Shown here in pieces: positions 1-47,387 of a stretch of 47,387 nt of DNA; positions within the stretch are counted from its first letter, which is position 1, and every line of letters starts with the position of its first letter. The stretch is from Litorilinea aerophila (lineage in GTDB: Bacteria; Chloroflexota; Anaerolineae; Caldilineales; Caldilineaceae). Location: assembly GCA_945905745.1 (NCBI GenBank), contig CAMDQF010000008.1, positions 1 through 47,387 of the forward strand, given 5' to 3'. The notes under the pieces are model-generated. The model had not been told where the DNA came from, made no database searches, and was given only the letters and a program-made list of their open reading frames with translations. The position numbers and the translations under genes are program-made.

Positions 1-1248
1 CGCTTTTACAGCATCCACTTTCCCCCCATTGGCTGCCCACATCAAAGCAGTCGTACCATCAGAAGACTGGGCATTGACGTCGGCTCCGGCGTCCAACAAC
101 GCCTGTACCGACTCAACATCTCCTGTCGTCACGGCATCCATCAAAGCAGTCGTACCATCAGAAGACTGGGCATTGACGTCGGCTCCGGCGTCCAACAACG
201 CCTGTACCGACGCAACATCTCCTGTCTGCGCGGCAGCCATCAAGGCAGTCATACCATCGGAAGACTGGGCATTGACGTCGGCTCCGGCGTCCAACAACGC
301 CTGTACCGACTCAACATCTCCAGTCTCCGCGGCAAACATCATGGCAGTCGTACCATCAGAAGACTGGGCATTGACGTCGGCTCCGGCGTCTAACAACGCC
401 TGTACCGACTCAACACCTCTTGCCATCACGGCAAGCATCAAGGCTGTTCCGCCCCCAGCGTCTTGAGCATTGACGTCGGCTCCGGCGTCCAACAACACCT
501 GTACCGGCTCAACACCTCCTGTGAGCACGGCAAACATCAAGGCAAACATCAAGGCTGTTCCGCCCCCAGCGTCTTGAGCGTTGACGTCGGCTCCGGCGTC
601 CAACAACGCCTGTACCGACTCAACACCTCCTATCATCGCGGCAAGCATCAAAGCAGTTAGACCATCAGGAGACTGGGCATTGACGTCGGCTCCGGCGTCC
701 AACAACACTTGTACCGACTCAACATCTCCTATCACCGCGGCACCCATCAAGGCATTCGTACCATCAGAAGACTGGGTGTTGACTTCGGCTCCGGCGTCCA
801 ACAACGCCTGTACCGCTCCAACATGTCCTGTGCGGGCTGCCAACATCAAAGCTGTCGAGCCCTCAGCGTTCTTGACGTTGGGATCGGCTCCAGCTTTCAA
901 GAGCTGGCTAAGTAATTCGTGATCCCCCGCCTCTGTTGCCGCAAAGAGGGCTGCCGAACCGGGGATAACCGGAGTGGCACTGGCTACGGGCTCAACGGGT
1001 GCCGGTTTTTCCTGGGTTGCTTCCTGCGCAACCGCTTGGGGCGTAGTCTGCGCCACGGTCTGCTCTGCCGTGGCCGCGCCTTGCGGAGTTGTGACTGTGC
1101 CTGTCGGCGCGAATATGTCCGACAGAGATAGCGGCTGACAGGCCGTGAGGATCATTGTCAACAGAAGCAGCAGCCCCAAATCTCTCCGTATCCGGGAACC
1201 TATACCGATTTTTGCGCAGTTCGTATGATTGGCATGTGGCGTATTCAT
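1..1248 (-). CDS. Ankyrin-repeat lipoprotein, C-terminus truncated by window edge
   Basis: Reverse strand from ATG at 1248 reads MNTPHANHTNCAKIGIGSRIRRDLGLLLLLTMILTAC|Q (lipobox LTAC), then 33-aa ankyrin units such as DVNAQSSDGTTALMDAVTTGDVESVQALLDAGA. No stop before position 1, so absent from the ORF track. Confidence 0.9.
   Translation of the reverse strand, partial: MNTPHANHTNCAKIGIGSRIRRDLGLLLLLTMILTACQPLSLSDIFAPTGTVTTPQGAATAEQTVAQTTPQAVAQEATQEKPAPVEPVASATPVIPGSAALFAATEAGDHELLSQLLKAGADPNVKNAEGSTALMLAARTGHVGAVQALLDAGAEVNTQSSDGTNALMGAAVIGDVESVQVLLDAGADVNAQSPDGLTALMLAAMIGGVESVQALLDAGADVNAQDAGGGTALMFALMFAVLTGGVEPVQVLLDAGADVNAQDAGGGTALMLAVMARGVESVQALLDAGADVNAQSSDGTTAMMFAAETGDVESVQALLDAGADVNAQSSDGMTALMAAAQTGDVASVQALLDAGADVNAQSSDGTTALMDAVTTGDVESVQALLDAGADVNAQSSDGTTALMWAANGGKVDAVKA
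62..900 (-). repeat. 99-bp tandem repeat array inside the ankyrin gene (about 9 units)
   Basis: The 'g(c/t)(a/g)ttgacgtcggctccggcgtccaacaac' block recurs at about 71, 170, 269, 368, 467, 578, 677, 776 and a degenerate copy near 875. Spacing is 99 bp except one 111-bp interval. Confidence 0.93.
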
Positions 1249-1483
1249 CTGTTATCCCCTCTCCGTGTGTGTGGTGTACTACCGTACCAGTTCCTCTCAA
1301 TGATGATCTTTCACCCTCAGAACCGTCGCCGACGATCTTCTATCTTCCGGTTTCCTATTTCATGCTGACGCAGCAGGAAGACGACCGGTTAATGGGGATG
1401 CGCAATCGCTGACTTACGAACTTAAGTATCCGCCAACAGCGCAGAAAAATCTGCTCGCCAGCAGCCAGTTTGGGAAAGTTTAC

Positions 1484-1499
1484 CTACCAAAATTGGTAG
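1484..1499. promoter_or_regulatory. 16-bp palindromic candidate operator CTACCAA-AA-TTGGTAG
   Basis: 7-bp arms; the reverse complement is identical to the site at 3395-3410. Lies upstream of the ankyrin gene. Confidence 0.6.
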
Positions 1500-1547
1500 A
1501 TTTCATGCGCCTGCGGCCATTTCAAGCGCCTGACATGGGGTCAACAG

Positions 1548-2603
1548 TCACAACCGAAACCCAGAGAAAGCTGGCTGCCAGGGGCGCACAAAATTCCATC
1601 CCACGCAATTGTCCCTGTCTGCATAGAGGGCCTGCTGGAGTTGCTGCGCCAGTGCGCTATCGTGCAATTGCAGATCACACTCAAAGTTGCTGCCTAACGC
1701 CCAGGGATCGATATTGGCGGACCCAAAGAGGATCTGTCCTTTGTCGTTCCAGGCCTCTTTGGCGTGCATATAGCGCCCGCGGTAACGCTGCACGCACACA
1801 CCGGATTGGGCCAGTTTGTGGGCCACCAGCCGGTTGGCGGCGTCGATGAAGGGCACGCGGGTGCGGTCCGAGAAGAGGACAGTAACATCTATGCCGCGCT
1901 CGGCCTGGGAAAGCAGCGCGTTGAGAATCTCCGGGTCGGGCAGGAAGTACCAGCTACGAATGTTGACTGACCGTTCGGCCTCCAGGATGAGTTCCAGCAG
2001 CGTGCGACGGATATCCTGACGGCGGCCCGGCACAGTAAGCAGCAGTGACGCATCTTGCACCGGCAGATCAAGCTGTGGGTTGGCTTGGGCGGTAGTGCCT
2101 CTGGTTGCATTGAGCGAGGAGAATTGGCGCAGGTAGCCATAGAGCCGTGCAAAGGTATCACCAAAATCTCCCTTCAGGCAAATGTTCGTATCACGCCAGC
2201 CCAGATAGTGATCACCGATGTTGGAGCCACCCATCAAGACCGTTCCCTGATCTACGGCGCAGACTTTGACATGCAGGCGGTTGAACTGGCTGAGGCGACG
2301 GCCTGCAGGGCGGAAGAGGTCTACCTGGACACCGCCCGCTTGCAGCCGGGAAAGCAGCACCCGGTTGCGATACGCATTGCGCAGGTTGTCAACCGCCATG
2401 CCGATTTCGTCCACCATCAGGTGGACAGCTACCCCTGAACTCGCCTTTTCCTGTAGTAGATCGCCAATCTTGTCAGCCCACTCGCCACTGTCAAAGGCAA
2501 AATAGATCAGGTGAATGCTTTCTTCCGCCTGCTGCAAAGAGGCAAGCAACTTCCCGTAGAAGTCAGCCACATCGGTGAAAAGGGTATGCTGGAGCGATTG
2601 CAT
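1548..2603 (-). CDS. Phospholipase D-like / cardiolipin synthase-like protein
   Basis: Two HKD-type motifs: HVKVCAVDQGTVLMGGSNIGD and MHAKEAWNDKGQILFGSANID. Confidence 0.88.
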   Translation of the reverse strand: MQSLQHTLFTDVADFYGKLLASLQQAEESIHLIYFAFDSGEWADKIGDLLQEKASSGVAVHLMVDEIGMAVDNLRNAYRNRVLLSRLQAGGVQVDLFRPAGRRLSQFNRLHVKVCAVDQGTVLMGGSNIGDHYLGWRDTNICLKGDFGDTFARLYGYLRQFSSLNATRGTTAQANPQLDLPVQDASLLLTVPGRRQDIRRTLLELILEAERSVNIRSWYFLPDPEILNALLSQAERGIDVTVLFSDRTRVPFIDAANRLVAHKLAQSGVCVQRYRGRYMHAKEAWNDKGQILFGSANIDPWALGSNFECDLQLHDSALAQQLQQALYADRDNCVGWNFVRPWQPAFSGFRL

Positions 2604-2606
2604 AGA

Positions 2607-3281
2607 TCATTCCTCTCTGGACACCACAGAACGAATCCGCGGCAGGCCATAGCGCCAGGCCACAAAAGTGAGCGGAGCAGCCACGGCCAGAATGATGAGC
2701 CACAGATGGAGGGAGAGTCGGAGGCCATAGGCACCAACCGCGCTCATCAAAATCAGACCGGGCAGACGGCCCAACAGATTGGCGATGAAGAAACGGCCAC
2801 TGGAAAGGGAACTCAGACCCGCCACATAGTTCATCACATCGGCTGGAAAGATGGGCAGCATAAAGGAAAAGAGGAAGAAGACGAGACCCCGATCTGTGGA
2901 CAACCGATTCCATTTCGCCAGCAGATCGGCCGGGGCCAGACGTTCGACAAGGGGACGACCCGCCCAGCGGGCCAATAGAAAAGCGAGCTGGCTGCTGCCT
3001 ACGGTGGAGACCAGACTGACGCAGAAGCCCATCCAAAAACCGTAGACATAGCCGCCGCTGATCATCAGAATGTGGCCGGGAATGGCGGCGACGATGACCT
3101 GCAAGACCAGAATCGTACCGAGCAGAAGAGGCCCCACAGGGCCAAACTGGGCCAGACGAGCGCTGACCGCTGCCTGGTCTCCGGCCGCCGCCAGCAGATC
3201 CCCGATGGGCTGGCGAAACCAGAACAGCAGCGCCGCTCCCGCTATCAACACCACCACTCTTGCCAACCAGCCAGTTTTCAT
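2607..3281 (-). CDS. TVP38/TMEM64 (DedA/VTT-domain) family membrane protein
   Basis: Multi-TM protein with a VTT-like core (AAIPGHILMISGGYVYGFWMGFCVSLVSTVGSSQLAFLLARWAGR). 3 nt from the PLD gene, so probably co-transcribed. Confidence 0.82.
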   Translation of the reverse strand: MKTGWLARVVVLIAGAALLFWFRQPIGDLLAAAGDQAAVSARLAQFGPVGPLLLGTILVLQVIVAAIPGHILMISGGYVYGFWMGFCVSLVSTVGSSQLAFLLARWAGRPLVERLAPADLLAKWNRLSTDRGLVFFLFSFMLPIFPADVMNYVAGLSSLSSGRFFIANLLGRLPGLILMSAVGAYGLRLSLHLWLIILAVAAPLTFVAWRYGLPRIRSVVSREE

Positions 3282-3394
3282 AGTTCTGCCCTTGATGATT
3301 TCGGAAGTGCCCGCTCTTATACGGCTTCCAGAATCATTGTCCTACTTAACGACAGAAAAATCGCCCCTCCAACGACGAATATCAGCAGATCGAT

Positions 3395-3410
3395 CTACCA
3401 ATTTTGGTAG
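3395..3410. promoter_or_regulatory. 16-bp palindromic candidate operator CTACCAA-TT-TTGGTAG
   Basis: Lies between the divergent TVP38 (-) and XRE (+) genes; identical to the reverse complement of 1484-1499. Confidence 0.65.
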
Positions 3411-3432
3411 ATTTTGTGATACAATTTCTCCT

Positions 3433-3488
3433 GTACGGGCGTGATTCAATCACGCCCGTACTCCCTGCAATCACGCCCGTACCCCCTG
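3433..3488. repeat. 29-nt perfect palindrome plus 21-bp tandem direct repeat
   Basis: GTACGGGCGTGATT-C-AATCACGCCCGTAC (3433-3461), and CAATCACGCCCGTACYCCCTG twice (3447-3467, 3468-3488). Confidence 0.85.
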
Positions 3489-3565
3489 CAATTGCGTAAG
3501 CGGCTCATGCTGGACAAAGAATCGGCCAGCCTCTGCATTTTTCATCATTTTCACGGAGCAAGAGA

Positions 3566-4465
3566 GTGAACCATAAGGAATTTGGGCATCTCATCGCCGC
3601 TCTGCGCAAAGAGCATTTTGATGAAGAGGGAGACCGGCTGACCCAGGCTCACCTGGCGGAGCGCGCCCGCCAGGCCGACCACCTCACCCCACTGAATGAA
3701 GTCATCCTCGGCAAAATTGAGCGGGGTGAGCGCGCAAACCTGGACGCACAGACGCTGTTGAGTCTGGCTGACACCCTCAGGCTGACAATCGGGGAACGGC
3801 GTGAATTCTTTCTGGCTGCAACCGGTTTACAGGACGAGCAGATCTACGTCACCCAGGAAGACCCCGAGGCGATTCTGGCTTCTGTGCTGCGCACATTGCG
3901 GGAGATTCAGTTGCCCGCACTCCTGGTGGATCGCTATCTCGACGTAATTGCCGTCAATTCCATAGCGCTCAAGATGTACAATATCAACCAAATCAACCTG
4001 CAGAAGCGGCAGGATCAACCGGCTGGATTCAATCTGCTCAGCTATATCTTTTCGGCCGACTTCGAGCCGCAGCGCAGCCTGATGACCCAACAGGAGTGGC
4101 ACCGATTCGCTGCGGGCAATGTCATCTATTTCCGCCGCGTCACCCTGCACTATCGCATGACCGACTATTTTGCCGGGCTGTTGGCTCTATTGCGGCGCAA
4201 CCGGGAGTTTCGTTGGTATTGGGAACAGGTCTTTGATGAGGAAAAGCTCTACTTCGTGGGCGGCGAGTCCTTCCAAATGGGGAATTCGGGATCAGGCCGC
4301 TTCTACTATCTGACCGCACCATTGCTCACTTTGACACCCTACGGCAATCTGGAGATCATCACCCACATCCCCCGCAATGGCGAAACCGCCGCCACCTTCC
4401 AGCAGATGGCAGCGACCGAAGATGCGCGGGTCTACCAGTTGTCTTCCTGGCCTGAAAAGCAGTAA
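3566..4465 (+). CDS. XRE-family HTH transcriptional regulator with MmyB-like C-terminal region
   Basis: N-terminal HTH (LRKEHFDEEGDRLTQAHLAERA...LGKIERGERANLDAQTLLSLADTL) followed by a ligand-binding-like region. Confidence 0.82.
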   Translation: MNHKEFGHLIAALRKEHFDEEGDRLTQAHLAERARQADHLTPLNEVILGKIERGERANLDAQTLLSLADTLRLTIGERREFFLAATGLQDEQIYVTQEDPEAILASVLRTLREIQLPALLVDRYLDVIAVNSIALKMYNINQINLQKRQDQPAGFNLLSYIFSADFEPQRSLMTQQEWHRFAAGNVIYFRRVTLHYRMTDYFAGLLALLRRNREFRWYWEQVFDEEKLYFVGGESFQMGNSGSGRFYYLTAPLLTLTPYGNLEIITHIPRNGETAATFQQMAATEDARVYQLSSWPEKQ

Positions 4466-4510
4466 CGCGTGAAAGGTGAGATCATCCGATCTTTCCCACC
4501 TTCCACGCGT
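4465..4510. terminator. Imperfect hairpin between convergent XRE and ileS genes
   Basis: ACGCGTGAAAGGTG ... CACCTTCCACGCGT, 13 of 14 positions paired. Confidence 0.45.
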
Positions 4511-4625
4511 CACCGCTCAATCTACAGATTTAACTTGACCTACGCAACACGTAACCCGAACTACACCGCTCCTTGGTTTCCCGAATCACACGCTGCGACC
4601 TGGCCCTCGCCCTACACAGGTCTGT

Positions 4626-7600
4626 TTATCCTCTTTTGACAACACCTACCACGACCATCTCCCCGTCCAGATCGAACTCGACCCGATCCGACGGCAGCTT
4701 TCCGCTTGTCCAGACAGTTTCCACTGCCAGCACCTCTTCCAGTAGATAGCCGCCGTGGGCTTCCAACACGGCCCGCAACAGGGGCGAATCGCCCAGATGC
4801 AGGCGGATGCGGTCGCTGATCTCCAGCCCGGCATCTTTGCGAAGCTGCTGCACCCGGCGCACCACCTCCCGCGCCTGGCCTTCCAGCACCAGTTCCGGGG
4901 TCAGGTCCGTGGTGACGGCCACCAGATAGCCACCATCCTCGGCCACACTGAAGCCGGCCCGGGGCGCGCTGCGCACCTCCACATCCTCCGGCGCGACGGC
5001 GTAGCTGGTCCCGTCCACTTCCACAGTCACCGACTCACCAGCGCCGAAACGCGCGGCCAGATCGCTCTGATCCATCCCTGCCAGGGCCTGGCGGATGACC
5101 GGGAAGCCCCGACCAAATTTCTGGCCCAGTTGTTTGGGCAGAGGATGGACCTGCACATCCACCAGTTCGCTTGCGCCGTCGGCAAAGGCCAGCCCTTTGA
5201 CATTCAATTCCACCAGCAGCGTGTCGGCCATCCGTTCCAGACCGGCCTTCTCTTCGGCGGAGCGGGTGCGTACCACCACCTGGCGCAGAGGCTGACGCAC
5301 TTTCAGGCTGGCATTTTCCCGCGCGGCCCGGCCCAGCGTCGTCACCTTCTGGGCCAGAGCCATATCCGCGCTCAACTGTTCGTCAATGGCGTCGGCGTCC
5401 ACAACCGGCCAGCGGGAGAGATGGACCGAATCCGGAGCGTTTTTGTCCAGACTGGAGACCAGATTTTGATAGAGTTCATCGGCCACAAAGGGCGTGGCCG
5501 GGGCCAGCAGTTGGCTTACCGTCACCAGGCAGTGATGCAGGGTCGCCAGGGCTGCCGGGTCGCCATCCCAGAAGCGGCGACGGTTCAGGCGCACGTACCA
5601 GTTGCTCAGGCTATCCACGAAATCGGCCACAGGCCGGGTCGCGCCCAGTACGTCGTATGTCTCGTAGGCCGCGGTCACATCCTGCACGAGACGATTGAGT
5701 TCGGAGAGAACCCATCTGTCGAGCGGGTTGCGGGTTGCGAATTGCGAATTGCGGGCATCCGCTCCCCAGTCCCCAGTCCCCAGTCTCCAGTCGCTTAAGT
5801 TCGCATCGGTCACAAAGAACCTGTACGTATTCCAGAGCGTATTCAGGAAGCGGCGCACTACTTCGCCCACCAGCGCGTTGCTGAAGCGACGGCTATTGCC
5901 GGGAGGCCCCGCGGTGTACATATACCAGCGGGTGGCGTCTGCGCCGTGCTCTTTGAAGACTGCCCAGGGGTTGACGACATTGCCTTTGGATTTGCTCATC
6001 TTCGAGCCATCTTCGGCCAGGATGTGGCCCAGGCAGATGACATTTTTGAAGGCGGGCCGGTCAAAGAGCAGTGTGCTGACCGCGTGCAGGGTGTAGAACC
6101 AGCCCCGGGTCTGGTCGATGGCCTCGCAGATGAAGTCGGCCTGCTGGTACTTTTCATACTCGGCCTGATTCTCGAAGGGATAGTGCCACTGGGCGATGGG
6201 CATAGAGCCGCTGTCGAACCAGACATCGCAGACTTCGTTGACCCGGCGCATTGTGCCGCCATCGGGCGCGGGCCAGGTCACATTGTCCACGTAGGGACGG
6301 TGCAGTTCGAGCGCGCTCTGATCCACGCCAGTCTTTGCGGAAAGCTCGGCGATGCTGCCCACACATTCGGTGTAGCTGCTGCCCGGCGCGTCGCTCTGCC
6401 AGATGGGCAGGGGGGTAGCCCAGTAGCGATCCCGGCCCATGGCCCAGTCCACATTGTTTTCCAGCCAGCGGCCAAAGCGCCCGTCTTTGATGTGATCGGG
6501 AACCCAGTTGATCTGCTGATTGGTGGCAACGAGACGATCTTTGTAGTCGCTGGTGCGCACATACCAGGTCTCTTTGGCCCAGTAGATCAGGGGCGTGTCG
6601 CAGCGCCAGCAGAAGGGGTAGGTGTGCTCATACGTGCCTGATTTGTAGAGCAGCCCCCGCCCCTTTAGTTCTGCGGTGATGGCCGGGTCGGCCTCCTTCA
6701 CGAAGACACCGGCCCAGGGGGTCACTTCCGGCTTGAACTGGCCGGCCGCGTCCACCGTATGCAGAACAGGCAGGTCATTCTCCTTGCCCACATTCAGATC
6801 GTCCGCGCCAAAGGCCGGCGCGATGTGGACGATGCCTGTGCCATCTTCCGTGCTGACAAAATCGGCGGCGACGACGTAGGCGTACTCTTTGTCCACAGGC
6901 AGAAAGCGGTAGAGGGGTTCATAGCGCTTGCCCACCAGCGATCTGCCCTTCATCTCGGCCAGGACAGAATAGCCGGGGCGCAGCACTTTTTCGGCCAATT
7001 CTTTGGCCAGATAGAGCTTCGCACCGGACTCGTCCAGCACCTGCACGTAGTCCAGTTTTGCACCCACAGCCAGAGCCACGTTGCCGGGCAGGGTCCAGGG
7101 GGTCGTTGTCCACGCCAGGAGGAATGTGTTCTCCTCGCCCCGCACAGCGAATTTGACGAAGACGCTGGGATCGACGGTCCCCTCTTTGTAGCCCAGGGAA
7201 AGCTCGTGGCTGCTCAGGGGCGTGCCACAGCGGGGGCAGTAAGGCACGACTTTGTAGCCCTGATAGAGCAGCCCTTTGTCCCAGAATTGTTTGAGGATCC
7301 ACCAGAGGGACTCTACGTAGTCGGTCTTCATCGTCACGTAGGCGTCTTCCAAGGTCACCCAGAAAGCCATGCGCTCGGTGAGTGCTTCCCAGTCGGTCAG
7401 ATATTCCCAGACCGACTCCTTGCACATTTCGTTGAAAGCGGCCACGCCGTAAGCTTCGATCTGCTCCTTGCCAGTCATGCCCAGCCGCTTCTCCACGTCC
7501 AATTCCACAGGCAGGCCGTGGGTGTCCCAGCCGCCCTTGCGCAGGACGTGGTAGCCCTGCATCGTCTTGTAGCGGGGGAACATATCCTTGAAGGCCCGGG

Positions 7601-7796
7601 CCAGGACGTGATGGATGCCGGGGCGTCCGTTGGCAGTCGGGGGGCCTTCGTAGAAGACGAACTCCGGCCCGCCTTCTCGCTCGCTCATGGAGCGCTCGAA
7701 GACTTTTTTCTGTTTCCAACGCTTCTGCACGTTCTCCTCCATCTCCGGGAAGGAGACGGCGGCTTTTACTTCCTCAAATTGTGGTTTGCTTGTCAT
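4626..7796 (-). CDS. ileS: Isoleucyl-tRNA synthetase
   Basis: [15 protein letters not shown] (HIGH-like), [15 protein letters not shown], and [13 protein letters not shown] motifs; 1056 aa. Confidence 0.97.
5724..5792. repeat. Two 7-nt-period repeat tracts inside the ileS CDS
   Basis: (GTTGCGG)(GTTGCGA)(ATTGCGA)(ATTGCGG) followed by CCCCAGT x3 and TCTCCAGTC. Encodes [22 protein letters not shown] between NLSD and [10 protein letters not shown]. Confidence 0.88.
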
Positions 7797-7816
7797 TTTG
7801 GGTACACTCCTGTCGA

Positions 7817-7845
7817 TTGAAGGATCAATCGGGTTGGGCTATAAT
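7817..7845 (+). promoter_or_regulatory. Sigma70-type promoter of the VapBC-like pair
   Basis: TTGAAG - 17 nt - TATAAT. Confidence 0.6.
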
Positions 7846-7894
7846 GAGTCCAATGGTGGACGGTTGTGATCGCAAATTGAGGTGAGGTGAATCT

Positions 7895-8221
7895 ATGAAT
7901 ACATTAGTCATTGCTGTAGCCGACGATACGTTACGCAATTTAGAACAAAAAGCCCACTCTGCTGGAAAGTCTTCCGCTCAAGTCGCCTCGGATTTAATCG
8001 AGGATGTGTTTGGATTGGAAGTCACCAGTGGTGCGGCTCAAAAGGCCAAATCTATGCGCGAGAGACTGTATGAGACCGGATTCTTTGAACCAATGAGCGA
8101 CGAACTGAGAAGCCTTATTATTCCCGGCGTAACACTTGAGGAAGTCCAAGAGATACTCGTCTCGGCAGGCGGTCCATCTTTGACGGAAATTCTCGACGAA
8201 CACCGAGGACCCCGGGGATGA
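7895..8221 (+). CDS. Putative VapB-like antitoxin
   Basis: 108 aa (DDTLRNLEQKAHSAGKSSAQVASDLIEDV); overlaps the downstream PIN gene by ATGA. Confidence 0.65.
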   Translation: MNTLVIAVADDTLRNLEQKAHSAGKSSAQVASDLIEDVFGLEVTSGAAQKAKSMRERLYETGFFEPMSDELRSLIIPGVTLEEVQEILVSAGGPSLTEILDEHRGPRG

Positions 8222-8706
8222 GCTTCTATTATTTTGACAGCAGCGCTCTCGTAAAACGTTATTTGCCGGAAGCAGGTACGCAATGGATCGAGCAGCTATT
8301 TGATCCTATGTCAGGTCACATTCTGACTACTTCGCAGCTCACTTTGGCCGAGATAGCTGCTGTACTTGGGGCCAGAAGCCGTGCTCCGGGTGGTCTCTCC
8401 ATAAGACAGCGAGAGCGGATGCTCAGCCGATTGCTGGAAGATACGAACGATCTTTTTATGCTGATTCCAGTTCACCGGCAAATCATTATGCAAGCCGTGC
8501 AGTTGAGCCAGGTCTATCGACTGCGCGGCTATGACTCTGTACAGCTTGCCAGCGCATTGGCAGCGCGCCAGATACTTATCGAGCAATTCAACGAGTCCGA
8601 CCTTATATTGCTTGCCGGTGATCAGGATTTGCTGGACACTGGCCCAAAAGTAGGCGTACAGACAGTCGATCCGGCAAAACAATCTCTGTATGATGAATCG
8701 GTCTGA
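8218..8706 (+). CDS. PIN-domain toxin, VapC-like
   Basis: N-terminal YYFDSSALVKRYLPEAGT, internal TLAEIAAVL and LRGYDSVQLASALAA: PIN-domain acidic residues. Confidence 0.85.
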   Translation: MSFYYFDSSALVKRYLPEAGTQWIEQLFDPMSGHILTTSQLTLAEIAAVLGARSRAPGGLSIRQRERMLSRLLEDTNDLFMLIPVHRQIIMQAVQLSQVYRLRGYDSVQLASALAARQILIEQFNESDLILLAGDQDLLDTGPKVGVQTVDPAKQSLYDESV

Positions 8707-8724
8707 ATCACCAAACAACTCCAG

Positions 8725-9255
8725 TTACTTCGGTCTCACCAGCCTTTCCGGTTCGCTCCACCCCCAGCCCAGCTTATACAATCCCCGCTCCACCCAGGCC
8801 GAATAGCTGCTCTGAACCCACTCCTCCGGGCGTGTGACCAGCCCGTGACGTACCGGATCGTAATGAACTGTGTCTATACGGCGGGCAAACTCTGCCTCGT
8901 CTGAGACACTTTCCAGCCCGTAGTGCGACTCCCAGACAACCATCTCTGCCGGACTTCCCATGAGTTGCGCATAGTCAATGGCGTAACGGCGGCGCACCCG
9001 ACGCACAATCTCGTCCCCGCCGCCTTCGGCTCCCGGCTGGAGGAGCAGATGGCTGTGGTCGGGCAGGATCACCCAGGCGTGCATAGCAAAGCCCAACTTC
9101 TGGCGCACTTCCCGCAGCACGGAACGCAGCAGATTGGCGGTCTCAGCCCGACGGAAGATGCGCTCCCCCCGCACGCCCGTCAGAGTGACAAAGACGAGAC
9201 CCGTGTGGAAGTGAGGAGTGTAGGCAGAGAGCGGCGGGTCGGGAATAATGGGCAT
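8725..9255 (-). CDS. REP-associated tyrosine transposase (RAYT / Y1_Tnp family)
   Basis: FVTLTGVRGERIFRRAE...LGFAMHAWVILPDHSHLLLQP and DTVHYDPVRHGLVTRPEEWVQSSYSAW. The ORF track starts at 9372, but M40 (9255) fits better: upstream residues (QNLRNTEYA) are encoded by a repeat. Confidence 0.85.
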   Translation of the reverse strand: MPIIPDPPLSAYTPHFHTGLVFVTLTGVRGERIFRRAETANLLRSVLREVRQKLGFAMHAWVILPDHSHLLLQPGAEGGGDEIVRRVRRRYAIDYAQLMGSPAEMVVWESHYGLESVSDEAEFARRIDTVHYDPVRHGLVTRPEEWVQSSYSAWVERGLYKLGWGWSEPERLVRPK

Positions 9256-9433
9256 TGCGTATTCCGTATTGCGTAAGTTCTGGAGATCGAACCGTTTCTT
9301 GTGTCTTACTGGTAGCGATGAGCGGATATTTTCTTGCTGGCACTGCTCCTCTTCGTTACCACCGCCGCTCACCCGTCAATCCGCCAATCGTGACTGCTTA
9401 CGAAATACGCAATACGAAATACGGAGTACGCAG
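9255..9433. repeat. Inverted pair of 7-nt-period repeat (GCGTATT/AATACGC family), about 120 bp apart
   Basis: ATTGCGTATTCCGTATTGCGTAAG at about 9254-9278 and CTTACGAAATACGCAATACGAAATACGG at about 9399-9427. Confidence 0.85.
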
Positions 9434-9438
9434 TCCAC

Positions 9439-10161
9439 TCACCCAATCTCCACGTAAATTCGTTTATTAATCGCCCCTTTGCTTTTATAGTCTGTCACCC
9501 GCATCCGCCCTACTTCGGATGTATTGCGGACATGGGTTCCGCCGTCGGCTTGCAGGTCCAGCCCCACCAGTTCGACTGTGCGGATTTCGCTGATTCCCTC
9601 CGGCAGCAGATTGATCTTCGTGCGGATCAGATCGGGAATCTGGAATGCTTCGGCTCTGGGCAAAATCTGGGAGCGCACAGGCCGGGCCGCGGCGATCTCC
9701 GCGTTGCAGCGCGCCTCAATTTCACTCACCAATTCTTTGCTCATGGCAGCAAACTCAAAATCCATGCGCCCTGCGCCGGGATCCATATTGCCGCCAGTGA
9801 CCGACGCGCCGTAGTCCCGCCAGACGACACCGCAGAGAATGTGCATGGCCGTGTGGGTGCGCATGAGCGCATAGCGCCGCGCCCAGTCCAGTTCACCGTG
9901 GACTGGCTGGCCGACGGGTATCTCTGGCAGCCCGCCGTCGGTCCCGACGAGTGTGTGCCACACCTCAGCGCCCGCTTTCTGGACTTTCTCCACCCGCAGG
10001 CGCACGCCTTGAATCGTCAGCCAGCCCTCATCGTTGGGCTGACCGCCCCCGCCGGGATAGAAAGCTGTGCGGTCCAAGGCTACCCGCTTGCCGTCTACGC
10101 CTGTGATTGTGGCGTCGAATTCCTGGGTGTAGGCGTCGTTGTAATAGAGCAATTCAGTCAT
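9439..10161 (-). CDS. alaX: AlaX-type alanyl-tRNA editing protein
   Basis: TAFYPGGGGQPNDEGWL, RTHTAMHILCGVV and ADGGTHVRNTSEVG match AlaRS editing-domain motifs. Confidence 0.9.
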   Translation of the reverse strand: MTELLYYNDAYTQEFDATITGVDGKRVALDRTAFYPGGGGQPNDEGWLTIQGVRLRVEKVQKAGAEVWHTLVGTDGGLPEIPVGQPVHGELDWARRYALMRTHTAMHILCGVVWRDYGASVTGGNMDPGAGRMDFEFAAMSKELVSEIEARCNAEIAAARPVRSQILPRAEAFQIPDLIRTKINLLPEGISEIRTVELVGLDLQADGGTHVRNTSEVGRMRVTDYKSKGAINKRIYVEIG

Positions 10162-10688
10162 TTTGTCTCTCCTTTTTGCAACGACAAAACCATCCAGTCG
10201 ATGTCGTAGTAGCGGTCGTCGATTTTGATGTAGCGCGGCTCCCGGTGGGAGAAGAGAAAGCCAAAGCGCTCGTATAGTCGGCGGGCGGAGTCATTGCCGA
10301 CTGTCACGGCTAGATTGATCTCTTCCAGTCCGGACAGTTGACGGGCGTGACTGACCGCGTACTCCAAGAGCAACCAGCCCAAGCCCTTGCCCCGCTGCTC
10401 TGGTGTCACGTACATCTGGTAGATACCGCCCCGATGACGCACCTTCAACCCGCCATCCCGGCCAAAGCCGACCAACCCCACCAGTTCGCCGCCGACGAAT
10501 GCGCCAAAGATCGAAAAGCGCTCGCTCTGGGAACCCAGCCGATCCGCCACATCGCCCAGGGGCTGCACTGCGAAATCCTCGGCGGAGGAGCCGAAGGCCT
10601 CCGGGTGTTCGCGCAATGCCTGCAAGCGCACCCGACGATAGGCGGCTGCGTCTTCTGCGCTCAACAGGCGCACAGCTGGCTGGACCAT
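10158..10688 (-). CDS. GNAT-family acetyltransferase
   Basis: GGIYQMYVTPEQRGKGLGWLLLEYAV...NDSARRLYERFGF. Start placed at M65 of the track ORF because the upstream extension runs into the T-box terminator. Confidence 0.88.
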   Translation of the reverse strand: MVQPAVRLLSAEDAAAYRRVRLQALREHPEAFGSSAEDFAVQPLGDVADRLGSQSERFSIFGAFVGGELVGLVGFGRDGGLKVRHRGGIYQMYVTPEQRGKGLGWLLLEYAVSHARQLSGLEEINLAVTVGNDSARRLYERFGFLFSHREPRYIKIDDRYYDIDWMVLSLQKGETK

Positions 10689-10831
10689 TGCTTTTCTTCC
10701 CTGAAAAATTGTTTCTATCCGTAGACAGAAGAGAAGACGGTTCGATCTAAAAATCCGTGTTCCCTTCGATCCGTGTATACAGAATTCCATCTCCCATGGC
10801 GCACGACCACGCATGGGAACTTTGCCAATAG

Positions 10832-10860
10832 AAAAAGCCCATCCCCAAACGGGGACGGGC
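10832..10860 (-). terminator. T-box intrinsic terminator
   Basis: Reverse strand GCCCGTCCCC-GTTT-GGGGATGGGC-TTTTTC. Confidence 0.88.
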
Positions 10861-11121
10861 CAATTGGTCCGCGCTACCACCCCGGTTCCCGGCGACTACA
10901 CAGAGCCGAGCACCTCGCTGCGAGACAAAATTGATTATCTCGCTGTGGTTGGTAACGGTTCACAAGACCGGCGGCGTCTACTGGACAATATCTCGTCGTT
11001 GGGGCCGCTGCTCAGGAGGGATATTCGTTTCTGGCTGTGCGATCCGGCTCCCACCACCCCGGACTCTCTGGACGACAACCTGGAAACTACTCGTCTCCGT
11101 CAACGCGTTTTGCATTTGATA
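10861..11121 (-). ncRNA. T-box leader upstream of GNAT-alaX
   Basis: Reverse strand carries stem I elements (GGAGACGAGTAG, CAGAGAGTCCGGGGTGGTGGGAGCCGG, GAATATCCCTCCTGAGC), a T-box-like GGGTGGTAGCGCGG, then a terminator. Confidence 0.85.
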
Positions 11122-11127
11122 AGCTAC

Positions 11128-11156
11128 AGTGTAACAAGAGAAGAGCGCTTTGTCAA
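11128..11156 (-). promoter_or_regulatory. Sigma70-type promoter for the T-box transcript
   Basis: Reverse strand TTGACA (11156-11151) - 17 nt - TACACT (11133-11128). Confidence 0.8.
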
Positions 11157-12526
11157 TCTGTGAATTCTTTGATATCCGGTCCTGTTCCAGCATCCTCCGT
11201 CAACGGGGGTTCGGGCAGGGTGATGCAGACATTCTGCACAGCGCGGCCCTCCACCGACTCAACGACAAAGAGAATTCCATCTACTGTGACCTGGTCGCCA
11301 GGGGCTGGGATCTGTCCCAGGCGGCTCATAATCAGTCCACCAACTGTATCAACATCTTCGTCATAGAGTTTTAGATCGAAGTGCTGGTTCAGCTCATCCA
11401 AAAGCAATGCCCCCTGTACCCGTAGTCGTCGCTCATCGATCCGTTCAACAGGAATATCTTCGGTGTCGAATTCATCCTGAATCTCACCCACCACCTCTTC
11501 CACCAGGTCTTCCAGAGTGATGATACCTGCTGTGCCGCCAAATTCGTCGACAATCACCGCCAACGAGATGCGCTCCCGGCGAAAGCGGGCCAACATCCGA
11601 TCCAGCGGCACAGTGTCGGGCACGAAAGGCACTGGTCGTTGTTGGGCAAAACGGCGCAGATCAAACTCCTCTGCGCGATGCACGCGATGACGGGCCAGGT
11701 CTTTGATGTGCAGCATTCCAATGATCTGTTCCAGGCTCTCTTCGTAAATGGGGTAGCGGGAGTGCAGGGTTTCACAGACGATCTGCAGCACCTCCTCTTC
11801 ACTCTGATCGACAGAAATCCCCACCACCCGGGTCCGCGGCGTCATGACCTGGCCCACGCTGCGTTCTTTGAGATCAAATATATTTTCAATGAAGAGTTGT
11901 TGCGACGGCTCAATCAGACCGCCCACATAGCTCTCTTCCACAATTACTTCCAGCTCGTCGGGGGAAAAGAGACGGTTCATGCCTGCGGCTGGGCGCACCC
12001 CCAGCAGATGGGTGACCCAATTGCCCAGGCCGTTCAGCAGAGAAATTACAGGGCTGAAGAGACGCTGCATGAACGTCATGGGCAGGATCAGTTGCAACGC
12101 CGTGGCCTCGGGAAATTCCAACGCCAGCGACTTGGCCACCATTTCCCCCAACACCACATGGAGATAGGTCAGTGCAGCCACCGCCAGCACAGTGGCGACG
12201 GTGTGGGCGATAGGCTCAGCCAGGGTTGTAAATTGCTGCAAGGGGACGAGCAGCCAATCGGCCAGAATGTGTTCGCCATACATGCCCAAACCCAGACTGA
12301 CAACGGTAATTCCAATCTGTGCTGTAGCCAGATAGCGGTTTTGTTGGTCTGTGTCGCGCAGTACAGCCAATACCTGCGCAGCCAGACGCGAACCAGCGGC
12401 AGCCCTCTGGGTCAAGCGGGTTGGTGGCACCGCAATCAGGGCAAACTCGGCCGCCACGAAGATGCCGTTGAGAATAATGAGGAAGGCGATGATAGCGACA
12501 GGAATTGCTACATCCATCAGAATCAT
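11153..12526 (-). CDS. CNNM/CBS-pair/CorC_HlyC membrane protein
   Basis: CNNM-like N-terminus; VGQVMTPRTRVVGI...YPIYEESLEQIIGMLHIKDL; AVIVDEFGGTAGIITLEDLVEEVVGEIQDEFD. Confidence 0.9.
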   Translation of the reverse strand: MILMDVAIPVAIIAFLIILNGIFVAAEFALIAVPPTRLTQRAAAGSRLAAQVLAVLRDTDQQNRYLATAQIGITVVSLGLGMYGEHILADWLLVPLQQFTTLAEPIAHTVATVLAVAALTYLHVVLGEMVAKSLALEFPEATALQLILPMTFMQRLFSPVISLLNGLGNWVTHLLGVRPAAGMNRLFSPDELEVIVEESYVGGLIEPSQQLFIENIFDLKERSVGQVMTPRTRVVGISVDQSEEEVLQIVCETLHSRYPIYEESLEQIIGMLHIKDLARHRVHRAEEFDLRRFAQQRPVPFVPDTVPLDRMLARFRRERISLAVIVDEFGGTAGIITLEDLVEEVVGEIQDEFDTEDIPVERIDERRLRVQGALLLDELNQHFDLKLYDEDVDTVGGLIMSRLGQIPAPGDQVTVDGILFVVESVEGRAVQNVCITLPEPPLTEDAGTGPDIKEFTD

Positions 12527-13851
12527 TCCTCCCGCAAGCGGCGACTTTTCTCAGGCGAAAGCGCCAGGCTCACCGCGACGATTCCGTTGCCATCCATGCG
12601 CTCCACACGGAACAGATGGCCGTCAATGGCGAACTCTTCTTTCTCGTCAGGGACCCGCTCAGCGTAGCTGAAGACCAGACCGCCGATGGTGTCAACTTCT
12701 TCATCTGTCAAAGCGAGGCCGAGCCACTCATTCAAATCAGTGAGCAGAACGTCCCCGCGCACATTTACCCGGTCGTCTGCCTGGATCTGCAGGGCCGGCA
12801 ATTCGACGTCGAATTCATCCCGAAGCTCGCCGAAAATCTCCTCGATCAGATCCTCCAACGCTACGATGCCTGCCGTACCCCCGTATTCATCCAGAACAAT
12901 GGCTACACTGTTGTGGGCCTTCTGCATGGAAATGAGTACCTTCTCGGCGGCTACGTTTTCGAAGACAAAGGGTACTTCACGCACAATCGCCCGGGCATTG
13001 GGTTGATGGCCGTGCAACTCCAGGCAGAGCAGGTCCTTCACATGGACAATGCCGATGATCTGATCCACCGAGTCATCATAGAGTGGGATGCGGGAATAGG
13101 GCGAGGTGGCGAGCATTGCCAGTAACTCTTGCGTGCTTGTCTCTACAGATGTAGCCAGCATACGTGTGCGGGGGATCATCACCTGGCGCACAGTGAGCTC
13201 TTGCAGACGCAAGGTGTTCTCCACCAGCACCCGTTCTTCCTTTTGCAGCAGACCGCCGGCCCCACTCTCTTCTACCAGCATGAGGATCTCTTCTGGCGCA
13301 TGCAGATGGATGTGTTCTGCTGCTCCGTGCATACCCATCAAACGCAAGAGAATACGTCCGCTGCCGTTGAAAAGCCAAATCAGCGGGCGAAAAAGTAGCA
13401 AAGAGAAGCCCACGGGCCGCACAGTGAGGAGGGCCAGCCGCTCTGGATATTGCACGCCAATGTTCTTGGGTACCAACTCTCCCAATACGACCTGGAATAC
13501 GGTCAATAGGGCCAGGACAATCAAGGCTGCTACGGACCCGGCAGCATCTGGAGAAAAGCTGCCCATCTCAACGAGGATTGGTATCAACATTGTCGTGAGA
13601 CTGGCCTGACCGTAAAAACCCAGAATCAGGCTGGAAACCGTAATTCCGATTTGACACGCAGCTACATAGGTATCGAGCTTGCCCACATCCCCCAGATAGG
13701 GCAGGAGGAGATGAAAACCCCGACTGTCTGTCTTCTCCATCTGCAGCAGACGCGAGCGACGGGCGCTGACCGTCGCAAACTCACCAGCTACGTAAAGGGC
13801 GTTCAGGCCAATCAGAATCGTGATTACTGCAAAAACGATGAACCAGTTCAT
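12523..13851 (-). CDS. CNNM/CBS-pair/CorC_HlyC membrane protein (second copy)
   Basis: TVRQVMIPRTRMLATSV...IVLDEYGGTAGIVALEDLIEEIFGELRDEFD. ATGA overlap with the next gene. Start placed at MNWFIVFAV (13851) rather than 13968. Confidence 0.88.
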   Translation of the reverse strand: MNWFIVFAVITILIGLNALYVAGEFATVSARRSRLLQMEKTDSRGFHLLLPYLGDVGKLDTYVAACQIGITVSSLILGFYGQASLTTMLIPILVEMGSFSPDAAGSVAALIVLALLTVFQVVLGELVPKNIGVQYPERLALLTVRPVGFSLLLFRPLIWLFNGSGRILLRLMGMHGAAEHIHLHAPEEILMLVEESGAGGLLQKEERVLVENTLRLQELTVRQVMIPRTRMLATSVETSTQELLAMLATSPYSRIPLYDDSVDQIIGIVHVKDLLCLELHGHQPNARAIVREVPFVFENVAAEKVLISMQKAHNSVAIVLDEYGGTAGIVALEDLIEEIFGELRDEFDVELPALQIQADDRVNVRGDVLLTDLNEWLGLALTDEEVDTIGGLVFSYAERVPDEKEEFAIDGHLFRVERMDGNGIVAVSLALSPEKSRRLREE

Positions 13852-14052
13852 AGAGGAAGGAATTGAAAAAGCAAGGGGCAAGATTGTGTTGGGAGTAGGA
13901 ACGGCAAAACCTATCAAACATTCTGAATGAGTATAGCACAGGGGGGAAACCGTGCGAAACAACAACAACTGTAATGACGATCAGTACGTCTTGGACTTTA
14001 GCATCCGATCGCAAGAAAATCTCTATGGAAATCGTCTTGAATGTTGAGCAAC

Positions 14053-14085
14053 AAAAAGCCGGGCCAATTTCACGGCCCGGCTTTT
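14053..14085. terminator. Bidirectional intrinsic terminator
   Basis: AAAAAGCCGGGCC-aatttcac-GGCCCGGCTTTT. Confidence 0.85.
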
Positions 14086-14124
14086 CTCAACTGTTAAGGC
14101 TGTTTGGCCCGTCTGTGACGACAA

Positions 14125-14601
14125 TCACTTCCCCAACGCATCCGCCAACAGGTCCATCTGCCCGATGTGGTGGGTGGCGTGGAGCAGGTTGCGCAGGATG
14201 GCCTTGACCACACTGTGCGCCTCGCCGCGGATGTAGACGGTTTTGGCAAAATCTTCTTCCTGGAGCGCTGCAAGGGTGGCGAAGAGGATACGCCAGCCTT
14301 CTTCCCAGCGCTGCATAATCTGGGTGCGGTTGTCGCTCTCCTCGTGCAGAAATTCGTGCGGTCGCTGGCGGGTAGCTTTTTCGCCGTCCGTCGTCAAAAA
14401 GTCAGTCCAGCGTGAGATAAAGTTGCCGCTGATGTGCTTGACCAAAATGGCAAGGCTATTGGTATGCTCATCCCCATCTTCCCGTAGATGCGCAAAGAAG
14501 AGCGCATCATCAACCTTCCCCAACGCGGCATCGGCCATCTCCTTCTGCGCTTGATACTGGGCAATCACTTCTTCCTTCCATTCCATCCACAATCTGCTCA
14601 T
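14125..14601 (-). CDS. DUF1572 / DinB-superfamily protein
   Basis: Four-helix DinB-like: NSLAILVKHISGNFISRWTDFLTTDGEK...ILRNLLHATHHIGQMDLLADALGK. Confidence 0.75.
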   Translation of the reverse strand: MSRLWMEWKEEVIAQYQAQKEMADAALGKVDDALFFAHLREDGDEHTNSLAILVKHISGNFISRWTDFLTTDGEKATRQRPHEFLHEESDNRTQIMQRWEEGWRILFATLAALQEEDFAKTVYIRGEAHSVVKAILRNLLHATHHIGQMDLLADALGK

Positions 14602-14841
14602 ACGGTCAATCTCCTGGTTGTTTTTGGGTAAAGTTGTTTCAGGCGTCGGCGAAATCGTATTGCAGGCGAACGGTTTGCGTTACTGGCAGGTGGGCGGGCG
14701 TGGACTCTGCTTGGGAGCAGGAAAATTTCGAAGCCAGAAAAATGCTCGAAAATGGCGACGAATCCCACCTGTCCAGTGTACGCTTTGTTGGCACGCTCTT
14801 GACCTTTGAAGACTCTTTGCCTTTAAGACCTAGCCATTTTA

Positions 14842-17800
14842 CTACTTACCTTCAACAATATCTTTTTCTTCATCAGTCAACCCATACAACTGATATACCA
14901 ATTCGTCAATCTCCCTTTCCAACGCGGACGTATCCGCCTGCGGATTGCCCCCCTTCGCCGCCAGTATCTGATCTACCAGTCGAACAATATTTTCATAAAC
15001 AAGCTTTTCGTGAGCAAAAGAAAATCTAATTGTACAAATGGGTAATTGCTCAAATTCCCGAATGTAATTAGTTGGTGAAGTAAAAGATCTTCCATACCAC
15101 CAACTGAGCAATTTCGAATTTACTACTCCCAGCAGAAATTTATTTGAATAATCTGAAATTGACTTGCAAATAATCGTTGTTCCAAGTGTGTAAAATTGTT
15201 TTTGATCAAGAGTGGCAATTATCTGAGTGGAGCTGTATCTTTGAAAAACTATTTTCTCGGGTTGTTCAAATCTTTCAGGCTCTCCTGGTCTTGCAGTTTT
15301 TTTCTTTTTCATTTCGTTTGGTCTATAATCTATATAACGATTTTTGTTCCAACGGATTATGTATCGATTGACATCTTCGCCGCTAAGTAATGGCTTGCAG
15401 TACTTATTGTCTGGTTTTTCCTTTACAAATCGATCATTGTCTGCTGTCATAATCCCATATTGTAAATCTGCAATCTCAGTCAAGGCGATGCTTTTATCTC
15501 TGATTTTGCGCAGAACACTTTGCGATTCGTCTGTTAAGGTCAAGTCAAAAATATAGGCGGGAGGAATAAGGACCTTTGAAGATAGACTCCTGTGGAAACT
15601 CGTATTTGCTTTTGCAATATTGAATTGCGCTACTTCAAAAAGATACTCATCCCTGCTTTCTTTAGAAACCATAAAAATTACTGGCGTGACACTAACGTTT
15701 TCAAAAGGATTGTCGAGCGAAATAATTTTTAACAAAATGTTATCTTTAATGATAATTCGTCTTAGGTTTGTAAAACTGTCAAGATTTAACCAGGTGTTAG
15801 AAATAATAAAGTTAAGGACTCCTTGTTGTCTTAGTATTGATGAAATTGCTTTTTCAACAAAAAATGCATAGAGATCGCATTTTTTCTCTGCGGTTTTAAA
15901 ATTCTTAAAGTAATAGGGTAAAAAACGCTTATCAATGTTATGAAGTTTGACATATGGGGGGTTACCAATAACAACATCAAACCCACTTTTCTCATGGAAG
16001 ACCTCCGAGAAATAAATCTCAAAATCAAATTGAGCGCGTCCACCTGTGATTTGGTCAATCAAGCCGTCAATTTTCTTTTTGTAATTCTGCTTTTGGGTGG
16101 TGTTGGTCGTATTGAAATATAACGGTTTCAGCGTTTCAAGTTCCGTAAATAAATTCACGTTGAACAAGTTTTTCTCAACACCCAACAACGAATTTCCGCA
16201 CACAATCTTATAATCCAAGTTAGGCAAAGGCTTGATATTTTGAATATCGTCTTCATCCACAATCAACGAGAGCCACAAGCGCAATTTTGCAATTTCTACC
16301 GCGCCTGAGTCGATGTCCACGCCGTAGAGCGAATTTTCAATACACTGGCGTTTGAAGTCATACACGGTCTTCTTGGTTTTTGTCCATGTTTTCAACACTT
16401 CACGGGCGCGTACAATTTCGCTCATCATTCCTACGGGAAATGCGCCGCTTCCAACCGCAGGGTCACATACTTTGATGTTTGCAAGTTTTTCGTCAATCAA
16501 AGCAATGTTATCGCGAATGGTTTCAGGCATGAGAAAGGGATAATCTCTTGTCTCGCGCCCTTCAGCAACCACACGCTCATCATTTTCCTTAATCTGCTCG
16601 CCGCGCAGAATCAGAATCGCAATATCTTCTTTGGTAGGTAGCGCCGCTGGTTGAGTAGGACGAGCGCCCTTCTCGTCCGTATCGAAACCAGCACTTGGAT
16701 TCAATTGATTCAATTCCGAATACAAATAGTTAATCAAACTCTGCTGGCACATATAATGCACGATCTCACGCGGGGTGTAATATACGCCGTATTGCTTGTT
16801 GAACTTGCTTTCATCACCCTTCTTGCCGCTTTTCAACGCCTGCAAAAACTCAGCGTAATTATCGGGGCGAACGGCGTTGAATTTTTCATAAGCCTTGCCG
16901 AGTAATTCAGGGTCAATCGCTACTTCTTTTTCAAACGGCTCATCTTCTTTCACCGTGAAGTTGTAACGGTCAAAGACATCTAAAATGCCGTCGCCTTCAT
17001 CGCCTTCTTTGGTCTTGGTCTTATTGTGGAATAACTCATTCGAGAGCAGAATGTCTGTGTGAACCCAATCATAATTATTCATCGGGTCGAACAATCCACC
17101 ATTCAGGAAAGGAATTTTGCATTTGAAATTGGGGTAATAATGGTCATCTTCGCTTCGGTCTCTCCGCAATGCGTCATAAAATAACGGTTCGAGAATGTCG
17201 TTAAAGAAGTTTTTATAATCGCTGTGTTTCTTATCGAACAGTTCACGCAAAAAGTTCCGCGAGCCTTCGCCCCAGGCCGCATCCCTTGCCACGCCAAACC
17301 AGCCCTTTTTTTGCAGGAAATACAAAAAGATAATCTGACCGAGCAGTTTCTTGGCAAGGTTGACAGTATCTATGCCCTTCGCTTCAAAATCCGTTCTTGT
17401 AACTGGTTCTGTTTCGACGGCTTGATCCAACGCCTCTTTTGTGCGAATGAACAACTCACGGTACTTCTCAAAGAATTCCTTCGTCACCTTTTCGATATTG
17501 AAGGCTTCTTCCAACTCCGCCAGCGTGGGGTTATGTTCATCATCCTTCATGATCGGCACGAGTTTGCGCTGTGCGGTGTGACTTGTTTCATTTGCCCCCA
17601 CCAAAAAAGACCAGCGTTTTGCAGGCGTAAATTCTTCCCTGATTTTGTTTTCCTGTTCATCATAACGATATTCCATTTTGATGAACGAAAACCGCCAGTC
17701 TGCGGGGTCTTTAGATACAAAAGCCACGAGCGCGGCATCTTTCATATCTTTTTGTAAATACGCCGCCACAAAATTCCTTTGCATGGTTCGGGCGCGTTCA

Positions 17801-18051
17801 ATCGAAGTATTGTTTTTCAATTGAACAATAAACAACATGATTTCGTGGTCATCCACCAGATACTTACCCACACGCTCCAGTCTTTCCACGTAGTTTTGAA
17901 ACTTGTCAGGAATCCGCGCCCCCTGATTGCTACGCGCGCCTTCCTCATCAAATTCGTTCAACAGGTTTTTGAGAAAGCGAATATAACTTCCTCTTTCAAA
18001 ACCCGATCCAAAAGTTTCTTGAACGAGTGTGATGGCTTGTTTTTCATTCAT
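14842..18051 (-). CDS. Eco57I-type class I DNA methyltransferase / restriction-modification protein
   Basis: Motif I region CDPAVGSGAFPVGMM, motif IV VVIGNPPYVKLHN, N-terminal nuclease-like region (IMLFIVQLKN). Start at MNEKQAITLVQ (18051), 4 nt from the helicase stop. Confidence 0.85.
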   Translation of the reverse strand: MNEKQAITLVQETFGSGFERGSYIRFLKNLLNEFDEEGARSNQGARIPDKFQNYVERLERVGKYLVDDHEIMLFIVQLKNNTSIERARTMQRNFVAAYLQKDMKDAALVAFVSKDPADWRFSFIKMEYRYDEQENKIREEFTPAKRWSFLVGANETSHTAQRKLVPIMKDDEHNPTLAELEEAFNIEKVTKEFFEKYRELFIRTKEALDQAVETEPVTRTDFEAKGIDTVNLAKKLLGQIIFLYFLQKKGWFGVARDAAWGEGSRNFLRELFDKKHSDYKNFFNDILEPLFYDALRRDRSEDDHYYPNFKCKIPFLNGGLFDPMNNYDWVHTDILLSNELFHNKTKTKEGDEGDGILDVFDRYNFTVKEDEPFEKEVAIDPELLGKAYEKFNAVRPDNYAEFLQALKSGKKGDESKFNKQYGVYYTPREIVHYMCQQSLINYLYSELNQLNPSAGFDTDEKGARPTQPAALPTKEDIAILILRGEQIKENDERVVAEGRETRDYPFLMPETIRDNIALIDEKLANIKVCDPAVGSGAFPVGMMSEIVRAREVLKTWTKTKKTVYDFKRQCIENSLYGVDIDSGAVEIAKLRLWLSLIVDEDDIQNIKPLPNLDYKIVCGNSLLGVEKNLFNVNLFTELETLKPLYFNTTNTTQKQNYKKKIDGLIDQITGGRAQFDFEIYFSEVFHEKSGFDVVIGNPPYVKLHNIDKRFLPYYFKNFKTAEKKCDLYAFFVEKAISSILRQQGVLNFIISNTWLNLDSFTNLRRIIIKDNILLKIISLDNPFENVSVTPVIFMVSKESRDEYLFEVAQFNIAKANTSFHRSLSSKVLIPPAYIFDLTLTDESQSVLRKIRDKSIALTEIADLQYGIMTADNDRFVKEKPDNKYCKPLLSGEDVNRYIIRWNKNRYIDYRPNEMKKKKTARPGEPERFEQPEKIVFQRYSSTQIIATLDQKQFYTLGTTIICKSISDYSNKFLLGVVNSKLLSWWYGRSFTSPTNYIREFEQLPICTIRFSFAHEKLVYENIVRLVDQILAAKGGNPQADTSALEREIDELVYQLYGLTDEEKDIVEGK

Positions 18052-18055
18052 CGAA

Positions 18056-21000
18056 TTATTCTCCCGCCAGATACATGGATAGAATGACTTCACGCTTTCC
18101 CGCCGAACGCGGATTTTCTTCTGCATAATGGCTTTCAAGCAAGCGCGCGGGGATATGTGTTTGTAGAATTGCCAAAACCTTTAATTGATTTAGCATCTGA
18201 TTTCCTAATTCTTCCAATGCCTTATAGGTCGTCTTGGTGGTCTGCTTGGGTAAGCCGCCTTCATCAAGTTGTGACATTACCTTTTTCAGATATTCTTCCT
18301 GATCTTCGGTCAATTGCTTGGTGTTTTTGAATGTCATTTTCAGAAGTTTCATAATCTTCACGCCGCTATCCTGACCCCGGTGGGTTTTGATTTCGACCCC
18401 GTCTTCTGTTGTGACATACAAAAAGGCATCCTTGTTTTTATCGAGCAGGTCAAAATAAGTTTCGGGTAACTTCTGCTTTTTCTCGTCCGCTTCGCTTTCG
18501 AGAATTTCTGCGGCTGAAATAAAATCCAATTCATCGGCTTGCAAGCCTTGCCCTGAGCCTGTCGAAGGGTTGTTGCCTGCCATAAAAAACTTTTGCACTT
18601 TCCCCTTGCGGAAATAAGTTACAAGCGAACCTGTAAATTCAGATTTCGCTTTTGCTGAACGCCCCTTCTTGGGGAGTCTTTTTATCTTCTCGAACAAGTC
18701 AGCGTCATTATCGCGGATATTCTTAATCAAAGTCAGGTATTTCAATTCGCTGGTCTCGCCTTCATCTTCGCCAGTAATTGTCTTCTTGGAAACCAAACGA
18801 TTAAAAAGTTCGTGAGAGCCAATCGGTTCGCCGTCCGTCAATAAAGCCGCATCACCGCCGAGCAAAGTTAGAAAAGCATTGATTTTTGCTTCTGCCGCTT
18901 CCTTCAATTTAATTTCATTATTCGATTGTGTGGTGGGGAAGAAGTTGAAAGTATAAATCGTGTCAAACTTTGTATCCACGCGGTTAATACGTCCTACACG
19001 TTGCATCATGCGAGTGGGATTCCAAGGAATATCATAATTAATCACGATGTTTGAGCGGTGTAAGTTTACGCCTTCCGATAAAACTTCTGTCGCTACCAAA
19101 ATGCGATAATCGTCTTTTGGCTTCTTGGCTTTTGCGTCAAAATTCTTGATAACGATTTCGCGCATACCTTCCCCAGAGCCGCCTGAAAAACACAAAGCCT
19201 GATTTTTATAGGCATTATTAATATGCTCAGTAATATATTCTGCGGTTTCCTTTGATTCGCTAAAAAGAATAATCTTGTTGTTCTTCAAGAGTTCATTGGT
19301 AGATAACACTTCCAACAAGGCGATCAGTTTAGGGTCGCGGGTTACTTTTGCCCAAAGTTTTTGTATGTTTTCAAGAATGACAAGATCGTTTTTTAAAGTT
19401 TCAAGGAATTCAGGTTTAAAGTCACTGCTTTCAAATTTATCCGCCTTGCCTGAGTCTATTAATTGCTGAACAGCCTCATCATTATCATTTTCCAAATACT
19501 CAAAAATCTTGTTGATATGCTTTTTGCTGGTGTAAACATTGCCTTTTTCAAATTCCCTGATGAACAACTCGTAGGAATGAATAAACCTGCCAATTGAATT
19601 TTTGAACGCAAAGAAACTGCTTTCCAGCCTTTTGATAAGCAGAATTTTCATAAACTTGCCCATATTCTTCTGGGCTTGTACTTCGAGTTGATCCAAACCT
19701 TCTTTCAAATACAGCAAAGGCGTATAACGGGCATATTTGAAATCCTTTGCCAGCATTTCCATTGTTGCGGTGAATATCTTGTCTTCTTCATCATTCAGTC
19801 CGTAATACAAGGGCGCAGGCGCGGCAACATCAGGAAAGCGTAGTTTCTGTTTGGCTAGGTCGTTCCCGAAATATTTTATGATTTCGGTTCTGGTTCTGCG
19901 TACCATCAAATACTTAAGCACTTTCTCTCGAATTTCTTTTGAATTCTCTTTTACAACCCGCAAATACTCTTCATTATCTTTTTGACGATCCAAGCCTTTT
20001 AGGTTTTTAGCCAATCCGCTAAAGAATCCTTCAATATCAGGCAAGTTGGGGATAGTGCTTTTCTTGGAATTCTGGAAAAGTTTTAGTTCACTCAAAATAT
20101 CTTTCGGGGAATTATTATAAGGCGTGGCTGTTACAAGAATCACCCGCTTGCCCCGACAAATCTCAGAAAGTTTTTCATAAGTCATATTGGTTTCTGTTCT
20201 GAAACGATGAGCCTCATCAATGATGATGTTTTTGAATCTTTCAACTCCTTTATCCAGAATGTCATCCAATTTCCCAATGGATTCAAAACTGGCGGGAATT
20301 CTAAAATCAGCAAAGGCGTTTTTCCATGAACCTGGGTTATCTTCATCCAGCAACACAGGCGGAGCAATCACCAAAGTCCGTCCGTCCAATTGCCCTGCAA
20401 GCAAAGTAGCAATATAAGTTTTTCCCAAACCAACGACATCAGCAACAAATACACCGCCGTACTCTTCCAGAATTTTCTTAGCGTTTAATACCGCCTGTTC
20501 CTGATATTCAAGTTTCATAAAGTTTTCAGGCAGGTAATTTGCAAAAACTTCATCGGATTGATTCAATTCATCCTTGAAGTACTCATAGAGCAGTTTCAGA
20601 TAGAGTTCGTAGGGTGTAATATCGTAATTGAGCCATGTTTTTGTATTGATGGTCTCAATATATTTTTCGCTGATGTCAACGGCATCCAGCCAGAGTTCTT
20701 CAAATTTGTCCTTGGCGAATCTGTAGTCTGAGCTGTTTTTGAGTTCGACATTGAATTCAAGATTATCTACTAATCCAGATTGGGTCAGATTGCTCGACCC
20801 GGTAATAATACGTCCCACATCATAATGACCCTCTTTGAAGGTAACAATGTAAAGTTTAGCGTGAATGTTTTGAGATGGGTAAACTTTGATTTCAAGTTTC
20901 CCGCTCTTGATCCATTCAATGAATTTTATAACTCCTTGCTCAACTGTCTGGCTGTCCTGCGAATTTTCAAGTTCACTTGCCACTTGTTGAACAAAAATAT

Positions 21001-21274
21001 CCTTCGCTTCCTTGTGAGATGGGTCGGGGAGTTCTTGCTGAATTTCTTCTTTTGCAATTGAGAACAAATCAAAGGCTTTTTTGTCTGTGCTGATACCCAC
21101 CAAAATTCTGACCTTCTCGGTATTTTCAAGCGATTTATAAATTGCATAAAACCCGCTTGTGTAAAAATAGCCTGATAAAACATCAAAGAAGCGCGAGTCT
21201 TTGATTAAGACATTGAACCTATCTTTCAGGCTTTGTCCATTTTCATTGGTAATAAAGGTGAGGTCAGTTGTCAT
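18056..21274 (-). CDS. PLD-domain plus SNF2/SF2-type helicase fusion
   Basis: N-terminal HKD-like IHAKLYIVTFKEGHYDVGRIITGSSNLTQSG; helicase VADVVGLGKTYIA, IIDEAHRFR, LVTATPYNNS, MMQRVGRINRVD. Confidence 0.88.
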   Translation of the reverse strand: MTTDLTFITNENGQSLKDRFNVLIKDSRFFDVLSGYFYTSGFYAIYKSLENTEKVRILVGISTDKKAFDLFSIAKEEIQQELPDPSHKEAKDIFVQQVASELENSQDSQTVEQGVIKFIEWIKSGKLEIKVYPSQNIHAKLYIVTFKEGHYDVGRIITGSSNLTQSGLVDNLEFNVELKNSSDYRFAKDKFEELWLDAVDISEKYIETINTKTWLNYDITPYELYLKLLYEYFKDELNQSDEVFANYLPENFMKLEYQEQAVLNAKKILEEYGGVFVADVVGLGKTYIATLLAGQLDGRTLVIAPPVLLDEDNPGSWKNAFADFRIPASFESIGKLDDILDKGVERFKNIIIDEAHRFRTETNMTYEKLSEICRGKRVILVTATPYNNSPKDILSELKLFQNSKKSTIPNLPDIEGFFSGLAKNLKGLDRQKDNEEYLRVVKENSKEIREKVLKYLMVRRTRTEIIKYFGNDLAKQKLRFPDVAAPAPLYYGLNDEEDKIFTATMEMLAKDFKYARYTPLLYLKEGLDQLEVQAQKNMGKFMKILLIKRLESSFFAFKNSIGRFIHSYELFIREFEKGNVYTSKKHINKIFEYLENDNDEAVQQLIDSGKADKFESSDFKPEFLETLKNDLVILENIQKLWAKVTRDPKLIALLEVLSTNELLKNNKIILFSESKETAEYITEHINNAYKNQALCFSGGSGEGMREIVIKNFDAKAKKPKDDYRILVATEVLSEGVNLHRSNIVINYDIPWNPTRMMQRVGRINRVDTKFDTIYTFNFFPTTQSNNEIKLKEAAEAKINAFLTLLGGDAALLTDGEPIGSHELFNRLVSKKTITGEDEGETSELKYLTLIKNIRDNDADLFEKIKRLPKKGRSAKAKSEFTGSLVTYFRKGKVQKFFMAGNNPSTGSGQGLQADELDFISAAEILESEADEKKQKLPETYFDLLDKNKDAFLYVTTEDGVEIKTHRGQDSGVKIMKLLKMTFKNTKQLTEDQEEYLKKVMSQLDEGGLPKQTTKTTYKALEELGNQMLNQLKVLAILQTHIPARLLESHYAEENPRSAGKREVILSMYLAGE
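18546..18569. repeat. Dispersed-type repeat CCCTTCGACAGGCTCAGGGCAAGG inside the helicase CDS
   Basis: Encodes N-PSTGSGQG-L in frame (reverse strand). Confidence 0.7.
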
Positions 21275-21418
21275 AGGTTAATCCTAACTTACTTTATCTT
21301 ATGAAACAAGCACAACTAACCTATTCAAAAACCCATGTGCTATATTCTCCCCCGCTTTTTGGAGGATGTTGAAAATCTCGCGGAACACAAGACTTTTTTC
21401 GCTAATTGTGCAAGGGGC

Positions 21419-21449
21419 GTTGGGCCGGGCACTCAGCGTCCGGCCCAAC
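21419..21449. repeat. Hairpin GTTGGGCCGG-N11-CCGGCCCAAC
   Basis: 10-bp perfect stem in the gap between the RM locus and nuo. Confidence 0.75.
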
Positions 21450-21595
21450 TATTCTATATACAGAAAACATCCTCAACCAGCCCTAACTCATTCCACCCGA
21501 TTGATGCAGTATACAGCCCCATTTCCCTATAGTCAACGAGGCTACTCCATTACTGGACAATCGCGTACGGAGCAAACGGCAGTGGTCGTATAACA

Positions 21596-21634
21596 AAAAA
21601 GTAGAGACACGGCATTGCCGTGTCTCTACTTTTT
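21596..21634. terminator. 19-bp perfect-stem palindrome downstream of nuoN, likely bidirectional terminator
   Basis: AAAAAGTAGAGACACGGCA-T-TGCCGTGTCTCTACTTTTT. Confidence 0.85.
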
Positions 21635-21667
21635 GCAGTGCTTATCGGATTTGTCTACCCGACATGC

Positions 21668-23161
21668 CTACTGAGCAGCCGCCAGAATCTGCGCCGAGGC
21701 TGTATTCACCCACTCAATGACGGTGGAGGGATAGACGCCCATCCACAGCGTTGCCACGGTGCAGATGACGAGACTGATCTGCACACCCATGGGGGCGTAT
21801 AGAGCCGTCCCCTTGTCATCGGTGAAGAACATTGTGCGCACGATACTCAGGTAGTAGAAGGCGGCAATACCCGCATTCACCAGCCCCGCCGCGGCCAGCC
21901 AGAAATACTGGTGTTGGATGGCTGCACCAAAGACATAGAATTTGCCCAGGAAACCGCCGGTCAGCGGAATGCCCGTGAGACTGAGCAGGAAGATGACGAA
22001 CATCACCGCCAGCCCCGGCGCCCGGTGGATCAGCCCGTGGAAGGCGCTCATCTCCGTGCTGCCGGTTGTCTCTTCCACGGCCTGAATCACCAGGAAGGCA
22101 CCCACGTTCGTAAAGAGATAGGCGAAGAGGTAGAGCAGCACGCCGTTCAGCCCGTCCATCCCGCTGGTGGAGAAGGTGGTCACCGCCACCAGCCCCATCA
22201 GAATATAGCCAGCCTGGGCCACCGAGCTATAGGCCAGCATCCGCTTCACATTCGTCTGGCGCAGCGCGGCCAGATTGCCCATTGTCATTGTAATAATGCT
22301 CAGCCCCGCCAGAATGGGCACCCAATTGACCTGAAAAGGAGCTAGGCCCACGACAAAGACACGAACAAGCACGGCGAAGGCCGCTGCCTTAGAAGCCGTG
22401 GAGAGATAGATCGCTACCGGTGTGGGTGCGCCTTCGTAGGTGTCGGGGACCCACTGGTAGAAGGGGGCCAGGCTGGCTTTGAAGCCGAGACCGGCCAATG
22501 TCAACACTGTGGCGGGAATGGCGGCAAAGGCGATACCGGTCATCTTCTCCTGGCCTTCCATCGCGGCTGTAAAGAAGGCGGCGATGTCGGCCAAATAGAG
22601 CGAACCCGTCGCGCCGTAGAGCAGGCTGATGCCGTAGAGCATCACCGCCGAAGCTACCGAGCCATAGAGGAAGTATTTCAGACCCGCCTCATTGCTACGC
22701 CGATCTTCCCGCAGGAAGCCAGCCAGCATATAGCTGGTAATCGACAGGAATTCAATGGCGATGTAGATAAGCACCAGATTGTTGGCGCTGGCTGCCACGC
22801 ACATGGCCAAGCTGACCATCACGTAGAAGGTCCAGAATTCGCTATGGTTCTTTGTGCGCTTGTTCATATAGCCGCCGCCAGCAATCGCGATCAGCACCAT
22901 CCCGGCCAGAATGGTAACTTTGATGAACATAGCAAAGCTGTCAATGGTCATCATCCAGTAAGCTGTTTGCGGCTCTTTCACCTTCAACTGGAGCAGGCTG
23001 GCAAGCAGCGCAGCCGAGATGAAGAGAATCGACAGCGCCATATAACTTGCGCCTGTGCGCTTGCCCTGCGCTTTGGGATCGCTGGCTACATCCAGACAGA
23101 AGATCAGTAGCCCGCCGATAAGCAGTATGATCTCAGGTAAAATCAATCCGAGGTCGTTCAA
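21668..23161 (-). CDS. nuoN: NADH-quinone oxidoreductase subunit N (operon 1)
   Basis: NuoN-type antiporter-like subunit: YIAIEFLSITSYMLAGFLRED, PTPVAIYLSTASKAAAFAVLVRV. Confidence 0.93.
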   Translation of the reverse strand: MNDLGLILPEIILLIGGLLIFCLDVASDPKAQGKRTGASYMALSILFISAALLASLLQLKVKEPQTAYWMMTIDSFAMFIKVTILAGMVLIAIAGGGYMNKRTKNHSEFWTFYVMVSLAMCVAASANNLVLIYIAIEFLSITSYMLAGFLREDRRSNEAGLKYFLYGSVASAVMLYGISLLYGATGSLYLADIAAFFTAAMEGQEKMTGIAFAAIPATVLTLAGLGFKASLAPFYQWVPDTYEGAPTPVAIYLSTASKAAAFAVLVRVFVVGLAPFQVNWVPILAGLSIITMTMGNLAALRQTNVKRMLAYSSVAQAGYILMGLVAVTTFSTSGMDGLNGVLLYLFAYLFTNVGAFLVIQAVEETTGSTEMSAFHGLIHRAPGLAVMFVIFLLSLTGIPLTGGFLGKFYVFGAAIQHQYFWLAAAGLVNAGIAAFYYLSIVRTMFFTDDKGTALYAPMGVQISLVICTVATLWMGVYPSTVIEWVNTASAQILAAAQ

Positions 23162-23186
23162 GACGGCACCCCCGTTGGGAAGAGTT

Positions 23187-23221
23187 CAATAACCGAGTTT
23201 TTCTCAAAAACTCGGTTATTG
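23187..23221. repeat. 16-bp perfect hairpin in the nuoM-nuoN gap
   Basis: CAATAACCGAGTTTTT-CTC-AAAAACTCGGTTATTG. Confidence 0.9.
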
Positions 23222-23224
23222 TAA

Positions 23225-24820
23225 CTAAAGATTGCTGACAAAATTCATCAGTTCGATGGCGGATGTGTTGAAAAAGTCCAAGAGGGGTGTCGGGTAGATA
23301 CCCAGCAGGAACATGCCCGCTACCAGCGGCCACAGCGTCCACTTCTCAAAGGCGACCATATCGGTCGGGCCGTCGGCGTGGTGGCCATCCACCGTTGTCC
23401 AGTGGTCTACCTTTGTGGCGTCGTACTCGCCCAGGAAGACGTTCTGGATGATGCGGTAGAGAATGTAGACCGCTGTCATCACAATGCCGATTGTGCCAAA
23501 GGCCGCCCACCAGGGAGCCAGGGCAAAAGCACCCCGGAAGGTGAAGAACTCGGCCCAGAAGCCAGCCAGACCGGGGAGGCCCAGACTGGCGAAGGCCGCC
23601 ACCATCATCAGCCCATAGTAGTGAGGGGTCTTGGATGACAACCCCCCAAATTTCGCCAGTTCCCTGGTGTGCGCCCGCTCGTAGATGATGCCCACCAGGA
23701 AGAACAACGCACCGGTGATCAGGCCGTGGTTGAACATTTGCAGGGTGGCACCGTTGATTGCCATCACCGCGCTCTCTTTGAGCGCTTCTGGGGCCAATTG
23801 GAAGGCGTTGGCTGCCGATTCCAATCCTTCGGGTGTCATCACCATCGCCGCCGCGCCGATGCCCAGGACGACGTAGCCCATATGGCTGACCGAGCTATAG
23901 GCGATCAGTCGCTTCAGGTCGGTCTGCGCCACGCAGACAAATGCGCCGTAGACAATCGCAATCGCACCGAGGGCCACCAGCCAGGGCGCCCAATGTACTG
24001 ACGCATTGGGGAAGGTGGGCAGCATAATGCGCAGCAGACCGTAGGCCCCCAACTTCAGCAACACACCGGCCAGAATCACACTGCCAGCCGTCGGCGCTTC
24101 CGTATGGGCGTCGGGCAGCCAGGTGTGGAAGGGGAAGCTGGGCACTTTGAAGGCAAAACCCAGGAACAACCCCCAGAAGGCCATGCTGGCCAGGGTCAGG
24201 TCGTCGGCGAAGGGCTGGGCCTTGGCTGCTTCCAGAATGTCGAAGGTGCCTGTGGCAAAGTAGACGCCCAGAATCGCCAAAAGCATGGCCACCGACCCAA
24301 TGAGGGTATAGATGAAGAACTTGACCGACGCATAGCCCCGATTTGCGCCGCCCCAGACGCCGATGAGGAAGTACATCGGGACGAGGCTGATCTCCCAGAA
24401 AACGTAGAAGAGTACGTAGTCCAGGGCCATAAAGACGCCCAACATACTCATCTGCAACAGATGTATCAGGAAGAAGTATTCCTTGACCCGCTTGCTAATC
24501 ACCCCGGCGCTGTAGAAGAGGCTCAGGGTGGAGAGCAGCGCGGTCAGGAAGATCAACGGAACGCTCAACCCGTCTACGCCCAGATGGAAGCTGGCGTTGA
24601 GATCGGGGATCCATTCAGCGTTCACGCTGAACTGCATCCCGCCGACGGTAAAGTCATAGGCAGTGAGCAGGTAAACGCTCAAACCTAAGGGAAGAAGGCT
24701 GGCGACAATGGACCCATTTTTGATGAGCTTGTCGTTGCTGCCAAAGAGCAGCACCAACAGCGCCGACACCACCGGCCAGAACAAAATCAGTGTCAAAACA
24801 ATCGAATCAAGCGATTCCAT
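23225..24820 (-). CDS. nuoM: NADH-quinone oxidoreductase subunit M (operon 1)
   Basis: VLFYVFWEISLVPMYFLIGVWGG, FHTWLPDAHTEAPTAGSVILAGVLLKLGAYG. Confidence 0.95.
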   Translation of the reverse strand: MESLDSIVLTLILFWPVVSALLVLLFGSNDKLIKNGSIVASLLPLGLSVYLLTAYDFTVGGMQFSVNAEWIPDLNASFHLGVDGLSVPLIFLTALLSTLSLFYSAGVISKRVKEYFFLIHLLQMSMLGVFMALDYVLFYVFWEISLVPMYFLIGVWGGANRGYASVKFFIYTLIGSVAMLLAILGVYFATGTFDILEAAKAQPFADDLTLASMAFWGLFLGFAFKVPSFPFHTWLPDAHTEAPTAGSVILAGVLLKLGAYGLLRIMLPTFPNASVHWAPWLVALGAIAIVYGAFVCVAQTDLKRLIAYSSVSHMGYVVLGIGAAAMVMTPEGLESAANAFQLAPEALKESAVMAINGATLQMFNHGLITGALFFLVGIIYERAHTRELAKFGGLSSKTPHYYGLMMVAAFASLGLPGLAGFWAEFFTFRGAFALAPWWAAFGTIGIVMTAVYILYRIIQNVFLGEYDATKVDHWTTVDGHHADGPTDMVAFEKWTLWPLVAGMFLLGIYPTPLLDFFNTSAIELMNFVSNL

Positions 24821-24893
24821 GAAATCTTCTCCTCAGAAACGGACGAGGCGTACTTATATTTCGTGACGCATAGCGTCTTGATCAACTCTGGGA

Positions 24894-24998
24894 GGACGCA
24901 GATTTTTATGATTGAAATTGATTTCTACTGATTGATTTGACAGATACGCTCTAAAAATCTGCGCTGATCTGCGTGATGAATCAGTAAAATCTGCGTCC
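24894..24998. repeat. Inverted pair GGACGCAGATTTT...AAAATCTGCGTCC in the nuoL-nuoM gap
   Basis: Perfect 13-bp arms, with further ATCTGCG words between them. Confidence 0.85.
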
Positions 24999-25004
24999 GC
25001 TTTC

Positions 25005-27266
25005 CTACACAAGCGTCATAATCAACGGCAGAACGTTCAAGAAGAGCCAGAGGGCTGCCATCAGCAAACCAAAGAGCAGATAGGTCTGCACCCGGCCATC
25101 CTGAAGCAGACGGGCGATGCCGCCAGCCTGATCCGAGAGCCAGCCCAGACCCATCACCGCACCGTCCACCACAATCCGGTCAAAGGCGGCCAAGACAGAG
25201 CTCAGCCAGAGGGCCACACGACCGATGGCGTTGACCAGTGCGTCGATCACCCACTCCCGGTCAAAGAGCGCCAGGAACTTGGAGAGAGCCATTGTGAAGG
25301 CGATGATTGTGGCGTTGTAGAATTCGTCTACCCAATACTTGCGATGCCAGGCCCACCAGATGGGTCCCAGCAGCTTGGAGAGGGGGTCGATCTGTCCTTC
25401 CTTCAAGCCCTGGCCGTAAATCACATAGCCCAGACCCAGCCCACCCAACGCCACCACCAGGGATGTCACCAGCGGTACGAGCGTGAACTCCAGATGGTGG
25501 GCGTGGAGGTGCATATATTCCATATACGGTTCGAGGAAATGCTCGATCCAGTTGGGGACAATGCCGCCGATGACCGGGAAGTATTCGGGAATGCCCACCC
25601 AACCGCCTGCAATCGCAAAGAAGCTGATGAGGATCAACGGGGTGGTCATGGCCGGGACACTCTCCGGTGCATGGATAGCGCCTGCGGAGCGGGCTTTGCC
25701 CAGGAAGGTTAACCCGATCTGGCGCATCGTGTAGAAAGCCGTCAGGAAAGCGGCCACGGCCAAGGTGCCAAAGACCCACAAGTGGTTGCCACCCCATGCG
25801 CTTGCCAAAATCTCGTCCTTCGACCAGAAACCGGCGGTGATCAGCGGGAAGCCGGAGAGGGCCAGACCGCCGATGATGAAAGTCCAGCCGGTGCGGGGCA
25901 TCCTGCCTAGCAGACCACCCATATTGCGCATATCCTGGGGGTCGTTGGGGTTCAGATCGCCATCGGAGCGGTGAACCAGATGTCCGTGTCCGTGATCGTC
26001 ATGGCCGTGATCGTCGTGCCCATGATCATCGGGCCCATGCCCATTGTGGCTGGCGTGTGCGTGGGCGTGATGGAAGCCGTGCTCCATCCCGTGGATGACG
26101 CTGCCGGAGCCAAGAAAGAGCAGGGCTTTGAAGAAGGCGTGGGTGAGCAGGTGGAAGAGAGCCGCCACATACGCGCCCATTCCAATCGCCGCCACCATAT
26201 AGCCCAACTGACTGATGGTGGAATAGGCCAGCACCCGCTTCACATCCCATTGGGCCATGGCGATGGTGGCCGCAAAGATGGCCGTGAAACCGCCGATAAA
26301 GGCCACGAATTGCAGCGCGCTGGCGGAGACCTCCCCGGCGTACTCATAGATGGGGAACATGCGCACCAGCAGGAAGACACCCGCCGAAACCATTGTGGCT
26401 GCGTGAATCATCGCGCTGACCGGTGTGGGGCCTTCCATCGCATCCGGCAACCAGACGTGCAGGGGGAATTGGGCGCTCTTGCCGATAGTCCCGAAGAAGA
26501 TCAGGACTGCAATTACGGCAATCCAGGGAACTGCACCGATGACGGGAACGTTGGCTGTGCTGTGGGCCAGGTGCTCCAGATTCTCGGCGGTGAAGAGTTC
26601 GGAGAAGCGCAGGCTGCTCGGTTCGCTCTGAATGTAGAGGAACATCATACCGATCAGCATAATTGCATCGCCGATACGGGTGGTCATAAAGGCTTTGATG
26701 GCCGCGGCTCTAGCCGTCGGCTTCTCGTACCAGAAGCCGATGAGTAGATAGCTGCACAGCCCCATAATCTCCCAGAAGATGAAGAACATCAGGAGACTGT
26801 TGGAGACGACCAGCCCCAGCATACCCGTGGCAAAGAGGCAGATGTAGGCGAAGAAGCGGCTGTAGCGTGGGTCTTTGCCTTGGGCCACTGCTTCCGGAAA
26901 GGCTGCTGCGTTCAGATGGCCTGGAAAGGTCATATACCCGCTGGAGTAGATGAAGATCATCAAGACCAGGAAGGGGACCATAAAGAGCATCAGCGCGTTG
27001 GCCGGATCCACCGCATAGCCAATCACGATCTCACTCGTCCCCGTGGGGATAGAGTAGAGCGCCTGGTCGATGGGGTGTTCGCCGAAATGTTCGGCGAAGA
27101 AGGAAGCAAAGGCAATGCCCCAGCCCAGAATCCAGCTCAAGACCGCCGCGCTCACCGCCACCAGAGTCGTGCCGCGCTTGTTGCGGTTCAACCCCAGGAC
27201 GATGGCGAGAAAAGCCAGGAAGGGTGGGATGGGTACAATCCACGCTGCGTTAAAAATGCCATCCAT
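25005..27266 (-). CDS. nuoL: NADH-quinone oxidoreductase subunit L (operon 1), His-rich loop
   Basis: [36 protein letters not shown]; 753 aa with [37 protein letters not shown]. Confidence 0.95.
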
Positions 27267-27324
27267 AGACAGACCTCATTGGCGTGCGTTACGACAATTG
27301 ATAGTTCAATGAGTCAAGAAAATC

Positions 27325-27419
27325 GGGACGCAGATTGCAATGATTTGATCTGCGCTGATTTTCTTTTGCCACTGATGAACGCTGATAAACACGGATGTAT
27401 TCTGCGTTAATCTGCGTCC
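27325..27419. repeat. Inverted pair GGACGCAGATT...AATCTGCGTCC in the TPR-nuoL gap
   Basis: Same word family as 24894-24998. Confidence 0.82.
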
Positions 27420-27426
27420 AAATCCT

Positions 27427-27798
27427 TTACTTCAAACCGACTTCGGTGGGGCGGCGCAGACTGTTGAGCAGATTCCCTACCCCGTAGCCGACTACCAGCC
27501 CGACAAAACCCAACCCCAGCAACCACAAATCGCTGGAGAGACGAGCGAACGAACCAAAACCTATAAAGAGAATTGCACCAGCCAGCGAGACAAGCAACAA
27601 ACGAGTCTGCTCAGATTTGCGCTCTTTGGCAAGGGCCAACAGTGCAACCGCTTCCTTGCGCTCTGGTGCGTGCTTTACCACTTCCTTCAAAGCGTGATAG
27701 GCTCCTGTGAAGTTGCCGTCCCGCATCTTTTCCTGGGCCATCTCGAAGAGAAAGTCGCACTGCTCTTCTACCGTGCCCGTCAATAACTGTTTGGGCAT
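27427..27798 (-). CDS. Small TPR-like protein with C-terminal TM segments, within nuo operon 1
   Basis: EEQCDFLFEMAQEKMRDGNFTGAYHALKEVVKHAPERKEAVALLALAKE followed by two hydrophobic segments. Start MPKQLLTG (27798) avoids overlapping nuoK. Confidence 0.65.
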   Translation of the reverse strand: MPKQLLTGTVEEQCDFLFEMAQEKMRDGNFTGAYHALKEVVKHAPERKEAVALLALAKERKSEQTRLLLVSLAGAILFIGFGSFARLSSDLWLLGLGFVGLVVGYGVGNLLNSLRRPTEVGLK

Positions 27799-27811
27799 TT
27801 TGGCTTGCCTC

Positions 27812-28123
27812 CTACCCAGCCAGGAGGTCCAATTCATCCAAATTCACTGTCTTGCGTTCCCGGTAGACGGAGATGATCAGCGCCAAACCCACGGCTGCTT
27901 CGGCTGCCGCCAGGGCAATAATCAGCACAGCGAAGACTTGTCCCGTCAGATTGGCTGGGGTATCGCCATAGCGCCAGAAGGCCACCAGATTGATGTTGGC
28001 CGCGTTGAGCATCAACTCAATGCTCATCAGCACCGCAATGGCGTTGCGTCGGGCCAGCGCGCCGTAGAGACCCGCCGAGAAGAGAAATGCGCCTACCAGT
28101 AAATATCCGGTCAATGGAACCAC
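27812..28123 (-). CDS. nuoK: NADH-quinone oxidoreductase subunit K (operon 1)
   Basis: [35 protein letters not shown]. Confidence 0.95.
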
Positions 28124-28147
28124 GGATGAGTCCTCCTGCGTACAAGT

Positions 28148-28222
28148 GAGCAGTTATCAGTGGGCAGTAATCAGTTACCAGTGGTGTGAGATGACTCGAC
28201 TGATTACTGATAACTGTTCACT
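28148..28222. repeat. Inverted pair of CAGTTATCAGT/ACTGATAACTG words in the nuoJ-nuoK gap
   Basis: gagcagttatcagtgggcagtaatcagttaccagt ... ctgattactgataactgttcactgc. Confidence 0.85.
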
Positions 28223-28224
28223 GC

Positions 28225-28746
28225 TTAATTATTGTCCCGGGCCAACATCACAGCACCGACCAGGGCCACCAGCAACAACAGACCCATTACCTCAAAGGCG
28301 ATCACATAGTCGGTGACAAACTGCACACCCAAAGCGGCGATCATCGACTCGTCGGCCAGCACTGCCGGAGCGCTGTCTGCCCAGGGGATCGAGCCGACAA
28401 AGCCATAGAGAGCCAGAAAGATCATCACCGCAAAGAGCCCGGTCTTGCCCCATTGCCGGTTCATCGGCGAAGTCTTGCCGTACATCATTGAGCGGGTGAG
28501 CATAATGGCAAAGGTGATGAGGGTGGCAATCGCGCCCACGTAGACCAGCACCTGACTGACGGCCAAAAACTCAGCTTCCAACATCACATAGAGCGCGGCC
28601 ACGCCAAAAAGCGTTGCCACCAGTGCCAGCGCGCCGTGGAATAGATTGCGCGCCAGCACTACACCCAGCGCCGAAGCACAGGTAAAAAAGGCGAAGCCGG
28701 TAAAGACCAGTTGGCCGATAGTCGGTAGGGGAGGCAATGGTGGCAT
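28225..28746 (-). CDS. nuoJ: NADH-quinone oxidoreductase subunit J (operon 1)
   Basis: ALYVMLEAEFLAVSQVLVYVGAIATLITFAIMLTRSMM. Confidence 0.94.
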   Translation of the reverse strand: MPPLPPLPTIGQLVFTGFAFFTCASALGVVLARNLFHGALALVATLFGVAALYVMLEAEFLAVSQVLVYVGAIATLITFAIMLTRSMMYGKTSPMNRQWGKTGLFAVMIFLALYGFVGSIPWADSAPAVLADESMIAALGVQFVTDYVIAFEVMGLLLLVALVGAVMLARDNN

Positions 28747-28784
28747 CGAAAAACCTGCGCTTCCTGCGTAAAATGAGTCACAAA

Positions 28785-28855
28785 AATAAGAGATGGGGAG
28801 ATGGGGAGATTGGGAGATTCGCTCAGACTAATCTCTAAATCTCTTAATCTCATAC
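28785..28855. repeat. Inverted pair of GAGATT(G)GG/AATCTC words in the nuoH-nuoJ gap
   Basis: aagagatggggagatggggagattgggagatt ... aatctctaaatctcttaatctc. Confidence 0.82.
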
Positions 28856-28856
28856 T

Positions 28857-30101
28857 TTAGTACATCGCGTAGGTGTCCGCCTTCTGCATCGAGCCGATCA
28901 GGGAGGTCGGCTCGAAGGAGCGTTTGGTGCCCATCGTGGCGCTTTTGATGTAGCGCTGCAGGACTGTAGCTACCACCCAAATCACGCCGATATTTGCCAG
29001 GAAAATGATGGCGTAGATGACCGGATTGGGGAAGGGTAACTTCTGGGCGATGGCCTGCACAACGATCAGAGCGACAGTGGCGGGAACCAGCACCTTCCAG
29101 GCAAAGTACATCATCTGGTCGATGCGGATGCGGGGGAATGTACCGCGCACCCACTGCTGCAGGACGTAGACGGCGTATGCCTTAATAAAGAAGTAGCCAA
29201 AACCCAAAATCGGGCCAATGAGGGGCAGACCCACACCGGGACCTTGCCAGCCGCCCAGGAAGAGAATCGCCATCAGCGCCGACAGCACCCAGGCGTTGAC
29301 AAACTGGGCCAGGAAGAACATCGCAAATTTCATCCCCGAATACTCGATGTGGAAACCGGCGATGAGTTCGGATTCGGCTTCCAACAGGTCGAAGGGGGTC
29401 AGCTCGGCCTCGGCCAGGGAGCTGATGAAGAAGATGAGCATGGCAGCCGGCATCATAATTCCCAGCCAGCCAATGCCCAGATTGAAGCCACCGATGGTGA
29501 GGGATTGAAACTCGGTAATGCGGCCAAAGCTCATTGTGCCCGTAACCAGCACGACGGTCAACATGGAAAGCACCATGGGAATTTCGTAGCTGAGCAATTG
29601 GGCCACCACCCGGAAACCGGCCAACAGAGCATATTTGTTGTTGCTGCCCCAGCCCGCCATCAGCGCAGCCATCACACCGATAGAGCCAAGGGCCACCACA
29701 AAGAGTACGCCGATGTTCAGGTCCATACCGATCAGGCCAGGCGCAAAGGGAACGACCGCCAGCAAAATCAGCACACCAAAAACCGAGAGGATTGGGGCCG
29801 CATTGTAGGCCAGAAAATCGGACTGGCTGGGCGTAATAATCTCTTTGGAGATCAGCTTGACCGCGTCGGCCACCGTTTGAAAGAGACCGTAGGGGCCGAG
29901 ACGGTTGGGACCGATGCGATCCTGCATCCGGCTGATGGCCTTGCGGGTGATCCAAATCAACAGCAGGGCCGAAATCATCCCAAAGTTGACAAGGATAAAC
30001 GCGCCAATCCCATAGGCGATGCCCAATGCCAGCATTTCCGGCAGACCCAATCCGGTCAACAGCCCGACAATCCCATCACTCCACGCAGTTGAACCTTGCA
30101 T
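28857..30101 (-). CDS. nuoH: NADH-quinone oxidoreductase subunit H (operon 1)
   Basis: [63 protein letters not shown]. Confidence 0.96.
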
Positions 30102-30315
30102 CCGTTTGCCTCCAACCCCAGGGGCGTGCGCAAATCGATAATCTCAATACAACCTATTCAGCCACTGATGAACGCTGATAAGGATTGGCGACTAAATAAC
30201 TTGATGAACTTCAGAATAAATTCACTCAAAACGTTCACACAGCTTACCAACTTATTTGATCGCCGTTCCTAAGCACAGAAAAAATGATATCTTTTCCGGC
30301 TTTTCTCTTAAGCCT

Positions 30316-30672
30316 TTATTGCCACTCAAGTGCGCCTTTGCGCCAGTCATAGAGCAGACCGACAACCAGCAGCAGCACAAAGAAGATTGTCGCAAAGACG
30401 GCGAACATATCCAACTGTTGGTAGGCGATAGCGATGGGGAAGAGGAAAATCGCTTCCACATCAAAGACCACAAAGACGAGACCAATCAGGTAATACTGGG
30501 CACGGAATTGGACCCACGTATCACCGATGGTTTCCACACCGCTTTCGTAGACCGCATTCTTCACGGCATCGGGCCGTCGTGGCCCCAGAATGTGGCCCAG
30601 AATAATCGCTGCCAAAGGCAATACCAGCGCAATCGCTGCCATAATGAGAATGAATGCGTACTGAGACAGCAT
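30316..30672 (-). CDS. nuoA: NADH-quinone oxidoreductase subunit A (operon 1)
   Basis: YESGVETIGDTWVQFRAQYYLIGLVFVVFDVEAIFLFPIAIA. Confidence 0.95.
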   Translation of the reverse strand: MLSQYAFILIMAAIALVLPLAAIILGHILGPRRPDAVKNAVYESGVETIGDTWVQFRAQYYLIGLVFVVFDVEAIFLFPIAIAYQQLDMFAVFATIFFVLLLVVGLLYDWRKGALEWQ

Positions 30673-30700
30673 ACGTGCCGCTCCTTCGAGTCACTTTTGG

Positions 30701-30772
30701 GTAGGTTGGGTTCTTCCGGCGCAACTCATCAAAACAATTCCCTCAGACTTCTGCCGGAAGAACCCAACCTAC
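30701..30772. repeat. 20-bp perfect inverted repeat in the probable 5'UTR of nuo operon 1
   Basis: GTAGGTTGGGTTCTTCCGGC (30701-30720) ... GCCGGAAGAACCCAACCTAC (30753-30772). Confidence 0.92.
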
Positions 30773-30814
30773 GGTACAAAAATCCGATTGTGTGGAAAAG
30801 TACAAACGCCAAGC

Positions 30815-30820
30815 AGTATA
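30815..30820 (-). promoter_or_regulatory. Candidate extended -10 element of nuo operon 1
   Basis: Reverse strand TGC-TATACT. Confidence 0.45.
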
Positions 30821-30912
30821 GCATAACGGTTTTGATTTGGAAAAGTCTGCAAGGCAAAGATTGGTGTCTACACTACAACAAAGCTCCAAATTTCACAAAA
30901 CTGGATATGGCT

Positions 30913-30941
30913 TTGACAGCCCCTTTCATCCGTGCTACAAT
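30913..30941 (+). promoter_or_regulatory. Sigma70-type promoter of nuo operon 2
   Basis: TTGACA - 17 nt - TACAAT. Confidence 0.78.
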
Positions 30942-31100
30942 GGCCCCGTTCGTGTAAAAATGCACGAACGAATCCCGCCCGCAATCCCTGATTTCAGTCA
31001 ATGTGGTCGCCCTCTCTTGCAAATAGAGTCCGAGTGGGCGTTTTGTCTTGCAAATAGTGGCGTTTGTCGCCCACCGCCTACGTCGCAGCGAAAGGGACGC

Positions 31101-31463
31101 ATGATGGCAATAGATTATTTGCCTCTGCTGATTATGATTGTGCTTGGCGCTGTTTTTGGCGCGATCGTCTTGATTTTGCCCGCGATTCTGGGGCCAAAAG
31201 AGACGAACAGCCAAAAGCTGGAGCCCTACGAATCTGGCATCATTCCCTTCTCCGATGCCCGCCGCCGTTTTCCCGTCAAATACTACCTGGTGGCGATGCT
31301 CTTTCTGATCTTCGACATTGAAGTCATCTTCCTCTACCCCTGGGCCGCAGTTCTGCGTGACCTGCGGGTCTTCGCGCTGGTGGCGATGGCCCCCTTTCTG
31401 CTCGTTCTGATCGTTGGCTTTGTCTATGAGTGGAAGAAGGGCGCGTTGAAGTGGGGAGGGTAA
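31101..31463 (+). CDS. nuoA: NADH-quinone oxidoreductase subunit A (operon 2)
   Basis: EPYESGIIPFSDARRRFPVKYYLVAMLFLIFDIEVIFLYPWA. The track ORF start at 30837 lies upstream of the promoter. Confidence 0.95.
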   Translation: MMAIDYLPLLIMIVLGAVFGAIVLILPAILGPKETNSQKLEPYESGIIPFSDARRRFPVKYYLVAMLFLIFDIEVIFLYPWAAVLRDLRVFALVAMAPFLLVLIVGFVYEWKKGALKWGG

Positions 31464-31465
31464 GT

Positions 31466-31493
31466 GTTGCAGGTTGAAAGTTGCAGGTTGCAG
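31466..31493. repeat. 7-nt tandem repeat GTTGCAG/GTTGAAA x4 in the nuoA-nuoB gap
   Basis: GTTGCAG GTTGAAA GTTGCAG GTTGCAG, followed by ACGCACC x2. Confidence 0.88.
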
Positions 31494-31522
31494 GTACACG
31501 CACCACGCACCACGAGGTATTT

Positions 31523-32056
31523 ATGGGTATCGAACAAAAAGCACCCGATGGCATTGTTACAACGACATTAGATAGCCTCATCAACTGGGGCCGGGCCAAT
31601 AGTACGTGGCCGCTCCTTTTCGGTCTGGCCTGCTGTGCCATTGAGATGATTGCCACGGGCACTGCCCGCCACGATATTGCCCGCAACGGCTCGGAGCTTT
31701 TCCGGGCCAGCCCCCGCCAGGCCGATCTGATGATTGTTTCGGGTCGGGTGAGCAACAAAATGGCCCCGGTCATCAAGCGCATCTACGACCAGATGTCGGC
31801 GCCCAAGTGGGTGATCGCCATGGGTATCTGCGCCAGCGCGGGCGGTCCTTTCAATAACTACGCCATCATTCAGGGCGTGGACAAAATCATTCCGGTCGAT
31901 GTCTACATCCCTGGCTGCCCGCCCCGCCCGGAAGCTCTCCTCTTTGCGTTGGAAAAGCTACGCGACAAACAAGCACGGGAAAGCATCGACGACTGGCGCA
32001 AGCCCAAGCAGATCGCGCCGACGGTGGACGAGATTTTGCCTCTGGGCGCGTACTAA
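31523..32056 (+). CDS. nuoB: NADH-quinone oxidoreductase subunit B
   Basis: [48 protein letters not shown]. Confidence 0.96.
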
Positions 32057-32061
32057 CAAGC

Positions 32062-32140
32062 AGAAGTAATCAGTTATCAGTGATCACTTGGATGTCTCGG
32101 CACTGGTAACTGTTCACTGATTACTGATAACTGTTCACTC
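32062..32140. repeat. Inverted pair of CAGTTATCAGT/ACTGATAACTG words in the nuoB-nuoCD gap
   Basis: gtaatcagttatcagtgatcac ... ctgttcactgattactgataactgttcact. Confidence 0.87.
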
Positions 32141-32158
32141 CAAACCGGAGTTCACTGT

Positions 32159-33997
32159 ATGCCATTAAACACCTCCCCCCGCGTCCGCTCCTACGAAACC
32201 CTGCCCAGCCTGAATGTGCCGGGTGTGCCTGCCGTGGCCCCTATGCCCAGCGGCGAAAGCGCCGACACCAGCCGCGTGGCCGAGCGCTTCGGCGGGGATG
32301 TGTTGGCCGCCGGTCTGCACAACGGCAACCAGGTGCTTTACGTCAAGCCGGAGAAGCTGGTGGAGGTCGCCCAATTTCTCAAAAGCGATCCGCAACTGCG
32401 CTACGAATCCCTCATTGACGTGACCGGCCTAGATCGCAAGGAACTGCCCATCGACGCCGGCGCGCCCCGCTTCCAGTCTGTGGCCCAGCTGCGCTCCTAC
32501 AGCCGCAAGCAACACATCACACTGATGGCTGATTGCACGGGGGGTGACAAACCCACCATCCCCAGCCTCACCGCCGCCTATCAGGGCGCGGAGTGGCCAG
32601 AGCGGGAATGCGCCGACTTGATGGGCATCAGCTACACCGGTCACCCGGACCCTCGCCGCATTTTGATGCCCAAGCAATGGCCCAATCATCCCCTGCAAAA
32701 GCAGATTCCTATGGGCGGCGAAGAGGTCCCTTTCACCCTGACCTGGGACGATCCGGAATTTGAGACGCTGGGCACCCAAATTCTCCCCTCCATCAGCCAT
32801 GCCCCCGATATGCCCCCCGGTATGAACCGGGAAAATATGATTATCAATATGGGTCCCCACCACCCCAGCACCCACGGCGTGTTGCGTTTGGTGGTGGAGT
32901 TGGACGGCGAGCGGGTGGTCAGCATCGACCCGGACCTGGGCTATCTGCACAGCGGCTTTGAAAAAACCGGTGAGAGCAAGCGCTACAAAGATTTTGTCTA
33001 CTACACCGACCGGATGGATTACCTCTCCGGGATGAACAACAATTTCGCCTACGTCCTGACTGTGGAGAAGATGCTCGGCGTTGAGATTCCGCAACGGGCA
33101 CAGGTGATCCGGGTGATGATGGGTGAATTGCAGCGTATCGCCTCCCATCTCTTCTGGCTCTCCACCCACGTCCTCGACGTTTCCGGCACGGGGATGTCTC
33201 TGTTGATGTACGCCACCCGGGAGCGGGAACGCATTCTCGACCTCTTCGAGATGGTCTGTGGCGCACGGCTGACCGTCAGCTACATTCGTGTGGGCGGTGT
33301 CTGGGCGGATCTGCCCGAAGCCTTCCTCACCCACTTGCAGGATTTTGTGCGGGTGATGCCCAGCAAAATCGACGACTACGAGCGGATGCTGACTGAGCAG
33401 CGGGTCTGGAAGGACCGTCTGCAAGGCATCGGCGTGCTGAGTCGCGAGCAGGTGTTGGAGATGGGGCTGACTGGACCGATGCTGCGGGGCAGCGGTGTGG
33501 ACTGGGACCTGCGCCGGGATATGCCCTACGGCGGCTATGAGAACTACGATTTCAAAGTGCCGGTGCACAGTGAAGGCGATGGCTACGCCCGCTATCTGGT
33601 GCGCATGGAAGAGATGCGCCAGAGCCTGCGCATCATCGGTCAGGCCATCAAAAACCTGCCCGACGGCCTCTTCAAGACCGACAACCGCAAAGTCACTGCA
33701 CCGCCCAGGGCCGAGCTGGACCTGAGTATGGAATCCCTCATCCATCACTTCAAACTGATGACCGAAGGCTTCCGGGTCAACCCCGGCTTTCTCTACCACG
33801 GCATCGAGGGCAGCAAAGGCGAACTAGGCTTTTATCTCTACAGCGACGGCTCGCCCCGCCCCTATCGCCTGCACATCCACGGGCCAAGTTTTAATAATTT
33901 GTATGCCATCAACACAATGAGCCGCGGTGAAATGTTGTCAGATATTGTGACGAATATTGGGTCGATTGATATTGTGCTGGGGGAAGTGGACAGATAA
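32159..33997 (+). CDS. nuoCD: NADH-quinone oxidoreductase subunit C/D fusion
   Basis: C domain (EWPERECADLMGISYTGHPDPRRILMP) followed by D domain (MGPHHPSTHGVLRLVVELDGE) in one ORF. Confidence 0.95.
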   Translation: MPLNTSPRVRSYETLPSLNVPGVPAVAPMPSGESADTSRVAERFGGDVLAAGLHNGNQVLYVKPEKLVEVAQFLKSDPQLRYESLIDVTGLDRKELPIDAGAPRFQSVAQLRSYSRKQHITLMADCTGGDKPTIPSLTAAYQGAEWPERECADLMGISYTGHPDPRRILMPKQWPNHPLQKQIPMGGEEVPFTLTWDDPEFETLGTQILPSISHAPDMPPGMNRENMIINMGPHHPSTHGVLRLVVELDGERVVSIDPDLGYLHSGFEKTGESKRYKDFVYYTDRMDYLSGMNNNFAYVLTVEKMLGVEIPQRAQVIRVMMGELQRIASHLFWLSTHVLDVSGTGMSLLMYATRERERILDLFEMVCGARLTVSYIRVGGVWADLPEAFLTHLQDFVRVMPSKIDDYERMLTEQRVWKDRLQGIGVLSREQVLEMGLTGPMLRGSGVDWDLRRDMPYGGYENYDFKVPVHSEGDGYARYLVRMEEMRQSLRIIGQAIKNLPDGLFKTDNRKVTAPPRAELDLSMESLIHHFKLMTEGFRVNPGFLYHGIEGSKGELGFYLYSDGSPRPYRLHIHGPSFNNLYAINTMSRGEMLSDIVTNIGSIDIVLGEVDR

Positions 33998-33998
33998 C

Positions 33999-34050
33999 AA
34001 AAGCACACGGATTGGATGGATAGGATAGATTTTCACGGATTATTCTGGAT
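33999..34050. repeat. Left TIR-like CACGGATT-word repeat flanking the GxxExxY gene
   Basis: acacggattggatggataggatagattttcacggattattctgg; matches the reverse complement of 34453-34503. Confidence 0.7.
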
Positions 34051-34070
34051 TTCACAGATGAGGGAATGAT

Positions 34071-34469
34071 GTGAAGCATTCAGCGCTGACCGGCGAAATC
34101 ATTAGTGCCTTTTATAAAGTTTACAATACCCTTGGTTTTGGATTCTTGGAGAAGGTATACGAATCAGCCTTGCTGCTGGAATTGCGGAAACGTGGACTTC
34201 GTGCGGAAAATCGACAGGCACTCATTGTCTTTTACGAAGGAACACCTGTTGGCAAGTATTATGCCGATATTATTGTGGAAGATAAAGTGGTGCTTGAACT
34301 GAAGACCGCAGAGAACATCGATGAAGCACATTTGGCCCAACTGACCAATTACCTTCGTGCAACCGATTGTGAAGTTGGGTTAGTATTGAATTTCGGTCCC
34401 AAACCACAACACAGACGACGGATATTCGACAATCCATTGAAGGGTAGATCGCCAGAAAGATCCGTGTAA
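34071..34469 (+). CDS. GxxExxY family protein (predicted PD-(D/E)XK-like)
   Basis: GFGFLEKVYESALLLELRKRGL, KYYADIIVEDKVVLELKTAENIDEAHLAQLTNYLRAT. Confidence 0.85.
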   Translation: MKHSALTGEIISAFYKVYNTLGFGFLEKVYESALLLELRKRGLRAENRQALIVFYEGTPVGKYYADIIVEDKVVLELKTAENIDEAHLAQLTNYLRATDCEVGLVLNFGPKPQHRRRIFDNPLKGRSPERSV

Positions 34470-34503
34470 ATCCTTTCAATCCGTCTAATCCGTGTTCTTT
34501 TTT
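34453..34503. repeat. Right TIR-like repeat flanking the GxxExxY gene
   Basis: Reverse complement AAAAAAGAACACGGATTAGACGGATTGAAAGGATTTACACGGATCTTTCTGG. Confidence 0.7.
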
Positions 34504-34512
34504 GAGGTTCAT

Positions 34513-36486
34513 ATGCTTACTACTGCAATGCGTGTTGAAATCGACGAAATAATGACCCGCTACCCGGCTGGGCGGCAGCGGTCGGCGGTGTTGCCCGCGC
34601 TCTATGTGATCCAGCGTGAATTCGGCTACTGCCCGGTGGAGGCCCAGAACGAATTGGCCGCCATCTTGGGCATCGCCCCGGTGGAGGTGAGCGCGGTCGT
34701 CGGCTTCTATAATATGTTCCACGAGCAGCCGAAGGGCGAATATCATGTGGAGGTCTGCACGAATGTCCCCTGTATGCTGCGCGGCGGCGGCAAGTGTCTG
34801 CACCACTTTGAGGACGCGCTCAGCATCCACCACGGCCAGCAGACCGCGGACGGTCAGTTCGGCCTGGACCACATGGAATGTCTTGGCTCTTGTGGTACGG
34901 CACCCATGGCAGCGGTCACGGATCAGAAAACCGGTCAGATTCGCTACTTCGAGAATTTGGATTCGCCAGAGGACGTGGCACAGGTCGTAGATCTGCTCAA
35001 AGCGGGCAAGGGCTTCACGACGCTGGAACGCTGGACTCCCGAAGGCGACCCGCAGAAGAGCGGTGCCACCGCCGGCCCTTACAACCACGGCGGGATGGAG
35101 ACCCTCTATCTGCTCTCCCGCGTCAAGACACCCCAGAGCCACACCCTGGCCAGCTACGAGGCCGACGGCGGCTATGCCACGGCCAAACGGGTGCTGAGCG
35201 AAATGCAACCCCAAGCCGTCATCGATCAGGTCAAAGCCAGCGGTATCCGCGGGCGGGGCGGCGCGGGCTTCCCCACCGGCGTCAAGTGGGGCTTTCTGCC
35301 CAAAGGCGTCTTCCCCCGCTATCTGGTGGTCAACGCCGACGAATCCGAGCCGGGCACATTTAAGGATCGGATGCTGATGGAGTACGATCCCCACCAGTTG
35401 TTGGAAGGGATTGTAATGAGCGCCTTCGCCATCGAGGCGGAACAGGCCTATGTTTATATCCGTGGCGAATACTATTTTGCCTGGACCCGAATGCAAGCAG
35501 CCATCGACGAGGCCAGAGCCGCCGGTTATATCGGTGACAACTGCTTTGGCACGGGCAAAAAGCTGGAAGTGGTCCTACACCGGGGAGCGGGCGCGTATGA
35601 GTGCGGTGAGGAGACCGCCCAGCTTTCGTCGTTGGAAGGCTACCGGGGACAGCCCCGGCTCAAACCGCCCTTTCCCGCGGTTGAGGGTCTTTATGCCAAG
35701 CCTACAATCGTCAATAACGTGGAATCGATTTGCAACGTCACCCACGTCATGCGCAACGGGGTGGAGTGGTATCGCAAATTTGGCACAGAGCAGAGCGCTG
35801 GGATGCGTATCTTTTGCCTGAGCGGCAATGTGAAGCGGCCCGGCAACTACGAACTGCCCCACGCCACCACCCTGCGCACACTGATTTACGAATACGGCGG
35901 CGGCCCAGAGTTGGACGACGTGCCCATCAAGGCGATTGTCCCCGGCGGCCTGTCCATGAAGCTGCTGACGCCGAGCCAGATGGATACGCCCCTGGACTAC
36001 GAGAGTGTGGCCGCGGCCGGTTCCCTCCTCGGCTCCGCCGGTGTGATTGTCATCGACGAGCGCTTTTCCATGGTGGAGATCGCCCGGCGCACACTCTCCT
36101 TCTACCGGGAGGAGAGCTGCGGCAAATGCACCCCCTGCCGGGAAGGGGGCGCATGGCTGGAAAAAATTATGATTCGCATCGAAGAGGGTCAGGGCCGGGA
36201 GAAGGACCTGGAACTCCTGGAATATATCGCCCGCAACATCGCCGGCAAGAGTTTCTGTCCCTTTGGTGAAGCGTCGGTCTGGGGGATGCAGAGCAATCTG
36301 GCGAAGTTCCGCCACGAATTTTTGTCCCACATCGAAAAAACCAATCCCAGTTCAATCGGCCCGCAGATTCCCATCCGGCCCATCTACCGGCCCGACACCC
36401 ACCAACCCAGTGGACTGCGCCAGAACGCGCAGAAGTCCCAGGGCGAGCGGATTGTTCTCCACGACGAGTTCGTGCCGGGGGATTGA
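34513..36486 (+). CDS. NADH-quinone oxidoreductase subunit E-F fusion
   Basis: NuoE-like (VCTNVPC...ECLGSCGTAP) continuous with NuoF-like (GIRGRGGAGFPTGVKW, NADESEPGTFKDR, SCGKCTPCREGG, SFCPFGEAS). Confidence 0.93.
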   Translation: MLTTAMRVEIDEIMTRYPAGRQRSAVLPALYVIQREFGYCPVEAQNELAAILGIAPVEVSAVVGFYNMFHEQPKGEYHVEVCTNVPCMLRGGGKCLHHFEDALSIHHGQQTADGQFGLDHMECLGSCGTAPMAAVTDQKTGQIRYFENLDSPEDVAQVVDLLKAGKGFTTLERWTPEGDPQKSGATAGPYNHGGMETLYLLSRVKTPQSHTLASYEADGGYATAKRVLSEMQPQAVIDQVKASGIRGRGGAGFPTGVKWGFLPKGVFPRYLVVNADESEPGTFKDRMLMEYDPHQLLEGIVMSAFAIEAEQAYVYIRGEYYFAWTRMQAAIDEARAAGYIGDNCFGTGKKLEVVLHRGAGAYECGEETAQLSSLEGYRGQPRLKPPFPAVEGLYAKPTIVNNVESICNVTHVMRNGVEWYRKFGTEQSAGMRIFCLSGNVKRPGNYELPHATTLRTLIYEYGGGPELDDVPIKAIVPGGLSMKLLTPSQMDTPLDYESVAAAGSLLGSAGVIVIDERFSMVEIARRTLSFYREESCGKCTPCREGGAWLEKIMIRIEEGQGREKDLELLEYIARNIAGKSFCPFGEASVWGMQSNLAKFRHEFLSHIEKTNPSSIGPQIPIRPIYRPDTHQPSGLRQNAQKSQGERIVLHDEFVPGD

Positions 36487-36520
36487 CGTAAAGCGTGAAA
36501 CGTAAGACGTGAGAGTAGTG
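36487..36520. repeat. 7-nt-period ACGTGAA-type words downstream of nuoEF
   Basis: acgtaaa gcgtgaa acgtaag acgtgag agtagtg. Confidence 0.7.
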
Positions 36521-36571
36521 ACGATTTCGCCGGTTTTGCAGCAGAAGGGTATTGAGAAAGACAGGTAAAAG

Positions 36572-37243
36572 GTGAGCGTAGCAGTCAAGCAATCAAAGCT
36601 GAATAGCGGTTATGATCTATCGTTTGTCATACCGCCGCGCATGCCTGTACGCCGTTTTTCATTAGAAGAGTATCATCAGTTGATCGAAATCGGCTTCTTT
36701 CGAGACGACGAGCGTATCGAACTGATCGAAGGGATTCTAGTACCAATGCCTCCGATGTCTTCCCGACAGGCAGCTTGTATTCGCAAGCTACAAAACCGTT
36801 TCACTATTGATTTGCGCGAGCGGGCAGTAGTCAGTGTTCAATTGCCGTTGACAATTACTAGACGAACTTCTGAGCCTGAACCGGATATTACGTTGTTGAA
36901 GCCCGAACCGAGCAATTATTCTCAACGACATCCTCGACCTACGGATGTCCTGCTGGCGTTAGAGGTCTCGTACACAACGTTAGGGTATGACGACGGAGAC
37001 AAGCGTCATCTCTATGCCCGGGCTGGCATCCAGGAGTATTGGATCGTCAACCTGAATGATGATTCGGTCATTGTTTACCGAAAACCATCTGCACTGAATC
37101 AAGATGACGCCGACTTTGAGTCCAAGCAGACTTTCCGATCCGGAGATCGCCTGACGCCTTTAGCATTTCCGGACTATTCACTCGATGTCAGCGAGATTCT
37201 TCCAACATTTGGCGAATCTGGGTTTTCCCCTGTTTCGGTTTGA
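36572..37243 (+). CDS. Uma2 family (DUF820) endonuclease-like protein
   Basis: RRFSLEEYHQLIEIGFFRDDERIELIEGILVPMPP, EPDITLLKPE, DVLLALEVSYTTLGYDDGDKRHLYARAGIQEYWIVNL. Confidence 0.92.
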   Translation: MSVAVKQSKLNSGYDLSFVIPPRMPVRRFSLEEYHQLIEIGFFRDDERIELIEGILVPMPPMSSRQAACIRKLQNRFTIDLRERAVVSVQLPLTITRRTSEPEPDITLLKPEPSNYSQRHPRPTDVLLALEVSYTTLGYDDGDKRHLYARAGIQEYWIVNLNDDSVIVYRKPSALNQDDADFESKQTFRSGDRLTPLAFPDYSLDVSEILPTFGESGFSPVSV

Positions 37244-37356
37244 ATCCGTGAATATCTTGACTATCCATCCTGTTCGTGTTGTTTCGATTTTGTTCTAATC
37301 CGCGGGAATCCGCCCGATCCGCTAAACCGCGTTCTATTCTTTAGGAACGAACTTTA

Positions 37357-39921
37357 ATGGCTGATAACGTAACCCTGACAATCGACGGCAAGCAAGTCTC
37401 TGTGGCCCCCAACACACTGTTGGTGGATGCAGCGGAGGTGGTCAATATCGAAGTCCCCGTCTTCTGCTCCCACCCCAAACTGGACCCGGTGGGCTGCTGC
37501 CGGATGTGTATGGTGGAGATCGAAGGGCCGCGCGGTTCGCGGCTGGCCACGGCCTGCACCACACCCGTGGCCGCCGGAATGGTCGTGCATACCACTTCCA
37601 AACAGGTGCGCGATGTGCAGGAGGCCAACCTGGGCTTCATTCTGCTCAATCACCCTCTGGACTGCCCAATCTGCGACAAAGGCGGCGAGTGCCCGTTACA
37701 GGATCAGACCCTGCGCTTTGGGCCGGGGATCAGCCAACTGGTGGAAGCCAAGCAACTCGCCCAGAAGAATTACGACATCTCGGATATGATTGTCCTGGAT
37801 CAGGAGCGCTGCGTCCTCTGCTGGCGCTGCATCCGCTATCTGGAAGAGTGGGAAGACAAGCCCCAACTCGGCCTGCACAACCGGGGCAACCGGACAGTCA
37901 TCGACATTCAGGATGGCCAGCCCGTCGACGCCAAGACCAGCGGTAATATCATCGACATCTGCCCGGTAGGCGCGCTGACCAACCAGATTTCCCGCTTTTC
38001 CTACCGCCCCTGGGAAGTGGAACGCACGGCCAGCGTCTGCAATCATTGCTCCATCGGCTGCAACATCCGGGTAGACACCCGTACCCACACCATCCGCCGC
38101 ATCATTGGCCGGGAGAATATGCAGGTCAACGACCAGTGGATCTGCGACAAAGGCCGCTTTGCCCACCACTGGGTCAACGGTGCCAACCGGCTGGAGACGC
38201 CGCTCCTGCGCAAGAACGGTGAACTCGTGCCGGTCCAGTGGAGCGAGGCGTTGGAGTTCATTGCCGGGAAGTTGCAGGCGGTGAAGGCCCAGCACGGCGC
38301 ATCGGCCATCGGCGCGATTGGCAGCGCCAAAATCGGCAACGAAAGCAACTATCTGCTGCAAAAGCTCTTCCGGGGTGTGGTGGGTACGAATAACATTGAC
38401 CACCGGGACGGCGGGGATGTGGCCGGCCTTGCTGCCGGTCTGCCCTCTCTGGCCGGGGTGATGAAACCCCAGTACGGGCCGAACCCCCAGGTGGACACGA
38501 TTTTCCTCTTTGGCATCGACCCCAGCGAGGAGCTGCCGATTCTGGACCTGCACCTGAAGCGCGCGGTGAAGAAGGGCGGGGCCAAGCTAATTATCGCCCA
38601 CCCCCGCAAAATTGAACTGACCCGTTACAATGGACCCTATCTGGCCTACGAGCCGGGGACCGAAGCTACGCTTCTCAACGGTCTGTTGCGGGCCGCGGCG
38701 GGCCAAAAAGAGGGTCTGAACAGCGCGGCGGTTTCCCATTCAGCCGATGTGAAAAAGTGGACCGAAGAGGCGGACGACCAGGCACTGCGGGACCTCTGCC
38801 GCACGGACCCGGCGGCCGTCAAAACCGCAGCGGCCATGCTGGCTAAAAGCGAGAAAGCGTTGATTATTTACGGCCCCCAGGCGGCTCGCGGCAGCGACGG
38901 CCCGGCCATCCGGGACGGGCTGGCGAATCTGGCCTTCCTCACCGGTCATCAGGACCGGCTGGCCTTTGTCGGTCTGGAGGCCAACAGCCAGGGCGCACGG
39001 GATATGGGCGTCCTGCCCGATGCCCTGCCCGGTCACGCCTCTGTGGGTAACAAAGATGCGGCCAAGCGGCTGGAACATCTGTGGGAGTGCAAGCTGCCCA
39101 GCGCGGCGGGCAAGAGTTACAAGCAGATGCTGGACGGGGGCGTCAAGGCCCTTTATGTGATGGGCGCGGACCCGGCCAGCGAGCGGCCCGATTGGGCAGA
39201 GAAGCTGGACAGCCTGGAACTGCTGGTGGTACAGGAACTCTACCTGACCGAGACGGCCAAGCGGGCCGATGTGGTCCTGCCCGCGTTGGGCTGGGCGGAG
39301 AGCGACGCCACCTTTACCAATCTGGAACGCCGGGTGCAGCGCGCACCCAAAGCCGTCGCCCTGCCCCAAAGCCGGGCCGCGGCCGATTGGGCGATTTTGA
39401 GCCACCTGGCCCAGAAGCTGGGGGCGCACTGGCACTACGCCGACGCCAAAGCGGTGCTGGCCGAGATTGGCAAGGCGACCTCCCTCTACCGGAGTATCAG
39501 TTGGGAGAACCTGGGCGATCAGGGCGCGCAGTGGGATGCTGCCCCGTTGAAGGCCAAGCCGGAACTGAAGGAAGTGCGCCAGAAGATGGCGAAGGGGAGC
39601 AAAGAGTATCCCCTGACCCTCGTCACCGGCACGGTTCTCTTCGACGGCGGCACACTTTTTGGCGCTACCGAGAAGTTGGATGGCGTGACTGTCGGCCCGG
39701 TCGTCGGTCTCAACCCGACAGATGCCACAAAGTTGGGCCTCTCCGAAGGCGCAGCCGTGGTGGTCAGCAGCCCAGAGGGATCGCTCTCTCTCTCCGTCCG
39801 CGTCAGCGCCCAGGTCCAGCCCGGCAGCGCGTGGATTCCCGAAAGTCTGCCTGGCGCGCCCGTGGGGGCGCTATTGAATGGGAGTGTGACGCAGCGGGTG
39901 AAGATCGAAAAAGCTGCGTAA
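37357..39921 (+). CDS. nuoG: NADH-quinone oxidoreductase subunit G
   Basis: Ferredoxin-like N-terminus (CSHPKLDPVGCCRMCMVEIEG), CPICDKGGECPLQDQ, VCNHCSIGCNIRVD, molybdopterin-type domain. Confidence 0.95.
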   Translation: MADNVTLTIDGKQVSVAPNTLLVDAAEVVNIEVPVFCSHPKLDPVGCCRMCMVEIEGPRGSRLATACTTPVAAGMVVHTTSKQVRDVQEANLGFILLNHPLDCPICDKGGECPLQDQTLRFGPGISQLVEAKQLAQKNYDISDMIVLDQERCVLCWRCIRYLEEWEDKPQLGLHNRGNRTVIDIQDGQPVDAKTSGNIIDICPVGALTNQISRFSYRPWEVERTASVCNHCSIGCNIRVDTRTHTIRRIIGRENMQVNDQWICDKGRFAHHWVNGANRLETPLLRKNGELVPVQWSEALEFIAGKLQAVKAQHGASAIGAIGSAKIGNESNYLLQKLFRGVVGTNNIDHRDGGDVAGLAAGLPSLAGVMKPQYGPNPQVDTIFLFGIDPSEELPILDLHLKRAVKKGGAKLIIAHPRKIELTRYNGPYLAYEPGTEATLLNGLLRAAAGQKEGLNSAAVSHSADVKKWTEEADDQALRDLCRTDPAAVKTAAAMLAKSEKALIIYGPQAARGSDGPAIRDGLANLAFLTGHQDRLAFVGLEANSQGARDMGVLPDALPGHASVGNKDAAKRLEHLWECKLPSAAGKSYKQMLDGGVKALYVMGADPASERPDWAEKLDSLELLVVQELYLTETAKRADVVLPALGWAESDATFTNLERRVQRAPKAVALPQSRAAADWAILSHLAQKLGAHWHYADAKAVLAEIGKATSLYRSISWENLGDQGAQWDAAPLKAKPELKEVRQKMAKGSKEYPLTLVTGTVLFDGGTLFGATEKLDGVTVGPVVGLNPTDATKLGLSEGAAVVVSSPEGSLSLSVRVSAQVQPGSAWIPESLPGAPVGALLNGSVTQRVKIEKAA

Positions 39922-39978
39922 TGCGTACTGCGTATTTCGTAATTAGTGGCGATGGACGCGCATCGGTTCAATACCCGT

Positions 39979-40000
39979 AAGTCCGGCTTGCAGCCGGACA
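39979..40000. repeat. Hairpin GTCCGGCT-TGC-AGCCGGAC upstream of the HicB-like gene
   Basis: 8-bp stem in the nuoG-HicB gap. Confidence 0.65.
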
Positions 40001-40074
40001 GCTTGGTCGACTGCTGACGCTGAGCGTCGCACAGACGTTTCCACGCAGAGCGATGGGAACGAGGAGAGATTGCT

Positions 40075-40356
40075 GTGACGCAACGGATTAGTATTGTCGT
40101 CGAGAAGCACCCGGACGGTTTCGTCGCCTACCCAATCGGAATCGTCGGTGCAGTGGTCGGCGAAGGCGACACATACGACGATGCAGTCGCCGATTTGCGC
40201 TCTGCCCTTGCGTTTCATGTAGAAACGTTTGGAGAAGATGTCGTGTTGGATGAGCCAGATATTTTCGGTGAGCATCTTTTGAAAGATAGCGTACTTCGCT
40301 ACGACGATCCGACCGAATCGGTCGCTATGGAAGATTGGGAAGTACTCGCCGACTGA
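40075..40356 (+). CDS. HicB-like antitoxin-type protein without an adjacent HicA
   Basis: ISIVVEKHPDGFVAYPIGIVGAVVGEGDTYDDAVADLRSALAFHVETFG. Confidence 0.7.
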   Translation: MTQRISIVVEKHPDGFVAYPIGIVGAVVGEGDTYDDAVADLRSALAFHVETFGEDVVLDEPDIFGEHLLKDSVLRYDDPTESVAMEDWEVLAD

Positions 40357-40395
40357 TAGTTTTTGCTGGGACAATCTGAAGGGGAAGTTGCAGTT

Positions 40396-40414
40396 GTCAC
40401 ACAAAATGTGTGAC
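40396..40414. repeat. Palindrome GTCACACA-AAA-TGTGTGAC between the HicB-like gene and nuoH
   Basis: 8-bp perfect arms. Confidence 0.7.
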
Positions 40415-40506
40415 CTACGCAAAACAGAAATCTGCGAAAATCTGCGGTTTTCTGCGAAATCTGCGTCCCTGTATTGATTCGAGAAGTTTCACTCTGAGGA
40501 AGCCGT

Positions 40507-41487
40507 ATGGACTGGCTCAATTTGGTCGTTTTTCCTGTCATCCGTATTGTTGTGCTCTTTTTTGTGCTGCTGACAGGCTTTGCCTATCTCACGCTGCTGG
40601 AGCGCAAACTGCTGGGCCGCTTTCAGGTCCGCTATGGCCCCAACCGGGCGGGCAAGTTTGGCCTGATGCAGCCCCTGGCCGACGCGGTAAAGGCGCTCTT
40701 CAAAGAAGAGATCATCCCCAACCATGTGGACAAGCCGATTTACGTCCTCGCGCCTGCCCTGGCTCTGGTCCCCGCCCTGCTTATCTGGGCGGTGATCCCA
40801 ATTGCCAGCGGTATGCCCGCAGTGGCGGATGTGAGCATCGGCTTTCTCTGGATTCTGGCGATTGCGGGCGTGGAGGGCTATGGCATTATTCTGGCCGGGT
40901 GGAGCAGCAACAACAACTACTCACTGCTGGGCGCGCTGCGCTCCTCGGCCCAGATGGTTTCTTACGAACTCCCAATGGGGATGTTTCTGGTCAGCATTCT
41001 GATTCTGGCTGGAGACTTCTCCCTGGTCGCTCTGGTGGACAATGTCCGGCCCTGGTGGGAGTGGATCTGGCTCTGGCTGGCCTTCCCCTTCTTCTTCATC
41101 TGCATCCTGGCCGAGACCAACCGTAGCCCATTTGACCTGCCAGAGACGGAAAACGAGTTGGTGGCCGGTTTCCAAACCGAATACGGCGGCATGAAATTCG
41201 CCATCTTTATGATGGCCGAATATATCAATATGATTACCACCAGCGCCATTATGGCTACCCTCTTTTTTGGTGGCTGGCGTGGCCCCTTCGCCGAGGAGAT
41301 TGTCTGGCTCGGCCCGATTTATCTGCTGGCCAAAGTTTTCATCCTGCTCTGTGTCTTCATTTGGGTGCGGGCCAGCGTCAGCCGCCCCCGCTATGACCAA
41401 CTGATGACCTTCTGCTGGACCTTCCTGTTGCCGTTGAGCATCGGATATATGGTGATTTCGGCGCTGTTGGCGGTGTTTCTGAAATAA
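40507..41487 (+). CDS. nuoH: NADH-quinone oxidoreductase subunit H (operon 2)
   Basis: RYGPNRAGKFGLMQPLADAVKALFKEEIIP; SPFDLPETENELVAGFQTEYGGMKFAIFMMAEY. Confidence 0.96.
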   Translation: MDWLNLVVFPVIRIVVLFFVLLTGFAYLTLLERKLLGRFQVRYGPNRAGKFGLMQPLADAVKALFKEEIIPNHVDKPIYVLAPALALVPALLIWAVIPIASGMPAVADVSIGFLWILAIAGVEGYGIILAGWSSNNNYSLLGALRSSAQMVSYELPMGMFLVSILILAGDFSLVALVDNVRPWWEWIWLWLAFPFFFICILAETNRSPFDLPETENELVAGFQTEYGGMKFAIFMMAEYINMITTSAIMATLFFGGWRGPFAEEIVWLGPIYLLAKVFILLCVFIWVRASVSRPRYDQLMTFCWTFLLPLSIGYMVISALLAVFLK

Positions 41488-41556
41488 GGGATTGGGAGAT
41501 TGGGAGATTGTGTACCCAATCTCCAATCTCTTAATCTCCCAGTCTCCCAATCTCAA
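41488..41556. repeat. Inverted pair of GGGAGATT/AATCTCCC words in the nuoH-nuoI gap
   Basis: gggattgggagattgggagattg ... caatctccaatctcttaatctcccagtctcccaatctc. Confidence 0.88.
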
Positions 41557-41568
41557 AGGCTTTCACTT

Positions 41569-42039
41569 ATGGCACTCGGCGACTATATCAAAGGCGCAAT
41601 CGACATCGGCAAGGCGATGGGTGTGACGTTGAAGCACTTGGCCGAAAAGCCGGTGACAACGGAGTACCCCCGGGATTCGGTCCCGATGTATCCCCGTTTC
41701 CGGGGCAAGCACGAACTGCGGCGCTACGCCAATGGGATGGAGCGCTGCATCGGCTGTATGCTCTGCGAGGCGGCCTGTCCCACTGGCGCGATCTACGTGG
41801 AGGCGGACGAGAACGATCTGGAGAATCCGACTTCTCCCGGCGAGCGCTACGCCAAAGTCTATGAGGTCAACCTGCTGCGCTGCGTCTTTTGCGGCGACTG
41901 CGAGGAAGCCTGCCCGGTGGAGGCGATTGTGTTGGGCCACGAATTCGCCATGGCCAACTACGAGCGCAAGGATTTCATCCTGACCAAAGAGCAACTGCTC
42001 AACCCCGGCGAACCCAACGTCATCATCCGCCCGGAGTAA
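41569..42039 (+). CDS. nuoI: NADH-quinone oxidoreductase subunit I
   Basis: Two 4Fe-4S motifs: [17 protein letters not shown] and [17 protein letters not shown]. Confidence 0.96.
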
Positions 42040-42594
42040 GTGGCTATGAGTATATCCCTTCTCTTTTTTCTGGTAATCGGGGCTGTCTGTCTGGCCGCAG
42101 CCTTCGGTGTGGTGGTCAGCCGCCAGCCTGTCCACAGCGCGCTCTTTCTGCTGGTGAACTTTGCCATGCTGGCCGTTCTGTATGTGACCCTGGAAGCCCA
42201 GTTTCTGGCCGCGGCCCAGGTCATCATCTACGCCGGCGGCATCGTCATTCTCATCCTCTTCGTCATTATGCTCATCGGCGGGGAGACGAACGACTTCAAG
42301 GCGCACCAGCGCACCTGGAGCCGTTTGGTAGGGCTGGGGCTGGGGCTGATTCTGCTGGCGGGGCTGGGCTACAGCGCGCTGCAAAAACTGCTGCCTTTGC
42401 CCGCAGACCCCAATGCGGCCCTCAACGGCGGCGCACCCAAAACCGTCGGCCTGGAACTTTTCACCAACTACATCCTGCCCTTTGAACTGGTGGGTGTCCT
42501 GCTGCTGGTGGCGCTGATCGGCGCGCTGGTGCTGGGCCGCCAACCTGAAGGCGCGGGCGAAGGCATTGCGTCCCTGAAAGCGAGCGACCGATGA
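42040..42594 (+). CDS. nuoJ: NADH-quinone oxidoreductase subunit J (operon 2)
   Basis: VLYVTLEAQFLAAAQVIIYAGGIVILILFVIMLIGGE. GTG at 42040 or ATG at 42046. Confidence 0.94.
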   Translation: MAMSISLLFFLVIGAVCLAAAFGVVVSRQPVHSALFLLVNFAMLAVLYVTLEAQFLAAAQVIIYAGGIVILILFVIMLIGGETNDFKAHQRTWSRLVGLGLGLILLAGLGYSALQKLLPLPADPNAALNGGAPKTVGLELFTNYILPFELVGVLLLVALIGALVLGRQPEGAGEGIASLKASDR

Positions 42595-42893
42595 TTCCGA
42601 CCAGCTATTATCTGATTTTGGCTGCCCTGATCTTCGCCGTGGGCGCAACCGGTGTGATGGTGCGTCGCAATGCGGTGATTATCTTTATGTGCGTGGAGAT
42701 GATGCTCAACAGCGTCAACCTGACCCTCATCGCCCTCAGCCGCCAGTGGGGCAACCTGAACGGCCAGGTCTTTGTCTTTATGATTATGGCCGTAGCCGCC
42801 GCCGAAGTGGCCGTGGGGCTGGCGATTCTGATTGCCAACACCCGGCATCGGAAGAGTATTAATATTGACGAGATTAATTTGTTGAAGTGGTGA
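42591..42893 (+). CDS. nuoK: NADH-quinone oxidoreductase subunit K (operon 2)
   Basis: GATGVMVRRNAVIIFMCVEMMLNSVNLTLIAL; overlaps nuoJ by ATGA. Confidence 0.95.
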   Translation: MIPTSYYLILAALIFAVGATGVMVRRNAVIIFMCVEMMLNSVNLTLIALSRQWGNLNGQVFVFMIMAVAAAEVAVGLAILIANTRHRKSINIDEINLLKW

Positions 42894-42962
42894 TTGGGGA
42901 TTAGGGACTGGGGATTGGAGACTGGGAAGACGCCCAGTCCCCAGTCCCCAGTCCCCAATCCC
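42894..42962. repeat. Inverted pair of GGGGACT/AGTCCCC words in the nuoK-nuoL gap
   Basis: ggggattagggactggggattggagactggg ... cccagtccccagtccccagtccccaatccc. Confidence 0.9.
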
Positions 42963-42999
42963 TGACAGCCGCTCCCTCCTCACCGGAGATTCTACGCTT

Positions 43000-44892
43000 A
43001 TGCTCGACTTCGCCTGGCTTATCTTCGCCTTTCCTGCTGCGGGTGCGCTTTTCAACATGTTTTTTGGCGCGCGGCTGAGCAAAAACGCCATCGGCTGGAT
43101 CGCATCGGTTGCGGTGATCGGCGCCTTCGCCGTGGCCGTGGGTCTGCTCTTCAGCCTGCTGGGGATGGACCCCCACCACCGGGAAGCGGTCGTCCACCTG
43201 TGGGATTGGATCGACGTCGGCAGCTTCCACGCGCCGGCGGCGATGCTTATCGACAGCCTGAGCGTGACAATGGCTCTGGTCGTCACTGGTGTGGGTGCGC
43301 TGATTCACATCTACGCCACGGGCTATATGCACGACGAGGAACGCTTCCAGCGTTTCTTCGTCTATCTCAACTTTTTCATCTTTGCGATGCTGATCCTCAT
43401 CCTCAGCGACAACTTCCTGGGGATGTTTGTGGGCTGGGAGGGCGTCGGTCTGGCCTCCTACCTGCTCATCGGCTTTTACTTTGACAAAGAGGACAGCACC
43501 TACGGCTCCTACGCCGACGCGGGCAAGAAGGCATTTATCGTCAACCGTATCGGCGATTTCGGGATGATGCTGGCGATCATGGCCCTGTGGACGAGCCTGG
43601 GCACGATTACCTTTGAGGGCGTCTTCGAGCACGCGGGCGAACTGAGCGCAGGGGTGGCGGGTACGGTCTGTTTCCTCCTTCTCCTGGCCGCCACGGGCAA
43701 GAGCGCACAGCTGCCCCTCTTCGTCTGGCTGCCGGATGCCATGGCTGGCCCCACGCCCGTCTCCGCCCTGATCCACGCGGCCACAATGGTGACCGCGGGT
43801 GTCTATATGATCGCTCGCACCCACGTCCTCTTTGACCTGGCCCCAAGTGTGATGGCGACAACAGCCTGGGTGGGGGTGTTGACCGCGCTGCTGGGCGCGT
43901 CGATTGCCCTGGTGCAGACCGACCTGAAGAAGATTCTGGCCTACTCAACCATCTCTCAATTGGGCTATATGATTCTGGGCGTGGGCGTGGGCGCGTACGC
44001 CTTTGCCATCTTCCATCTGGTCACCCACGCCTTCTTCAAGGCCCTGCTCTTCCTTAGCGCGGGCAATGTGATGCACGGGCTGCCCGGCGGCGAATTGAAC
44101 ATCAACAAAATGGGCAACCTGCGGGAGAAGATGCCGACGACCTATAAATTGTTCGCCATCGGCGCGTTGGCCCTGGCCGGTTTCCCGCTGACCTCCGGCT
44201 TCTTCTCGAAGGATGCGATTCTGCTCACCGTTTTCGACAGCAACCTTCTGTTGTATGTGCTGGGACTCTTTACCGCGCTGCTGACGGCTTTCTACAGTTT
44301 CCGCGCCGTCTTTGTCGCCTTTTGGGGCAAGCAGCGGGACAAGCACGTCTTCGAGCACGCCCACGAGAGCCACGGCGTGATGACTTCCACTCTTTGGGTG
44401 CTGGCCGCGTTGGCGCTGGTGGGCGGTCTTCTCAACCTGCCTTTTGTCCTGACGCTGGAACACTGGCTGGAGGAGGCGGTTGGCCCGGCGTCATTTCACC
44501 CGTCGGTCGGTCTGGAGATCGCTCTGCTGGTGGTCAGCGCGCTGGTCTCCCTGGCGGGCATCGGTCTGGCCTATGGCCGTTACGTGCAGGACGCGGCCTG
44601 GGCCAAGCGTATCACGAATGTCTTCAAGCCGCTGGAATCCCTGGCCCAGCACAAGTGGTACATTGACGAGTTGTATATGACAGCCATCGTCCAACCTCTG
44701 CGCGCCCTGGCCGACTTTTTCGCCAGGATGATTGACCAGCGGGCCATCGACGGTTCGGTGAATCTGCTGGGCACAGCGCATCTGGCCGCGGGCAACCTGC
44801 TGCGCCGGGTACACAACGGGCTGCTGCCGACATACGCACTCAGTCTCTTTGTGGGGGTGGTGGCGGTGTTGTTGTATTTTGTGTTTGTGTAG
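43000..44892 (+). CDS. nuoL: NADH-quinone oxidoreductase subunit L (operon 2)
   Basis: LPLFVWLPDAMAGPTPVSALIHAATMVTAGVYMIAR; 630 aa, no His-rich loop. Confidence 0.96.
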   Translation: MLDFAWLIFAFPAAGALFNMFFGARLSKNAIGWIASVAVIGAFAVAVGLLFSLLGMDPHHREAVVHLWDWIDVGSFHAPAAMLIDSLSVTMALVVTGVGALIHIYATGYMHDEERFQRFFVYLNFFIFAMLILILSDNFLGMFVGWEGVGLASYLLIGFYFDKEDSTYGSYADAGKKAFIVNRIGDFGMMLAIMALWTSLGTITFEGVFEHAGELSAGVAGTVCFLLLLAATGKSAQLPLFVWLPDAMAGPTPVSALIHAATMVTAGVYMIARTHVLFDLAPSVMATTAWVGVLTALLGASIALVQTDLKKILAYSTISQLGYMILGVGVGAYAFAIFHLVTHAFFKALLFLSAGNVMHGLPGGELNINKMGNLREKMPTTYKLFAIGALALAGFPLTSGFFSKDAILLTVFDSNLLLYVLGLFTALLTAFYSFRAVFVAFWGKQRDKHVFEHAHESHGVMTSTLWVLAALALVGGLLNLPFVLTLEHWLEEAVGPASFHPSVGLEIALLVVSALVSLAGIGLAYGRYVQDAAWAKRITNVFKPLESLAQHKWYIDELYMTAIVQPLRALADFFARMIDQRAIDGSVNLLGTAHLAAGNLLRRVHNGLLPTYALSLFVGVVAVLLYFVFV

Positions 44893-44899
44893 ATGGAAT

Positions 44900-44965
44900 G
44901 AATTCAGCCCAGGAATGAATTCCCGGCTGATAGCTGAAGTCGTCTGAAGACGACTGGGAATTGCA
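44900..44965. repeat. Dispersed-type repeat (AATGAATTCCCGGCT ... AGTCGTC-TGAA-GACGACT)
   Basis: Direct GAATGAATTC copies and a 7-bp-stem hairpin. Confidence 0.6.
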
Positions 44966-45052
44966 GTCCACCGATGAGCGGGAGGCGCTGGAAACGGGTT
45001 TTGTCATTCTGGATCGAACCGGCGTCACGCAGGTACGAGAGGCGGCGTAGGA

Positions 45053-45331
45053 ATGTTGACATCCGAGGAATTTTCAGCAACTATCGTCAAACTGCGGGCA
45101 GCGGGTCAGGACAGCGAGAAGCGGCGGCTAATCTTGAAGAATATTCCGCTGATGGAACGCCCGACGCTGCTTTTAGGCGAAGGGCAAACAATGGTGGACG
45201 AATTGATTCCGCCCTTTCAGGCAAAGTATCCAGATCGGTCAAAATTCGGTATTATTTTGATGGTACACAAGCATCTTGACCGTTACAGCAATCGAGAATT
45301 GACCTACGAACAACTGTTTGAGACCATTTGA
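45053..45331 (+). CDS. Hypothetical protein (92 aa) between nuoL and nuoM
   Basis: Single ORF MLTSEEFSATIVKLRAAGQDSEKRRLILKNIPLMERPTLLLGEG...; no family recognised. Confidence 0.55.
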   Translation: MLTSEEFSATIVKLRAAGQDSEKRRLILKNIPLMERPTLLLGEGQTMVDELIPPFQAKYPDRSKFGIILMVHKHLDRYSNRELTYEQLFETI

Positions 45332-45365
45332 ACTGCAACTCTCCACTTCAGAGTGAAGTAACCCA

Positions 45366-46847
45366 ATGAACTTCCTACTTTCGCTTATCACATTTCTCCC
45401 CCTCGTCGGCGCGCTGATTCTATTGGCCGTGTCCGGAGACGGGGCCAAAAAGAGCATTGCCCTGGGCACAACCCTCGTCACCTTTCTGGTCAGCCTGTTG
45501 CTGCTGATGAACTGGCCGGAGGGCGCAGCAGGGATGGTGCTGGAGGAGAAGTACGCCTGGATCCCCGATCTGGACATCTTCTACCACCTGGGCGTGGACG
45601 GTATCAGCCTCTGGTTGGTGCTGCTGACGACTTTCCTTATGCCCATTGCCGTGGCCTTCAGCAATCAGCACATCAAAGAGAATGTGGGCGGCTATATGGC
45701 CCTGATGCTGCTGATGCAGACGGCGATGATTGGCGTCTTCCTTTCCTTGGATTTGGTGCTCTTTTATGTCTTCTGGGAGTTCAGCCTCATCCCGATGTAC
45801 TTCCTCATCGGCAAGTGGGGCGGCCAGAACCGGGTCTACGCGGCGCTTAAGTTTTTCCTCTACACCCTGGCCGGCTCGGCGCTGATGCTGGTGGCGATTC
45901 TGCTGGTCTACTTCAACACCGGCACCTTCAATGTATTGGAACTGCAAAATGCCAACCTGCCGGTGACGATCCAGCAGTTTGCTTTCCTGGCCTTTGCCCT
46001 GGGCTTTGCCATCAAAGTGCCACTCTTCCCCTTGCACACCTGGCTGCCCGACGCCCACGTCCAGGCCCCCACGGCTGGTTCGGTCATTCTGGCCGGTGTG
46101 CTGCTGAAGATGGGAACCTATGGATTTGTGCGCTTCGCCCTGCCCATCTTCCCAGAGGCGGCAGTGGGCTACGGCGGTCTCTTTGCCTGGCTGGCGATTG
46201 TCGGCATCCTCTACGGCGCGCTGGTTTCGCTGGTGCAAAAGGATATCAAATCCCTGGTCGCCTACGGTTCCGTGGCCCACTTGGGCTTTGTGATGCTGGG
46301 CATCTTCGCCTTCAACCAACAGGGGATGAGCGGCGCGGTGCTACAAATGGTCAACCACGGGTTGAGCACGGGGGCGCTCTTTTTGATGGTGGGTATGCTC
46401 TACGAACGCCGCCACACCCGGCTGCTCAGCGAATTTGGCGGCCTGTGGAAGAGCATTCCGGTCTTCTGCTTCTTCTTTCTGGTGGTGGCCATGAGCAGCG
46501 CAGGGTTGCCCGGTCTCAACGGTTTCGTGGGCGAGTTCACAATTCTGCTGGGGGCCTATGCTCACAACCCGCTCTACGCGGTGCTGGGCACAGCCGGGAT
46601 TATTCTGGCCGCCTGGTATCTGCTGATCGCCTTCCGCAAAATAGCTCAGGGGCCGTTGACCAACCCGAAGAACGAAGCTGGCGTGCTCCCCGACCTGAAC
46701 CGCCGGGAATTGGTCCTGCTAATTCCGCTGGTCGTGCTCTTCTTTGTCATCGGTCTCTTCCCCAATCTCTTCCTCGACAAGATCAACCCGGCGGTGGAAG
46801 CGATGCAGGTGTTACAGGCGAATGTGCCAGCAGTTGTACAGAAATGA
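45366..46847 (+). CDS. nuoM: NADH-quinone oxidoreductase subunit M (operon 2)
   Basis: VLFYVFWEFSLIPMYFLIGKWGG, LHTWLPDAHVQAPTAGSVILAGVLLKMGTYG. Confidence 0.95.
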   Translation: MNFLLSLITFLPLVGALILLAVSGDGAKKSIALGTTLVTFLVSLLLLMNWPEGAAGMVLEEKYAWIPDLDIFYHLGVDGISLWLVLLTTFLMPIAVAFSNQHIKENVGGYMALMLLMQTAMIGVFLSLDLVLFYVFWEFSLIPMYFLIGKWGGQNRVYAALKFFLYTLAGSALMLVAILLVYFNTGTFNVLELQNANLPVTIQQFAFLAFALGFAIKVPLFPLHTWLPDAHVQAPTAGSVILAGVLLKMGTYGFVRFALPIFPEAAVGYGGLFAWLAIVGILYGALVSLVQKDIKSLVAYGSVAHLGFVMLGIFAFNQQGMSGAVLQMVNHGLSTGALFLMVGMLYERRHTRLLSEFGGLWKSIPVFCFFFLVVAMSSAGLPGLNGFVGEFTILLGAYAHNPLYAVLGTAGIILAAWYLLIAFRKIAQGPLTNPKNEAGVLPDLNRRELVLLIPLVVLFFVIGLFPNLFLDKINPAVEAMQVLQANVPAVVQK

Positions 46848-46849
46848 TA

Positions 46850-47003
46850 CGTATTGCGTATTTCGTATTGCGTAGGTAGTCACGAATCAGATTCATTGAA
46901 ACTGATTCGTACTGTGACGATAGTGAAGTCTGCTTTCCACACTTCGCCTTCGACAGCAAAAACCAGTCAATCGCCACTTCTTACGAAATACGCGATACGC
47001 AAC
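46850..47003. repeat. Inverted pair of GCGTATT/AATACGC words in the nuoM-nuoN gap
   Basis: cgtattgcgtatttcgtattgcgtag (about 46852-46877) and cttacgaaatacgcgatacgc (46980-47000); internal hairpin ACGAATCAG...CTGATTCGT. Confidence 0.86.
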
Positions 47004-47021
47004 ACTCCCTTCGGAGCACGA

Positions 47022-47387
47022 ATGAACACTTCGGTCCTCTTTGAAAATCTACACGTCCTCCTCCCCGAAATCGTACTGATTGTGGGCGCGATGATTGTGA
47101 TGATGGCGGATGTTTTTCGCCGCCGTCAGGGCGAGGCTGGCATTCTGCCTGGTCTCTCGCTGGTAACATTGCTGGCGAGTATCGGCGCGGCGGTCTACGT
47201 CTGGAACCAGCCCACCGCTTCGTATATGGGCGGGGCCACCTCAGACAACTTCTCGCTGGGCGTGCGTCTGGTGGTGGCCATCGCCGCCATCTTCGGCGTA
47301 CTCCTTAGCGGTGGCTATCTGCCCGCCATGCAGAAAAAGGCAGGCGAGTACTACTCCCTGCTCCTGCTGGCCGCCAGCGGAATGATG
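47022..47387 (+). CDS. nuoN: NADH-quinone oxidoreductase subunit N (operon 2), truncated by window edge
   Basis: MNTSVLFENLHVLLPEIVLIVGAMIVMMADVFRRRQ..., open to the window end. Identification rests on N-terminal character and operon position. Confidence 0.85.
   Translation, partial: MNTSVLFENLHVLLPEIVLIVGAMIVMMADVFRRRQGEAGILPGLSLVTLLASIGAAVYVWNQPTASYMGGATSDNFSLGVRLVVAIAAIFGVLLSGGYLPAMQKKAGEYYSLLLLAASGMM

Follow-up and report, generated by a model that had tools for sequence, protein, structure and literature searches.

Dispersed intergenic repeats of short words have been described as heptamers, namely GGGAATC in Xanthomonas and GGGGA(C/T)T in Nostoc (PMC4692102) and TAACTGA in Beggiatoaceae (PMC4679880). 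In the parts of these papers that deal with the repeats, the Xanthomonas words often form inverted pairs and the cause of the spread is given as unknown; the author of PMC4679880 explicitly asks what protein binds the repeats. In REPIN/RAYT (PMC3116915), inverted-repeat hairpins lie between genes, a low-copy gene stands beside its cognate repeats, the repeat types match the gene clades, and gene-less copies dominate. The intervening sequences (IVSs) of the 23S rRNA in Coxiella and Leptospira (PMC4990558) are sporadically distributed elements of about 430-500 bp, in which a small ORF, S23p, lies between complementary ends that form a long predicted RNA stem. MITEs, finally, are short non-autonomous inverted repeats. 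The GxxExxY locus described here and its dispersed words and gene-less hairpins resemble each of these systems in the traits just listed.

The window, that is, the whole stretch of 47,387 nucleotides that was analysed, is contig C8 in a draft assembly of 6.4 Mb, probably from a member of the Chloroflexota, judging by the relatives that have names. Inverted repeats around a GxxExxY gene in its nuo operon had been proposed from the sequence alone, and a repeat search of the window confirmed them as two 50-nt arms, 80% complementary and 403 nt apart (Table 1). Their local-alignment score of 30 exceeded all nulls (best of 5000 random same-geometry pairs from the window, 25, with a 99.9th percentile of 17; best of 5000 shuffles, 15). 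The arms enclose an intact ORF with a GTG start, whose last codons and stop (34452-34469) fall within the right arm, and the cassette is co-directional inside the operon, between nuoCD and nuoEF and outside rRNA (not in 23S helix 9, 25 or 45). Folded as RNA, it reached z = -5.1 with the arms paired over nearly their full length, and a search against Rfam returned no match above the gathering cut-off, the best being a chance match outside the cassette. The arm words are degenerate 7-8-nt strings, here CRCRGATT, spaced 8-10 nt. The exact word CACGGATT is mildly enriched in the window (5 copies vs 1.8 expected), and the source genome holds 32 double-word CACGGATT sites and none of the reversed control pattern.

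Table 1. Features of the cassette and of the host genes on either side (window positions).
Feature	Position	Strand	Description
nuoCD	32159..33997	+	host gene upstream of the insertion
Left arm	33999..34048	+	words CACGGATT-GGATGGAT-AGGATAGATT-TTCACGGATT; begins directly 3' of the nuoCD stop; repeat search
Extra inner degenerate word beside the left arm	34053..34062	+	CACAGAT; read off the sequence
GxxExxY gene	34071..34469	+	132-aa PD-(D/E)XK nuclease (predicted); catalytic E27, D66, E76, K78, Q90 present
Right arm	34452..34501	-	reverse complement AACACGGATTAGACGGATTGAAAGGATTTACACGGATC; overlaps the 3' codons and stop of the gene; repeat search
nuoEF	34513..36486	+	host gene downstream of the insertion

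Other repeats were noted in the same window. Within 36572-37340, a Uma2 gene is also inserted in the nuo operon; at its 3' end it reaches into an CACGGATT arm present on that side only (37243-37284), beyond which comes a ACGCGGATT-type arm (about 37297-37340), and it has no matching left arm. Further word hairpins of a 7-nt-like period, several of them inverted pairs, stand between nuo genes and elsewhere (28144-28230, 32095-32139, 42888-42962, 5763-5792, 9382-9426 and 46843-47005; words ACTGATTACTGATA, CCCAGTC and TACGAAATACGCAA). A tandem array of about 8 copies of a 99-bp unit (40-831) is probably part of a repeat protein, and a 27-bp near-perfect hairpin, GTAGGTTGGGTTCTTCCGGCGCAACTC, occupies 30701-30772 near a nuoA-like gene.

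Profile searches assigned the ORF to TIGR04256 (E=5e-38, 130.1 bits vs a cut-off of 35) and to PF13366 PDDEXK_3 (E=2.4e-39, 134.8 bits vs a cut-off of 22); they found no transposase or integrase domain in it, only PDDEXK_3/GxxExxY. The active site is intact: G24, E27, Y30, D66, E76, K78 and Q90, nearly invariant in the family, are all present. The structure model of the protein (pLDDT 90, pTM 0.83) came closest to Cas4 SSO0001, lambda exonuclease and the archaeal Holliday-junction resolvase Hjc, although the TM-scores were modest (0.4-0.6); RNA-splicing endonucleases ranked lower. Catalytic residues are kept in 127-130 of 130 proteins, and orthologous, vertically inherited pairs are under purifying selection (dN/dS 0.02-0.08, some dS being near saturation), which indicates that the gene is retained for an enzymatic function, putatively that of a nuclease. 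Tandem double-GxxExxY ORFs of 270-300 aa were also seen (L004 on G000:C142, L107, L109, L111, L112 and L113); in the sequences read, their second domain seemingly lacks the E-x-K active-site motif.

We searched GxxExxY and nuoEF in 31 genomes and read the nuoCD-nuoEF junction in 14. The gene occupies it in five genomes of the same genus (G000, G001, G002, G005 and G006) and in G017, is frameshifted in G010, is reduced to a fragment in G015 and is absent in G007, G008, G013, G014 and G016. The empty-site comparison suggested with the initial reading was informative, as the congener G004 lacks the insertion: its nuoCD stop is followed by ATC and then by the nuoEF ATG. Across these 14 junctions, every intact copy is enclosed by inverted arms, so that relatives keeping the gene here without flanking repeats, which would have spoken against a cassette, were not found; arms are weak in G010, where they are decayed and ACGCGGAT-like, and around the remnant in G015. 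Intact copies have arms of two types, CACGGATT in G000, G002 and G017 and GAATAGAACGCGGATGACGCGGATT in G001, G005 and G006. Among the latter three, GxxExxY is 89-98% identical and nuoEF 91-96%. Between groups and within the CACGGATT type, GxxExxY identity is only 55% (G000-G001), 64% (G002-G001) and 65% (G000-G002), at nuoEF identities of about 90-96%; this discrepancy shows that, within one genus, this junction has at least three times received or exchanged the gene together with its arms. At least three unrelated cassettes with two types of arm word are thus found there, and the AU test on the protein tree gave p=0.31 for the nuo-junction copies as one clade. Compensatory evolution of the arms between the G000/G002 and G001/G005/G006 words was considered and rejected, as the genes are xenologous by the same identities; the outer arm is conserved among true orthologues at the junction. 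The empty junction in G004 and the exchange of whole cassettes in the genus support the claim that a small inverted-repeat-bounded cassette landed between nuoCD and nuoEF.

A second GxxExxY locus (L002, C29 slot) is likewise empty in three congeners (G001, G004 and G006, with 8-24 bp between the genes), and in a fourth the slot holds a word hairpin without the gene. No obvious target-site duplication was seen at the nuo junction (G004) or at the C29 slot (G001, G004, G006), where the flanks have diverged. Hairpins with the same arms but no gene are dispersed over intergenic slots and far outnumber the gene-carrying ones; they include inverted doublets able to form hairpins, seen as paired + and - matches (L008/L009, L030). 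In congeners, the slots of gene-less CACGGATT hairpins often hold another word hairpin (ACGGCGGACGGCAGACG, AATCTCCCAATCTCC, AACCACAAAGACACAAAGG or CAATCAACCAGTGAACC) or nothing, which indicates that hairpins spread and are replaced fast relative to species divergence. One intergenic slot can carry unrelated hairpins across congeneric species (L008, L030, L019 and L027, with orthologous loci L298-L312), as if the hairpins in such a slot replaced each other. At two loci of G002 (L295, L309), an inverted repeat, GAGCCTGTTTAATAATTCAGGC, encloses word hairpins and may represent a further repeat family.

At the other four GxxExxY loci of the source genome, the words on the two sides belong to one family that is particular to the locus: CCACGAATTGCACGAATT at L001, AACGCAGAGGCGCAGGG at L002, GCGAAGNCGCGAAGG in direct orientation at L005, and CGAATGGGAGGAG at L004, whose ORF has two GxxExxY domains. 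The two flanks of each gene were aligned locally against each other, at a threshold of 18 throughout, controls included. With this threshold, which was chosen once the first alignments had been seen, flanks matched in inverted orientation at 46 of 61 loci in relatives, and in inverted or direct orientation at 50 (82%), leaving 11 without matching arms. Among controls, matches were found in 8.5% of cross-pairings between different loci, 1/24 Uma2 genes and 3/30 GNAT acetyltransferases (4-13% in control genes overall). Across many phyla and archaea, 50 of 74 usable loci collected via the protein motif had inverted arms (68%, vs 4% for neighbouring ORFs on the same contigs); cross-pairing was high in this set (21%) because one word class, CRCRRAG, as in ACCACAGAGACACAGAGACACAGAG, is used throughout the subfamily. 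Of the GxxExxY flanks, 75% in relatives and 99% in the phyla set contain three or more CRCRRA[GT] words, vs 17-20% of controls. The idea that other copies would have the same flanks therefore holds for the presence of matching arms, which most copies have, but not for the words, which usually differ from CACGGATT; copies without matching arms, which would also have spoken against a cassette, are the minority. Similarly, the sequence-only reading that word repeats can carry genes stands for GxxExxY, to which the arms are tied, but not for genes generally, since the Uma2 and acetyltransferase genes of the source genome are unflanked. Uma2, also a PD-(D/E)XK protein, was rejected as another cargo on the count given above. 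A phage or plasmid vehicle was also discarded, as a query with one subfamily matched 7 plasmid records and none from phages.

Word type tracks the GxxExxY protein subfamily. With loci labelled by word ending, G or T, the label requires 9 changes on a tree of 130 proteins vs 31.7 when shuffled; for the relatives only, the class G label requires 6 vs 18.1, and 0 of 500 shuffles were as low. Words of the CRCRRAG class point inward on both sides, 542 toward the gene and 192 away. Word abundance, counted per genome with a three-word pattern allowing one mismatch (chosen, like the flank threshold, after a first inspection; the reversed pattern being near zero), is associated with gene presence. When 100 genomes of the phylum were sampled independently, at least nine word sites were found in 19 of 22 genomes with the gene (median 51.5) vs 5 of 78 without it (median 1; Fisher p=4e-13), and in 12 of 14 vs 2 of 60 after collapsing by genus (p=3.6e-10). 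The 31 relatives agree (more word sites with the gene; genus-collapsed Mann-Whitney p=0.003). Most of the compared genomes are drafts and related genomes are non-independent, though the genus-collapsed tests still hold. Five word-rich genomes have no GxxExxY match, three of them being only 73-84% complete; three gene-bearing genomes have few sites of the tested pattern, two with arms of other words (G075, G053) and one (G123) without word arms.

A second gene family shows an analogous architecture with different words. S23p four-helix-bundle genes (TIGR02436), known as the ORF of 23S rRNA IVSs (PMC4990558), also occur outside rRNA in the analysed genomes, and there inverted words flank 27 of 31 loci (cross-pairing 12%). 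These words, GGGGATTGGGGATTGGGGACT, GTGAATTGTGAATTG and TCAATTGTTGATTG among others (L125-L131, L267-L293), recur at exactly 7 nt in 71% of loci; no GxxExxY words were found around the S23p genes. Thus, 7-nt words accompany S23p and not GxxExxY, whose words recur at 8-10 nt.

Altogether, these results suggest that GxxExxY is the engine that spreads word hairpins across genomes, a view whose novelty we judged against the open-access literature. We favour, with a probability of about 0.6, a REPIN/RAYT-like mobile unit without a transposase, in which recognition of the cognate hairpin by the predicted nuclease would drive the spread of gene-less copies. The protein would recognise its own word class, or the hairpin or cruciform formed by the arms, and would cut there; repair or copying might then place hairpins in intergenic slots or swap them, the protein acting in trans on gene-less copies as RAYTs are thought to act on REPINs. 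We infer the binding or cutting of the arms, action on DNA rather than RNA, and the causal direction; that the words are driven by the gene is more than a correlation can prove. The main rival, which we consider unlikely, is an IVS-like RNA element, whose arms would form an RNA stem cut from the nuo transcript by RNase III, so that the insertion is tolerated; the protein's service to the element would then be at the RNA level. The stable RNA fold with paired arms, the co-directional position inside an operon and the same architecture in S23p genes outside rRNA are in keeping with it, but the arms pair equally well as DNA, the top fold relatives are DNA enzymes, many gene-less hairpins lie between genes, and an RNA element alone leaves the spread unexplained.

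That large excess of gene-less hairpins would also fit a separate enzyme that moves hairpins and catches genes by chance, in composite-transposon fashion, with GxxExxY, which might be a selfish nuclease or one used in defence, as a mere passenger among others. This is less probable again: word arms do not flank Uma2, GNAT or neighbouring ORFs, word class tracks the GxxExxY subfamily, abundance follows gene presence, and 7-nt words go with S23p instead. Least credible of all, and largely refuted by the xenologous exchange of gene with arms and by the empty sites, is that the hairpins are host-regulatory terminators or RNA stabilisers beside an ordinary gene and no mobile unit exists. Their intergenic position, also between operon genes, agrees with such a role, yet matching arms are specific to the GxxExxY family and the word family found in a given slot differs between congeners.

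GxxExxY proteins are annotated without function in very many bacteria and archaea and are seldom named in the open-access literature; once every word class has a gene family as its partner, the puzzle of repeat spread becomes a directly testable question. Compared with REPIN/RAYT, the REPIN-like unit we favour differs in that its gene encodes a PD-(D/E)XK nuclease and not a Y1/HUH transposase and lies between the arms, which are strings of degenerate 7-8-nt words in many word families, across archaea and many phyla. Unlike MITEs, its gene-less hairpins have no parent transposase or visible target-site duplication, and their arms are not conserved end to end. The published heptamers, in contrast, are 7-nt head-to-tail units for which the relevant parts of the two papers give no partner gene. 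The cassette also departs from 23S rRNA IVSs, as it is not in rRNA, its ORF is a nuclease and not S23p, and its word-repeat arms have dispersed copies. More tentatively, and with somewhat less than even odds, prokaryotic word hairpins may constitute a mobile-DNA class of their own, with dedicated small proteins other than transposases as its drivers, GxxExxY for words spaced 8-10 nt and S23p for 7-nt words; the unexplained intervening sequences of 23S rRNA, with their S23p ORF, would find a place in this framework as the particular case in which the insertion was into rRNA.
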